Below, piece after piece: positions 1-51,252 of a stretch of 51,252 nucleotides of DNA. Made by a program: the position numbers and the translations under genes. The DNA lies in contig CAIZMB010000191.1 in NCBI GenBank assembly GCA_903933935.1, positions 1-51,252 of the forward strand, read 5' to 3'. The notes beneath the pieces were generated by a model. The model saw only the letters and a program-made list of their open reading frames with translations, was not told the DNA's origin and searched no databases. This stretch comes from an uncultured Cytophagaceae bacterium. Its GTDB lineage: Bacteria; Bacteroidota; Bacteroidia; Cytophagales; Spirosomataceae. Position 1 is the first letter of the stretch; the number at the start of each line of letters is the position of its first letter.

Positions 1-40
1 AGGGTAATAATCAGTCTATTGATTATTTATTTTAATGATC

Positions 41-62
41 AGTTTTAAATATTTTTAAAACT
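41..62. repeat. AT-only inverted repeat upstream of higA
   Basis: Perfect 9-bp arms (AGTTTTAAA / TTTAAAACT) separated by TATT. It contains almost no G/C, so it would be a weak hairpin. It may be the end of an upstream transcript or a protein site. The rest of bases 1-88 shows no coding potential, in particular no recognisable HigB toxin fragment. Confidence 0.4.
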
Positions 63-88
63 AAATATCCATGTATTTTTATTGATTA

Positions 89-130
89 GATATAACATTT
101 ATTCACAAAAAAGTGAATAAATGTTATATC
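89..130. promoter_or_regulatory. Perfect 18-bp-arm dyad, probable HigA operator
   Basis: Arms at 89-106 and 113-130 are exact reverse complements, separated by six A residues. The right arm overlaps a Bacteroidota -7 element (TATCTTTG, 127-134) that lies 16 bases before the higA start. HigA-family proteins bind dyads over their own promoter, so this is most simply an autorepression operator. There is no T-tract, so a terminator is less likely. Confidence 0.6.
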
Positions 131-134
131 TTTG
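127..134 (+). promoter_or_regulatory. -7 element of higA promoter
   Basis: TATCTTTG matches the Bacteroidota consensus TAnnTTTG exactly. No convincing -33 TTG lies 18-21 bases upstream because the position is occupied by the dyad. The predicted transcript would have a leader of only about 10 nt. Confidence 0.5.
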
Positions 135-150
135 ACACATTCAAATAATC

Positions 151-429
151 ATGAAAAATAAACCTGAATTAAAGCCTTTCTTTTCAACTCATCCCGGCGA
201 ACTTCTATTAGATGAAATGAAAGAGCGAAAGATATCTCAAATTAAAATTGCAACCCAAACGGGAGTTAAAGCTTCATTTTTAAATGAGATTATCAAAGGC
301 AAACGAAGTATTCACGCAAACTTTGCCATATCATTAGAAAAAGCCTTAGGCATCCCTGCAGAATATTGGCTAAGACTACAAATGAACTATGATTTAAATA
401 TGGCTAGGGAAGCCATAAGCCTAAATTAA
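151..429 (+). CDS. higA: HigA family addiction-module antitoxin (XRE-type)
   Basis: A 92-residue protein with an N-terminal HPGE-like segment (THPGELLLDEM) typical of the HigA family, followed by a Cro/C1-type helix-turn-helix at about residues 28-62 (SQIKIATQTG, then FLNEIIKGKRSI), and a C-terminal PAEYWLRLQMNYDL motif seen in HigA antitoxins. In type II systems it neutralises the HigB mRNA interferase and represses the operon. Normally higB sits immediately upstream and overlaps or abuts higA; here 150 bases of non-coding AT-rich DNA lie upstream and a terminator follows. It is either an orphan antitoxin or has its toxin outside the window. Family assignment is confident, function as antitoxin is inferred. 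Confidence 0.85.
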   Translation: MKNKPELKPFFSTHPGELLLDEMKERKISQIKIATQTGVKASFLNEIIKGKRSIHANFAISLEKALGIPAEYWLRLQMNYDLNMAREAISLN

Positions 430-460
430 ATAACTAAACTGTCAGGAACTAATTAAACAA

Positions 461-490
461 AAAAAGCTGTTCATTTCTGAACAGCTTTTT
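461..490. terminator. Bidirectional intrinsic terminator between higA and rplS
   Basis: AAAAAGCTGTTCA (461-473), loop TTTC, then TGAACAGCTTTTT (478-490): a perfect 13-bp stem with A and T runs at its ends, so it can stop both higA (plus) and rplS (minus) transcripts. Confidence 0.85.
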
Positions 491-510
491 CATTTATAAA
501 AATCTCAAAC

Positions 511-864
511 CTATTTTTTCTTCTCTTTTACACGAGCCGCTTTTCCTTGCTTACCTCTCATGTAGTATAAACGAGCACGACGAACTTTACCATGACGAGT
601 CACCTCGATTTTGTCAACATTTGGTGACAAGATTGGGAAAATACGTTCCACTCCAATACCATTTGAAATCTTACGAACGGTAAATGTTTCACCAGCACCT
701 GAATTCTTGCGCTGAATAACTAACCCTTGGAATACCTGGATACGCTCCTTGTTTCCTTCACGAATTTTTACGTGTACATTAACTGTATCGCCAGCTCCAA
801 ACTCTGGATGCTCCGCTCTACGTGGTGCACTTTCTGCTTCAACAAACTTAATTAATTCACTCAT
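511..864 (-). CDS. rplS: 50S ribosomal protein L19
   Basis: A 117-residue basic protein of the usual L19 length. Characteristic features: [15 protein letters not shown] near residue 20, the [16 protein letters not shown] segment, [17 protein letters not shown] and the basic tail. L19 sits at the 30S-50S interface of the ribosome. It stands alone here, with its own -7 element upstream and a shared terminator downstream; trmD and rpsP, its neighbours in many bacteria, are absent. Start is the only sensible ATG. Identification is secure. Confidence 0.97.
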
Positions 865-935
865 CTTTCTTAAATTTTGGATGATTATCAGCGCTTAGCG
901 GTCCAATTGTACATAAGCCGAGCTGATTCGGGTTG

Positions 936-943
936 CAAAGATA
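936..943 (-). promoter_or_regulatory. -7 element of rplS promoter
   Basis: On the minus strand this reads TATCTTTG, an exact TAnnTTTG match, about 70 bases before the rplS start. No clear -33 TTG is seen at the expected distance. Confidence 0.45.
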
Positions 944-991
944 GAAAAATAAAATCTTTTTAAAAAGAATGATTAAAATTATTCCTAAAAT

Positions 992-1771
992 TTATTTTAA
1001 TCCCTTGATACTTTTCACAAACCCCACAATTTCCTCTCTTAGGTTTTTAGCATTCCCGAGAAGTTTCACAAATGCACTTCCTATAATTGCTCCTGATGCA
1101 CCATTTGAAGCCTTCAAAAAGCTCTCTCGGTCAGAAATTCCAAAGCCAACAAGCCTCGGATTTTTTAATTTCATTCCATCAATACGTTTGAAATAAGCTT
1201 CTTGATCTGACGAAATACCCGTTTTAGCACCAGTTGTACTAGCCGATGACACCATATAAATAAATCCTTCACTAACGGAATCGATTTGCTTTATTCGTTC
1301 ATCTGATGTTTGAGGGGTAATTAAAAAGATATTTAACAAGCCATATTGCTCAAAAATCGTTTGATAACTTTGCTGATATTCTGCCAAAGGCAAATCGGGT
1401 AAAATCAATCCATCAACACCCACTTCCTGGCATTTTTGACAAAAACGTTCTACTCCAAATTGCAATACGGGGTTTATATACCCCATCAATAACACAGGAA
1501 CCGAAATGCTTTGGCGCATATTTTTAAGCTGATCAAACAAATGTGTAACCGTCATTCCTTGATCTAAAGAGACTTGGTTCGATTGCTGGATCGTCTCCCC
1601 ATCTGCTACCGGATCGGAATAAGGCATCCCAATTTCAATTATATCAACACCGCCTTCTTGCAATGCATTTAAAACAAGCATGGTATCTCCAAAATTAGGA
1701 TAACCCGCCGTCGCATATACATTTAAAATAGGCTCTTGGGTTGAATTAAATAAAGTTGATATACGATTCAT
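992..1771 (-). CDS. trpA: Tryptophan synthase alpha subunit
   Basis: A 259-residue TIM-barrel protein that cleaves indole-3-glycerol phosphate to indole and glyceraldehyde 3-phosphate, passing indole to TrpB. The catalytic pair is visible as Glu46 (IIEIGMPYSDP) and Asp57 (VADGETIQ), with the usual 11-residue spacing. The phosphate-binding GFGISDRESF segment and the terminal GSAFVKLL segment are intact. It is the last gene of the trp operon and starts one base after trpB stops. I see no strong terminator behind it. Confidence 0.97.
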   Translation of the reverse strand: MNRISTLFNSTQEPILNVYATAGYPNFGDTMLVLNALQEGGVDIIEIGMPYSDPVADGETIQQSNQVSLDQGMTVTHLFDQLKNMRQSISVPVLLMGYINPVLQFGVERFCQKCQEVGVDGLILPDLPLAEYQQSYQTIFEQYGLLNIFLITPQTSDERIKQIDSVSEGFIYMVSSASTTGAKTGISSDQEAYFKRIDGMKLKNPRLVGFGISDRESFLKASNGASGAIIGSAFVKLLGNAKNLREEIVGFVKSIKGLK

Positions 1772-1772
1772 A

Positions 1773-2975
1773 TTACGGGTTCAATTTTAATTTTTCTTGG
1801 TATGTCGCCAAATCCTTATCGCCTCTTCCTGATAAATTTACAACCGAAATTTCATTTGGCTTAGCTCCTAATTTTCCAAATACCGCAAGCGCATGCGCGG
1901 TTTCCAATGCTGGGATAATCCCCTCAAGCATTGAGCATTCTAGGGCAGCCTTCAAAGCTTCATCATCTGTAATATCAAAAAACTTCGCTCGGCCAGATGT
2001 TGCCAAATGAGCATGCAAAGGCCCAATTCCTGGATAATCCAAACCAGCGGAAATCGAATAAGGCTCAATCACTTGGCCATCTTCCGTTTGCATCAATAAG
2101 CTTTTGGATCCATGCAAAACACCCGGTTTTCCTAAAAAAGTAGTGGCAGCTGAATGTCCACTGGATACTCCTTGGCCTGCCGCCTCCGCAGCAATTAAAG
2201 CCGTTCGCGGTTCATCCAAATAATGATAAAATGCTCCAGCGGCATTTGAACCACCTCCTACACAAGCCAATATATAATCTGGATAGTCGCGCCCCTCTTT
2301 CTCTTGTAATTGCCATTTGATTTCCTCCGAAATAACGGATTGAAATTTGGCAACCATATCGGGATACGGATGCGGCCCCACCACGGAACCAATAATATAA
2401 TGTGTATCAACCGGATGATTAATCCAATGACGCATCGCCTCATTGGTCGCATCTTTTAACGTCTTTGAACCTGATTGCGCGGCAACAACAGTAGCTCCGA
2501 GCATTTTCATTCGAGCGACATTTGGCGCTTGACGCTCAATATCAATAGCTCCCATGTAAATGATACATTCCATTCCCATCAAAGCACAAACTGTGGCAGT
2601 TGCCACTCCATGCTGTCCAGCACCTGTTTCAGCTACTATCTTATTTTTGCCTAATCGCTTAGCCATCAAAATCTGACCTATCGTATTATTTACTTTATGA
2701 GCCCCCGTATGGCACAGGTCTTCCCTCTTCAAATAAATTTGGGTGTTGTATTTAGCCGACAATCGCTCCGCCTTAAACAAAGGGGTCGGTCGGCCCACAA
2801 AATCCTTCAATAAGAAATGAAATTCTTTTTGAAAGCTTGGTTCCATCATGTATTCCAAATAATGTAAACGCAATTCTTCTACATTGGGATACAACATTTC
2901 AGGGATAAAAGCACCCCCAAAATCACCATAATAACCCTTTTCACTGACATGAAAAGATATTCCTGCATCGATCAT
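1773..2975 (-). CDS. trpB: Tryptophan synthase beta subunit
   Basis: A 400-residue PLP enzyme that condenses indole and serine to tryptophan. The PLP lysine is Lys94 in [10 protein letters not shown]; the glycine-rich phosphate site GGGSNAAG and the [16 protein letters not shown] segment are present. Length is normal for TrpB1. Its ATG overlaps the stop of trpF by four bases (2972-2975), indicating translational coupling. It lies between trpF and trpA. Confidence 0.98.
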
Positions 2976-3583
2976 CTTTCAATTATTTTTGAAATATTTT
3001 TAACTTTTTCTATATCCTTAACTCCTGGCATTGACTCTAATTTACTGTTAAAATCAAGCGCATAGATAGGAAATTGCGCCGACAAAGATACCGCTTCCGC
3101 CACATTTTCCTCCCCCAATCCGCCTGCTAATATAAATGGAATTGACTTTTTATATGCCTGAAGCATCGTCCAATCAAAAGCCATTCCCGTTCCACCCACT
3201 TGTTCCCCCTTTTTCGTATCCAATAAAAATAAATCCGGCTCCCCCACACAGGCCAACAAATCATTTTCATTGCTCACAGAAATAGCCTTGATCACCTTAA
3301 GTCCCAAAGACTTTAATTTCAATATATCATTGGCCGATTCCTGACCATGCAATTGAACCCATTCAAAACTAGCTTTTCTTGCCAGATCAGCAATTTTCTC
3401 TACGGATGCGTCAACAAAAACCCCAACGGCCTTCGTGGTTTTTGGCAATGCTGGAATTTTAAACTCTTCTCCCACATACCTGGGCGATTTTGAAGCCCAA
3501 ATAAATCCCATAAAGTCGGGCTCAAATGCAGCAACATCCTCAATATTTCCTAAATCTCGCATGCCACAAACCTTCCACTTCAT
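2972..3583 (-). CDS. trpF: Phosphoribosylanthranilate isomerase
   Basis: A 203-residue TIM barrel performing the Amadori rearrangement of N-(5-phosphoribosyl)anthranilate. The N-terminal KVCGMRD carries the catalytic cysteine (Cys6); the general-acid aspartate is in [15 protein letters not shown]; the phosphate site is [12 protein letters not shown]. Here TrpF is separate from TrpC rather than fused as in enterobacteria. It overlaps trpB by four bases and follows trpC by five. Confidence 0.96.
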
Positions 3584-3588
3584 CTTTC

Positions 3589-4371
3589 CTATTTTAAAAA
3601 TTCAGTTAAAGCTTCCCCAGGATTCGTCGTTTTCATAAAACTTTCGCCGATCAAAAACCCGCGATATCCATATGTTTTCAACTCCTTTATGATCTCTGCA
3701 CTCGAAATACAACTTTCAGAAACTTTCACAAATTGAGCCGGAATTTTATCCGCCAACACCATTGAGGCCTCCACGTTTTGCTCCGAAAAATTCTTCAAAT
3801 TTCGATTATTTACGCCCACAACCGAAATATAATCCCCCACGCTTCGATCCAATTCTTCTTGGTCATGAACTTCTAACAAAGTCTCCATGCCTAAAGAACG
3901 TGCTAAAGTTCCTAATGTTTTAATTTCCAAAGGACTCAACGCTGCAGCTATCAGCAAAACAACATCTGCACCCATTGATTTAGCTTCAATAATTTGATAC
4001 TCGTCAATCATAAAATCCTTGCGCAACAAAGGTGTTCCTGGATTCGTCTTTCTAGCTAATTCAAAATCTGCATAAGTACCTCCAAAAAAATGCTCATCCG
4101 TCAAGACAGATAAACAAGCAGCGCCAGCCTCCACATATCCCCTCGTCACTTCATCCACACCCATTCGGTCATTTATAATTCCTTTGGATGGCGACTTGCG
4201 TTTAAATTCAGCAATTATTCCCGTAGATGCGGGAGCAATTAATGACATTGATAAGGAATGACAAGAACGCGCAAAATAGCCTTGCTTCTCTAATTGAGAA
4301 ACAGATTTAGCCTTTTTGCTTAACGCAACCTCCTCCCTTTTTTTAACAATAATTTGATCTAAAATGCTCAT
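3589..4371 (-). CDS. trpC: Indole-3-glycerol phosphate synthase
   Basis: A 260-residue monofunctional TIM barrel that closes the indole ring. Seen: IIAEFKRKSPSKG (catalytic Lys), LLRKDFMIDEYQI, LLEVHDQEEL, VVGVNNRNLKNF and the C-terminal VSESCISS and FLIGESFMK phosphate-binding segments. It follows trpD across an 87-base gap that holds a REP-like hairpin, the only sizeable gap in the operon. Confidence 0.97.
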   Translation of the reverse strand: MSILDQIIVKKREEVALSKKAKSVSQLEKQGYFARSCHSLSMSLIAPASTGIIAEFKRKSPSKGIINDRMGVDEVTRGYVEAGAACLSVLTDEHFFGGTYADFELARKTNPGTPLLRKDFMIDEYQIIEAKSMGADVVLLIAAALSPLEIKTLGTLARSLGMETLLEVHDQEELDRSVGDYISVVGVNNRNLKNFSEQNVEASMVLADKIPAQFVKVSESCISSAEIIKELKTYGYRGFLIGESFMKTTNPGEALTEFLK

Positions 4372-4423
4372 TTTTTCCTTAACTCACGACGCAATTATCA
4401 CATCGCTATATTTGTTTTTGTAG

Positions 4424-4443
4424 AGACGCGATACCTCGCGTCT
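4424..4443. repeat. REP-like hairpin in the trpD-trpC gap
   Basis: AGACGCGA, spacer TACC, TCGCGTCT: a perfect 8-bp GC-rich stem inside otherwise AT-rich DNA, preceded by TTTTTGTAG. A closely similar sequence in reverse orientation occurs at 15053-15075 and a related one at 49947-49974. In the trp transcript it would form a stable hairpin between trpD and trpC. Confidence 0.6.
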
Positions 4444-4458
4444 ATCTTATCCGTCTCT

Positions 4459-5448
4459 TTAATCCATAATAAATTTCTTAAACGCCTGAAAAGCTCTACC
4501 ACTTTCCAGCGATTCCTTCGCCATTAAATACCCATCTTGAAAGCTTGCCGACTTTTCAGCCACCCATAATGCGGCACCTGCATTCGCCAAAACAGCTTGT
4601 GTTTGCGCAACCGTTCCCTCTCTTTGTAAAATCTTATATAACATTTTAGCTGATTCCTCGACATTTGCTCCGCCATGCAATTCCGATTGCTGAACCTTTG
4701 AACAGCCTAAATCGGACGGTTGGTACACTTTTTCTCCAGCATGAGTCGTCAAACGAAATGAAGAGGTCAACGAAATTTCATCATATCCATCCTCAGAATA
4801 AACAATTCCATATTTATTTTGGCTCTCCTTAAAAAAGCCGGCATATAATTCAAAAGCTGAAGGCGCATAGACACCGGTCAATTGCTTATGGACCCGAGCG
4901 GGGTTCAATAAAGGTCCCAATAAATTAAAAAACGTTTTCATCCCTAACTCCTTACGAATAGGCCCCACAAACCTCATAGCAGGATGAAACAAGGGCGCAT
5001 GTAAAAAACACATACCCGCAGAATCCATTTTACGTTTTAAAATTTTTGCATCACTATTGAATTTCAATCCCAAAAATTCCAAGACGGTCGACGAGCCCAC
5101 GGAAGAGGAGACGCCATGATTTCCATGCTTCGCAATTTTCTGGCCAGCACCCACAATAATAAAAGACGAAGTGGTACTAATATTGAAAGTGTCCTTCCCA
5201 TCACCCCCTGTTCCACAAACATCCATGGCATCAAATTCAGATAAATCAACCGTTACAGCCAATTCCATCATCGCCGATACAAACCCTTTTAGTTCTGCTA
5301 CCTGAATCGGATGATACCAATAAGATGATAAAAATGAAGCAATTTGACTTGGATTTATCTCGCCTTGCCCTATTTTCAACATAATATCCCCGGCCTCTTG
5401 TTCGCTAAGTGCCTCACCTTCAACACGTCTTTCTAATATTTTTTTCAT
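4459..5448 (-). CDS. trpD: Anthranilate phosphoribosyltransferase
   Basis: About 329 residues, normal for TrpD. It transfers phosphoribose from PRPP to anthranilate. The DVCGTGGDGKDTFNIST segment is the PRPP-binding signature, followed by KHGNHGVSSSVGS and the conserved FLHAPLFHPAMRFV, and RKELGMKTFFNLLGPLLNP. I place the start at the ATG at 5448, just past the trpG stop, rather than at 5463, because family members begin with a KKILERR-like helix and this removes an overlap of 13 bases. Confidence 0.95.
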   Translation of the reverse strand: MKKILERRVEGEALSEQEAGDIMLKIGQGEINPSQIASFLSSYWYHPIQVAELKGFVSAMMELAVTVDLSEFDAMDVCGTGGDGKDTFNISTTSSFIIVGAGQKIAKHGNHGVSSSVGSSTVLEFLGLKFNSDAKILKRKMDSAGMCFLHAPLFHPAMRFVGPIRKELGMKTFFNLLGPLLNPARVHKQLTGVYAPSAFELYAGFFKESQNKYGIVYSEDGYDEISLTSSFRLTTHAGEKVYQPSDLGCSKVQQSELHGGANVEESAKMLYKILQREGTVAQTQAVLANAGAALWVAEKSASFQDGYLMAKESLESGRAFQAFKKFIMD

Positions 5449-5450
5449 TT

Positions 5451-6014
5451 TTATTTCAACCAATTTTTAATCATTTGTAAACCATGTTGGGTCAAATAGG
5501 CCTCAGGGTGAAATTGAACCCCACGTACATCATACTTTTGATGTGCCTCGGCCATCACAAATCCTTTATCATCCACTGCCGTAATTTTTAAATCAGCAGG
5601 CATTGTTTCGGGTACAACCGTCCATGAATGATACCGACATACCTCAAAGCGCGATGGGATACCTTGGAATAATTTTTCGCTAGGATCCGTCACCACGCAT
5701 TCCGTAGTCACTCCATGCAATACCTCCCCCATATTTTGCAATTGAGACCCAAAGGCCTCGCCAATCGCCTGATGCCCCAAACAAACGCCTAATATTTTTT
5801 TGCTCGACTTATATTCCTTCAATAAATCCAACATGATTCCTGCTTCAGAGGGAATTCCAGGACCCGGCGAAAGTAAAATCTGATCATACGCAGCCACTTC
5901 CTCCAACGAAATTTTATCGTTGCGAAACACATCTACTTTGGCCCCCAGCTCCTTCAAAAGGTAAACTAGATTATAGACAAATGAATCATAATTATCAATC
6001 ACTAATACATTCAT
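5451..6014 (-). CDS. trpG: Anthranilate synthase component II (glutamine amidotransferase)
   Basis: A 187-residue class I glutamine amidotransferase that supplies ammonia to TrpE. The catalytic triad is visible: Cys78 in LGVCLGHQAIG, His169 and Glu171 in VQFHPEA. LLSPGPGIP forms the oxyanion loop. The protein may also serve as PabA for folate synthesis, since no separate pabA is in the window. It follows trpE by six bases. Confidence 0.95.
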   Translation of the reverse strand: MNVLVIDNYDSFVYNLVYLLKELGAKVDVFRNDKISLEEVAAYDQILLSPGPGIPSEAGIMLDLLKEYKSSKKILGVCLGHQAIGEAFGSQLQNMGEVLHGVTTECVVTDPSEKLFQGIPSRFEVCRYHSWTVVPETMPADLKITAVDDKGFVMAEAHQKYDVRGVQFHPEAYLTQHGLQMIKNWLK

Positions 6015-6020
6015 AATTCC

Positions 6021-7439
6021 TTAAGATAAAGTTTCCGCCACTTCTAATGCTCTGCGCAAAGCGGCCAATTTATTATGTATTTCCTGCATTTCACTGGCCA
6101 CCACTGATTTAGCCACTACACCCATTCCTGCTTGAAAAAACAAGGTTTCACCCTTGCTCAAAAATGTTCTTATCGCAATGGCATGATTGAAATTGCCTTC
6201 AAAATCCATGAAGCCAATCGCCCCACCATAAATGGCACGGTTGGTAGGTTCCAAGCGATTAATAATCGTCATCGCATTGTGTTTTGGCGCACCACTTAAA
6301 GTTCCCGCAGGAAAAGTATCGGCTACTAATTGGAGCGAATTAACCCCTTTTTGCATGCGTCCTGTTACTTTTGAAACCAAGTGAATAACATGAGAGAAAA
6401 ACTGAACCTCCTTGAAGGTTTCCACTTTTACATTTTCAGCACTCCTACTTAAATCATTTCTAGCTAAATCCACCAACATGACATGTTCGGCCGATTCTTT
6501 GGGATCAGCAATCAATGCCTGCGCTAATTCCGCATCACGCGCATCATCCCCAGAACGTCTAAATGTTCCGGCAATGGGGTGAATTTCAGCTAAATCACCG
6601 TCAATTTTAATTTGTTTCTCTGGTGAAGCACCAAAAATACGGTACTCTTCATAATCAAAGTAAAACAAATAAGGCGATGGATTCACGGAACGCAAAGCCC
6701 TATACACCTGAAAATCATCCCCTTGATAATTTAGACTAAATCTACGAGAAGGTACAATTTGAAATACATCCCCCCGCAAACAATGTTTTATACACGTTTG
6801 AACTATTTCCCGAGTTTGATCTTCGGTCAAATTACTAACTTCTTCCCCTTGGCGTTGAAATTTCCCCAAGGCTTCAGCAGGCTGATCAATGGCATCAAAA
6901 ATGGCATCAAAACTGGGTTCGCTTCCATCATAGGTATGCGAATAGTAGGCCAGTTGGTTGTTAAAGTGATTAAATGCCAACACATATCGGTAAACAAAAT
7001 AGCGAATGGATGGGATCTCCGTCTCCTTACTTTTGCCCCTCATCTCGATGTCTTCAAAATATTGAACCGCATCATACGATATATGGCCAAAAAGTCCGTT
7101 AGCCATGGGCGAATCCCCCGCCTCTTTTGAAAAAACAAAACGACCCGCAAAGTTTTTCAAAGCCATAATGGCTTGTTGGCGCGATGCCAACACAAACGTC
7201 TCTTCGGTTCCATCAGGAAATTTTTGAACAACCACCGACTGATCTAAGGTAAAACTTGCGATAGGTTCAAAGGCGATGTGAGAAAAACCGTGCTCACGAC
7301 CGTGGTAATCAGCGGATTCCAATATGACCGAGTTTTTGAAATTCTGCCGAATTTTAAGAAATAAACCAATGGGCGTCATCGTATCGGCCAAAAGCGTCTT
7401 TCTACTCGTTTTTAACTGTATATTTTGCGTCGTAGACAT
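6021..7439 (-). CDS. trpE: Anthranilate synthase component I
   Basis: About 472 residues from the ATG at 7439. It converts chorismate with ammonia from TrpG to anthranilate. The feedback-inhibition motif appears as ILES (residues 39-42), matching the LLES Trp-binding site; the chorismate-binding domain holds DVFQIVPSRRF, GASPEKQI, IAGTFRR, EHVMLVDLARND and FPAGTLSGAPKHNAM. An in-frame extension to 7535 exists, but it would run through the leader terminator hairpin and gives a hydrophobic tail foreign to the family, so I reject it. First gene of the trp operon, behind an attenuator-like leader. Confidence 0.96.
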   Translation of the reverse strand: MSTTQNIQLKTSRKTLLADTMTPIGLFLKIRQNFKNSVILESADYHGREHGFSHIAFEPIASFTLDQSVVVQKFPDGTEETFVLASRQQAIMALKNFAGRFVFSKEAGDSPMANGLFGHISYDAVQYFEDIEMRGKSKETEIPSIRYFVYRYVLAFNHFNNQLAYYSHTYDGSEPSFDAIFDAIDQPAEALGKFQRQGEEVSNLTEDQTREIVQTCIKHCLRGDVFQIVPSRRFSLNYQGDDFQVYRALRSVNPSPYLFYFDYEEYRIFGASPEKQIKIDGDLAEIHPIAGTFRRSGDDARDAELAQALIADPKESAEHVMLVDLARNDLSRSAENVKVETFKEVQFFSHVIHLVSKVTGRMQKGVNSLQLVADTFPAGTLSGAPKHNAMTIINRLEPTNRAIYGGAIGFMDFEGNFNHAIAIRTFLSKGETLFFQAGMGVVAKSVVASEMQEIHNKLAALRRALEVAETLS

Positions 7440-7463
7440 GTTTATAAATTGAATACAAATTAA

Positions 7464-7496
7464 TAAAAAAAGGCTTACTGAGAACAGCAAGCCTTT
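7464..7496 (-). terminator. trp leader terminator (attenuator)
   Basis: Minus-strand RNA: AAAGGCUUGCUG (7496-7485), loop UUCU, CAGUAAGCCUUU (7480-7469), then a U run: a 12-bp stem with one G-U pair and a poly-U tail, ending about 25 bases before the trpE ATG. Its 3' loop side CUGUUC (7487-7482) can alternatively pair with GAACAG (7533-7528) further upstream. Confidence 0.8.
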
Positions 7497-7527
7497 GTAA
7501 AACATATCATATGTGCACACAGCAAAA

Positions 7528-7551
7528 CTGTTCAAGGATTTGTTACCCTTG
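7528..7551 (-). promoter_or_regulatory. trp leader 1:2 hairpin and antiterminator strand
   Basis: On the minus strand CAAGG (7551-7547) can pair with CCUUG (7537-7533). CAAGG begins immediately after the single Trp codon of the leader peptide. The second strand continues into GAACAG, complementary to CUGUUC of the terminator. This is the 1:2, 2:3, 3:4 arrangement of ribosome-mediated attenuation, though the proposed 2:3 helix has only six perfect pairs. Confidence 0.55.
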
Positions 7552-7584
7552 CCAACCGTTTTTGTTGTATGCTGCTTTTATCAT
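7543..7584 (-). CDS. trpL: Putative trp leader peptide (13 aa)
   Basis: An ATG 10 bases past the expected transcription start opens a reading frame encoding MIKAAYNKNGWQG and a TAA stop. The single Trp codon (7554-7552) is followed directly by the strand CAAGG of the leader hairpin, so a ribosome stalled there would cover it. Only one Trp codon is present, fewer than the tandem codons of enterobacterial leaders. No strong Shine-Dalgarno is seen, as is usual in Bacteroidota. Role inferred from position. Confidence 0.55.
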   Translation of the reverse strand: MIKAAYNKNGWQG

Positions 7585-7600
7585 TTTGTTATAATTTTTA

Positions 7601-7629
7601 CAAATGTAAAATGAAATCTATTAAATCAA
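7601..7629 (-). promoter_or_regulatory. trp operon promoter
   Basis: Minus strand: TTG (7629-7627), 18-nt spacer, TACATTTG (7608-7601), a good TTG/TAnnTTTG pair. The predicted start near 7594 gives a leader of about 155 nt before trpE. Confidence 0.7.
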
Positions 7630-7633
7630 AACT

Positions 7634-8017
7634 TTAACCTATTAAATCCCATAAATTTCCATACAAGTCCTCGAAAACAAGGACTTTACCATATTCCTCC
7701 TCGGACGGTCCTCGTACGATTGTGATTCCTTTTTGAAGCAAATTATCATGGTCCCTTTCAAAATTATCCGTGTGTAAAAATAAAAATACACGCCCTCCTG
7801 TTTGATTTCCGACTCTCGATTTTTGTTCCTCTGTGGCAGCCTTTGCTAAAAGTAATTGGCAACTCCCCTCTCCAGGAGGTTGAATTAAAACCCAACGCTT
7901 TACCTCACTCAGTGTAGTGTCCTCGATTAAATGGAAGCCTAATTTTTGGGTATACCAAGCAATCGCTTCATCATAATCAGCGACCACCAAAGCAATATGC
8001 ATTAATTGTTGGTTCAT
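7634..8017 (-). CDS. VOC (glyoxalase/bleomycin-resistance fold) family protein
   Basis: A 127-residue single-domain protein with two beta-alpha-beta-beta-beta modules: an N-terminal HIALVVADYDEAIAWYTQKLGFHLIEDT and a C-terminal FEDLYGNLWDLIG. Candidate metal ligands are His7, a middle His (FLFLHTDN) and the terminal acidic residue region. Members include glyoxalases, dioxygenases and antibiotic-binding proteins; the substrate cannot be told from sequence. It follows purB by three bases on the same strand, so the two are probably cotranscribed. Confidence 0.88.
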   Translation of the reverse strand: MNQQLMHIALVVADYDEAIAWYTQKLGFHLIEDTTLSEVKRWVLIQPPGEGSCQLLLAKAATEEQKSRVGNQTGGRVFLFLHTDNFERDHDNLLQKGITIVRGPSEEEYGKVLVFEDLYGNLWDLIG

Positions 8018-8020
8018 ATT

Positions 8021-9385
8021 TTAATTTTCGTCTCGGCCAACAAAGTTGAACGGTGAAATAAGTTTTAATTCATTTTTGATCGCTTCACTCACCGCTAAAC
8101 CGTCAATAAATTGATGAAAAACGGTTTGGTCTATTTTACCATGATGACGTGTTAAATCCTTTAGCGCCTCATACGGTTTTGGATAAGACTCACGTCGAAG
8201 TACCGTTTGAATAGCTTCCGCGATAACGACCCAGTTTTCCTCTAAATCATGCGTAATTTTTGATTCATTTAATTCTAACTTCCCTAATCCTTTTTGCAAA
8301 GAATTTAATGCAATTAAGGTGTGTGCTAAAGGCATTCCCACATTTCTGAGGACTGTTGAGTCCGTTAAATCGCGCTGCAATCTAGAAATTGGCAATTTTG
8401 CCGACAAGAATTCAAATGTAGCATTTGAAAATGCCAAATTACCTTCCGCATTTTCAAAATCAATTGGGTTTACTTTATGAGGCATGGCCGACGACCCTAT
8501 TTCCCCCTCTTTAATTTTTTGCTTAAAGTATCCCATGGAAATGTACTGCCAAATATCTCGGGAAAGGTCAATTAAAATCGTATTTAATCTTTTTAAGCCA
8601 TCAAAATAGGCCGCCAAATTATCATAATGCTCAATCTGTGTCGTGTACTTTGATCGAACAATCCCTAAATTACTGTGCAATTTCGCGGCAAATTGGGGCC
8701 AATTAATGTCCGGAAAAGCCACTTGGTGTGCGTTAAAATTTCCTGTAGCACCCCCAAATTTTCCTGAAAAAGGAATTAGAGCCAAAAGATCTAATTGGCG
8801 ATTCAACCTCTCCACAAAAACCATCACTTCCTTGCCAAGCCGGGTAGGCGAAGCAGGCTGACCATGTGTATGCGCGAGTAATGGAATGTCTTTCCAATCC
8901 TTTGCATAAGTAGAAAGGATTTCAACAATGGATTTATAAGCAGGTAAAATAACATTTTTATGTGCCTCCGCGATGGACATCGGAATAGCTGAATTGTTAA
9001 TGTCCTGAGAAGTCAATCCAAAATGAATAAATTCCACATAGCTTGATAAGTCCCCATGCTTCCCAGAAAGATTCAGCATTTTTTCCTTGATAAAATACTC
9101 AACTGCTTTGACGTCATGGTTGGTCACTTTTTCTTTGTCCTTGATCCATTGCGCATCGGCCTCAGAAAATTGGAGATACAAATTTCGTAGATCAACAAAA
9201 GCGCCTGCCGGGAAACTGGCAAGCGGTTTTAATGGAATTTCACAAAGCGCAATAAAATATTCAATTTCAACTCGAACGCGGTATTGAATTAAACCAAATT
9301 CAGAAAAATAAGGCGCCAAAACAGATGTTTGTCGACGATATCTCCCGTCCACGGGAGAAATAGCACTTAATAAATTTAATTCCAT
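8021..9385 (-). CDS. purB: Adenylosuccinate lyase
   Basis: A 454-residue fumarase/aspartase-superfamily enzyme that acts twice in purine synthesis (SAICAR to AICAR, adenylosuccinate to AMP). The signature loop SSAMPHKVNP lies at about 298-307 and includes the catalytic serine; HTHGQPASPTR near 172-182 gives the catalytic His; TSQDINN is the substrate segment. The N-terminus (LNLLSAISPVDGRY) is of the E. coli PurB subtype. A weak -7-like TACCTTTA lies at 9411-9404 on the minus strand. Confidence 0.97.
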   Translation of the reverse strand: MELNLLSAISPVDGRYRRQTSVLAPYFSEFGLIQYRVRVEIEYFIALCEIPLKPLASFPAGAFVDLRNLYLQFSEADAQWIKDKEKVTNHDVKAVEYFIKEKMLNLSGKHGDLSSYVEFIHFGLTSQDINNSAIPMSIAEAHKNVILPAYKSIVEILSTYAKDWKDIPLLAHTHGQPASPTRLGKEVMVFVERLNRQLDLLALIPFSGKFGGATGNFNAHQVAFPDINWPQFAAKLHSNLGIVRSKYTTQIEHYDNLAAYFDGLKRLNTILIDLSRDIWQYISMGYFKQKIKEGEIGSSAMPHKVNPIDFENAEGNLAFSNATFEFLSAKLPISRLQRDLTDSTVLRNVGMPLAHTLIALNSLQKGLGKLELNESKITHDLEENWVVIAEAIQTVLRRESYPKPYEALKDLTRHHGKIDQTVFHQFIDGLAVSEAIKNELKLISPFNFVGRDEN

Positions 9386-9483
9386 GAGATTCCTTTCAAA
9401 GTGTAAAGGTACAAAATTTGTCTGGGAAGAGGGTTTAATGAAAAGATTTTGAGTGATTTAGGTAGGGATTTTCCCATTTTTTT

Positions 9484-10536
9484 ATGAAATTTAGCAAATT
9501 ACCTGATATGCTAAGTCCAAAATACCTATCCCTTATTCTAGCTATTGTCATTGCTGGAGTGACGACAGCATTCATTTCATTTTTGCCAAGCTCTGATATA
9601 AGTACCCTATTTGTGTGCTTTACAAGTTGTCTAATTTTTGGCGCTGTTTTAATATATTTTGCCTTGGATTATTTAGTTTTCAAAGAGGTGAATTTGTTAT
9701 ATGACCGCATCAAACAGATTAAAAAGAAGAATTTTTCAGTCATTTCTCGTTCTCAATTAATCGAAAAAGATAACCCCATTGCTTTGTTGACAGAGGAATT
9801 AAACTCCTATGTCACAACCAAAGAAGATGAGGTGAAGGAATTGAGAAAATCAGCTAAATACCGACAAGAATTTTTAGCCGATGTCTCACATGAATTAAAG
9901 ACCCCTATTTTTGCCGCTCAAGGCTTTGTGCATACACTACTAGATAATCCGGAAGAAGGCATCGAAATTAGAACCAAATTTTTAGAGAAAGCTGCGAAAA
10001 GTCTGGATGGATTAGATGTTTTAGTAAAAGATTTATTGACGGTTTCTCAGATAGAAACCGGTGCCATTAAAATTGATAAAAAATCGATCGATTTGCGTCC
10101 CATCATTTTAGATATTTTTGAACAATTAGAAGCCAAAGCTAAATCAAAAAAAGTATCGTTGAAGTTGACCGGCAAGGAAGGCCCCCTTTTAGTCAAAGCG
10201 GATAGCCAACGCATGGAACAGGTTTTAGTCAATTTAATTGAAAATGGCATCAAGTACGGAAATCAGGAAGGGAAAGTGAATGTGTTGATTGAAGAGCGGA
10301 AAAAAAATCTTCAAATTTCAGTGAAAGATAACGGGCCTGGAATTCCTGCAGAGCACTTACCAAGGTTATTTGAGCGTTTTTATCGAGTAGATAAAAGCAG
10401 GGCTAAAATGAGTGGTGGCTCTGGCTTGGGATTATCGATTGTTAAACACATCGTTAAAGCACATGGAAGCCAAATCACGGTCATCTCTAAAGTTGACAAA
10501 GGAACTAGCTTCAGCTTTAAACTTGAAAAGGCTTAA
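9484..10536 (+). CDS. Membrane sensor histidine kinase (PhoR-like)
   Basis: 350 residues: two transmembrane helices (about 13-34 and 40-65) with almost no periplasmic loop, a HAMP-like linker, a dimerisation domain with the phospho-acceptor His in FLADVSHELKTPI, and an ATPase domain with N box (VLVNLIENGIKYG), G1 (VKDNGPGIP), F box (FERFYRVDKSR) and G2 (GGSGLGLSIVKHIV). All catalytic boxes are intact. No response regulator is adjacent, so it is an orphan kinase in this window. With no extracellular domain it probably senses a membrane signal or partner; PhoR-type is a guess from domain order. Confidence 0.9.
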   Translation: MKFSKLPDMLSPKYLSLILAIVIAGVTTAFISFLPSSDISTLFVCFTSCLIFGAVLIYFALDYLVFKEVNLLYDRIKQIKKKNFSVISRSQLIEKDNPIALLTEELNSYVTTKEDEVKELRKSAKYRQEFLADVSHELKTPIFAAQGFVHTLLDNPEEGIEIRTKFLEKAAKSLDGLDVLVKDLLTVSQIETGAIKIDKKSIDLRPIILDIFEQLEAKAKSKKVSLKLTGKEGPLLVKADSQRMEQVLVNLIENGIKYGNQEGKVNVLIEERKKNLQISVKDNGPGIPAEHLPRLFERFYRVDKSRAKMSGGSGLGLSIVKHIVKAHGSQITVISKVDKGTSFSFKLEKA

Positions 10537-10548
10537 TCGTACAAAAAC

Positions 10549-11619
10549 TTAAACAGCTCCTTCGGTAAGTCTTTCCGAATTTTCCGCAATCCTCAATTGC
10601 TCAATAAATTCAGCTATTTCACCATCCATGACGGTCGGCAAATTATAAACGGTCAATCCGATGCGATGATCTGTAACTCGACCTTGTGGATAATTATACG
10701 TTCTAATTTTGTCAGAACGGTCTCCAGAGCCCACCATCGATTTACGATTACCAGCAATTTCAGCATTACGTTTGGCCAACTCAATTTCATAAAGCCTTGA
10801 ACGCAAAACGGTCATGGCCTTATCAAAGTTCTTAATTTGAGATCGCTCATCTTGACACTGAACCACAAGTCCAGAAGGAATGTGCGTCACACGAACAGCA
10901 GAATAAGTCGTATTCACCGACTGGCCGCCCGCTCCGGATGAACAGAAAGTATCCTTTCTGATATCGTTCATATTAATTTGAACATCTACCTCATCAGCCT
11001 CTGGCATGACCGCTACCGAAGCTGCTGACGTATGAATTCTACCTGCAGATTCAGTCGCAGGCACCCGTTGAACTCGATGAACACCCGATTCAAATTTCAT
11101 TTTAGCATAAACATCTTCCCCTTGAACCGAGGCAATAATCTCCTTATATCCACCGGCTGAGCCTTCTGTAAAATCCATAATTTGGAAAGTCCAGCCCATC
11201 TTTTCAGCATATCGCTGATACATTCTAAATAAATCACCTGCAAAAATACTTGCTTCATCCCCTCCTGTTCCACCTCTAACTTCCAAAATACAATCCTTGG
11301 AATCATTAGGATCCCTAGGAATAAGCATCTCCTTTAACACCTCATTCATGTCTTTCTCGGCTGGAATTAATTCATCCAACTCCGCCTTAGCCATATCCCT
11401 AAAATCTTCATCTTTTTCCGTGGCAATAACATCCTTTGCCTCCTCGATGGACTTCAACAAATTCAAATAGGTGGTATACTGATCGACAATTTTTTGCAAA
11501 TCCTTGTATTCCTTACTCAATGTTTTGAATTTCTTTAAATCTGATACGACTTCCGGCATGGCGATCTGTTGCTCCACTTCTAAAAAACGTTCTCTAATGG
11601 CCTCCAACTGCTCAAGCAT
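10549..11619 (-). CDS. prfA: Peptide chain release factor 1
   Basis: A 356-residue class I release factor reading UAA and UAG. The PAT tripeptide that reads the stop codon is at 187-189 (RVPATE), distinguishing it from RF2 (SPF); the peptidyl-hydrolysis GGQ is at 231-233 ([12 protein letters not shown]). The N-terminal coiled domain and the [19 protein letters not shown] segment are normal. A TATCTTTG -7 element lies just upstream at 11651-11644. HemK/PrmC, its methyltransferase, is not next to it. Confidence 0.97.
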
Positions 11620-11640
11620 GATTTTCTATTTTAAAAATTT

Positions 11641-11672
11641 TTGCAAAGATAACAATTAGTTGAATACCTTTG
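11641..11672 (+). promoter_or_regulatory. Promoter of the lipoprotein gene
   Basis: TTG (11641-11643), 21-nt spacer, TACCTTTG (11665-11672). The start would fall near 11679, 11 bases before the ATG at 11690. It interleaves with the opposite-strand prfA -7 element. Confidence 0.6.
11644..11651 (-). promoter_or_regulatory. -7 element of prfA promoter
   Basis: Minus strand TATCTTTG, an exact consensus match, 24 bases upstream of the prfA ATG. It sits between the -33 and -7 elements of the divergent lipoprotein promoter, so both cannot be occupied at once. Confidence 0.6.
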
Positions 11673-11689
11673 CGCAACGCTTTTTTATT

Positions 11690-12178
11690 ATGTCACTATC
11701 CAAACTCTTCTTGCTCTTTTTAATCTTAAGTTTAAGCTCGTGTGACTTTTCAACACGCATTGATACTACGGCTGCAGTCAAAGAAATGAAAGCCAAGCAG
11801 GTTAAGCGCGTCCTACCAGAACAAATTGTAAACCAGGTAGACACATGGGGTTTAGGTGTTCAAAAAGAAATAGAAAAAAAGCTAAGCGAAAAATCGGCCT
11901 TAGACTTGGCAGCCCTTTCCAAAAAATATGGAATTTCCATTCTTGTAGGAAAACCTAGCGAACTAAACGTTCAAGTGCGTGACCAAAAAATTAAAGAAAT
12001 TTTGGATGCATTAGATTATAGTCAATCCATTCACCAAGAGATTCCTCCAAGCATACAAAAAAATGCAAATGGCGATAGCCTCTTTTACATTTTTACCCAT
12101 CCAGTGGCACACACAATTATTTTGGGATTTAGTAAAGTGCGCGTTATTCAGGAGATGGACCGACCGTTAATCAAGTGA
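11690..12178 (+). CDS. Putative lipoprotein of unknown function
   Basis: About 162 residues from the ATG at 11690, chosen because the promoter -7 element lies at 11665-11672 and because the protein then opens with a lipoprotein signal (MSLSKLFLLFLILSLSSC, lipobox LSSC). The mature part is alpha-rich with an amphipathic KKYGISILVGKPSELNVQV stretch and ends near FYIFTHPVAHTIILGF. No heme motif or catalytic signature is seen; I do not recognise the family. Its last 12 bases overlap the convergent DUF2520 gene. Confidence 0.7.
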   Translation: MSLSKLFLLFLILSLSSCDFSTRIDTTAAVKEMKAKQVKRVLPEQIVNQVDTWGLGVQKEIEKKLSEKSALDLAALSKKYGISILVGKPSELNVQVRDQKIKEILDALDYSQSIHQEIPPSIQKNANGDSLFYIFTHPVAHTIILGFSKVRVIQEMDRPLIK

Positions 12179-12958
12179 TTGGGATTTAATTAAAGCCAGC
12201 ATCTGTTTATAGATTTCCTGCATTTCCGGACGATCAATGAGTGATTGTTGGTCCATCACCATTCGGCCATCTTGTAATTTTGCGGCTTCTTGGGCCGGAG
12301 AAATGGGATGATTGGAGAAAAATGACTTCATGTAATTTTCGACAACCCCTTGAATTAATTGAGGTTCTAATTCGATCGATGTCAACAATTCTTTCGCTTG
12401 ATTCCAAAGTTGCTGAGTAAATGTACCTGCCATTAACATCGCCAAATGAATCTTTTTTCGTTCATCCCCATTGACTAAATAAATGGCATCGGACACATCT
12501 TTGGCAAGCGCCAATAAAATAGTTTCCGTTTCCTCCACCAACACCTCAACACATATCGGTGTATTTGAAAGGTTTAATTTACGACCCGTTAAAACATGTT
12601 GGACCGGGAAAAACACTCCAATCTGATTCATACTTTCCCGAAGTGGATCGTACAAAAGCATCGATTCTGCCAATTGGGCCGTACCTGAAACCAATACTAG
12701 AATCCCATATTTGGGCAATAAAAGTTCGGGTAAAACTTGAGGATAGGCAGATTCAGGAATGCACATGAAAAATACTTCTGAAGTAGATTCGGAAAAATCT
12801 AAATGTTCCTGAACACGCGCATTATATAAAAAGCTACTTAATTCTTTTGCCTTTTTAGGATCTCTACTGAAAACTTCTTGAACAGAATTTCCTGCATTTT
12901 CAAATGCCTGAGATAGATGCCAAGCCACATTTCCTGCGCCAATAAATGAAATTTTCAT
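12167..12958 (-). CDS. Rossmann-fold and DUF2520 domain protein
   Basis: 263 residues. The N-terminus is a nucleotide-binding Rossmann motif (ISFIGAGNVAWHLSQAFENAG), then DP.K..EL; the C-terminal half is the DUF2520 region (PVQHVLTGRKLNLSNTPICVE, followed by GDERKKIHLAMLMAGTFTQQLWNQA), resembling ketopantoate reductase or F420-dependent NADP oxidoreductase folds. Substrate unknown. It follows the HNH gene by two bases on the same strand. Confidence 0.85.
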   Translation of the reverse strand: MKISFIGAGNVAWHLSQAFENAGNSVQEVFSRDPKKAKELSSFLYNARVQEHLDFSESTSEVFFMCIPESAYPQVLPELLLPKYGILVLVSGTAQLAESMLLYDPLRESMNQIGVFFPVQHVLTGRKLNLSNTPICVEVLVEETETILLALAKDVSDAIYLVNGDERKKIHLAMLMAGTFTQQLWNQAKELLTSIELEPQLIQGVVENYMKSFFSNHPISPAQEAAKLQDGRMVMDQQSLIDRPEMQEIYKQMLALIKSQSLD

Positions 12959-12960
12959 AC

Positions 12961-13482
12961 TTAATAGATGGGTTCTCTTTTAGATCCCACAAACGGAATC
13001 CATTGTTGGTCCAAAATTCCGGAAAAATTTCGCAAAAACATAACAAAAGATGGTTTGAAAGGATGGCGTGCTAAATGCATCCCAGCTTCCTCTGGAGTTA
13101 GGTCTCCTTTTTTTGAATTGCAATATTTACAAGCGGTCGTTAAATTATCCCAAGAAGTCCTTCCCTGCCTAGATTTTGGCATCACATGGTCTAATGTCAA
13201 ATGATCTTTCGATCCACAATATTGACATGTATTCGCATCGCGCTTAAAAATGTTTTGTCGGGTTAATACAACTCCCTTGTACGGAAAATAAACATACCGA
13301 TTTAAGCGAATAACGGAGGGGAAAGGAAAGGTTTGCGAGATGGAATGAAGTTTTGCGGTAGTCGATTCAGCTACTAATTCGGCCTTATTAAGGTAGACCA
13401 ACAAGAATGCTTTGGGCATCGAACAAATCGTGAGGGCACTATAATCTTGATTGAGAACTAACACTTTCTGACTCATAGACAA
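12961..13482 (-). CDS. HNH endonuclease family protein
   Basis: 173 residues. The HNH zinc-finger domain at about 85-130 contains two CxxC pairs (CQYCGSKDH and CKYCNSKKG) and the catalytic LTLDHVMPKSRQG with DNLTTAC (H-N pattern). The N-terminal half (VLVLNQDYSALTI, AFLLVYLNKAELV) is typical of the widely conserved bacterial stand-alone HNH proteins related to the McrA/Cas9 HNH fold. It may process DNA, but no phage or restriction neighbours are present. Probably cotranscribed with the DUF2520 gene. Confidence 0.9.
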   Translation of the reverse strand: MSMSQKVLVLNQDYSALTICSMPKAFLLVYLNKAELVAESTTAKLHSISQTFPFPSVIRLNRYVYFPYKGVVLTRQNIFKRDANTCQYCGSKDHLTLDHVMPKSRQGRTSWDNLTTACKYCNSKKGDLTPEEAGMHLARHPFKPSFVMFLRNFSGILDQQWIPFVGSKREPIY

Positions 13483-13626
13483 AAATTATTTTTCGCTTTT
13501 TTCGCAAATCCTCTACTCGTTTTAAAGGTAAGAAAATTATCAAATGATTGTCTTCAATTCTATATAAAAATAATAATTTTTTTATCGCTTTTTAAAGTAT
13601 GAATGGAGGGTATTGTTCATTCTTTG

Positions 13627-13634
13627 TAGATTTG
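13627..13634 (+). promoter_or_regulatory. -7 element of the M20 amidohydrolase gene
   Basis: TAGATTTG matches TAnnTTTG; a start near 13641 would lie 14 bases before the ATG at 13655. No -33 TTG at ideal spacing. Confidence 0.45.
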
Positions 13635-13654
13635 CAAAAAAAGAGAAAATTGTC

Positions 13655-14863
13655 ATGTCGCAACTGATTGAAAAGATTAAGGAAATAGCCCAGAAAAATA
13701 CGTTGGAAGTGATCGGTAATCGCCATCATTTGCATCAAAATCCTGAACTTTCATACCAAGAAGTAGAGACTCAGGCCTATGTGTTAGCCCAACTGAATTC
13801 CATGGGAATTCAAGCTGAGCGTATTGCTAATACAGGGCTAATCGCCATGATAGAAGGCAAAAATCCAACGAAACGTGTGATTGCTTTACGCGCCGACATG
13901 GACGCGTTACCCATTTTTGAAGCAAATGAAGTTCCCTATAAATCTCAAAAAGAAGGCGTTATGCATGCTTGCGGGCATGATGTGCATACTTCCTCTTTAC
14001 TCGGGACAGCGAAAATATTACAAGAAATACGTGGGGAATTTGAGGGGACCATTAAATTATTGTTTCAACCTGCAGAGGAAAAAGCACCTGGCGGAGCCAG
14101 CGTTATGATTCAGGATGGCGCTTTACAAAATCCGGTTCCGGTTGGGATTCTAGGCCAACATGTTGCGCCAAATATCCCAGTAGGCAAAATAGGTTTTCGA
14201 GAAGGCATGTACATGGCTAGCGCAGATGAATTGTACCTAACGGTGAAAGGTAAAGGTGGACATGGCGCTATGCCAGATATTTGTATTGATCCGATTTTGA
14301 TTGCTTCCCATATCATTGTGGCGATGCAACAAATTATCTCTAGAAATAAAAATCCACGATTACCTTCGGTGTTGACCTTTGGGAAAATTGAAGGCCTAGG
14401 GGCAACTAACATTATTCCCGATGAGGTAAAAATTCAAGGAACGTTCAGAGCTATGGATGAAGCGTGGCGCGCGGATGGTTTGGCGAAAATGAAGAAATTA
14501 GCCGAAGGAATGGCGGAGGCGATGGGTGGCACTTGCGAATTCGAAGTATTAAAAGGATATCCGTTTTTACAAAATAATCCAGCGTTAACTCGTCGAATGA
14601 AAGAAGCTGCGATTGAATACATGGGGAAAGAGCAAGTTGTCGACCTAGATATTTGGATGGCAGCGGAGGATTTTGCTTGGTATACACATCATGTAGACGC
14701 CTGTTTTTACCGATTGGGTACACGAAATGAAGCGCGCGGAATCGTCAGCGGCGTACATACGCCTACCTTTGATATCGACGAAAAAGCTTTGGAAATCGGA
14801 CCGGGACTGATGGCATGGCTGGCCATTGCCGAGCTCAATCATATACCTATTGACCCACAATAG
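13655..14863 (+). CDS. M20 family amidohydrolase (N-acyl amino acid/hippurate hydrolase-like)
   Basis: About 402 residues from the ATG at 13655; an upstream in-frame start at 13613 would precede the promoter. Metal-binding residues are seen in ADMDALPIFE, MHACGHDVHTSSLLG, FQPAEEKAPGGA (Glu-Glu), GQHVAP and the C-terminal SGVHTPTFDIDE. The lid domain runs from about 185 to 295. Related enzymes cleave N-acyl, N-acetyl or hippuryl amino acids. The exact substrate is not evident. Cytoplasmic: no signal peptide. Monocistronic. Confidence 0.92.
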   Translation: MSQLIEKIKEIAQKNTLEVIGNRHHLHQNPELSYQEVETQAYVLAQLNSMGIQAERIANTGLIAMIEGKNPTKRVIALRADMDALPIFEANEVPYKSQKEGVMHACGHDVHTSSLLGTAKILQEIRGEFEGTIKLLFQPAEEKAPGGASVMIQDGALQNPVPVGILGQHVAPNIPVGKIGFREGMYMASADELYLTVKGKGGHGAMPDICIDPILIASHIIVAMQQIISRNKNPRLPSVLTFGKIEGLGATNIIPDEVKIQGTFRAMDEAWRADGLAKMKKLAEGMAEAMGGTCEFEVLKGYPFLQNNPALTRRMKEAAIEYMGKEQVVDLDIWMAAEDFAWYTHHVDACFYRLGTRNEARGIVSGVHTPTFDIDEKALEIGPGLMAWLAIAELNHIPIDPQ

Positions 14864-14934
14864 TAAAATAAATTATATCAACTTCTTGGTCTTGAATATC
14901 AGTTTTTAAAAGGCTAATATGGTCGAGATTCTTT

Positions 14935-14967
14935 AGCTTTACTAACTTTTCAAAAGTTAGTAAAGCT
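14935..14967. repeat. Perfect 33-bp palindrome
   Basis: AGCTTTACTAACTTTT and its exact reverse complement flank a single C. It has no T-tract on either strand, so it is a poor terminator match. It lies 72 bases past the amidohydrolase stop and 134 bases before the convergent Rossmann gene stop. It could be a protein-binding dyad, a processing hairpin, or the transcription end of both genes. The remaining part of 14864-15100 holds a REP-like element and no gene. Confidence 0.6.
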
Positions 14968-15052
14968 TGAAATGAGGGTCTTAGATCTATATTTTTTCAG
15001 CTAAAATTTACGATTTTTTAAGCCAGAAAAATTCATTTTTATAGGATGAATT

Positions 15053-15075
15053 AGACGCGACTATCGCATCTCTAC
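15053..15075. repeat. REP-like hairpin, second copy
   Basis: AGACGCGA, CTA, TCGCATCT, then CTAC. Read on the minus strand it begins GTAGAGATGCGATA and aligns with the element at 4421-4443 with few differences. The one stem mismatch is a C-A on the plus strand but a G-U wobble on the minus strand. Confidence 0.55.
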
Positions 15076-15100
15076 AAAATTTATTGGCTTATCAAGCTGA

Positions 15101-15889
15101 TTAAAACTCCATTGGGTCAGGATGCTTAAATTGATATTTTAACTCCTTCGTTATTTTTTCACCTGAAACAATTTTGCCCCCTAAACAGGGTTGTGAATAA
15201 TCCCAAGTCCCAGCAGGCATATTGCGTTTTTCAATATCATTTTCTCCCACCTCTCCTTTCGTCGGATGAATCGGTGCCACTACATTATATATACCTTTAT
15301 TTATTTTTTCAACGGTCAATGCACAGAGTGCGACCACATCGTCTTTATGCACATAATTGACCGGGCAATTTGCCCCATCGTTTCGCCGGCCAGAAAAATA
15401 CTTAGCAACAAATCGGTCGCCGCCCATTAAACCCCCTAAGCGTAAAATAACACTCGGTATTTTAGACGCCAGAATCAATGACTCAGCTTGGGCCATTAGA
15501 GAAGTTTCGACAATGGCAGATTTTTCGTCCACGATATCAGAAACGTTTTGATAGATGGATGTAGACGATAGAAAAATAATTTTTTTCACAATTTTCTCAT
15601 CCAAAACACTCAGCCAATCTTGCAAAATTTGCAAGTAAAATTCCTCCGAATTCTTTTTCCGACGTGGAGGTATCGCCCAAATTTGCACTTCAGACTGATT
15701 CATTTCATCCCAAAGGCTCTTCTCCATATTGGGCTCCGCCCTAAATTCCACAACCTTAATATTAGGATGTTTGGCTTGTTTGTGAGCAGAAGATGCTGAA
15801 ACGATTACCTCGAATTCCGCTAATGCTAATTTAAATGCTAAAGGTGCTCCTACCCAACCGCCCCCGTAAATACTGATGTTTTTTTTCAT
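15101..15889 (-). CDS. NAD(P)-binding Rossmann protein (YeeZ/extended SDR-like)
   Basis: About 262 residues from the ATG at 15889; a GTG at 15901 is the alternative. The N-terminus ISIYGGGWVGAPLAFKLA is a Rossmann glycine motif, followed by IIFLSSTSIYQNV and a later VILRLGGLMGGDR. The layout matches the atypical short-chain dehydrogenases of the YeeZ/nucleoside-diphosphate-sugar epimerase group, without a clear YxxxK pair. Function unknown. A minus-strand TAAATTTG lies at 15928-15921. Confidence 0.75.
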   Translation of the reverse strand: MKKNISIYGGGWVGAPLAFKLALAEFEVIVSASSAHKQAKHPNIKVVEFRAEPNMEKSLWDEMNQSEVQIWAIPPRRKKNSEEFYLQILQDWLSVLDEKIVKKIIFLSSTSIYQNVSDIVDEKSAIVETSLMAQAESLILASKIPSVILRLGGLMGGDRFVAKYFSGRRNDGANCPVNYVHKDDVVALCALTVEKINKGIYNVVAPIHPTKGEVGENDIEKRNMPAGTWDYSQPCLGGKIVSGEKITKELKYQFKHPDPMEF

Positions 15890-15920
15890 AATTTTTTGCA
15901 CCTTTGGAACAAATGAACAA

Positions 15921-15928
15921 CAAATTTA
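15921..15928 (-). promoter_or_regulatory. -7 element of the Rossmann protein gene
   Basis: Minus strand TAAATTTG, an exact TAnnTTTG match, 32 bases before the ATG at 15889. It lies in the divergent spacer shared with the metallophosphoesterase gene. Confidence 0.45.
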
Positions 15929-15958
15929 GTTGTAAATCACATTAGCGAGCACCAACCT

Positions 15959-17203
15959 ATGAATAAAATGTATTTTGTCCCTTTTTTGTCACTCCTAATT
16001 TTTGCGATTGATTATTACGTTTGGCAGGCATTTCGCACGGCAACACATCAATCTTCAGCTCAAATCCAGTTATTTACTCGATATGCCTATTGGGGATTTA
16101 CAAGTTTGATCATTGCAGGAATTTGGGCGTATAATTTCATGCCTTTACATTTTTGGAAAAACGAAATTCGGATAACCTTCATGGCTATGGTCATGATTAG
16201 CGTGATTACTAAATTATTCATCATTATTTTTTTACTCATTGAAGACATCACCCGAATCATTCGATGGTCTTTTCAAAATGTCAAAATGAGAATTAGTCCC
16301 GACGAATATGCGCCTGGAAATATTAGTAGAAACGAATTCCTATCCAAAGCAGCTTTGGCCGTTGGCGCTGTTCCTGCTGCCACATTTGCTTTTGGAATTA
16401 TTTCAGGAGCGCATGATTACCGAGTTGAAAAAATATCATTAAAAATACCAAATCTACCCAAAGCATTCAAAGGCATGCGCATTGCCCAAGTCTCTGACAT
16501 TCACACAGGAAGTTTTTTTAATAAAACAGCAGTCAAAGGAGGTGTCGAAATGATGATGCGAGAGAAGGCAGACGTGATCTTTTTTACAGGGGATTTGGTC
16601 AATAATGAAGCAAAAGAGGTCAAAGATTATTTTGAAATATTTTCAAAATTAAAAGCTCCTTTAGGTGTTTACAGTACCTTAGGCAACCACGATTATGGCG
16701 ATTATGTTCGCTGGAATTCCCCAGCGGCAAAAAAACAAAATTTAAAAGATTTAATGAAGGCTCATGAGTTAATGGGTTATGATTTATTAATGGATGAACA
16801 TCGTTTCATTGAAGAATCTGGTGAAAAATTAGCGATAATTGGGGTGCAAAATATTGGTGTGGGTCGGTTTCCTTGGTATGGAAATCTAGGTAAAGCCTAT
16901 GCTGGTACAGAAGAGGCTTCTACTAAATTGCTTCTTTCACACGACCCAACGCATTGGAATGCCGAAGTGACTAAAAAGTTTAAGGACATTGATGTTGCTT
17001 TTGCTGGCCATACGCATGGAACACAATTTGGTGTGAAGATTGGAAATTACAAATGGTCTCCAGCACAATATGTATATAAGCAATGGGCAGGATTATATAA
17101 AGAAGGAGAGCAGCAAATTTATGTGAATCGGGGATATGGGTATTTAGGGTATCCTGGCCGAGTAGGTATGCCACCCGAAATTACCGTGTTTACGCTAGGT
17201 TAA
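15959..17203 (+). CDS. Membrane-anchored metallophosphoesterase
   Basis: 414 residues: three N-terminal transmembrane helices (about 4-22, 42-62 and 70-95), a fourth hydrophobic stretch near 130-150, and a C-terminal calcineurin-like phosphoesterase domain from about 175. Metal-binding motifs are complete: VSDIHTG, FTGDLVNNE, LGNHDYGD, LLSHDP and FAGHTHGTQFG. Similar proteins (YaeI/YkuE group) hydrolyse lipid phosphates or UDP-diacylglucosamine-type substrates; the substrate here is unknown. Domain probably faces the periplasm or membrane surface. Stands alone. Confidence 0.9.
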   Translation: MNKMYFVPFLSLLIFAIDYYVWQAFRTATHQSSAQIQLFTRYAYWGFTSLIIAGIWAYNFMPLHFWKNEIRITFMAMVMISVITKLFIIIFLLIEDITRIIRWSFQNVKMRISPDEYAPGNISRNEFLSKAALAVGAVPAATFAFGIISGAHDYRVEKISLKIPNLPKAFKGMRIAQVSDIHTGSFFNKTAVKGGVEMMMREKADVIFFTGDLVNNEAKEVKDYFEIFSKLKAPLGVYSTLGNHDYGDYVRWNSPAAKKQNLKDLMKAHELMGYDLLMDEHRFIEESGEKLAIIGVQNIGVGRFPWYGNLGKAYAGTEEASTKLLLSHDPTHWNAEVTKKFKDIDVAFAGHTHGTQFGVKIGNYKWSPAQYVYKQWAGLYKEGEQQIYVNRGYGYLGYPGRVGMPPEITVFTLG

Positions 17204-17263
17204 ATTTGGCAGACAAATTAGCCCAAGATTCAATCAATAATATCTGAATTTTGATTAATTCGT

Positions 17264-17293
17264 TTGCCCATTAGCAAAAAAGTGCTATTTTTG
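17264..17293 (+). promoter_or_regulatory. tRNA-Cys promoter
   Basis: TTG (17264-17266), 19-nt spacer, TATTTTTG (17286-17293); start predicted near 17300, eight bases before the tRNA. Confidence 0.75.
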
Positions 17294-17307
17294 CATCCCA
17301 GTTAATT

Positions 17308-17378
17308 GGTTTCGTGGCCGAGCGGCTAGGCAGAGGTCTGCAAAACCTTCTACAGCGGTTCGAATCCGCTCGAAACCT
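17308..17378 (+). tRNA. tRNA-Cys (GCA)
   Basis: 71 nt cloverleaf: acceptor GGTTTCG/CGAAACC, anticodon loop CTGCAAA (anticodon GCA) on a GAGGT/ACCTT stem, T arm AGCGG-TTCGAAT-CCGCT, discriminator U. No encoded CCA. Confidence 0.96.
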
Positions 17379-17379
17379 C

Positions 17380-17405
17380 AAAAAACCTTCCTAGTGAAGG
17401 TTTTT
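17380..17405 (+). terminator. Terminator after tRNA-Cys
   Basis: AAAAACCTTC (17381-17390), loop CTAGT, GAAGGTTTTT (17396-17405) and further T residues. Confidence 0.85.
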
Positions 17406-17528
17406 TTGTTTATGTTGAAATTTTAATACTTAAGCTAAAAATAATTCAATAATCTTTTGCGCTTATTTTAAAAAATTCTAAATAAGGGATCAATCCTTAA
17501 AAAATCCTGAAATTGAATGACTAATTAA

Positions 17529-17559
17529 TTGTTTCCTAAAATTTCAGATTGTAATTTTG
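17529..17559 (+). promoter_or_regulatory. Promoter of the act-cox operon
   Basis: TTG (17529-17531), 20-nt spacer, TAATTTTG (17552-17559). Start near 17566, 25 bases before actA. It is the only good promoter I find before the whole respiratory block. Confidence 0.7.
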
Positions 17560-17590
17560 CGCACTGAATTAAAATGAGAATTATAAGCTT

Positions 17591-18799
17591 ATGTTTTGTA
17601 AAAAATCAACTCTCGTTACCTTTCTTTTTTCATTAGCCCTATTATTTGCGTCAGCAAGTACATCCTTTTCACAAGATGCGGCGGAAGGAGAATCATTATT
17701 TAAAAACAATTGTGCGGCATGCCACAACACCTCAGATGAGACGCTAGTTGGCCCCGGCCTGAAAGGTATTTCTGAGCGACGTCCCATTGAATGGATTGTT
17801 TCTTGGGTACATAATCCTCAAGCTATGATCGCATCTGGCGATAAATATGCCAACGATCTGTACAATAAGTTTAACAAAGCGGCGATGACCCCGTATCCCA
17901 ACTTCTCAGAGGGGCAGATCAAGGGAATTGTTGCCTACATAGATGCAGCAAATGCAGCTCCAGCGGCTCCGGCAGCAGGTGCGGCTCCCGCGGCAGGTGT
18001 AGCTCCGGCAGCGGCTCCGAGCTCTGGCGGCATGATGGAAATCTTATTAGTAGGACTTTTAATCATCATGGTGTTGGTACTTATTGCCCTGTTGTCTATT
18101 GTAAACACATTAGGTAAGCTTTCTGGCTCTGAGACCAACGAATCAGGAAAACCATTTTTCCAAGCATTGTCAGAAAATACAAAATCATTAGCAGCCAATT
18201 CTGCGGTCAAAACGGGTGTAATTGTTTTAGCCTTATTATTAGGAGGAAAAGCAACCATTGATGCAGCTTACGGAGTAGGTATTCACCAAGGATATGCGCC
18301 TGAGCAACCGATTAAATTTTCGCACAAATTACACGCAGGTGAATATCAAATCAATTGCAACTATTGCCATACGGGAGTTTATGAGGGAAAAGGAGCCAAT
18401 GTTCCTTCGGCCAACATTTGTATGAACTGCCACAATGCGATTAAAAGAGAATCGCCTGAAATACAAAAGATTTACTCAGCCTTAGAAAAAAACGAACCTA
18501 TTCAATGGGTTCGCGTGCACAACTTACCTGATTTAGCTTATTTCAATCACTCACAACATACGAATGTAGGAGCTTTGGAATGTAAAAGCTGCCATGGTGA
18601 AGTGGAAAAAATGGAAGTGGTGGAGCAACGCTCATCTTTAACGATGGGTTGGTGTATTGATTGCCATCGTCAAACTGACGTTAATGCAAAAGGCAATGCC
18701 TATTATGACAAATTAGTTGAGGTACATAATAAGGATAGCAAAACTCCTTTAAAAGTTCAAAACATCGGTGGCTTAGAATGTTCTAAGTGTCATTATTAA
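17591..18799 (+). CDS. actA: Alternative complex III subunit ActA with fused cytochrome c domain (hexaheme)
   Basis: 402 residues with six CxxCH motifs. A signal peptide (residues 1-27) is followed by a monoheme class I cytochrome c domain (CAACH at 41-45, Met ligand region near AAMTPYPNF), an Ala/Pro-rich linker near 118-142, transmembrane helices near 148-170 and 206-225, and the canonical ActA pentaheme region with five CxxCH motifs from about 255 to 401. In alternative complex III ActA transfers electrons from the quinol/FeS side to periplasmic acceptors. The extra N-terminal heme domain is an addition to a standard pentaheme ActA. First gene of the act operon. Confidence 0.93.
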   Translation: MFCKKSTLVTFLFSLALLFASASTSFSQDAAEGESLFKNNCAACHNTSDETLVGPGLKGISERRPIEWIVSWVHNPQAMIASGDKYANDLYNKFNKAAMTPYPNFSEGQIKGIVAYIDAANAAPAAPAAGAAPAAGVAPAAAPSSGGMMEILLVGLLIIMVLVLIALLSIVNTLGKLSGSETNESGKPFFQALSENTKSLAANSAVKTGVIVLALLLGGKATIDAAYGVGIHQGYAPEQPIKFSHKLHAGEYQINCNYCHTGVYEGKGANVPSANICMNCHNAIKRESPEIQKIYSALEKNEPIQWVRVHNLPDLAYFNHSQHTNVGALECKSCHGEVEKMEVVEQRSSLTMGWCIDCHRQTDVNAKGNAYYDKLVEVHNKDSKTPLKVQNIGGLECSKCHY

Positions 18800-18844
18800 T
18801 AGTAGAAAAATAGATTCAATTTTAGTCTGAATAAGAAAGATTAT

Positions 18845-21800
18845 ATGGAAAATTCGAACAAGAGGTATTGGAAAGGGATTGAGGAGTTAACCAATGAACC
18901 ATCGTTTGTAAAAAACATTCACAATGAGTTTGGCAATATGCCAACTGAAAATGATTCAAAGGGAGAATCCCTTGTAGATGGTTCAGCAACTCATCGCCGC
19001 GATTTTCTGAAAATGTTGGGTTTTGGTGTAGCTGCAGTATCTTTAGCTGCCTGCGAATCTCCAGTAAAAAACACAATCCCTTATTTAAATAAGCCCGAAG
19101 ATGTAGAGCCTACGATCGCGAACTGGTATGCGTCAACGTATACAGATGGCGGAGAATATGCTTCTATTTTAGTTAAAACTAGAGAAGGAAGGCCGATCAA
19201 AATTGAAGGAAATAAATCATCATCCGTTTCTAAAGGAGTATTATCGGGACGTGCTCACGCATCCGTATTAAGTCTTTACGACAACGAGAAATTAAAAGGA
19301 CCCCAAGTAGGTGGAAAATCTGCTGACTGGACCCAATTAGATAAAGAATTTACAGCTAAATTAGCTGAAGCTGCTGCTAAAGGAGGTCAAATTAGAATAG
19401 TATCTAATTCGATTCTCTCTCCTACCACTAAAAAAGTGATTGCAGAATTTACAGCTAAATATCCAACAACACAGCATGTTGTTTATGATGCAAACCCTGC
19501 TTATGGTTTAACACAGGCACATGGTGGGGTTCTTCCTAATATCGATTTTAGCCAAGCAAAAACAATTGTTTCGATTGGCGCAGATTTCTTAGGATCATGG
19601 ATTGCACCAGCAGAATTTGCTGCACAATGGGCGGTGACTCGTAAAGTGGGTTCAGCAAAAGATGGCAAAAAGACTATGTCTCGTCATTTTCAGTTTGAGT
19701 CAATTTTATCGAATACAGGTGCTAATGCAGATTATCGTTCAACTTACAAGCCCTCTCAAGAAGGTTTAGTTGCCCTATCCTTGTATAATGCAGTAGCTAA
19801 ATTATCAGGAGTGGCAGCGCTCTCTGGCACAAGCATTAAATTAGACCATTTAGATAAAGCAGCTAAAGATCTTGTTGCTTCAAAAGGTGCATCGATTATC
19901 GTATCTGGTTCTAATGACCCGGAAGTGCAAAAGATTATTGCCGCGACCAATAGTTTAGTGGGCGCATACGGAACCACTATCAACACGGGCTTAGCTGTTC
20001 ATTACCGTCAAGGAAATGATATGGCGATGTCCTCATTCATTAAAGAAGCAGCTGCGGGTTCAATCGCTGCCGTTATCTTCTACAATGCAAATCCAGTGTA
20101 TAACCATCCAATGGGAGCAGCGCTTGCAGCAGCTTTACCCAAAATTGGATTAAGTTTAGCAACCAATGATCGGGCAGATGAAACCGCATCTTTATGTCAA
20201 TTTATTGCTCCAGATTCGCATTACTTAGAATCATGGAATGATGCAGAACCTAAAGCTGGTTTTTATTCATTAACCCAACCAACGATATCGACCATTTTTA
20301 AAACGCGTCAAGCGCAATCAAGTTTCTTAGCTTGGGCTGGCTTGTCGTCTGATTTTGCTTCTTATTTAGAAAGCAATTGGGAGAAAAATATTTTAAAAGG
20401 TGGTGCCGTAGCGTGGAAAAACGCGTTACATGATGGTGTATTTGAGCCTAATGCAGTTACTATTTCTGCTGCTTCTCCTTCAATTGATGTAGCTGCTTCA
20501 GCGGCTACCATTAATAAATCATATTCAGCTACTTCTACAAATTTAGAAATAGCAGTATATGAAAAAGTAGGTTTAGGAACAGGTTCCCAAGCAAATAACC
20601 CGTGGTTACAAGAATTCCCTGAGCCGGTTTCAAAGGCTTGTTGGGATAATTATGCAGCCATTTCACAACCTACTGCGACTAAATTAAAATTAGCGCAAGG
20701 CGATTTAGTAGAAGTAAGTGCAAAAGGATATAAAGTAACACTTCCTGTATTAGTTCAACCAGGTCAAGCTCAAGATACGATTGCCATTGCCATCGGGTAT
20801 GGTCGGACTAAAGCTGGTAAATCAGCAGATGGCGTTGGTGTAAATGCATACCCATTCATTTCTGAAATTAATGGAGCATGTGTAGGAATTAATACGCAGG
20901 GTGTAACGATTACGCCAACTGGCGAGACAAAAGCCATTGCGCAAACACAAACACACCATACAGTGATGGCCCGCCAAGCGGTCGTTCAGGAAACTGTTTT
21001 GGGAAGTTTTGTTAAAGATCCACTTTCAGGACGTTATAATCCACAAATTTCAACGGCTGAAGGAAAAAAAGACGCAACAGACATTTCTTTATGGAATGGG
21101 CATAAATACAATAACCACGCATGGGGAATGGTCATCGATCTAAATACGTGTACGGGTTGTTCTGCCTGCGTTATTTCATGCTCCGCTGAAAATAATGTTC
21201 CGGTTGTCGGTCGCCAAGAAGTAATTAATCGCCGCGAAATGCACTGGATGAGAATCGACAGATATTATTCATCAGATGCAGAGGTAGAAGATTTAAAAGG
21301 ATTGGAAATAGCTTCTGATAATCCAGAGGTAGTATTCCAACCGATGTTATGTCAACATTGCAACAATGCTCCTTGTGAAACGGTTTGCCCAGTATTAGCA
21401 ACCACACACTCATCAGAAGGATTAAACCAAATGACTTATAACCGTTGTATTGGAACTCGTTATTGTGCCAACAACTGTCCTTATAAAGTACGTCGATTCA
21501 ACTGGTTCCGCTATTTCCAAACCGATGATTTTGATTTCCATTTCAATAATGATTTGGGTCGTATGGTCATCAATCCTGACGTAACTGTTCGTTCACGTGG
21601 GGTCATGGAAAAATGCTCGATGTGTGTTCAAAGAATTCAAGCAGGTAAATTAGAAGCTAAAAAAGAGAAGCGTCGTCCAGTCGATGGAGAAATTCAGATG
21701 GCCTGTGCGCAATCTTGTCCGACGAATGCCATCACTTTTGGTGATATGAATGATCCTAGTTCTGAAATTTCCAAGTTATTAGAAGTTGAAAAAGAAGGAC

Positions 21801-21892
21801 GTGCATACCACGTAATTGAAGAGATTAATGTGAAGCCAAATGTTTCTTATTTGATGAAAGTGCGTAACAAGGACTCAAAAAAAGAAGCTTAA
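18845..21892 (+). CDS. actB: Alternative complex III subunit ActB (molybdopterin-like/FeS protein)
   Basis: 1015 residues, the normal size for the fused ActB. A twin-arginine signal is seen at about 54-75 (HRRDFLKMLGFGVAAVSLAAC), with a cysteine that could be lipidated. Residues 90-700 form a molybdopterin-oxidoreductase-like domain that in ActB carries no cofactor; the C-terminal part is a four-cluster ferredoxin domain (CTGCSACVISC, CQHCNNAPCETVCP, CIGTRYCANNCP, CSMCVQRI and CAQSCP). It relays electrons from the quinol site in ActC to ActA. Located between actA and actC. Confidence 0.96.
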   Translation: MENSNKRYWKGIEELTNEPSFVKNIHNEFGNMPTENDSKGESLVDGSATHRRDFLKMLGFGVAAVSLAACESPVKNTIPYLNKPEDVEPTIANWYASTYTDGGEYASILVKTREGRPIKIEGNKSSSVSKGVLSGRAHASVLSLYDNEKLKGPQVGGKSADWTQLDKEFTAKLAEAAAKGGQIRIVSNSILSPTTKKVIAEFTAKYPTTQHVVYDANPAYGLTQAHGGVLPNIDFSQAKTIVSIGADFLGSWIAPAEFAAQWAVTRKVGSAKDGKKTMSRHFQFESILSNTGANADYRSTYKPSQEGLVALSLYNAVAKLSGVAALSGTSIKLDHLDKAAKDLVASKGASIIVSGSNDPEVQKIIAATNSLVGAYGTTINTGLAVHYRQGNDMAMSSFIKEAAAGSIAAVIFYNANPVYNHPMGAALAAALPKIGLSLATNDRADETASLCQFIAPDSHYLESWNDAEPKAGFYSLTQPTISTIFKTRQAQSSFLAWAGLSSDFASYLESNWEKNILKGGAVAWKNALHDGVFEPNAVTISAASPSIDVAASAATINKSYSATSTNLEIAVYEKVGLGTGSQANNPWLQEFPEPVSKACWDNYAAISQPTATKLKLAQGDLVEVSAKGYKVTLPVLVQPGQAQDTIAIAIGYGRTKAGKSADGVGVNAYPFISEINGACVGINTQGVTITPTGETKAIAQTQTHHTVMARQAVVQETVLGSFVKDPLSGRYNPQISTAEGKKDATDISLWNGHKYNNHAWGMVIDLNTCTGCSACVISCSAENNVPVVGRQEVINRREMHWMRIDRYYSSDAEVEDLKGLEIASDNPEVVFQPMLCQHCNNAPCETVCPVLATTHSSEGLNQMTYNRCIGTRYCANNCPYKVRRFNWFRYFQTDDFDFHFNNDLGRMVINPDVTVRSRGVMEKCSMCVQRIQAGKLEAKKEKRRPVDGEIQMACAQSCPTNAITFGDMNDPSSEISKLLEVEKEGRAYHVIEEINVKPNVSYLMKVRNKDSKKEA

Positions 21893-21921
21893 TATTATAT
21901 AAAATAAAAATTAAATAAAAT

Positions 21922-23322
21922 ATGTCGCACGTTGTATCACCCATAAGAGAGAAACTAGTTACTGGTGGAAAATCTTATCACGATGTTACCCACGATATCT
22001 GCAAACAAGTAGAAGGGGAACCCACAAAAGAATGGAAATGGGCCTTTGGTATCTCATGTATCATTTTCGCATACGGAGCTTACTGCTTATTTTATACTTG
22101 GTGGCAAGGAATCGGAGTTTGGGGACTGAATAAGACCGTTGGTTGGGCTTGGGATATCACAAACTTTGTATGGTGGGTTGGTATTGGTCACGCAGGTACA
22201 TTGATTTCAGCGGTGTTATTATTATTCCGTCAAAAGTGGAGAACTTCGATCAACCGTTCCGCGGAAGCGATGACTATTTTTGCCGTTTTATGCGCAGCTT
22301 CCTTTATTTTAGCGCACATGGGACGTCCTTGGTTAGCACACTGGGCTTTACCTTTACCTAACGCTTTTGGTTCATTATGGGTTAACTTTAACTCTCCATT
22401 GGTTTGGGACGTATTCGCAATTTCTACTTACTTATCCGTTTCCTTATTGTTTTGGTACATGGGTTTAGTGCCAGATTTAGCGACTATCCGTGATCGTGCT
22501 ACGACTAAGGCAAGTAAATTTTGGTATGGATTTTTTAGTTTAGGTTGGACTGGTTCAGCAAAGACTTGGGCTCGTTATGAGTACATGTCATTGATTTTAG
22601 CTGGTATTTCAACGCCTTTGGTACTTTCGGTTCATACGATTGTATCCATGGACTTTGCAACATCCGTTATTCCAGGTTGGCACACCACGATCTTCCCTCC
22701 ATACTTTGTGGCAGGAGCGATTTTTTCTGGATTTGCGATGGTTCAAACTTTATTATTAATCACACGTGTTGTCTTTAAATTAGAAGATTACATTACGATT
22801 GAACATATTGAAATGATGAACATTGTCATCACGATCACAGGTTCGATTGTTGGTATCGCGTACCTAACTGAATTTTTTATCGCTTGGTATTCAGGAGTTG
22901 AATATGAAAGTTATGCGTTTATCAACCGTGCCACGGGTCCATATTGGTGGGCTTATTGGATGATGATGACTTGTAACGTAATCTCACCACAGTTATTCTG
23001 GGCAAAAAGTATCCGTACTAATTTAATGGTAAGTTTCTTTTTATCTATCGTGGTAAATGTGGGAATGTGGTTTGAGCGTTTTGTGATCATTGTTACATCT
23101 TTACACCGTGATTATATCCCATCTTCATGGGCGATGTTCTCGCCAACGATGTACGATATTGGTGATTATATATTCTCGTTTGGATTGTTCTTTACCCTAT
23201 TCTTTTTGTTTGCCAAATTCTTGCCAGTCGTTAACATGGCGGAAGTGAAATCGGTCATGAAAGGGGTATCCACAAACTATCCTGCGAAAAAAGCGAAAGC
23301 TTCTACAAAGACAGATGAATAA
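21922..23322 (+). CDS. actC: Alternative complex III subunit ActC (NrfD/PsrC-like)
   Basis: 466 residues with about ten transmembrane helices, of the NrfD/PsrC family. ActC holds the quinol-binding site and is proposed to couple quinol oxidation to proton translocation. Typical segments are [51 protein letters not shown] and NMGMWFERF-like [10 protein letters not shown]. Thirty bases after actB. Confidence 0.95.
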
Positions 23323-23345
23323 TTGAAATAGGAAATATTAAAACT

Positions 23346-23864
23346 ATGAGTTCGACTAATAATTACATTCTGGGAGTATATGATGATGAGGATGAGGTTT
23401 TACACGCCGTAAGCGAAGTAAAATCAAAAGGCATCAAAATCGAAGAAGTGTATACCCCATTCCCAATTCACGGGCTTGACACAGCATTGGGTCATGCGCG
23501 CACACGTTTGCCAATCGCAGCATTTATGTTTGGTTGCTTGGGATTAGTTTGTGCACAAGCATTAATTAATTATACCATGGTATTTGATTGGCCTATGATC
23601 ATCGGTGGTAAAGATTTCTTTGCATTACCGGATTGGATTCCAATTACATTTGAGGGAACTGTTTTGTTCACAGCTTTTGGTTTAGTAACCACATTCTGTA
23701 TTTCAAATGACTTATATCCAGGCAAGAAACCTGAAATTTTAGATATTAGAATTACAGATGATCGTTTCGTGATGGCAATTAATGTAGACAAAAACAAAAA
23801 GAGTGCAGCTGATATTAAGAAGGCCTTGAAGGATTCTGGAGCTGTAGAAGTAAATGTTAAATAA
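23346..23864 (+). CDS. actD: Alternative complex III subunit ActD (DUF3341)
   Basis: 172 residues: a cytoplasmic N-terminal region (YILGVYDDEDEVLHAVSEVK) with the PFPIHGLD motif typical of DUF3341, then two transmembrane helices (about 58-80 and 100-122) and a soluble tail. It is a peripheral membrane subunit of alternative complex III. Its position between actC and actE is canonical. Confidence 0.94.
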   Translation: MSSTNNYILGVYDDEDEVLHAVSEVKSKGIKIEEVYTPFPIHGLDTALGHARTRLPIAAFMFGCLGLVCAQALINYTMVFDWPMIIGGKDFFALPDWIPITFEGTVLFTAFGLVTTFCISNDLYPGKKPEILDIRITDDRFVMAINVDKNKKSAADIKKALKDSGAVEVNVK

Positions 23865-23901
23865 TTTAATACGAACATTGTTCAAGAAGAAGCATAAAAA
23901 T

Positions 23902-24510
23902 ATGTTGAACCCAAGCAAATCAATTATTTTACTAGCAGGAATGGTCCTTGGATTATTATCATGTGGAAAAGACCCTAATGATACTGGAACTGAATTCGCT
24001 CCTAATATGTATAATTCCGTAGGCTATGAGCCTATGACCCAATTACAAGGTGACACCAACAAAATCAATCCATTAGGAATGAATATGCGTTTGCCGGTAG
24101 CAGGAACTGTTTCAAGAAAAATGTATTCAGGCGTTGACAGTTTGAAGAAGTCGTTTTTGTCTCAAGAATTGGTTTCAAAAACGATTCCAAATGATAGCAT
24201 TTCTTATTCAGAAGCTTTATTAAATAACCCATTAGTAGCTACACCTGAAAATATTGAAGAAGGTAAGTTACAGTATGAGCGCTTTTGCCAACATTGCCAT
24301 GGCGAAACGGGAAAAGGCGATGGACTAGTAGCTAAAGCATATAAAGGAGTACCCGTTTACTCAAGTGACGCATTAAAAGCAATTAATGATGGACATATTT
24401 ACCATGTGATTACGCATGGAAAAGGACGTATGTGGCCACATGGATCACAAATTTCATCTCAAAATAGATGGAAAATTGTGCTTTATGTACACGAATTGCA
24501 AAAACAATAA
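23902..24510 (+). CDS. actE: Alternative complex III subunit ActE, monoheme lipoprotein cytochrome c
   Basis: About 202 residues from the ATG at 23902, chosen over 23854 because it gives a lipoprotein signal (lipobox LLSC, Cys21) and avoids overlap with actD. One CxxCH (FCQHCHGETGKGDG) and a distal Met in GRMWPHG. In alternative complex III ActE is the lipid-anchored monoheme subunit that passes electrons on to the oxidase. Confidence 0.94.
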   Translation: MLNPSKSIILLAGMVLGLLSCGKDPNDTGTEFAPNMYNSVGYEPMTQLQGDTNKINPLGMNMRLPVAGTVSRKMYSGVDSLKKSFLSQELVSKTIPNDSISYSEALLNNPLVATPENIEEGKLQYERFCQHCHGETGKGDGLVAKAYKGVPVYSSDALKAINDGHIYHVITHGKGRMWPHGSQISSQNRWKIVLYVHELQKQ

Positions 24511-24544
24511 GAACTCATTCATTTAAATTAAAATAGAGAACAAA

Positions 24545-25924
24545 ATGGCGGGACATTCACATTTTTCCCCAGCAAACGTAGAAGAGCATTTTGAATTTAG
24601 CTCGGAAGGAAAGAAAAGAATCATTTATGGTTTCATTGCAGGAATAGTAGCTTTAATTATCGGTATTTACTTACTTTCAAAAGGTGAGTCAGGGGGACAT
24701 GAAGTAGCTGCTGCCGGCCATGAAGCTGCTAAAGCTGGGCACGAAGCCGCAAATGCTGGCCATGAGGCTGCCGGACATTTATCTGGGGGTGCCGCATCTC
24801 ACCAACCTGCTGCTGAAGAGCATTACGATTGGACTAATCGCATCTGGGCTAACGTTTGGTTGAATGCCGTATTTTTTACTGGTATTTCAGTCATTGGTAT
24901 GTTCTTTGTTTCGTTGCAATACTTAGCTAAGGCTGGTTGGTCTTCTGTTTTAAAGCGCGTTCCAGAAGCATTTCCTAAGTTTTTATATATAACACTCCCT
25001 ATTTTACTAGCTGTATTTTTCTTCAAAGGAGATGTGATTTTTCACTGGATGCACCATGGAGTTACTGAAGTAGGCAGTGAAAACTACGATAAGATCATCG
25101 CTGGGAAATCAGGCTATTTAAATAAAACATTTTTTATCGCACGACTCATTGGCTTTGGAGCTATTTGGTTGATTCTTTGGAACATGTTACGTAAGAAATC
25201 TTTAGAAGAAGATTTAGTTGGCGGAACTGAAATATTCACCAAATTAGTTCGCATTGGAGTTGCGTTTATTGTCATCTTCGGATTATCAAGTTCTATGTTT
25301 GCATGGGACTGGGTGATGTCCATTGACACCCACTGGTTTTCGACGATGTTTGGTTGGTACATGTTTTCTTCATGGCATGTCACAGGTTTAGCGATCATCA
25401 CCTTAACCGTTTTATTACTGAAGGATAAAGGATATATGTCCTATGTAAATGAAAATCACTTACATGATTTGGGTAAATTCATGTTTGCATTTTCTATCTT
25501 TTGGTCTTACGTGTGGTTCTCCCAATTCTTATTGATTTACTACGCTAATTTCCCTGAAGAGACTATTTATTTCCTAGAAAGATGGGAAGGACACAATAAA
25601 ATTTATAAAACTTCAGAAATTTTAAACATTTTATTTAACTTTTTCTTCCCTTTCTTAGTTTTAATGACAAGAGATGCGAAACGAACTAGAATCTTCTTAA
25701 AGATTGCCTGTTTCTTTATTATTAGTGGACATTATATTGATTTTTATCAGATGATTATGCCAGGAGTTTTAGGCCCACATGGAGGATATGGTTTAGTTGA
25801 ATTTGGAATGTTAACAGCATTTTCATGTGCATTTATTTATGTTGTTTCGGATGAATTAACAAAGGCAAGTTTGGTTGCTAAAAACCACCCATTCTTACCA
25901 GAAGCTTTGCATCACGATATTTAA
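24545..25924 (+). CDS. actF: Alternative complex III subunit ActF, with His-rich loop
   Basis: 459 residues, about ten transmembrane helices, a second NrfD-related membrane subunit partner of ActC. Between the first helix (about 26-44) and the second lies a soluble loop with five GHE(A/V)A-type heptads (about residues 55-85), encoded by 21-bp near-repeats at 24711-24775. Such His repeats are not required by the fold and might bind metal or heme, or simply be a flexible loop. The last act gene, 25 bases before coxB. Confidence 0.92.
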   Translation: MAGHSHFSPANVEEHFEFSSEGKKRIIYGFIAGIVALIIGIYLLSKGESGGHEVAAAGHEAAKAGHEAANAGHEAAGHLSGGAASHQPAAEEHYDWTNRIWANVWLNAVFFTGISVIGMFFVSLQYLAKAGWSSVLKRVPEAFPKFLYITLPILLAVFFFKGDVIFHWMHHGVTEVGSENYDKIIAGKSGYLNKTFFIARLIGFGAIWLILWNMLRKKSLEEDLVGGTEIFTKLVRIGVAFIVIFGLSSSMFAWDWVMSIDTHWFSTMFGWYMFSSWHVTGLAIITLTVLLLKDKGYMSYVNENHLHDLGKFMFAFSIFWSYVWFSQFLLIYYANFPEETIYFLERWEGHNKIYKTSEILNILFNFFFPFLVLMTRDAKRTRIFLKIACFFIISGHYIDFYQMIMPGVLGPHGGYGLVEFGMLTAFSCAFIYVVSDELTKASLVAKNHPFLPEALHHDI

Positions 25925-25949
25925 TTTTAAAGATTTAAATTTATAATTT

Positions 25950-27029
25950 ATGAATTACCTAATAGGTCTTTTAGCCATAGTATTCTTTTTCTTAGCGGTT
26001 TCCGTTATTGCTAAGAGTGTCAAATTAAATAATAAGTTGAGTGGCACGGAGGATGAAGATTCTACCGTTGACAATTTCAACAATGCGAATGGCATAGCAA
26101 TGCTCATTTTTTGGCTTTTGTTTGTTATTTTGGGATCATGGTCATTTATGAATGCTAGACCCGATTTTTTACCTATCGCTGCATCTGAGCACGGGGTTAA
26201 AACAGATAACATGTTTTGGTCGTCTATGGCCGTTGTTACTTTTGCGTTCTTTATTAGCAATACCTTGTTATTTTATTTCGCTTTTAAATATCGATTTAAC
26301 AAAAACAGAAAGGCGACATTTTATCCGGTCAACCATAAATTGGAGTTGATATGGACGGTTATTCCTGCGATTGTTATGGCGGTCTTAGTATTTACGGGTT
26401 GGAGAACTTGGAGGGATATCACATCTCAAGCACCAAGCAATGCAGCTGTAATTGAGCTTACAGGTCACCAATTTGGCTGGTTTGTCAGATATGCTGGAGT
26501 TGAAGATGGAGAATTGGGGAATGTGAATTATAAATTAATTGATGATACCAACAGTTTGGGAATAGATTTTACGGATAAGAATTCATTTGATGATTTTACA
26601 GCGACGGAATTGCACTTGCCTAAAGGCCAACCGGTTCTTTTGAAAATCAGAGCACAAGATGTTTTACATTCTGTTTATTTGCCTTTTCACCGTGTAAAAA
26701 TGGATGCAGTTCCTGGTATGCCGACAAAATTTTGGTTTGTTCCTACTATATCAACGGATGAAATGCGAGCTAAATTAGGTAAGCCTGATTTTAATTTTAA
26801 AGTAAACTGTACAGAGGTTTGTGGCCGTGGTCATTTTGGTATGTCGATCACTGTGTTTGTTGACGAGCCAGAAGATTACAAAAAATGGGTGGCAGAACAA
26901 AAGCCATTCCTAGCTACAAATCCAGCTTATTTAGATAAAGTACCGACTAATTTAAAAGCAAAAGCTAGTAAATATATTCCCATTGAACCCATCGCAACAG
27001 ATAGCACTGAGGCGGTAAGTGTTAATTAA
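25950..27029 (+). CDS. coxB: Cytochrome c oxidase subunit II
   Basis: 359 residues: two to three N-terminal transmembrane helices and a periplasmic cupredoxin domain with the Cu-A site (HSVYLPFHRVKMD, then CTEVCGRGHFGM near 285-297: Cys, Cys, His, Met all present). It accepts electrons from the cytochrome c domains of the Act complex. No fused heme domain is seen in this subunit; the cytochrome c that would make it caa3-like is in ActA/ActE. Directly upstream of coxA. Confidence 0.96.
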   Translation: MNYLIGLLAIVFFFLAVSVIAKSVKLNNKLSGTEDEDSTVDNFNNANGIAMLIFWLLFVILGSWSFMNARPDFLPIAASEHGVKTDNMFWSSMAVVTFAFFISNTLLFYFAFKYRFNKNRKATFYPVNHKLELIWTVIPAIVMAVLVFTGWRTWRDITSQAPSNAAVIELTGHQFGWFVRYAGVEDGELGNVNYKLIDDTNSLGIDFTDKNSFDDFTATELHLPKGQPVLLKIRAQDVLHSVYLPFHRVKMDAVPGMPTKFWFVPTISTDEMRAKLGKPDFNFKVNCTEVCGRGHFGMSITVFVDEPEDYKKWVAEQKPFLATNPAYLDKVPTNLKAKASKYIPIEPIATDSTEAVSVN

Positions 27030-27060
27030 TCAATAAAGAAATAAGAAAAATTTAATATAT

Positions 27061-28953
27061 ATGTCAACAGCCATATCCACAGCCGAAGAAGTTCACACAC
27101 ACGACCACGATCACGATCATGAGCATCATGAATTAGGATTTATTCGTACGTACATCTTTTCAGAAGATCACAAGACTATTGCCAAGCAATACTTAATATC
27201 TGGTATCTTATGGGCATTTCTTGGCGGATCCCTTTCCATTTTATTTAGACTCCAATTAGGATTTCCTGAAATGTCGATGGAATGGTTAAGGCCTTTATTA
27301 GGTGGTTGGATCGACGACTCTGGTAAACTGGATAAGGAATTTTATTTAGCGATGGTGACCATGCATGGAACCATCATGGTATTCTTTGTATTGACAGCAG
27401 GTTTGTCAGGAACCTTCTCAAATTTCTTAATTCCGCTTCAAGTAGGAGCTCGTGATATGGCATCTGGGTTTATCAATATGTTATCTTATTGGTTTTTCTT
27501 CTTGTCTTCAGTCATTATGTTCTCATCCCTATTCATTGAAACAGGCCCTGCTTCAGGTGGATGGGTAATCTATCCTCCCTTAAGTGCATTACCTCAAGCG
27601 ATGCCAGGTTCAGGATTAGGTATGACATTATGGTTGACCAGTATGACCTTCTTTATTGTTTCGTCTTTAATGGGAGGTATCAATTACATCTGTACGATCA
27701 TTAATTTACGTACGCGAGGAATGACATTTACACGTATGCCATTAACCATTTGGTCTTTCTTCTTTACGGCTGTTTTGGGATTATTGTCTTTCCCAGTTTT
27801 ATTGTCAGCTGCCTTATTATTGATTTTTGACCGTTCATTTGGAACCTCATTCTACTTGTCTGAAATATACATTCAAGGCCAGGCATTACCAAACGTAGGT
27901 GGTTCGGCTATTTTATACCAACATTTATTTTGGTTCTTAGGACACCCAGAGGTATATATCGTTTTACTTCCTGCCTTAGGAATGACTTCAGAAATTATCG
28001 CGACGAATTCTCGTAAACCAATTTTTGGTTACAGAGCTATGATTGGTTCAATGATGGGAATTACCGCGTTAGCCTTTATCGTTTGGGCGCATCACATGTT
28101 CGTGACCGGTATGAATCCATTCCTTGGATCTGTATTTATGTTCCTAACCTTAATTATTGCGGTGCCTTCTGCCGTTAAAGCCTTTAATTACATCACCACA
28201 TTATGGAAAGGTAATTTAGTATTTACTCCAGCGATGTTGTTCTCCATAGGTCTTGTATCCTTGTTTATATCAGGAGGAGTAACAGGCATCATTTTAGGAA
28301 ACTCAGCATTGGATATAAATTTACATGATACCTATTTCGTAGTAGCTCACTTCCACTTAGTAATGGGAGCGGCATCATTCTTTGGATTGATGGCTGGAGT
28401 ATATCATTGGTTCCCTAAAATGTTTGGGCGCATGATGAATAAGTCATTAGGATATATTCACTTCTGGTTCACATTTGTAGGTGTTTATATGGTCTTTTTC
28501 CCAATGCATTATATTGGAATCGCAGGTTTCCCACGTAGATATTATACATTTACTGCTTTAGGAAATGATAGTATGGCGGCATTTACTGATATGAATATGT
28601 TTATCTCAATTGCTGCAATCATCACATTCAGTGCTCAAGCAATTTTTGCTTGGAATTTCTTTTATTCAATATTCAAAGGTAAAATCGCTCCGGCTAATCC
28701 TTGGAATTCAAATACATTGGAGTGGACGACGCCTATTAATCCTGAGCACGGCAACTGGCCAGGAGAAATTCCAGCGGTGTATCGTTGGCCTTATGATTAC
28801 AGCAAACCGGGTGCTCCAGAGGATTTTATTCCTCAAAATGTACCGCATTCAGCTACACTTGAATCAAACCTACCTGAGGAAAATGCTGAAATAGCTCGTG
28901 AAAAAGATATTGAAGGTTTATTAGGTGCTCAGAACGAGAGTTATACCCATTAA
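27061..28953 (+). CDS. coxA: Cytochrome c oxidase subunit I
   Basis: 630 residues, twelve or more helices, heme-copper oxidase. Heme a His in VTMHGTIMV; Cu-B ligands in LGHPEVYI and WAHHMFVTG, with the HPEVY cross-linked Tyr; heme ligands in VVAHFHLVMG. It is an A-type enzyme by the HPEVY motif. The extreme N-terminus has an unusual run of His and Asp (HTHDHDHDHEHHE) before the first helix. Followed by a strong terminator. Confidence 0.97.
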   Translation: MSTAISTAEEVHTHDHDHDHEHHELGFIRTYIFSEDHKTIAKQYLISGILWAFLGGSLSILFRLQLGFPEMSMEWLRPLLGGWIDDSGKLDKEFYLAMVTMHGTIMVFFVLTAGLSGTFSNFLIPLQVGARDMASGFINMLSYWFFFLSSVIMFSSLFIETGPASGGWVIYPPLSALPQAMPGSGLGMTLWLTSMTFFIVSSLMGGINYICTIINLRTRGMTFTRMPLTIWSFFFTAVLGLLSFPVLLSAALLLIFDRSFGTSFYLSEIYIQGQALPNVGGSAILYQHLFWFLGHPEVYIVLLPALGMTSEIIATNSRKPIFGYRAMIGSMMGITALAFIVWAHHMFVTGMNPFLGSVFMFLTLIIAVPSAVKAFNYITTLWKGNLVFTPAMLFSIGLVSLFISGGVTGIILGNSALDINLHDTYFVVAHFHLVMGAASFFGLMAGVYHWFPKMFGRMMNKSLGYIHFWFTFVGVYMVFFPMHYIGIAGFPRRYYTFTALGNDSMAAFTDMNMFISIAAIITFSAQAIFAWNFFYSIFKGKIAPANPWNSNTLEWTTPINPEHGNWPGEIPAVYRWPYDYSKPGAPEDFIPQNVPHSATLESNLPEENAEIAREKDIEGLLGAQNESYTH

Positions 28954-28970
28954 TAAAATCTCATTCATAC

Positions 28971-29010
28971 AAGATGCATCGAAATGATTATCATTTGGAT
29001 GCATCTTTTT
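28971..29010 (+). terminator. Intrinsic terminator between coxA and ctaA
   Basis: AAGATGCATC (28971-28980) pairs with GATGCATCTT (28998-29007); an inner AAATGA/TCATTT stem extends it, and a run of T follows. It would separate the structural act-cox genes from the assembly genes. Confidence 0.85.
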
Positions 29011-29026
29011 TTTTATCCTTGTCGAC

Positions 29027-29923
29027 GTGTTTAGAACATTTGGAATAATTTCCTTAGTTAGTATTTACTTGCTTATTTTGGCGGGTGGAATCGTGCGCAG
29101 TACAGGATCAGGAATGGGTTGCCCCGACTGGCCAAAATGCTTTGGAAGGATGATTCCACCCACTCAGGCTTCCGAGTTGCCATTCAATTACCAAGAAATT
29201 TACAAAGAGAAATTGCACGGCCAAGTACTATTTAATCCTACCAAAACATGGATCGAATATTTAAATAGACTATTAGGTGCATTAACAGGTGTATTCGTGG
29301 TCATCACCACATTTTTGGCTTTCAAAGAAAGTAAAAAAATATTTTGGTACACCTTGGCCGCGCTAATTTTAGTCATCCTAAATGCTATCCTAGGAAAATA
29401 TGTGGTTGATTCATTTCTATTACCTGGCGTGGTTACCGCGCACATGCTGTTGTCGATCGGTGTTATTTATTTTTTAATTAAAGCCTTAAACATTCATTCC
29501 ATTTCAGAAGTTTATATCCTAGAAAACCGCCAGTGGATAATGATCAATTTATGCATTGTGTTTCTTCAAATATTATTAGGGACTCAAGTGAGGGAAAACG
29601 TGGATCATGTTATTTTGGAGTTGGGTGAATCGGCTAAATCAGAGTGGATAGGCCAATTGGGTATTATGTTTATATCGCACAGAACATTCTCATGGTTCTT
29701 AATGCTAAGTCACTTCATACTTTGGAATAAACTTAAAGACTCAACTTTACAACGCTATCGGCATGGGATGATGGCATTAATTGGCATTTCTTTTTTAACG
29801 GGAATTCTGATGGCCTATTTTGCATTTCCGTTAGGAAGTCAGGCCATTCATTTATTTATTTCGCTGGTGTTAATTGGCCTACATATGAACAATTACATCA
29901 GAACCAAGTCCATTCATGTCTAA
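29027..29923 (+). CDS. ctaA: Heme A synthase (COX15/CtaA family)
   Basis: 298 residues with eight helices, converting heme O to heme A for the oxidase. Signature: GGIVRSTGSGMGCPDWPKCFG and paired His (ARFT-like LNRLLGALTG, TAHMLLSIG, HRTFSW, QAIHLFISL). The start is a GTG at 29027, 74 bases after coxA and only a few bases past a weak TATCCTTG at 29014-29021. It overlaps ctaB by eight bases. Confidence 0.93.
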   Translation: MFRTFGIISLVSIYLLILAGGIVRSTGSGMGCPDWPKCFGRMIPPTQASELPFNYQEIYKEKLHGQVLFNPTKTWIEYLNRLLGALTGVFVVITTFLAFKESKKIFWYTLAALILVILNAILGKYVVDSFLLPGVVTAHMLLSIGVIYFLIKALNIHSISEVYILENRQWIMINLCIVFLQILLGTQVRENVDHVILELGESAKSEWIGQLGIMFISHRTFSWFLMLSHFILWNKLKDSTLQRYRHGMMALIGISFLTGILMAYFAFPLGSQAIHLFISLVLIGLHMNNYIRTKSIHV

Positions 29924-30764
29924 CATCAAGCCCTATATTGCCCTATTAAAATCAAGGCTCTCGATAACCGTAGCCTTCTCAGGTACTTTTGGGTATATAT
30001 TAGCTCCGATTAAGCATGAGCCTTTAGGCATAATTTTAATTTCATTAGCAGGCTTTTTATTAACTGGCGCGGCCAATATCGTCAATCAGTTGAAGGAAAT
30101 TCCTTATGATAAATTGATGAAGCGCACAGCTAATCGGCCTTTGCCTACTGAAACTTTAAATTCGAAACAAGCTTCCATTTTTGGCTACATATTAGTCGCA
30201 GCAGCCTTGTCACTCCTCTTTTATTTTTCGTGGAAATCAGCTGCATTGGGATTCCTTTCCTATCTATTATATGGATATGTGTACACTCCATTAAAAAGGG
30301 TTGGCCCTATTTCGGTATTTGTGGGCGCATTCCCAGGCGCATTTCCTCCGATGATCGGTTGGGTTGCTGCCACGGGACATTTTGGCTGGGAGCCAGGTAT
30401 ATTATTTGCTATTCAATTTTTCTGGCAATTTCCTCATTTTTGGGCGATTGCTTGGGTTGCTGACGAAGATTATCAAAGAGCTGGATTTAAAATGTTGCCA
30501 AATGATGGGAAGAAAGATATAAAAACTGCTTTTACCATTATGATTTACACCTTGTTTTTAGTGCCTTTAGGTTTTATCCCCTATTTGCTACACATGGCCG
30601 GAATAACTTCAGCGATCATTACCGTGATAGCTGGAACTTTATTTTTATGCCAGACCTTTTATTTAATGATGCGACCAACAGACAAAGCCGCCAGGTGGAT
30701 GATGTTTGGTTCTTTTTTATATTTAATTATTATTCAAATTGCCTTAATTCTTGATAAAATTTAA
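29916..30764 (+). CDS. ctaB: Protoheme IX farnesyltransferase
   Basis: 282 residues, UbiA-family prenyltransferase making heme O from protoheme. The two Asp-rich sites are represented by NIVNQLKEIPYDKLMKRTANRPLPT (first) and WVADEDYQRAGFKMLP (second). About eight helices. It provides the substrate for CtaA. Start overlaps ctaA. Confidence 0.94.
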   Translation: MSNIKPYIALLKSRLSITVAFSGTFGYILAPIKHEPLGIILISLAGFLLTGAANIVNQLKEIPYDKLMKRTANRPLPTETLNSKQASIFGYILVAAALSLLFYFSWKSAALGFLSYLLYGYVYTPLKRVGPISVFVGAFPGAFPPMIGWVAATGHFGWEPGILFAIQFFWQFPHFWAIAWVADEDYQRAGFKMLPNDGKKDIKTAFTIMIYTLFLVPLGFIPYLLHMAGITSAIITVIAGTLFLCQTFYLMMRPTDKAARWMMFGSFLYLIIIQIALILDKI

Positions 30765-30767
30765 CAC

Positions 30768-31346
30768 ATGAACACTGAAAAAATGACCCTTGAACCTGCT
30801 GAAACTAGGTCGATTAATCCCAAGGTATTTACCATGTGGTTATTCATTGTTTCTATTTTAATGCTATTTGCTGCATTCACTAGTGCATACCTTGTCCGTA
30901 AGGCAGAAGGCAATTGGGTAGAATTCAAATTGCCTGCGCTATTTAGTTACAGTACTGTTGTTTTACTTTTAAGTAGCATAAGTATGCATTTTGCATTAAT
31001 TTCAGCAAAAAAAGACCAATTTAATGCCCTTCGAATAAGTATTTCTATTACTTTTGTACTCGGATTGTTGTTTTTAATCATGCAATTTTACGGTTGGATC
31101 CAATTAGTGGAAATGAACGTATTTTTTGTGGGCAATCCGTCGGGATCATTCGTGTATGTATTTTCTGGTTTACATGGTTTACACCTTGTTTCTGGACTAA
31201 TCGTTTTGACATTTGCGCTAGTCGCAGCATTTCGATTTAAAATAAATGCAAAGTCGTTGACCCAAATTAAAATTTGTTCCACATATTGGCATTTTTTAGA
31301 TGCATTGTGGCTTTATTTATTTGTATTTTTATTGATTAACAATTAA
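30768..31346 (+). CDS. Cytochrome c oxidase subunit III family protein (short paralogue)
   Basis: 192 residues, five transmembrane helices, heme-copper oxidase subunit III family (MWLFIVSILMLFAAFTSAYLV, then GLHGLHLVSGLIVL and YWHFLDALWLYLF). Begins three bases after ctaB. It is one of two consecutive subunit III-like genes; the other (31357) is longer. Confidence 0.9.
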   Translation: MNTEKMTLEPAETRSINPKVFTMWLFIVSILMLFAAFTSAYLVRKAEGNWVEFKLPALFSYSTVVLLLSSISMHFALISAKKDQFNALRISISITFVLGLLFLIMQFYGWIQLVEMNVFFVGNPSGSFVYVFSGLHGLHLVSGLIVLTFALVAAFRFKINAKSLTQIKICSTYWHFLDALWLYLFVFLLINN

Positions 31347-31356
31347 GCTATTATCT

Positions 31357-32124
31357 ATGTCAGTTGCTCACGCTGCCCCTGCCGTTCCGGAAAAATTATC
31401 ATGGTTAGGTGGTTCTGAACCACTTAAAGCTAGTTATGGAAAACTAATGATGTGGTTTTTCTTACTATCTGATACATTTACATTCTCGGCCCTTTTGGTT
31501 ACTTATGGTATGATTCGTTTCAGCCAACCTGCTTGGAAGGGAACGCCAGAAGATTTTTATTTTTCTACGACACACTGGCCTATTCCAGAAAAGGTATTTG
31601 AGGCGGTTCCATTTTTGCATGGAATATCGTTGCCACTCGTTTTCGTTGGTATAATGACTTTTATTTTGATTGCATCTTCTGTTACGATGGTATTGGCCGT
31701 TGAAGCTGGTCACCGTGGTGATAAAAAAGATGTAGAAAAATGGATGTTGTGGACGATTGTCGGAGGATTTACATTCTTAGGTTCGCAAGCTTGGGAATGG
31801 GGGCACTTTATTCATGGACCTGAAGATTTATCATTTGCGGCTAAGCAATTAGTGGATGGGGTCATGACACCTATTGAAGGCGCAAACTTAGTTCGTAATC
31901 CGTATGGACCACCTGCATTTGCAGATTTATTTTTCTTTATCACTGGATTTCATGGTACACACGTATTTTCGGGTGTTATCTTAAATGTGCTTATATTTTT
32001 TAATGCGGCAACTGGAGTTTACCAAAGACGTGGACATTATGAAATGGTCGAAAAAGTAGGTCTATATTGGCACTTTGTTGACTTGGTTTGGGTATTTGTA
32101 TTTACATTTTTCTATTTAGTTTAA
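31357..32124 (+). CDS. coxC: Cytochrome c oxidase subunit III
   Basis: 255 residues, six or seven helices. GFHGTHVFSGVILN and YWHFVDLVWVFVFTFFYL are the subunit III hallmarks. An insert near residues 160-185 (HGPEDLSFAAKQLVDGVMTP) replaces a shorter loop of the first paralogue. It completes the oxidase core. Confidence 0.93.
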   Translation: MSVAHAAPAVPEKLSWLGGSEPLKASYGKLMMWFFLLSDTFTFSALLVTYGMIRFSQPAWKGTPEDFYFSTTHWPIPEKVFEAVPFLHGISLPLVFVGIMTFILIASSVTMVLAVEAGHRGDKKDVEKWMLWTIVGGFTFLGSQAWEWGHFIHGPEDLSFAAKQLVDGVMTPIEGANLVRNPYGPPAFADLFFFITGFHGTHVFSGVILNVLIFFNAATGVYQRRGHYEMVEKVGLYWHFVDLVWVFVFTFFYLV

Positions 32125-32142
32125 TTTAAAATTAATCATATT

Positions 32143-32457
32143 ATGGCTTCGCACGTTTCACACGAAACCTCAGAAAAAGAAATTCCAGCTCCACAAACGG
32201 CAGCTATTTGGAAAACTTTTTGGATACTTTTGGTCTTAACAGCCATAGAATTCGTTATAGCATTTACATTGCCCGCTAACACACTTCGTGTGGCTATTTT
32301 CTCAGGAATGACGATTGTTAAAGCATTTTATATCGTGGGAGAATTCATGCACCTTAAGCATGAGGTTAAGACATTGATATGGATGGTATTAATTCCAACA
32401 TTATTTGTCGTATGGCTTTTGGTGGCGTTAATGTATGAAGGTGGACACCTTTATTGA
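32143..32457 (+). CDS. Cytochrome c oxidase subunit IV family protein
   Basis: 104 residues with three transmembrane helices, a member of the prokaryotic subunit IV/CyoD-like group; EFMHLKHEVKTLIWMVLIPTLFVVWLL is typical. It supports assembly and stability of the Cu-B site in relatives. Follows coxC by 18 bases. Confidence 0.88.
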   Translation: MASHVSHETSEKEIPAPQTAAIWKTFWILLVLTAIEFVIAFTLPANTLRVAIFSGMTIVKAFYIVGEFMHLKHEVKTLIWMVLIPTLFVVWLLVALMYEGGHLY

Positions 32458-32484
32458 GTATAGATTTCAATTTTTTATTGGGTT

Positions 32485-33210
32485 ATGAATAAGAAGACAG
32501 GCATATTATTTATTGTATTAATACTGCCTGTCTTTATATATTTAGGTCTTAAGACCTGGGGTACTAATCATTTTACTCTTCCCCGCTATATTCCAGCCAT
32601 CGATTCTACCACCGGAGAAATCAAAATGGGCAAACGCCTAAATCCGCGTTGGGATGAATCAGAACTAGACACCATTTTTCAAACCATTCCGGCCTTCAAC
32701 CTAATCAACGAAAAAGGCCAAAACTTTTCCTCGTCGACTTTAAAAGGGAAAATTTATGTGGCAAGCTTTTTCTTTACCCGGTGTGGAACCATTTGTCCTA
32801 AAATCACAAGCCAATTATCTCGCGTTCAAGATACGTTCAACCAGGATCCAGATCTGAAATTGATCTCCATTTCCGTGGATCCGGCTTATGATCATCCTGA
32901 AAAACTTCAGGCTTATTCCAAAAGATTTGATGCCAATGAAGGTCAATGGACCTTTTTGACAGGGGAGAAAAAAACAATTTATCCGCTTATTTTAAACGGA
33001 TTTCATGTTCCATTAGCCGATGCGTCTGAATATGATGCGGCCATAAAAAATCCTGACGAAACATTTATCCACTCTGAAAGGTTAGTACTTGTAGATAAAG
33101 AAGGAGTTATCAGAGGATTTTATGTAGGTACAGATAAAAAAGAAGTAGACCGATTATTGGTTGAGATTAAAGTATTAAAAACGATTTATTCAAGCGAAAA
33201 AACATTATGA
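32485..33210 (+). CDS. SCO1/SenC family copper chaperone
   Basis: 241 residues with an N-terminal membrane anchor (about 5-24) and a thioredoxin-like domain. The copper site is complete: CGTICPK (CxxxC) near residue 98 and a distal His in IHSERLVLVD. SCO proteins load Cu-A of subunit II. Its last four bases overlap the next gene. Confidence 0.93.
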   Translation: MNKKTGILFIVLILPVFIYLGLKTWGTNHFTLPRYIPAIDSTTGEIKMGKRLNPRWDESELDTIFQTIPAFNLINEKGQNFSSSTLKGKIYVASFFFTRCGTICPKITSQLSRVQDTFNQDPDLKLISISVDPAYDHPEKLQAYSKRFDANEGQWTFLTGEKKTIYPLILNGFHVPLADASEYDAAIKNPDETFIHSERLVLVDKEGVIRGFYVGTDKKEVDRLLVEIKVLKTIYSSEKTL

Positions 33211-33746
33211 GCCAATTTGCCATCGAAAAAAATGCAAAAAATGACAAATTAATCAATTTGATTTCATTGGTTATTCCGATCGCTGTAGCTTTATTAATCG
33301 GAATTCAAACAAAATTACCTTTAGGAGCGTGGACCAAAATACTTCCACATGTGATCGGTTTGATTAATAGCACAACAGCTTTAAGTTTAATCATTGGCTT
33401 TATTGCCATAAAAAACAAAAACATTGCTGGCCATCGAAAAGCGATGGGAATCGCATTTGCCCAGGGTGGCCTATTCTTGATTTTGTATATATTATATCAC
33501 ATTTCTAACCCGTCGACTTCTTTTGGAGGTCAAGGATTAATAAGACCCATTTATTATACTTTACTTTTTAGCCATATTGGTTTGTCTATTGGCGTAGTTC
33601 GACTTGTATTGTTCGCGATATATCATGCGCTGAGTGGGGACATTGAATCTCACAAAAAAGCGGTTCGCTGGGCATTTCCTATTTGGCTTTATGTATCTCT
33701 TTCTGGAGTAGCTGTTTATTTTTTAATATCCCCTTATTATGTATAA
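33207..33746 (+). CDS. DUF420 membrane protein (CtaM-like)
   Basis: 179 residues, five helices, DUF420 family, which includes the Bacillus oxidase assembly factor CtaM. His pairs in the membrane (GHRKAMG, YHISN, SHIGLS and AIYHALSGD) fit a heme- or copper-related role. Overlaps sco by four bases and the next gene by eight. Confidence 0.85.
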   Translation: MSQFAIEKNAKNDKLINLISLVIPIAVALLIGIQTKLPLGAWTKILPHVIGLINSTTALSLIIGFIAIKNKNIAGHRKAMGIAFAQGGLFLILYILYHISNPSTSFGGQGLIRPIYYTLLFSHIGLSIGVVRLVLFAIYHALSGDIESHKKAVRWAFPIWLYVSLSGVAVYFLISPYYV

Positions 33747-34026
33747 GTCGCTTGTCATCTTATTGATTATTGGCCTAGTTATGGTTGGCATCGATGCCAA
33801 TGCACAATGTGCTATGTGCAGAACGACTATTGAAAGTACTATATCAAATGGGCGTTCCAATATCGCCACTGGATTAAATACGGGTATTTTATATTTATTG
33901 AGTGCCCCCTATTTAGCCGTAGCAGCGGTTGCATTTTTATGGTTTCGTCAAAGCAAGAAAGTGCAACAAGAACGAATTTCGAGATGGCAATTGCGCCAAA
34001 AGGTATCTCAATTATTAGGGAAATAA
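33739..34026 (+). CDS. Small CxxC membrane protein of oxidase cluster
   Basis: 95 residues: a signal peptide or anchor (1-23), a short periplasmic piece with CAMC (residues 24-27), and one helix (about 45-68) followed by a basic tail. It is encoded at the end of the oxidase assembly genes. The CxxC just past the signal peptide suggests a copper or thiol role, but I do not know a named family. Ends three bases before the convergent murI. Confidence 0.75.
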   Translation: MYKSLVILLIIGLVMVGIDANAQCAMCRTTIESTISNGRSNIATGLNTGILYLLSAPYLAVAAVAFLWFRQSKKVQQERISRWQLRQKVSQLLGK

Positions 34027-34028
34027 GA

Positions 34029-34835
34029 TCAATCCCAAATAGGATATTGAGTTAATTTAATCGTTTCTCCAAAGAAAATTTGAGTTGATTTTTCAAAAGA
34101 ATCCGTGTAGTCAGACACAAAAAACTGTCGGCCTGTCGATGCCCCTTCATTCAATAGATCCTCATCCTGTAAGATTCTTTTGATTTCATTGGCTACAATA
34201 AGAGAAGTATCGATAACTTCTACGGAACCTTGATAAAATTGATCAATCTGTTTTTTTATCAAGGGATAATGTGTGCAACCTAATATCAAACCATCAATGT
34301 TTTGTAAAACAGGCTGCAACAAATACTCTTTAATAATTTGCTCTGAAATCGTATGATTGAAAAAACCTTCCTCGATCATCGGGGCTAATAAAGGCGTAGC
34401 CAATGATTTAATATGTATATCCTTGCCCAAGGCCTCCGCTTTATGTGAATATATGCCTGAGTTAACGGTTTGCTTGGTACCAATTAACCCCAGCGTTTTA
34501 CCTGACCATTGCTGATCTAAAAATTGAATCACAGGATCGATTACGTTGACAACAATTGCTTTGGTTCCTACATAGGCTTTGACTAAATCATAAGCCGCCG
34601 CCGAAGCAGAATTACACGCGATTAGAATTAATTTGCAATTCTTTTCCAACAATAAATTGCAGATTTTCACCGAATAGGCTTGAATCGCTGTAGCAGATTT
34701 GTCGCCATAAGGAAGATGCGCAGTATCCCCAAAATAGATGATGGGTTCGTTGGGCATTAACTCAGTGATGGCATGAGCGAGGGTAAGTCCCCCGATTCCG
34801 CTATCAAAAATTCCGATGGGCGAGCTGTTTGGCAT
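34029..34835 (-). CDS. murI: Glutamate racemase
   Basis: About 268 residues from the ATG at 34835, which gives the usual start (SSPIGIFDSGIGGLTLAHAI); an in-frame start at 34892 adds a non-conserved tail. Makes D-glutamate for peptidoglycan. Both catalytic cysteines are present (IACNSASAA and LGCTHYPLI), as are the FGDTAHLPYG and TKQTVNSGIY segments. Confidence 0.96.
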   Translation of the reverse strand: MPNSSPIGIFDSGIGGLTLAHAITELMPNEPIIYFGDTAHLPYGDKSATAIQAYSVKICNLLLEKNCKLILIACNSASAAAYDLVKAYVGTKAIVVNVIDPVIQFLDQQWSGKTLGLIGTKQTVNSGIYSHKAEALGKDIHIKSLATPLLAPMIEEGFFNHTISEQIIKEYLLQPVLQNIDGLILGCTHYPLIKKQIDQFYQGSVEVIDTSLIVANEIKRILQDEDLLNEGASTGRQFFVSDYTDSFEKSTQIFFGETIKLTQYPIWD

Positions 34836-34915
34836 AGACAAAATATTGCGTACAAAGAACGTGAATTTGGAATTGTTTTCAAACCCGCGCAACCATTTCT
34901 ACAAAATGCCCATCT

Positions 34916-35506
34916 TTGTATTCGTATTCCAAAATTAGCCCATTGACACCTATTTTATCTTCCCAAACCATCGAGCGTGAATTAGTCCAAGCCTGCAAAA
35001 GGGGAGATCGAAAGGCTCAAGAGGCAGTATTTAAGCGCTTTGCTGGGAAAATGAATGCAATTTGCAAGCGATATTTAGGGGCAGGTCCATTGGCTGAAGA
35101 TGTATTGATGGAGGGATTCATGAAAGTCTTTACGAAGATTGACATGTTTCAAGAGCAAGGAAGTTTTGAGGGATGGGTACGAAGAATTATGGTCAATGAG
35201 GCCTTAATGGCCTTGCGTAAAGAAGGGAAGATGAAATTTCAGGAAACAGATTTTAGATTTGAAATAGGCCAGGCAGAAGATGCTTTTGCGAATTTACATA
35301 TAGAGGAACTGAATAAATTAATCGAAGAACTTCCAATAGGGTACAAAACCGTATTTAATTTATATGCGATTGAAGGGTATAATCATCAAGAAATAGCAGT
35401 GATGTTAGGGATTCAAGAGGGGACATCAAAATCCCAGTTATCGAGGGCCCGTGGCTTACTTCAACAAAAATTAAACGAATTACATAATGAAAAATCGATC
35501 AGATAA
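34916..35506 (+). CDS. ECF-type RNA polymerase sigma factor
   Basis: 196 residues with a TTG start. Sigma region 2 is AVFKRFAGKMNAICKRYLG, followed by DVLMEGFMKVFTKIDMFQ; region 4 is LPIGYKTVFNLYAIEGYNHQEIAVMLGIQEGTSKSQLSRARGLL-like, a clear helix-turn-helix. It is a sigma-70 family ECF type. The true start is uncertain, because no in-frame ATG precedes residue 46 and a CATCTTTG lies at 34911-34918. It overlaps the following gene by 20 bases, as is usual for sigma/anti-sigma pairs. Confidence 0.9.
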   Translation: MYSYSKISPLTPILSSQTIERELVQACKRGDRKAQEAVFKRFAGKMNAICKRYLGAGPLAEDVLMEGFMKVFTKIDMFQEQGSFEGWVRRIMVNEALMALRKEGKMKFQETDFRFEIGQAEDAFANLHIEELNKLIEELPIGYKTVFNLYAIEGYNHQEIAVMLGIQEGTSKSQLSRARGLLQQKLNELHNEKSIR

Positions 35507-36227
35507 GGACTGGAAATCCATTGAATCGGAATGGAGAGAAAGGATGCACGAAGAAAATGCTCCCGTTTCGGAGGGGCTTTGGGAAAAGCTATCGGCACGA
35601 TTAGATGCCGAAGAAAAGCCAAAGGTGTTTTTTATTAAACCGTGGCAATGGGCGGCAATATTGGCCTTGGTCATTGGGATAAGCTGGCAATGGTTTTTGC
35701 CACGGAAAGAAGAAATGGCGCAGAAGACGAAGTCTACAATGAAAGCCCCTAGTGCGCCAACTTTAAATATTCAAAAAGAGCGTATATCGAAAACCATGCC
35801 AAAAAAGTCCGTCGAGATTGTGGATATCAACTTTCAAAATCCGGATAAAAAGAGCGTAGGCATTATTCCTAAAATTGAAAAACCTGTCATTGAGGCTATA
35901 TCGGCGCCAACAAGAGAATATGCCATAGGTCAACAAAATTCTGCTGTTTCGTCAAATTTAGTCGAAGAAAAAGGAGCGGAAAAGGAAGAAGTTATTTGGG
36001 TCCAAGTGAAAATTGATCCAGTAGTACCGGTAGACGAGGAAAGACCCACAGTGACTGAGAATCCGATACAGAAAAAACGAAATTTGGGCCAATTGTTGAA
36101 AAAAATCAAACAAGTGATCAAAGGCAATCCGGGGGAGTGGAGTGAGATCAAAGAAAATTTTCATTTGGTCGCCAACAAATATGTACAAACTGAAGAAAAC
36201 ATTAAGCAAAAAATTCAATTTCAATAG
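35487..36227 (+). CDS. Probable anti-sigma factor, single-pass membrane protein
   Basis: 246 residues. Cytoplasmic N-terminus (1-50, rich in W, E, R: SEGLWEKLSARLD), one helix at about 52-70 (WQWAAILALVIGISWQWFL), then a long periplasmic part of low complexity, rich in K, E and P. Topology and overlap with the sigma gene suggest an anti-sigma factor. No known domain is recognised. Ends four bases before the next gene. Confidence 0.75.
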   Translation: MKNRSDKDWKSIESEWRERMHEENAPVSEGLWEKLSARLDAEEKPKVFFIKPWQWAAILALVIGISWQWFLPRKEEMAQKTKSTMKAPSAPTLNIQKERISKTMPKKSVEIVDINFQNPDKKSVGIIPKIEKPVIEAISAPTREYAIGQQNSAVSSNLVEEKGAEKEEVIWVQVKIDPVVPVDEERPTVTENPIQKKRNLGQLLKKIKQVIKGNPGEWSEIKENFHLVANKYVQTEENIKQKIQFQ

Positions 36228-36231
36228 CATT

Positions 36232-37485
36232 ATGAAAGCAATCATATTAATAGCATGTATATGGATGGGCTTTGCGGCACAAGCAGCACATTTAGGCCAA
36301 GACTCGATTTTATTAAAAATTGACAAACGGAATCAGACCTTATTGGGCACCAAAGGAGATAAGACCAAAACCTTGAAGGAGGAGTTGACCCAGGTGTTTG
36401 AAAAAAAGGGATTGGTCTTGTCGGATAGTTTATGGCAACAAATACGAAAGGTCATTCGAACGGATTCTGAGGGAAATAGTAGTTTATCGGTACAAATTGG
36501 AAATAGCCGGGTGAAAATTGGCGTCATAAAATCATTGGAACATTATGAAGCGCCACAAAAGACATTTGATAAGGCTTATCGAAACGATGATGATAAAAAA
36601 TTCAATATTAAAAAGGACAGTCTAGGCAAAGCAATAGTCTTTCATAGCGATGGCAAAGAAGAAGTGCGTATTGGATTAAATGGCATTCATGTAAAAGATG
36701 GAAAGGAAGAGGTTCATGTCGACTGGAATGGGGTTCGAGTAAAAGAATCAAATGGAGAGGAGACGCGTGTTTATTGGGGCCCAGATTCGCTAAAGGCCAA
36801 ACAAAAAAAGGAGAATGCCAATTTATTCAGTCGCAATGGCATGAATCTTAATTTAGGATTAAGTGGATTATCGGGAGAAGTTCCGCAGATTAATGCAACG
36901 ATATATCCAATGTACTATTTACAGACAGACACTGAATTGAAGCCATTCAGTTCTAGGTACGTTAGTGTAGAATTTTCTGAGTCATTGACCCTTGTAAAGG
37001 GTAAAAAAAGTGCTTTTAAATTAGGCTTGGGGATTAGTTTTGATTGGTATAATTTCATGTTTGACCATAATCGATTGGTGCAAAAAGCAAACCAAGGGGC
37101 TATATTCCAACCCAAGTTCGACGCGCAAGGCAATGAAATAGCTTTTAGCAAAAATAAGTTGACCGTTTCCTACATCAACATTCCCATCATGCCGCATGTG
37201 GTATTTACTAAAAACTCGGGGATACAAATGATCGGCTTAGGTGGCTATGTGGGCTATCGAATAGATAGTTGGACTAAATCCATCGAAGAGAAAACTGAAA
37301 ATTTAAGTAGAGTTTCTTCCAATTTTAATTTAAATCAGTTCCGCTATGGATTGAGGGCAGAATTTGCATTTAAGAAATTGCCCGATTTATTTTTCAACTA
37401 TGACTTAAGCCCTTTGTTTGAAAAAAATTCAAGTCCTAATCTTACTGGATTTAGTTTTGGTATTAATGTTCTTTCACTTAATTAA
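36232..37485 (+). CDS. Secreted protein with beta-barrel-like C-terminus, third gene of the sigma operon
   Basis: About 417 residues from the ATG at 36232, with a signal peptide (cleavage after AAQA). A middle part (about 138-190) has three tandem beta units: GKEEVRIGLNGIHVKD, GKEEVHVDWNGVRVKE and GEETRVYWG. The C-terminal 200 residues (from MNLNLGLSGLSG) have alternating patterns ending in a SFGINVLSLN-like terminal strand, resembling Bacteroidota outer-membrane beta-barrels. It belongs with the sigma/anti-sigma pair. No specific family is recognised. Confidence 0.7.
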   Translation: MKAIILIACIWMGFAAQAAHLGQDSILLKIDKRNQTLLGTKGDKTKTLKEELTQVFEKKGLVLSDSLWQQIRKVIRTDSEGNSSLSVQIGNSRVKIGVIKSLEHYEAPQKTFDKAYRNDDDKKFNIKKDSLGKAIVFHSDGKEEVRIGLNGIHVKDGKEEVHVDWNGVRVKESNGEETRVYWGPDSLKAKQKKENANLFSRNGMNLNLGLSGLSGEVPQINATIYPMYYLQTDTELKPFSSRYVSVEFSESLTLVKGKKSAFKLGLGISFDWYNFMFDHNRLVQKANQGAIFQPKFDAQGNEIAFSKNKLTVSYINIPIMPHVVFTKNSGIQMIGLGGYVGYRIDSWTKSIEEKTENLSRVSSNFNLNQFRYGLRAEFAFKKLPDLFFNYDLSPLFEKNSSPNLTGFSFGINVLSLN

Positions 37486-37564
37486 ATAAGACGTCCCAAT
37501 GATATTTACAGATACTGGTATTCGCTTGTTATAAAAATTTATCAGAAATTTTTCGGTCAGGTGT

Positions 37565-37594
37565 TTGCAGAAATAAAAAAATGAGGTACTTTTG
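37565..37594 (+). promoter_or_regulatory. Promoter of the tRNA-Tyr-Gly-Thr-tuf operon
   Basis: TTG (37565-37567), 19-nt spacer, TACTTTTG (37587-37594). Start predicted near 37601, followed by a small TTTCAGC/GCTGAAA hairpin (37602-37625). Confidence 0.8.
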
Positions 37595-37636
37595 CAAACT
37601 ATTTCAGCAAAACGTTTCGCTGAAAACCAAGAAAAT

Positions 37637-37722
37637 GGGGATATACCAGAGCGGCCAAATGGGGCAGACTGTAAATCTGCTGGTGAATGCCTACGGTGGT
37701 TCGAATCCATCTGTCCCCACCA
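37637..37722 (+). tRNA. tRNA-Tyr (GTA)
   Basis: Class II tRNA with a long variable arm: acceptor GGGGATA/TGTCCCC, anticodon stem GCAGA/TCTGC with loop CTGTAAA, discriminator A and an encoded CCA (37720-37722). First tRNA of the operon. Confidence 0.95.
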
Positions 37723-37766
37723 TAAAACAGCCGTAACTGCCTGTTTTATAAATGATTGCAAATTAA

Positions 37767-37839
37767 GCGGGAGTAGCTCATTTGGTAGAGCGATAGCCTT
37801 CCAAGCTATAGGTGGCGGGTTCGAGCCCCGTCTCCCGCT
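37767..37839 (+). tRNA. tRNA-Gly (TCC)
   Basis: Acceptor GCGGGAG/CTCCCGC, anticodon stem ATAGC/GCTAT with loop CTTCCAA (anticodon UCC), T arm GCGGG-TTCGAGC-CCCGT, discriminator U. No encoded CCA. Confidence 0.95.
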
Positions 37840-37853
37840 CGAATAAAATAGGG

Positions 37854-37910
37854 TATGAAGAAAAAACGCTTCATATCTAATTTTTATTTAGTGAATCGAA
37901 AGAGATTCAC
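37854..37910 (+). ncRNA. Two spacer hairpins between tRNA-Gly and tRNA-Thr
   Basis: TATGAAG/CTTCATA (37854-37875) and GTGAATC/GATTCAC with a GAAAGA loop (37891-37910), both perfect 7-bp stems in the transcript between two tRNAs. They may be RNase processing sites. Confidence 0.45.
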
Positions 37911-37928
37911 AAAAGGCCGCAAGGTAAT

Positions 37929-38000
<72 letters not shown>

Positions 38001-38091
38001 CTTAGCACGAAAGCGAAGGAAATAGCGAATGGCCGAATGGAATAAGTACACATTTGAAACTTTTTATAACTTAATTAAGAACTAAATAATC

Positions 38092-39279
38092 ATGGCAAAA
38101 GAGAATTTTGACCGAAGTAAACCCCACGTTAACATTGGTACTATTGGCCACGTTGACCACGGAAAAACAACTTTAACAGCTGCTATCACTAAAGTTCTTT
38201 CTGAAAAAGGTCTTGCTGAGAAAAAAGATTTCTCTTCCATTGACTCTGCTCCAGAAGAAAAAGAGCGTGGTATCACGATTAACACGGCACACGTAGAGTA
38301 TTCAACGTTGAACCGTCACTATGCACACGTTGACTGTCCAGGTCACGCGGATTATGTGAAGAACATGGTAACGGGAGCTGCTCAAATGGACGGAGCTATC
38401 TTGGTAGTTGCGGCTACAGATGGTCCAATGCCACAAACTCGTGAGCATATCCTATTGGCTCGCCAGGTTGGTGTACCTCAATTGGTTGTATTCATGAACA
38501 AAGTGGATATGGTGGATGATCCAGAATTATTAGAATTAGTAGAAATGGAGATTCGTGAGCTTCTTTCTTTCTATGAGTTTGATGGTGATAACATTCCAGT
38601 AATCCAAGGATCTGCATTAGGTGGATTGAATGGAGATGCTAAGTGGGTTGCTACGATTGATGCTTTGATGGAAGCAGTAGATAGCTGGATTCCACTTCCT
38701 AAGCGTGATGTTGATAAGCCATTCTTGATGCCTGTTGAAGACGTATTCTCGATCACTGGTCGTGGTACTGTTGCAACGGGTCGTATTGAGACGGGTATTG
38801 TTAACTCAGGTGAGTCGGTTGATATCTTAGGTATGGGAGCTGAAAACTTGAAATCTGTTGTTACAGGTGTTGAGATGTTCCGTAAGATTTTGGATCGTGG
38901 AGAAGCTGGAGATAACGTAGGTTTATTGTTACGTGGTGTTGAAAAAACTGATATCCGTCGTGGTATGGTTATTTGTAAGCCAGGTTCTGTAAAGCCTCAT
39001 ACTCATTTCAAAGCAGAGGTTTATATCTTATCAAAAGAAGAAGGTGGACGTCACACTCCATTCTTTAATAAATATCGTCCACAATTCTATTTCCGTACAA
39101 CAGACGTAACAGGAGAAATCATGTTACCTGCGGGAGTTGAGATGTGTATGCCTGGTGATAACTTAACAATTGATGTTACTTTATTAAATCCAGTAGCTAT
39201 GGATAAAGGTCTTCGTTTCGCGATTCGTGAAGGAGGTCGTACTGTAGGTGCAGGTCAGGTGACTGAAATCTTAGACTAA
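38092..39279 (+). CDS. tuf: Elongation factor Tu
   Basis: 395 residues, normal length. G1 [10 protein letters not shown]3 [10 protein letters not shown]4 NKVD and G5 SAL are intact, with a typical [14 protein letters not shown] switch I region. It delivers aminoacyl-tRNA to the ribosome. Read from the same promoter as tRNA-Tyr, Gly and Thr, and closed by a strong terminator. Confidence 0.99.
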
Positions 39280-39296
39280 TTTTTTTAGTCTATGTA

Positions 39297-39329
39297 GAAA
39301 AGAGCGGTCACTGGCCGCTCTTTTTTTTT
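39297..39329 (+). terminator. Terminator after tuf
   Basis: AGAGCGG (39301-39307) and CCGCTCT (39315-39321), extended by flanking A and T runs; T tract of at least nine. Confidence 0.9.
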
Positions 39330-39351
39330 CCTATTATTTAAAAAATTACCG

Positions 39352-40092
39352 ATGAAAAAAGTATTATTCTTTTTGTTGTTCATTTCCTATGCGGGTATGG
39401 CACAGGAATTTTATGAAATCAGAACTTACCAAATGAAGTTCGGAGGGAAAGTGGGGATTTTGGAAAATTATTTATCCAAAGCATTGATCCCTGCCTTAAA
39501 TAAATACGGCGTTTCAAAAGTGGGTGTGTTCAAGGATTATGGAAAGCCGGAGCCGGCGATCGTAGTTGTAGCAATTCCGTTTGCATCGCTGTCCGCTTAT
39601 GCGGGATATAAAGATGCGTTGGAGAAAGATGCGGAATACCAACAAGCTGCTACTACCTATTTTCAGCATATAGGATTAGATAAACCGATGTTTGAGAAAA
39701 TTTCTATTTATTTAGCTAAGTCATTTGCGGGACATCCTGCGTTGACTTTACCTAATAAGCAAGCGAGTAGAATTTATGAATGGAGGACCTATGAAGCCTA
39801 TAATGAAGATGCCCTTAAGCGTAAAATTGCCATGTTTAATGATGCGGAATTGGCTGTGTTTGATAAAGTAGGTTTGCATAACGTATTTTTTGGTGAAGTA
39901 TTAGCAGGCGAAAATACGCCATGTTTGAGTTACATGGTTTCCTTTGAAAACATGGCTGAACGGGATGCTAATTGGGCTAAATTTGGGGCTGATCCAGATT
40001 GGAAAAGAATTTCGGGAGATGCAAAATATGCCAATAGTCATTCGCGAACTGTGCGTAAATTCTTAGAGCCCACAAGCTATTCGCAATGGTAA
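39352..40092 (+). CDS. NIPSNAP family protein, exported
   Basis: 246 residues with an N-terminal signal peptide (MKKVLFFLLFISYAGMAQ) followed by two ferredoxin-like NIPSNAP domains, each beginning with an (I/E)YE(I/W)RTY motif (FYEIRTYQM near 20 and IYEWRTYEAY near 142). Family function is poorly understood. It lies between the tuf terminator and the tRNA-Trp promoter, unrelated in function to either neighbour, and probably has its own promoter that I could not identify. Confidence 0.88.
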   Translation: MKKVLFFLLFISYAGMAQEFYEIRTYQMKFGGKVGILENYLSKALIPALNKYGVSKVGVFKDYGKPEPAIVVVAIPFASLSAYAGYKDALEKDAEYQQAATTYFQHIGLDKPMFEKISIYLAKSFAGHPALTLPNKQASRIYEWRTYEAYNEDALKRKIAMFNDAELAVFDKVGLHNVFFGEVLAGENTPCLSYMVSFENMAERDANWAKFGADPDWKRISGDAKYANSHSRTVRKFLEPTSYSQW

Positions 40093-40117
40093 GTAGGGTT
40101 TAATTAAATAATGAGGT

Positions 40118-40147
40118 TTGTTAATTATGATTTTTTACCTAAATTTG
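40118..40147 (+). promoter_or_regulatory. Promoter of tRNA-Trp-secE-nusG
   Basis: TTG (40118-40120), 19-nt spacer, TAAATTTG (40140-40147); start expected near 40154, five bases before the tRNA. Confidence 0.75.
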
Positions 40148-40158
40148 CAATCCTTTCT

Positions 40159-40229
40159 ACGGGCATAGTATAATGGTAGTATGCAGGTCTCCAAAACCTT
40201 TGGTCAGGGTTCGAATCCTTGTGCCCGTG
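40159..40229 (+). tRNA. tRNA-Trp (CCA)
   Basis: Acceptor ACGGGCA/TGCCCGT, D arm with AATGGTAG loop, anticodon loop CTCCAAA (CCA), T arm CAGGG-TTCGAAT-CCTTG, discriminator G. The first anticodon-stem pair (27-43) is a C-U mismatch. Confidence 0.92.
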
Positions 40230-40268
40230 CAATGTAATTAATTTAAAAACCGGAAATCCGGTGAAAAT

Positions 40269-40460
40269 ATGAGCAGTATAACATCTTTGATTAAGGAATC
40301 TTGGGTAGAAGTAACGGAGCATGTTACTTGGCCTAAGTTTACTGAACTCCAATCAAGTTCTATTTTGGTTTTGGTTGCATCATTAATTTTTGCCTTATTG
40401 GTAGGAGTAGTTGATTTAGCCTTTAAAACTGGATTGGATTTATTTTATAGTTCATTTTAA
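40269..40460 (+). CDS. secE: Preprotein translocase subunit SecE
   Basis: 63 residues, the short form, with the conserved cytoplasmic amphipathic region (ESWVEVTEHVTWPKFTELQ) and one transmembrane helix (about 32-53). Essential part of the SecYEG channel. Placed between tRNA-Trp and nusG as in most bacteria. Confidence 0.95.
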   Translation: MSSITSLIKESWVEVTEHVTWPKFTELQSSSILVLVASLIFALLVGVVDLAFKTGLDLFYSSF

Positions 40461-40499
40461 ATTAGGGTTTAGGCCCGTCCTTAACAAACAATAATTGCC

Positions 40500-41096
40500 A
40501 TGGCAGAGACTAAATGGTATGTTTTGAGAGCAATTTCAGGACAAGAAAAAAAGGTAAAAACATATATGGAGAACGAATTAGCGCGCCAAGGTGTGTCTGA
40601 TGCGGTTCCCCAGATATTAATTCCCACAGAAAAAATTTACGAAATTCGTAAAGGCAAAAAGGTCATTCGCGAGAAGAACTTATTTCCGGGCTATATTATG
40701 GTTGAAGCAGATTTAGCTGGAGAGGTTAGTCATATTTTGACTTCTACTCCAGGGGTAATCGGCTTTTTACAAACGACCAATGAAGTGATCGAGGAAGAGA
40801 AGGTTGAAGGGGGTAAGACTAAAAAAGTGAAGGTTAATGTAAAAAGACCTATGCCGATTAACCAAACGGAAGTCAATCGTATTTTAGGTAAAGTTGACGA
40901 GTCAGCAGCCATCGAAGAATTTGCATCCGTTACTTTCATTAAAGGAGAGACTGTTCATGTCATCGACGGGCCATTTGCTACTTTCGAGGGAACGATTGAA
41001 GAGATCCATGAGAATAGCAAGAAGCTATCGGTTATGGTGAAAATATTTGGCCGTAATACGCCACTTGAATTAAATTACTCTCAAGTAGAAAAATAG
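40500..41096 (+). CDS. nusG: Transcription termination/antitermination factor NusG
   Basis: 198 residues: NGN domain (KWYVLRAISGQEKKV, LFPGYIMVEADL, TPGVIGFL) and a KOW domain (VHVIDGPFATFEGTIEEIHENSKKL). An insert with lysine-rich EKVEGGKTKKVKVNVKRPM near 100-120 links the two, as common in Bacteroidota. It couples RNA polymerase to the ribosome or Rho. Confidence 0.96.
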   Translation: MAETKWYVLRAISGQEKKVKTYMENELARQGVSDAVPQILIPTEKIYEIRKGKKVIREKNLFPGYIMVEADLAGEVSHILTSTPGVIGFLQTTNEVIEEEKVEGGKTKKVKVNVKRPMPINQTEVNRILGKVDESAAIEEFASVTFIKGETVHVIDGPFATFEGTIEEIHENSKKLSVMVKIFGRNTPLELNYSQVEK

Positions 41097-41120
41097 ATTT
41101 TAATTTTAATTTTAATTTGG

Positions 41121-41154
41121 AAAAAGTCCTGAATATAAATTCAGGACTTTTTTT
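41121..41154 (+). terminator. Terminator after nusG
   Basis: AAAAAGTCCTGAAT (41121-41134), loop ATAA, ATTCAGGACTTTTT (41139-41152): a perfect 14-bp stem with T run. It separates secE-nusG from rplKAJL. Confidence 0.92.
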
Positions 41155-41165
41155 ATGTAAAGTAT

Positions 41166-41195
41166 TTGCAAATTAGAATAAAAGCCCTAATTTTG
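41166..41195 (+). promoter_or_regulatory. rplKAJL promoter
   Basis: TTG (41166-41168), 19-nt spacer, TAATTTTG (41188-41195); start near 41202, so the leader before rplK is about 159 nt. Confidence 0.8.
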
Positions 41196-41201
41196 CAGTC
41201 C

Positions 41202-41360
41202 GTTTAAAAAGCGGCAATTTCTGTTTTGAAAATTTCAAAAGGGAATTGGGCCTGATCGTAATGTTACACGGGAGGGTCACCCGGAGGGGAATCAGATAAG
41301 GAAGCTTCCACCCTTATTGGCAGATAAACCTCTAATTCACTAAATAAACGATGTTTTAAC
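41202..41360 (+). promoter_or_regulatory. Structured leader of rplKAJL, candidate ribosomal-protein autoregulatory site
   Basis: Three pairing elements are visible. A hairpin with outer stem CAATT/AATTG (41215-41219, 41244-41248) and inner stem TTTTGA/TCAAAA (41224-41229, 41235-41240). A junction closed by CTGAT/ATCAG (41252-41256, 41291-41295) holding GTA/TAC and CGGG/CCCG stems. A hairpin ATAAGG/CCTTAT (41296-41301, 41312-41317). Local GC content is well above neighbours. L1 represses the L11-L1 mRNA in other bacteria, so an L1 site is plausible. Confidence 0.5.
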
Positions 41361-41798
41361 ATGGCAAAAGAAATAGCTGGCTACGTAAAGCTTCAATGCA
41401 AAGGTGGCCAAGCCAATCCTTCACCACCCATCGGTCCTGCATTAGGTTCGAAAGGATTAAATATCATGGAGTTTTGCAAGCAGTTTAATGCAAGAACCCA
41501 AGATAAAAACGGCGTAGTATTGCCGGTCCTAATTACTTATTATGCGGATAAATCGTTTGATTTCGTTGTAAAAACTCCTCCTGCTCCTATATTATTATTG
41601 GAAGCAGCGAAGGTGAAGTCAGGTTCAGCTCAACCCAATTTGAAAAAAGTGGGTTCGGTATCTTGGGATCAAGTGCGAGTAATCGCGGAAACTAAAATGC
41701 CTGATTTAAACTGTTTTACAGTCGAGGCAGCAATGAGTATGATTGCTGGAACGGCCCGATCAATGGGAATTACTGTTTCCGGTGAAAAACCGTTCTGA
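41361..41798 (+). CDS. rplK: 50S ribosomal protein L11
   Basis: 145 residues, normal. Conserved segments: [29 protein letters not shown], and the C-terminal RNA-binding domain ending SMGITVSG. L11 forms the GTPase-associated stalk base with L10 and L7/L12. First gene after a structured leader. Confidence 0.98.
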
Positions 41799-41836
41799 TT
41801 TTTATAATCGGAAATTAACAATTTAATTAAAAGGTA

Positions 41837-42535
41837 ATGGCAAAACTTACGAAGAAAATAAAGGAAGCCCTTTCAAAATACGATGCAACGCAAGCGTATT
41901 CGCTTGAAAAAGCAGCGGAGATTTTGAAAGAAATTTCTTATACAAAATTCGATGCCTCTGTGGACATAGATGTTCGCTTAGGAGTAGATCCCCGCAAAGC
42001 GGACCAAATGGTTCGTGGCGTGGTTGCCCTACCTCATGGAACAGGTAAAGACGTACGAGTTCTCGTATTGTGTTCACCTGATAAAGTAGAGGAGGCAAAA
42101 GCAGCCGGTGCTGATCACGTGGGATTGGATGATTACATTGCAAAAATCGAGAGCGGCTGGACCGATATCGACGTAATCATTACGATGCCGACCGTGATGG
42201 CAAAATTAGGCCGCTTGGGTCGTGTGTTAGGACCTCGCGGTCTGATGCCTAATCCAAAGTCGGGTACAGTGACTTTGGATGTAGGAAATGCAGTGAAAGA
42301 AGTGAAAGCAGGTAAAATCGACTTTAAAGTTGACAAAACTGGTATCATCCATACCTCAATCGGTAAGGTATCTTTCGGAGCAGATAAAATTGTAGATAAT
42401 GCATTAGAAGTAATCAATACATTGATGAAATTAAAGCCATCTTCTGCAAAAGGAACTTATGTTAAATCGATCAATTTATCATCGACGATGTCTCCGGGCA
42501 TTATCATTGATAAAGGGACAGTAACTGGATTGTAA
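41837..42535 (+). CDS. rplA: 50S ribosomal protein L1
   Basis: 232 residues, normal. [29 protein letters not shown] and the [20 protein letters not shown] segment are diagnostic. L1 binds the 23S L1 stalk and in several bacteria its own mRNA. Two bases separate it from rplJ. Confidence 0.98.
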
Positions 42536-42537
42536 TC

Positions 42538-43071
42538 ATGACAAGAGAAGAAAAAAATCAAATTATTGATGAGTTGAGCGAAAAGTTCGCGGCAACTCCG
42601 TACTTCTACTTGGCAAGTACAGCTGGTTTATCGGTTGCTGAGGCAACTCAGTTTCGTAGAATGTGTTTTACTAAAGGCGTAGAATACAAAGTATTTAAAA
42701 ATACTTTGATTTCTAAAGCATTAGCTAAAACGGGAACGGATTACAGTTCTTTAGACTCTGAGGTTTTAACTGGAATGACAGGAATTATCTTCTCACCAGA
42801 AGACGCAAAATTACCTGCCAAACTTATTAAGGATTTCAAAAAAGAAGCTGGTAAAGATAAAATTACGTTCAAAGCAGCATCTATCGAAGGTGGATTGTAC
42901 ATTGGCGAAGGCCAATTAGTATCACTAGAAAACATCAAGTCGAAAAACGAGATGATTGGCGAAGTGATCGGATTATTGCAATCGCCTGCTAAAAATGTTA
43001 TTAGTGCATTATTAAGCGGCGAAAAGAAATTAGCTGGAATCGTAAAGACTTTGTCTGAGCGACCTGAATAA
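42538..43071 (+). CDS. rplJ: 50S ribosomal protein L10
   Basis: 177 residues. N-terminal ribosome-binding domain (TREEKNQIIDELSEKF, then TAGLSVAEATQFRRMC, EYKVFKNTLISKAL) and C-terminal helix that binds L7/L12 dimers. It begins two bases after rplA, leaving no room for a classical separate L10 leader; regulation would have to act from the rplK leader or inside rplA. Confidence 0.97.
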   Translation: MTREEKNQIIDELSEKFAATPYFYLASTAGLSVAEATQFRRMCFTKGVEYKVFKNTLISKALAKTGTDYSSLDSEVLTGMTGIIFSPEDAKLPAKLIKDFKKEAGKDKITFKAASIEGGLYIGEGQLVSLENIKSKNEMIGEVIGLLQSPAKNVISALLSGEKKLAGIVKTLSERPE

Positions 43072-43141
43072 TTTTTAACAAGTTTAACAAGAGGGTAATC
43101 CTCAAAAAATAATTAATTTATAACTATTAAATTTTCAAAAA

Positions 43142-43531
43142 ATGGCAGATTTAAAAGCGTTCGCTGAACAATTAGTGAACTTAACTGTAAAAGAAGTAAA
43201 TGAATTAGCTACTATCCTTAAGGATGAGTATGGTATTGAGCCAGCTGCTGCTGGTGCTGTTATGGTTGCAGGTCCTGCAGCTGGCGGTGCTGGTGATGGT
43301 GGTGAGGCTGCTGCTGAGAAATCATCTTTCGATGTAATCTTAAAGGCTGCTGGTCCTAACAAATTAGCGATCGTTAAATTAGTAAAAGATCTTACTGGTT
43401 TAGGTTTGAAAGAAGCGAAAGATGTAGTTGATGCTGCACCGAAAGCTGTTAAAGAAGGAGTTAGCAAGGACGAAGCTGAAGGTTTGAAGAAAACTTTAGA
43501 AGAGGCTGGTGCTGAAGTTGAATTGAAATAA
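43142..43531 (+). CDS. rplL: 50S ribosomal protein L7/L12
   Basis: 129 residues: N-terminal dimerisation domain, an Ala/Gly-rich hinge ([20 protein letters not shown]), and the factor-binding C-terminal domain ([35 protein letters not shown]). Last gene of the ribosomal operon; a terminator follows 20 bases later. Confidence 0.98.
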
Positions 43532-43550
43532 TTCAATTACCTGATTAATT

Positions 43551-43580
43551 AAAAAGGGAATGGCAACATTCCCTTTTTTT
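43551..43580 (+). terminator. Terminator after rplL
   Basis: AAAAAGGGAATG (43551-43562), GCAA tetraloop, CATTCCCTTTTT (43567-43578), continuing into T. It ends the rplKAJL transcript, so rpoBC is not in this operon. Confidence 0.92.
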
Positions 43581-43624
43581 TGCTTTATTTGAGATTTGAA
43601 GAGAATTAATCTATTTCATTATTC

Positions 43625-45451
43625 ATGCGCGACATAATCCAACTTCTTCCTGATGCGATAGCTAATCAAATTGCGGCTGGTGAAGTGGTGCAAAGACCTT
43701 CCTCGGTGGTCAAGGAATTAATGGAAAATTCGATTGACGCGGGGGCTTCCACGATCCAGCTCATCATTAAAGATGCCGGAAAGGGAAGTATTCAAGTCAT
43801 CGATGATGGCCTAGGGATGTCTGAAACCGATGCTCGAATGTGTTTTGAAAGACATGCCACATCCAAAATCCGAAAAGCTGAAGATTTATTCACCATCAAA
43901 ACCATGGGCTTTCGCGGAGAAGCGATGGCCTCTATCTCTTCCGTGGCTCAAGTCGAATTGAAAACGAAAAGAGCAGAGGATGAATTAGGCACTTTAATCA
44001 AAATAGATGCCTCGGTACTCAAATCACAGGAATTAATTCAATGTGCCAAAGGGACTTCGATCACTATTCGTAACCTTTTTTATAACATCCCCGCACGTAG
44101 GAATTTTTTAAAATCCAATCCCGTTGAAATTCGCCATATATTAGATGAATTCCAACGAATTTCACTGGCGAATCCAAGCATCAAATTTTCTTTCATTCAA
44201 AATGATCAAGAAACGTATTCTTTGCCCCCTGACAAATTAGGTAAGCGAATCGTCGATCTATTTGGTAAATCATACCGTGAACAACTAGCCGCTTGCGAAG
44301 AAGACACCTCCTATGTCAGTATCAAGGGGTATGTTGGCAAGCCCGAACACGCAAAAAAGACCAGGGGAGAACAATTTTTCTTTGTGAACAACCGATTCAT
44401 TAAAAACAGTTATTTAAATCATGCGGTCATGACCGCTTATGAACGACTATTGGCCGACGGTGCATTTCCTTTTTATGTATTATTTCTGAGCATTGATCCC
44501 GCGCATATTGACATCAATGTGCATCCCACCAAAACAGAAATAAAGTTTGATGACGAACGTTCAATTTATGCCATCGTCCAAGCAGCTGTTAGAAAAACAC
44601 TTAGTATTAATAATTTAATTCCATCGCTCGATTTTGATACTAATGTAAATTTCAATGTGCCAACAACCTTTGGATCGACACAAAGAACCATTGAAAAAAG
44701 TGACACGTTTAAAGCAAGACCAAACCAAGACGCTTGGAAAAAGCTTTATGAAGGGATGGAGAATAATATAAGTGCGTTTGAGCAACAAAGCTCCACGCAA
44801 AGCATGAAAATTTTTGACTCGACCAATGAGCCAAAAACGATTCAAAGTAAAGCAAATGACTGGAATTACGATTCCGTTAACACCCCCAATTTTCAGGTCA
44901 TCCAAGTACTCCAAAAGTATTTAGCCATACATATCACTGATGGCTTATTATTAATCGATCAAAAAAAAGCATATCAAAGAATTTTGTACGACCAATTTAT
45001 TGATCATTTAAATAGGAAGAACGGCGCGTCCCAACAATTACTATTCCCACGAACGATTTACATAAATCCAGCAGACCAAGTTCTATTCGAGGAAATAAAG
45101 CAAGAAATAAAGGATCTTGGATTTAGAATGGAAAGGGGCTCTGAACATAATTTCTTAGTGCAAGGAATTCCATCCGGAATTTTAGAAGAGGATTGCCAAC
45201 TAATCATTGAAGGTATTTTGGAGCAAATTAAAAATGAGAATACTGATTTTACATCTCATCGAAATGAAAAAATTGCTCAAGCGATGGCCAATAAAACCGC
45301 CAGCAAATACACGCAAAAAAAAATAAGTAATGAGGAAATGAATGCCCTGATTGGGCAATTATTTGCTAGTTCAAATCCTAACTTCTCCCCTAATGGCGAA
45401 GAAATTAGTAAACTTATGACCGAGGATTATTTGATTAATTTATTTAGCTAA
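43625..45451 (+). CDS. mutL: DNA mismatch repair protein MutL
   Basis: 608 residues. The N-terminal GHKL ATPase is intact: ELMENSIDAGA, VIDDGLGM, FERHATSKI, TMGFRGEAMASI and NVHPTKTEIKF. The C-terminal dimerisation domain is recognisable, but the endonuclease motifs are degenerate: DQHAx2Ex4E reads DQKKAYQRILYD, ACR reads ASK, and the CPHGRP zinc motif reads SPNGEE. MutS partner is not in the window. It overlaps the convergent proC by 12 bases. Confidence 0.94.
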   Translation: MRDIIQLLPDAIANQIAAGEVVQRPSSVVKELMENSIDAGASTIQLIIKDAGKGSIQVIDDGLGMSETDARMCFERHATSKIRKAEDLFTIKTMGFRGEAMASISSVAQVELKTKRAEDELGTLIKIDASVLKSQELIQCAKGTSITIRNLFYNIPARRNFLKSNPVEIRHILDEFQRISLANPSIKFSFIQNDQETYSLPPDKLGKRIVDLFGKSYREQLAACEEDTSYVSIKGYVGKPEHAKKTRGEQFFFVNNRFIKNSYLNHAVMTAYERLLADGAFPFYVLFLSIDPAHIDINVHPTKTEIKFDDERSIYAIVQAAVRKTLSINNLIPSLDFDTNVNFNVPTTFGSTQRTIEKSDTFKARPNQDAWKKLYEGMENNISAFEQQSSTQSMKIFDSTNEPKTIQSKANDWNYDSVNTPNFQVIQVLQKYLAIHITDGLLLIDQKKAYQRILYDQFIDHLNRKNGASQQLLFPRTIYINPADQVLFEEIKQEIKDLGFRMERGSEHNFLVQGIPSGILEEDCQLIIEGILEQIKNENTDFTSHRNEKIAQAMANKTASKYTQKKISNEEMNALIGQLFASSNPNFSPNGEEISKLMTEDYLINLFS

Positions 45452-46240
45452 CTCAATAGCCCTATCCCTCGCGGCAAAAATACCCTGTTTTAAACCCTCC
45501 GAAACGCCTAAGTCTTTAAATGTTTTCAAAGCCGCTTCCGTGGTTCCACCCTTAGAGGCTACAGCCTGAATTAATTCATCCAAATTTTTATCACTTGTTT
45601 GCATTAAATGATAAGATCCTAGCATCGTTTGCTTGACCAATAAAGCCGACATAGCTGAATCGAAGCCCATTTCAACACCCGCGTCAATCATCGCCTTAAT
45701 CAAATAGAAAAAATAAGCAGGCCCACTCCCACTCAAACCTGTCACCGCGTCGAGTAATTTTTCATCTTCCAAAAATACCGCTCGGCCCGTCGAGTTAATC
45801 AGATTTTCAACTTTCCTGATATCTGAAAGGCCTACCGCCGCAGCCGAAGCAAAAGCAGTCATTCCCATGCCCAATAAGGCTGGCGTATTAGGCATTGCCC
45901 GAATTATCAATTCATGCGATAAAGTCGCCTGTAAATTAGCAATGGGTATCCCCGCCATGATCGAAAGTACTAATTGGCCCGGTAATATAAATTGAGCCAA
46001 CTCCTCCGAAACTAATGGATAATCCTGAGGCTTAACAGATAAAATAATTAAATCAACATCCGAAATTTTAGCAGAAATGGTATCAACCACCACACCGGCC
46101 TTTTGCTCTTGCAATATTTCACCCCGCTCCTTATTTTTTTCAATTAATAAAAGATTCTCTTTTTGGACTAAATTATATTGAATGAATGAATTGGCAAATG
46201 CCATACCCATATTTCCACAACCAATGATAGCTATCTTCAT
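45440..46240 (-). CDS. proC: Pyrroline-5-carboxylate reductase
   Basis: 266 residues. N-terminal NAD(P)-binding motif IAIIGCGNMGMAFANSF, VKPQDYP, and the signature RAMPNTPALLGMGMTAF and VTGLSGSGPAYFFYLIKAM, then GGTTEAALKTF. Last step of proline synthesis. It lies six bases after the thioredoxin-like gene on the minus strand. Confidence 0.96.
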   Translation of the reverse strand: MKIAIIGCGNMGMAFANSFIQYNLVQKENLLLIEKNKERGEILQEQKAGVVVDTISAKISDVDLIILSVKPQDYPLVSEELAQFILPGQLVLSIMAGIPIANLQATLSHELIIRAMPNTPALLGMGMTAFASAAAVGLSDIRKVENLINSTGRAVFLEDEKLLDAVTGLSGSGPAYFFYLIKAMIDAGVEMGFDSAMSALLVKQTMLGSYHLMQTSDKNLDELIQAVASKGGTTEAALKTFKDLGVSEGLKQGIFAARDRAIELAK

Positions 46241-46246
46241 ATCCGT

Positions 46247-47362
46247 TTATTTTCCAGAAAATAAATTTGTTAAAAATTGATCCAAAGCCTCTCCTCTTAA
46301 ACCTTTTGCAATGACTTTTCCTTCTTTGTCCAACATAAACGTCATCGGAATTGCTGAAACTTGGTATGCCTGAGCCGCCACTGAATTCCAATATTGTAAG
46401 TCAGAAACATGTTTCCAAACTAATTTATCCGCTTCAATCGCCTTTAACCAAGCACTTTTATCTTGATCCAAACTTACCCCATAAATTTCAAAACCCTTGT
46501 CTTTAAATCGAGCATAGGTCTTAATCACGTTTGGATTTTCACGCCTGCAGGGGCCGCACCAACTAGCCCAAAAGTCTATCAAGACATATTTCCCACGAAG
46601 AGAGGAAAGGGCAAGTCGTTCTCCTGAGGGTTGGTTAAGAGCGATTTCTGGTGCTTCTGAACCCACGCCAACCCCTTTTAATCTTTTTAAATTCTCAAGA
46701 AAGGGTTTAACTTGCGGGTGATTAGGCCTTTCCTTTTTAAATCGGGCTCCAACCGCTTCTAATATTGCTATTTCAGAGTCTGCGGGCAAAAAATTGGTTG
46801 CCCACAAAGCCACCAAATTTGTACCCATCAAAGGAATAAGATCTTTGATCTTTTTCATGGTGATCGCTTGAGCCATTGAAAATTCTTTTTGAATCCGCTC
46901 TTGAGCTGCAGGATTTTTTTGAATCTCTGCATTCCACACAGTCACTTTACTTTCTAATTCTTTTGAAATAAGAAGTAATTGGTTCATGTAGGTGAAATTG
47001 GGTGTATTTCCCTTGACAGCAAAAGTACCTGGCTTTTCCGGCAAATTAATTCCTTCGGCCTGAACGTCAACAACCTCCTTGCCCTCTAAAATTAAAAGTA
47101 CTTTTTGCGGATTAGGAATATCATAAAAATTAACTAGGTAGAAACCTCCTTGGTCGATGATGGTTCCTTTAAAGTTTACTTCCTTTTGTGCATTTGGCAA
47201 CATCGAATCTACTTTGATTGCTTGCCCTCTTCCATTAATCCATTCCAAATATATTTTCCTGTCGGGAACGACATGAGTTGCTTTAACTTTTACTTGGAAA
47301 CCCTGTCCCAAAGAATTTAGGGACATAAAACCAAGCAAACACAAAATAATTAAATACCTCAT
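46247..47362 (-). CDS. TlpA-like thioredoxin-domain protein with N-terminal DUF4369
   Basis: 371 residues with a signal peptide (1-20, ending LGQG). The first half is a DUF4369-type beta-rich domain common in Bacteroidota; the second half is a TlpA/ResA-like thioredoxin fold with the active site WASWCGPCRREN near 270 and a cis-Pro region in VSAIPMTFMLD. Likely a periplasmic thiol-disulfide oxidoreductase. It follows gatB by ten bases. Confidence 0.9.
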   Translation of the reverse strand: MRYLIILCLLGFMSLNSLGQGFQVKVKATHVVPDRKIYLEWINGRGQAIKVDSMLPNAQKEVNFKGTIIDQGGFYLVNFYDIPNPQKVLLILEGKEVVDVQAEGINLPEKPGTFAVKGNTPNFTYMNQLLLISKELESKVTVWNAEIQKNPAAQERIQKEFSMAQAITMKKIKDLIPLMGTNLVALWATNFLPADSEIAILEAVGARFKKERPNHPQVKPFLENLKRLKGVGVGSEAPEIALNQPSGERLALSSLRGKYVLIDFWASWCGPCRRENPNVIKTYARFKDKGFEIYGVSLDQDKSAWLKAIEADKLVWKHVSDLQYWNSVAAQAYQVSAIPMTFMLDKEGKVIAKGLRGEALDQFLTNLFSGK

Positions 47363-47372
47363 CTCGTTACAT

Positions 47373-48827
47373 TTAATGGCTTAATGCCTCACTGACCAAT
47401 TGGTTTACTTTTTTAGGATCTGCCGTTCCTTTTGAACGCTTCATCACTTCTCCGATAAACAAAGCTAACAAACCCTTTTTACCTTGTTGGTATTCCTTTA
47501 CCTTTTCAGGGTAGGCAGCAATTGCCTGATTGACCCATTCTTGCATTTCATCACCCGATTGCTCTTGGGACCATTTCTGCTCTTTAACGATTTCAGATGG
47601 ACTTTTGTTCGGGTTCTCAATACACAAAGGAAAAAGTTGTTGGACCGCTAAATTATGCGAAATAATACCTTTTTCAACTAAATTAACAAGGCCTGCGAGG
47701 TTTTCAGGACTTAACACAAATTGATCTATCAACAAATTATGCTCATTCAAATAGGATTTAACAGGTCCCATGAGCCAATTAGAAATTTGCTTTGCATGTG
47801 TAGCATGTTCATAAACCGACTGAAAATACATCGCCATTTCCCTACTCTCCGATAAAAAATGAGCATCGTAGGCAGGTAAATTATACTCCTCCATTAATTT
47901 TTTCTCTTGTTGCCATGGCAACAAAGGCATCTTAGCTTTAATCTCCGCTAACCAATCCTCCGTAATTTCTAATGGAGATAAATCAGGCTCAGGGAAATAC
48001 CGATAATCATTCATCGATTCCTTCACGCGCATACTATTGGTTATTCCTAAATGAGCATCAAAAGTTCGAGTCTCTTGTATAATTTGTATGCCCGAGTTCA
48101 ATGACTCTGTTTGGCGTTTAATTTCATGCTCAATCGCTCTTTGGATATTGCGCAACGAATTCATGTTTTTAATTTCAACCTTTGTTCCTAACGTATCAGT
48201 ACCTATTGGTCGAATGGATACATTCACATCACAGCGAAGCGAACCTTCCTCCATATTTCCATCACAAATTCCTAGATAGCGAACAAGTTTTCGAACCTCA
48301 GAAACCATAGCAAATGCCTCTTCACTAGAATGCAAAGCAGGTTCCGTAACCATTTCGATTAAAGGCGTTCCAGCCCGATTGTAATCAATAAAACTAAATG
48401 GATTATCCCCCTCGTGTAGCGATTTACCTGCATCTTCCTCCAAATGAATGTGGTGAAATGGCAAGACTTTTTCCCCAGCTTTAAGATGCACGGTAATACT
48501 ACCCCCTAAACAAATAGGAGTTTTGTCTTGGGTAATTTGATATCCTTTCGGAAGATCTGGGTAGAAATAATTTTTTCTGTCAAAATTTTGCCAAGAGGCA
48601 ATTTTAGAACCTAAGGCAAGACCCATTTTAATCGCAAATTCAACCGCTCGGATATTAAGTTTTGGTAAAGTCCCTGGGTGACCCAAGGTAATGGCCGAAA
48701 TTAAAGTATTGGGGTTTTGGCCAAAAAGCACAGGATCGCTTGCAAAAATTTTTGAATTTGTTTGCAATTGAGCATGAATTTCAAGGCCGATGACAGGCTG
48801 ATAAACGATTGGGGAATTTGTACTCAC
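47373..48827 (-). CDS. gatB: Asp-tRNA(Asn)/Glu-tRNA(Gln) amidotransferase subunit B
   Basis: 484 residues, normal. Signature GLEIHAQLQTNSKIF, FDRKNYFYPDLPKGYQITQ, HLEEDAGKSLHEG, and the helical and tail (YqeY-like) domain at the C-terminus. It amidates misacylated tRNA together with GatA and GatC, neither of which is nearby. Confidence 0.97.
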   Translation of the reverse strand: MSTNSPIVYQPVIGLEIHAQLQTNSKIFASDPVLFGQNPNTLISAITLGHPGTLPKLNIRAVEFAIKMGLALGSKIASWQNFDRKNYFYPDLPKGYQITQDKTPICLGGSITVHLKAGEKVLPFHHIHLEEDAGKSLHEGDNPFSFIDYNRAGTPLIEMVTEPALHSSEEAFAMVSEVRKLVRYLGICDGNMEEGSLRCDVNVSIRPIGTDTLGTKVEIKNMNSLRNIQRAIEHEIKRQTESLNSGIQIIQETRTFDAHLGITNSMRVKESMNDYRYFPEPDLSPLEITEDWLAEIKAKMPLLPWQQEKKLMEEYNLPAYDAHFLSESREMAMYFQSVYEHATHAKQISNWLMGPVKSYLNEHNLLIDQFVLSPENLAGLVNLVEKGIISHNLAVQQLFPLCIENPNKSPSEIVKEQKWSQEQSGDEMQEWVNQAIAAYPEKVKEYQQGKKGLLALFIGEVMKRSKGTADPKKVNQLVSEALSH

Positions 48828-48882
48828 AAAGAATATTTAAATTAAGTGAGCAAAGATACTAAAAAGGGTAAATATTTCTTGA

Positions 48883-49272
48883 TTAAGCGCTTATTTTACA
48901 AGTACAGGATTTTTTATGCTTGTAATTAACCCAATAAGCGATGCTGATAAAAGCGCCTAACAAGATCCCAAAAAGCCAGGCATTAGACTGACTTGATAAA
49001 ACCAATTCCAAGACCTTTATGATAATACCAACCCCCAAAAAATAAAGGGGAAGCGGTTGGTGGTGTTTACGATAATCCAATACTAAAATAAAAGCAGCCA
49101 ATACAAAACTGGATATCACTAAAATCCATTCCAGATTTGAACTAAATGCAAAAGAACTAGCCAAGTAAGGAGCAAAAAACAAGAAAATAGGCAAAGTGAG
49201 ACAATGCACAGCACAAACAATTGATAACAGAACACCTATTTTCTCAATCGCTAAAAACTTATATTTAGACAT
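48883..49272 (-). CDS. MerC domain-containing membrane protein
   Basis: 129 residues with four transmembrane helices. The first helix contains CAVHCL, the paired cysteines of MerC; the C-terminus ends with a CTCK motif. MerC was described as a mercuric ion transporter, but no merR or merA is nearby. The operator-like dyads upstream of the lipoprotein gene point to a metal-homeostasis role, inferred. It follows the lipoprotein gene by eight bases. Confidence 0.85.
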   Translation of the reverse strand: MSKYKFLAIEKIGVLLSIVCAVHCLTLPIFLFFAPYLASSFAFSSNLEWILVISSFVLAAFILVLDYRKHHQPLPLYFLGVGIIIKVLELVLSSQSNAWLFGILLGAFISIAYWVNYKHKKSCTCKISA

Positions 49273-49280
49273 TTGTTTAA

Positions 49281-49829
49281 TTATTTAATAGATAAGTCGA
49301 AAATCAAATCGATATCTGAACTTCCACCAGCTTCATTACCTGTTTTAACAGCTTTGCCGTTGATAGGAGGCTGATGCTTAAGGATAAGATTAAATTTTCC
49401 TGTACCCGCAGCATTTTGAGTAGTTCCTGAAGACCTCAATCCAATGGGCAAACCATTTTTATCTTTGTCAGAAGCCTTTAAGTTAAATAAAGACGCTGGA
49501 TCTATTTTAAAAACAAACAGATGAACATCACTTTCAGATTCAATATCTTCTGTGATATCTAACTTAGGATTTTTAGTCTCATCATACATATGTACTTCCA
49601 TAGTATATGCCATATTTTTATCTAAAACAATCTTATCAAATTTTTCTGGAGGGGTTTTTCCATCTCCATCCTTATCTTGAAAAGAAAAGGTACTAACTTT
49701 TTGATTAGCGTCTGTAAATATCAATTCTACGGTAGTAATTAACTCATTATCATCTGTTGGGACAACTTCTTCTTTTTTGCATGAGAAGAAAAGAGAACTA
49801 AAGAAAAGAAATAAAACGACTTTTTTCAT
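49281..49829 (-). CDS. Putative lipoprotein cotranscribed with the MerC protein
   Basis: About 182 residues from the ATG at 49829, giving the lipoprotein signal MKKVVLFLFFSSLFFSCKK; an in-frame TTG at 49871 lies inside an operator-like dyad and is rejected. Beta-rich mature protein with FQDKDGDGKTPPEKFD (Asp-rich, possibly metal-binding), GLPIGLRSSG, and a terminal GGSSDIDLIFDLSIK. It resembles lipoproteins I recall beside TonB receptors in Bacteroidota (memory, not searched). It shares the promoter with MerC. Confidence 0.75.
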   Translation of the reverse strand: MKKVVLFLFFSSLFFSCKKEEVVPTDDNELITTVELIFTDANQKVSTFSFQDKDGDGKTPPEKFDKIVLDKNMAYTMEVHMYDETKNPKLDITEDIESESDVHLFVFKIDPASLFNLKASDKDKNGLPIGLRSSGTTQNAAGTGKFNLILKHQPPINGKAVKTGNEAGGSSDIDLIFDLSIK

Positions 49830-49855
49830 TGAAATTATATTTATTTGTTCAGAAA

Positions 49856-49907
49856 TGCAATACTGTTGCAAGATAAGTAAAATATTTTATTTTGCAACAA
49901 TGTTGCA
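49856..49907. promoter_or_regulatory. Two Fur/Zur-like 7-1-7 dyads over the lipoprotein-MerC promoter
   Basis: Distal box TGCAACA-A-TGTTGCA (49893-49907), perfect and part of a 16-bp-arm palindrome 49884-49916. Proximal box TGCAATA-C-TGTTGCA (49856-49870), one mismatch. Their centres are 37 bp apart. On the minus strand the -33 TTG (49905-49903 region) lies in the distal box, a 19-nt spacer follows, and TATCTTGC (-7-like) overlaps the proximal box. Occupancy would block RNA polymerase. Confidence 0.65.
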
Positions 49908-49918
49908 AAATAAAATTA

Positions 49919-49998
49919 GGTATTGAGTAATAAGTATTGGGTAATAGTAGGGGACGGGTTTACCTCGTCCCTACATAAAATCAGGTATCAGGTAATAT
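49919..49998. repeat. Short GTATTGRGTAATA-type repeats around a REP-like hairpin
   Basis: GTATTGAGTAATA (from 49920), GTATTGGGTAATA (from 49935) and GTATCAGGTAATA (from 49986) are related 13-mers. They flank the hairpin at 49947-49974. Non-coding, next to the rRNA operon end. Confidence 0.55.
49947..49974. repeat. REP-like hairpin, third member
   Basis: GTAGGGGACG and CGTCCCTAC pair with one bulged G; the loop is GGTTTACCT. It has the same GTAG(A/G)GACG start as the elements at 4421 and 15075 but a different body. Confidence 0.55.
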
Positions 49999-50004
49999 TA
50001 GGGC

Positions 50005-50033
50005 AAAAAAAAACCGCGATCTTCCGATGCGGT
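50005..50033 (-). terminator. rRNA operon terminator
   Basis: Minus strand ACCGC-ATC-GGAA-GAT-C-GCGGT followed by a run of nine or more T. It closes the 5S transcript. Confidence 0.85.
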
Positions 50034-50043
50034 CTTTTAATAA

Positions 50044-50153
50044 CTTGGAGCTTACTTACTTTCCCGGGTTTGATCCCAGTATCATCAGCGGTGCGGGGCT
50101 TAACTTCTCTGTTCGAGATGGGAAGAGGTGAACACCCGTCCTATCGGCTCCAT
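50044..50153 (-). rRNA. rrf: 5S ribosomal RNA
   Basis: Minus strand TGGAGC/GCTCCA closing helix; conserved core CACCTCTTCCCATCTCGAAC, then AGAAGTTAAGC and GATGATACTGGG. About 110 nt; exact ends are approximate. It follows a roughly 130-nt spacer after 23S rRNA. Confidence 0.93.
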
Positions 50154-50287
50154 ATTCTTATCAAGGTTGCTGTTTCGATTTGTTGGCTTAGCTAGTCGTA
50201 CATAAAACATGCACATAAGTTTATTGCCTACTTGAATCAGCCTTTTTCCATATTGTGAGATAAATTAAAAAGTAAAAGTTTAAAAAA

Positions 50288-51252
<965 letters not shown>

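Follow-up and report, generated by a model that had tools for sequence, protein, structure and literature searches.

The trp operon and its leader

The window analysed here is the whole stretch of 51,252 nucleotides formed by positions 1 to 51,252 of contig CAIZMB010000191.1, from an uncultured Cytophagaceae bacterium. On its minus strand it carries seven genes in the order trpE-trpG-trpD-trpC-trpF-trpB-trpA. The best NCBIfam match of trpE (7439-6021, ATG at 7439), the first gene of the operon that the leader would control, is TIGR00564 trpE_most, at 409.7 bits, under its cut-off of 517.7; its name rests on this below-cut-off score and on the operon context. NCBIfam scores are over cut-off for trpG (5451-6014, TrpG/PabA subfamily), trpD (4459-5463), trpC (3589-4371), trpB (1773-2975) and trpA (992-1771), and below it for trpF (2972-3583). 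The identity of trpE relatives is 78-84% in named Aquirufa records and 93-98% in the nearest uncultured records; judged by these identities, the genome belongs to the genus Aquirufa, a member of Spirosomataceae.

Downstream of trpA, and in the same direction, lies an ORF (511-864) resembling, by eye, ribosomal protein L19. No terminator was found between the two, and the ORF may be cotranscribed with the trp genes. On its 3' side a strong terminator-like hairpin, AAAAGCTGTTCAGAAATGAACAGCTTTT (462-489), includes both CTGTTC and GAACAG.

Upstream of trpE, all parts of the leader are found inside 7464-7631 of the minus strand, in the order promoter-like site, short ORF, hairpin, terminator and trpE. 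Bacteroidota are known to initiate translation without Shine-Dalgarno sites and to have a promoter type of their own. The element TTTG (7630-7627), which we take to be the -33 part of a Bacteroidota-type promoter, is separated by an 18-nt spacer from the -7-like element TACATTTG (7608-7601). Transcription would start about 4-7 nt downstream of TACATTTG, giving a 5' UTR of about 10-13 nt. A sigma-70 promoter was rejected, 13 sites being found versus 9.5 expected by chance; the arrangement TTTG-18-TACATTTG fits better. The consensus promoter reported by the first-pass annotation is accordingly retained as a promoter-like site, though not as a sigma-70 consensus.

The leader ORF MIKAAYNKNGWQG (7584-7543) is composed of 13 codons plus UAA; as annotated at first pass, it encodes Trp only once, by the UGG at 7554-7552. 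The minimum-energy fold pairs 7572-7560 with 7527-7515, within a hairpin, P1 (7572-7515; pairs 7572-7566/7521-7515, 7564-7560/7527-7523, 7558/7528 and 7556-7554/7532-7530), which is tipped by a second helix, P2, CAAGGGU/AUCCUUG (7551-7545/7539-7533). The 5' strand of P2 begins directly after UGG, and the UAA stop codon starts at the last 5' base of P2 and extends into its loop. The CAAGG/CCUUG hairpin described earlier does start right after the Trp codon, but it is only the tip of this larger P1/P2 structure, whose outer helix P1 had been missed.

The intrinsic terminator, AAAGGCUUGCUG-UUCU-CAGUAAGCCUUU (7496-7469), has 12 pairs, one of them G-U, a UUCU loop and a following U-tract, and the earlier description of a 12-bp terminator with poly-U just before trpE holds. 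A strand complementary to it had also been proposed and is present: it is the antiterminator strand GAACAGU (segment 2, 7533-7527). Its partner had to be corrected to the loop-centred top of the terminator, GCUGUUC (segment 3, 7488-7482), which includes the upper 5' arm and three loop bases. The resulting helix is short, as anticipated, with seven pairs including one G-U. In the fold the GAACAG nucleotides are occupied by P2, GUU:AAC and C:G, with one A bulged, and P1/P2 is predicted to be a longer hairpin covering the whole antiterminator strand.

Upstream of its ATG, the reading frame of trpE stays open across the terminator as far as a TTG at 7535 (504 aa), similarly to what is seen in the relative L027; gene callers may therefore set the start of trpE inside the attenuator. 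Neither TrpR (PF01371) nor TRAP/mtrB (PF02081) was matched in the assembly, which is 98.87% complete, control searches being positive. A scan of the window for amino-acid runs before terminators revealed no second attenuator of the same kind.

Conservation of the leader among relatives

The comparison was based on 198 trpE upstream regions, from the window, its genus, family, order and class and from two genomes elsewhere in the phylum; they contain near-duplicates (one record present in two collections) and correspond to 147 distinct leader sequences and 122 distinct peptides. Starting from 156 genomes matching trpE, regions were taken from 65 that share the order or class of the window but not its family, and from 2 of the phylum; 33 additional family regions were hand-picked for spread. 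The distinct leaders are divided into a genus group of 25 (24 from the genus itself plus the neighbour L033), 50 of the family and 72 others. Regions with an incomplete trpE (L047, L048, L077, L093, L112, L115, L123, L126) or a masked upstream sequence (L107) were left out of the counts.

An in-frame ORF with WW, WxW or GWQG, located 30-85 nt ahead of an intrinsic terminator, was found in 182/198 regions, a lower bound because three of the 16 failing regions (L034, L106, L202) match the leader model, and under a test that misses any single-Trp leader other than GWQG. The same architecture was found in 0/990 dinucleotide shuffles and 0/198 opposite strands. The promoter motif TAnnTTTG lies no more than 70 nt from the leader ATG in 24/25 genus-group, 35/50 family and 55/72 other distinct leaders, versus 3-8% of shuffles; a passage of PMC6414381 cites it as a Bacteroidetes-specific consensus.

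A covariance model, R1, was built from the genus-group alignment, with the two 3'-terminal bases of L020 and of L021 cut off. R1 gave 36 strong matches, all at E 3.4e-21 or better, distributed over 35 of the 38 genomes of the genus, the 25 leaders used for training matching by construction; trpE-bearing genomes are likewise 35 out of 38. Thirteen more matches were weak (E 0.0014-0.092), some of them falling in terminators already matched, but on the reverse strand. On family and class leaders the model scored about 15-40 bits (85 loci scanned).

When the window sequence is folded by itself, the 130-nt piece 7441-7570 shows a z of -3.14 against dinucleotide shuffles, and the part preceding the terminator is 2.2 sd better. 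The evidence from the single sequence is modest; it is the comparison that is strong and that marks the leader as more than chance.

The 13-codon ORF is present in all of the 25 distinct genus-group leaders. Conservation of the Trp codon in relatives had been proposed as a check at first pass and is borne out, the UGG adjoining the hairpin being kept in 25/25. Two Trp codons (NWWQG) are found in 16 of these leaders and one (NGWQG) in 9, while three are typical elsewhere (44/50 family and 57/72 other leaders), and Trp runs occupy the same leader position across the class. Among the named species, A. antheringensis has two. A lone Trp codon among 13 is by itself not significant. In a tree of 41 TrpE rows, one change suffices for the single-Trp form; it comprises 11 rows, with support 90/70, and appears in 92% of 200 bootstrap trees. 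The single Trp codon of the window is thus a reduction, specific to this clade, from a leader with two, and not the sign of a chance ORF.

Some leaders depart from the common arrangement. Three distant Bacteroidota carry, before trpE, tandem complete WWW leaders with terminators (L111:1205-1461, L113:1214-1472, L118:257-479); the two of L118 have identical antiterminator letters, GAGAAGC:GCTTCTC. In genome G385 no leader was found in the 500 nt fetched upstream of trpE (L175), and a match to the Rfam family RF01692 (G385:C3:788912-789049, 78.1 bits) is separated on the upstream side by about 1.3 kb from the trpE match, which ends at 787655; this suggests that another gene stands between leader and trpE. 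The G021 assembly, with 3% contamination, contains two trpE matches and two leaders (G021:C34:4358-4471 and G021:C156:13752-13865), probably from two organisms in the bin.

Predicted antiterminator and sequestering hairpin

In the genus-group alignment, segments 2 and 3 are paired in 175/175 cells, with two wobble changes. The columns barely vary, which is to be read as conservation and not covariation. Other lineages keep the pairing with different letters (GGTTGAGCAGTA:TACTGTTCAACC, GTCGTGA:TCACGAC, GAGAAGC:GCTTCTC, GCTAAACGA:TCGTTTGGC and GGGATGA:TCATCCC), and it is from these changes that the apparent covariation of the antiterminator comes. Persistence of the pairing in relatives, the other check suggested at first pass, is thus observed both within the genus group and, with different letters, across lineages.

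The specificity of the pairing was evaluated by swapping arms among the 122 distinct peptides. Native antiterminators have an energy of -12.0 versus -7.4 for swapped ones, and 47/122 beat 95% of the swaps. For 103 distinct terminator tops, the native helix has a mean of 17.2 versus 12.0 when swapped, with at most 5% of swaps as good in 53/103. These tests, centred on the terminator top, replaced a first duplex-energy test, discarded as diluted, in which the whole 50 nt after Trp were paired with nearly the whole terminator and only 24/145 entries were at or below 5% of shuffles; even so, about half or more of the representatives miss the 5% mark. The antiterminator strand mostly starts 14-20 nt past the last Trp codon, and in most of the strong cases the centres of segment 3 and of the hairpin are no more than about 2 nt apart. 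A convincing antiterminator pair was not found in several lineages (e.g. L133, L161-L163).

For the window, the 7-pair match is not significant by itself, being equalled in 204 of 2000 sequences obtained by mononucleotide shuffling of the 45 nt that follow Trp. Against swapped terminators, 36% of the swaps are as good, a control that understates the window because CTGTTC is common to many of the swapped terminators.

The sequestering hairpin is also maintained. Paired cells in the genus-group alignment amount to 94.9% for P1, 85.1% for P2 and 99.7% for the terminator, P1 being scored with the inner pairs of NWWQG, one of which the NGWQG leaders (9/25) do not have. Two P1 pairs are changed on both sides, a result achieved by 17/500 shuffles. 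In the arm swap over the 122 distinct peptides, native and swapped energies are -11.8 and -8.5 kcal/mol for P1, and -7.0 and -3.9 kcal/mol for P2; at most 5% of the swaps are as strong as the native arms in 38/122 representatives for P1 and in 47/122 for P2.

Proposed mechanism and alternative explanations

From the arrangement of these elements and their conservation, the leader of the window very probably controls the trp operon by ribosome-mediated transcription attenuation, as the first-pass annotation had suggested; the architecture found in 182/198 regions and the UGG and pairing kept in relatives support this reading. With ample charged tRNA-Trp, the ribosome would pass UGG, reach the stop codon and leave; P1/P2 could then form and lock segment 2, so that the terminator would form and transcription end. 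With scarce charged tRNA-Trp, the ribosome would stall at UGG and mask the 5' strand of each of the two helices. Segment 2 (GAACAGU), thus freed, would capture the loop-centred top (GCUGUUC) of the emerging terminator, a pairing expected to delay or prevent the terminator and to let RNA polymerase continue into trpE. In the single-Trp clade, where Gly has replaced one of the two Trp codons, a weaker response than in relatives is expected.

The switch was followed in folding calculations, mimicking a stalled ribosome by masking everything through 10 nt after Trp. With the mask, P(antiterminator) is 0.99 for an RNA reaching 6 nt beyond the terminator centre and 0.58 for one that is four bases short of the complete terminator; without it, P(antiterminator) is 0.00 throughout. 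Once the terminator is complete, P(antiterminator) in the window is 0.00 at equilibrium even with the ribosome mask, and the antiterminator could therefore act only kinetically. That the antiterminator is short, and that the complete terminator wins the predicted equilibrium despite the stalled ribosome, is the main weakness of the model.

This loss at equilibrium is the reason for considering that the attenuator may have weakened, the terminator of the single-Trp clade being near-constitutive and letting a fixed fraction of polymerases pass with little response to Trp. We consider this unlikely. In its favour, only one Trp codon is left, and the finished terminator beats the 7-pair antiterminator, unlike in the Flectobacillus-like leader L035, where P(antiterminator) stays 0.99 to the end. 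However, the two-Trp relative L023, whose antiterminator is equally short, also loses the pairing at equilibrium. Moreover, the nine distinct single-Trp leaders all keep the Trp codon, GAACAG (in L004 GAACGG, wobble-paired) and CUGUUC, although the change from Trp to Gly cost CAG a P1 partner (columns 28/57, unpaired in 9/25).

The terminator might, alternatively, simply serve the upstream glyoxalase-like gene (7634-8017), without any regulatory role. This gene has the same direction, stops roughly 50 bases short of the leader ORF and is also the neighbour in the two relatives checked (L027, L012), but a promoter-like site stands between it and the leader ORF, and Trp ORF and terminator persist next to other neighbours, as in L213, where a 5S rRNA and a tRNA gene precede the leader (304-437); the explanation is very improbable. 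Hardly more credible is a TnaC-like arrest, in which the nascent peptide would sense free Trp instead of charged tRNA-Trp being read through the codon: the leader peptide is well conserved within the genus, but across families mainly the Trp run is common and the remaining peptide varies, and such an arrest would activate the genes at excess Trp, the wrong sign for a biosynthetic operon.

Relation to known leaders

Trp leader RNAs located before trp genes in Bacteroidota are described by the Rfam family RF01692; the leader of the window shares this setting and has a Trp ORF. Its table row, as Bacteroid-trp, in PMC2864571 (Weinberg et al. 2010) reports RNA 'y', cis-reg 'y', Switch 'n' and the taxon Bacteroidetes. 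The window aligns to this model over its full length (positions 1-131), including the terminator start AAAGGCUUG, with a score of 28.1 bits versus a gathering cut-off of 49; no match is obtained in the window at that cut-off, and the leader is therefore not filed as a member of RF01692. SNORA25, 6A and the L10 leader gave better Rfam E-values than RF01692 in the window, all far under their cut-offs, and were judged chance matches. An Arcicella leader of the same family (L084, 51.5 bits, the only RF01692 match among 20 sources) passes the cut-off, as do 10 out of 20 order and class leaders, and these ties connect the leaders described here to RF01692. Across class genomes, the cut-off is passed in just 5/149, under strict filters that lose weak matches. 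As aligned, the RF01692 model stops within the 5' arm of the terminator, and cannot hold the whole terminator or the antiterminator pairing.

Bacteroid-Trp RNA is also placed before the trp operon of Flavobacterium psychrophilum, a position equal to that of the leader in the window, and likened to E. coli attenuation, in an in silico remark within PMC6414381.

Compared with trpL of E. coli K-12 MG1655, the dimensions are nearly identical: from the ATG start to the end of the Trp run there are 33 nt in both, from Trp to terminator 54 nt versus 55 nt in the window, and both have, 14 nt downstream of Trp, a strand able to pair with the terminator. E. coli differs in having two Trp codons versus one, another promoter type, and its best contiguous helix in the 5' arm of the terminator (centre -7), whereas here segment 3 is centred near the loop (-2 to +2 in the majority of strong cases). 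RF00513, which we take to be the accession of the proteobacterial Trp_leader, is absent among the matches of the window up to E 10.

A broader proposal, to which we give about an even chance, is that a trp attenuator system, of which the leader of the window is one member, extends throughout the class Bacteroidia and is only partly covered by RF01692. Its antiterminator would act kinetically, seizing the terminator at its nucleation site, the loop and top, and not along the whole 5' arm. The strand that does so would lie mostly 14-20 nt beyond the final Trp codon, and a single Trp codon with seven base pairs could suffice. What may be new is the extension over the class, the centring of the antiterminator on the loop, and the clade with one Trp codon.

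The loop-centred antiterminator provides a testable pairing that is missing from the RF01692 model. For the number of Trp codons that an attenuator needs, nature offers a test in the single-Trp clade, which only one change separates from relatives with two. Ribosome-mediated attenuation requires a ribosome close behind RNA polymerase. Its occurrence before trpE in nearly every leader examined from Bacteroidia would argue, on genomic grounds, for the coupling of transcription and translation in the phylum.
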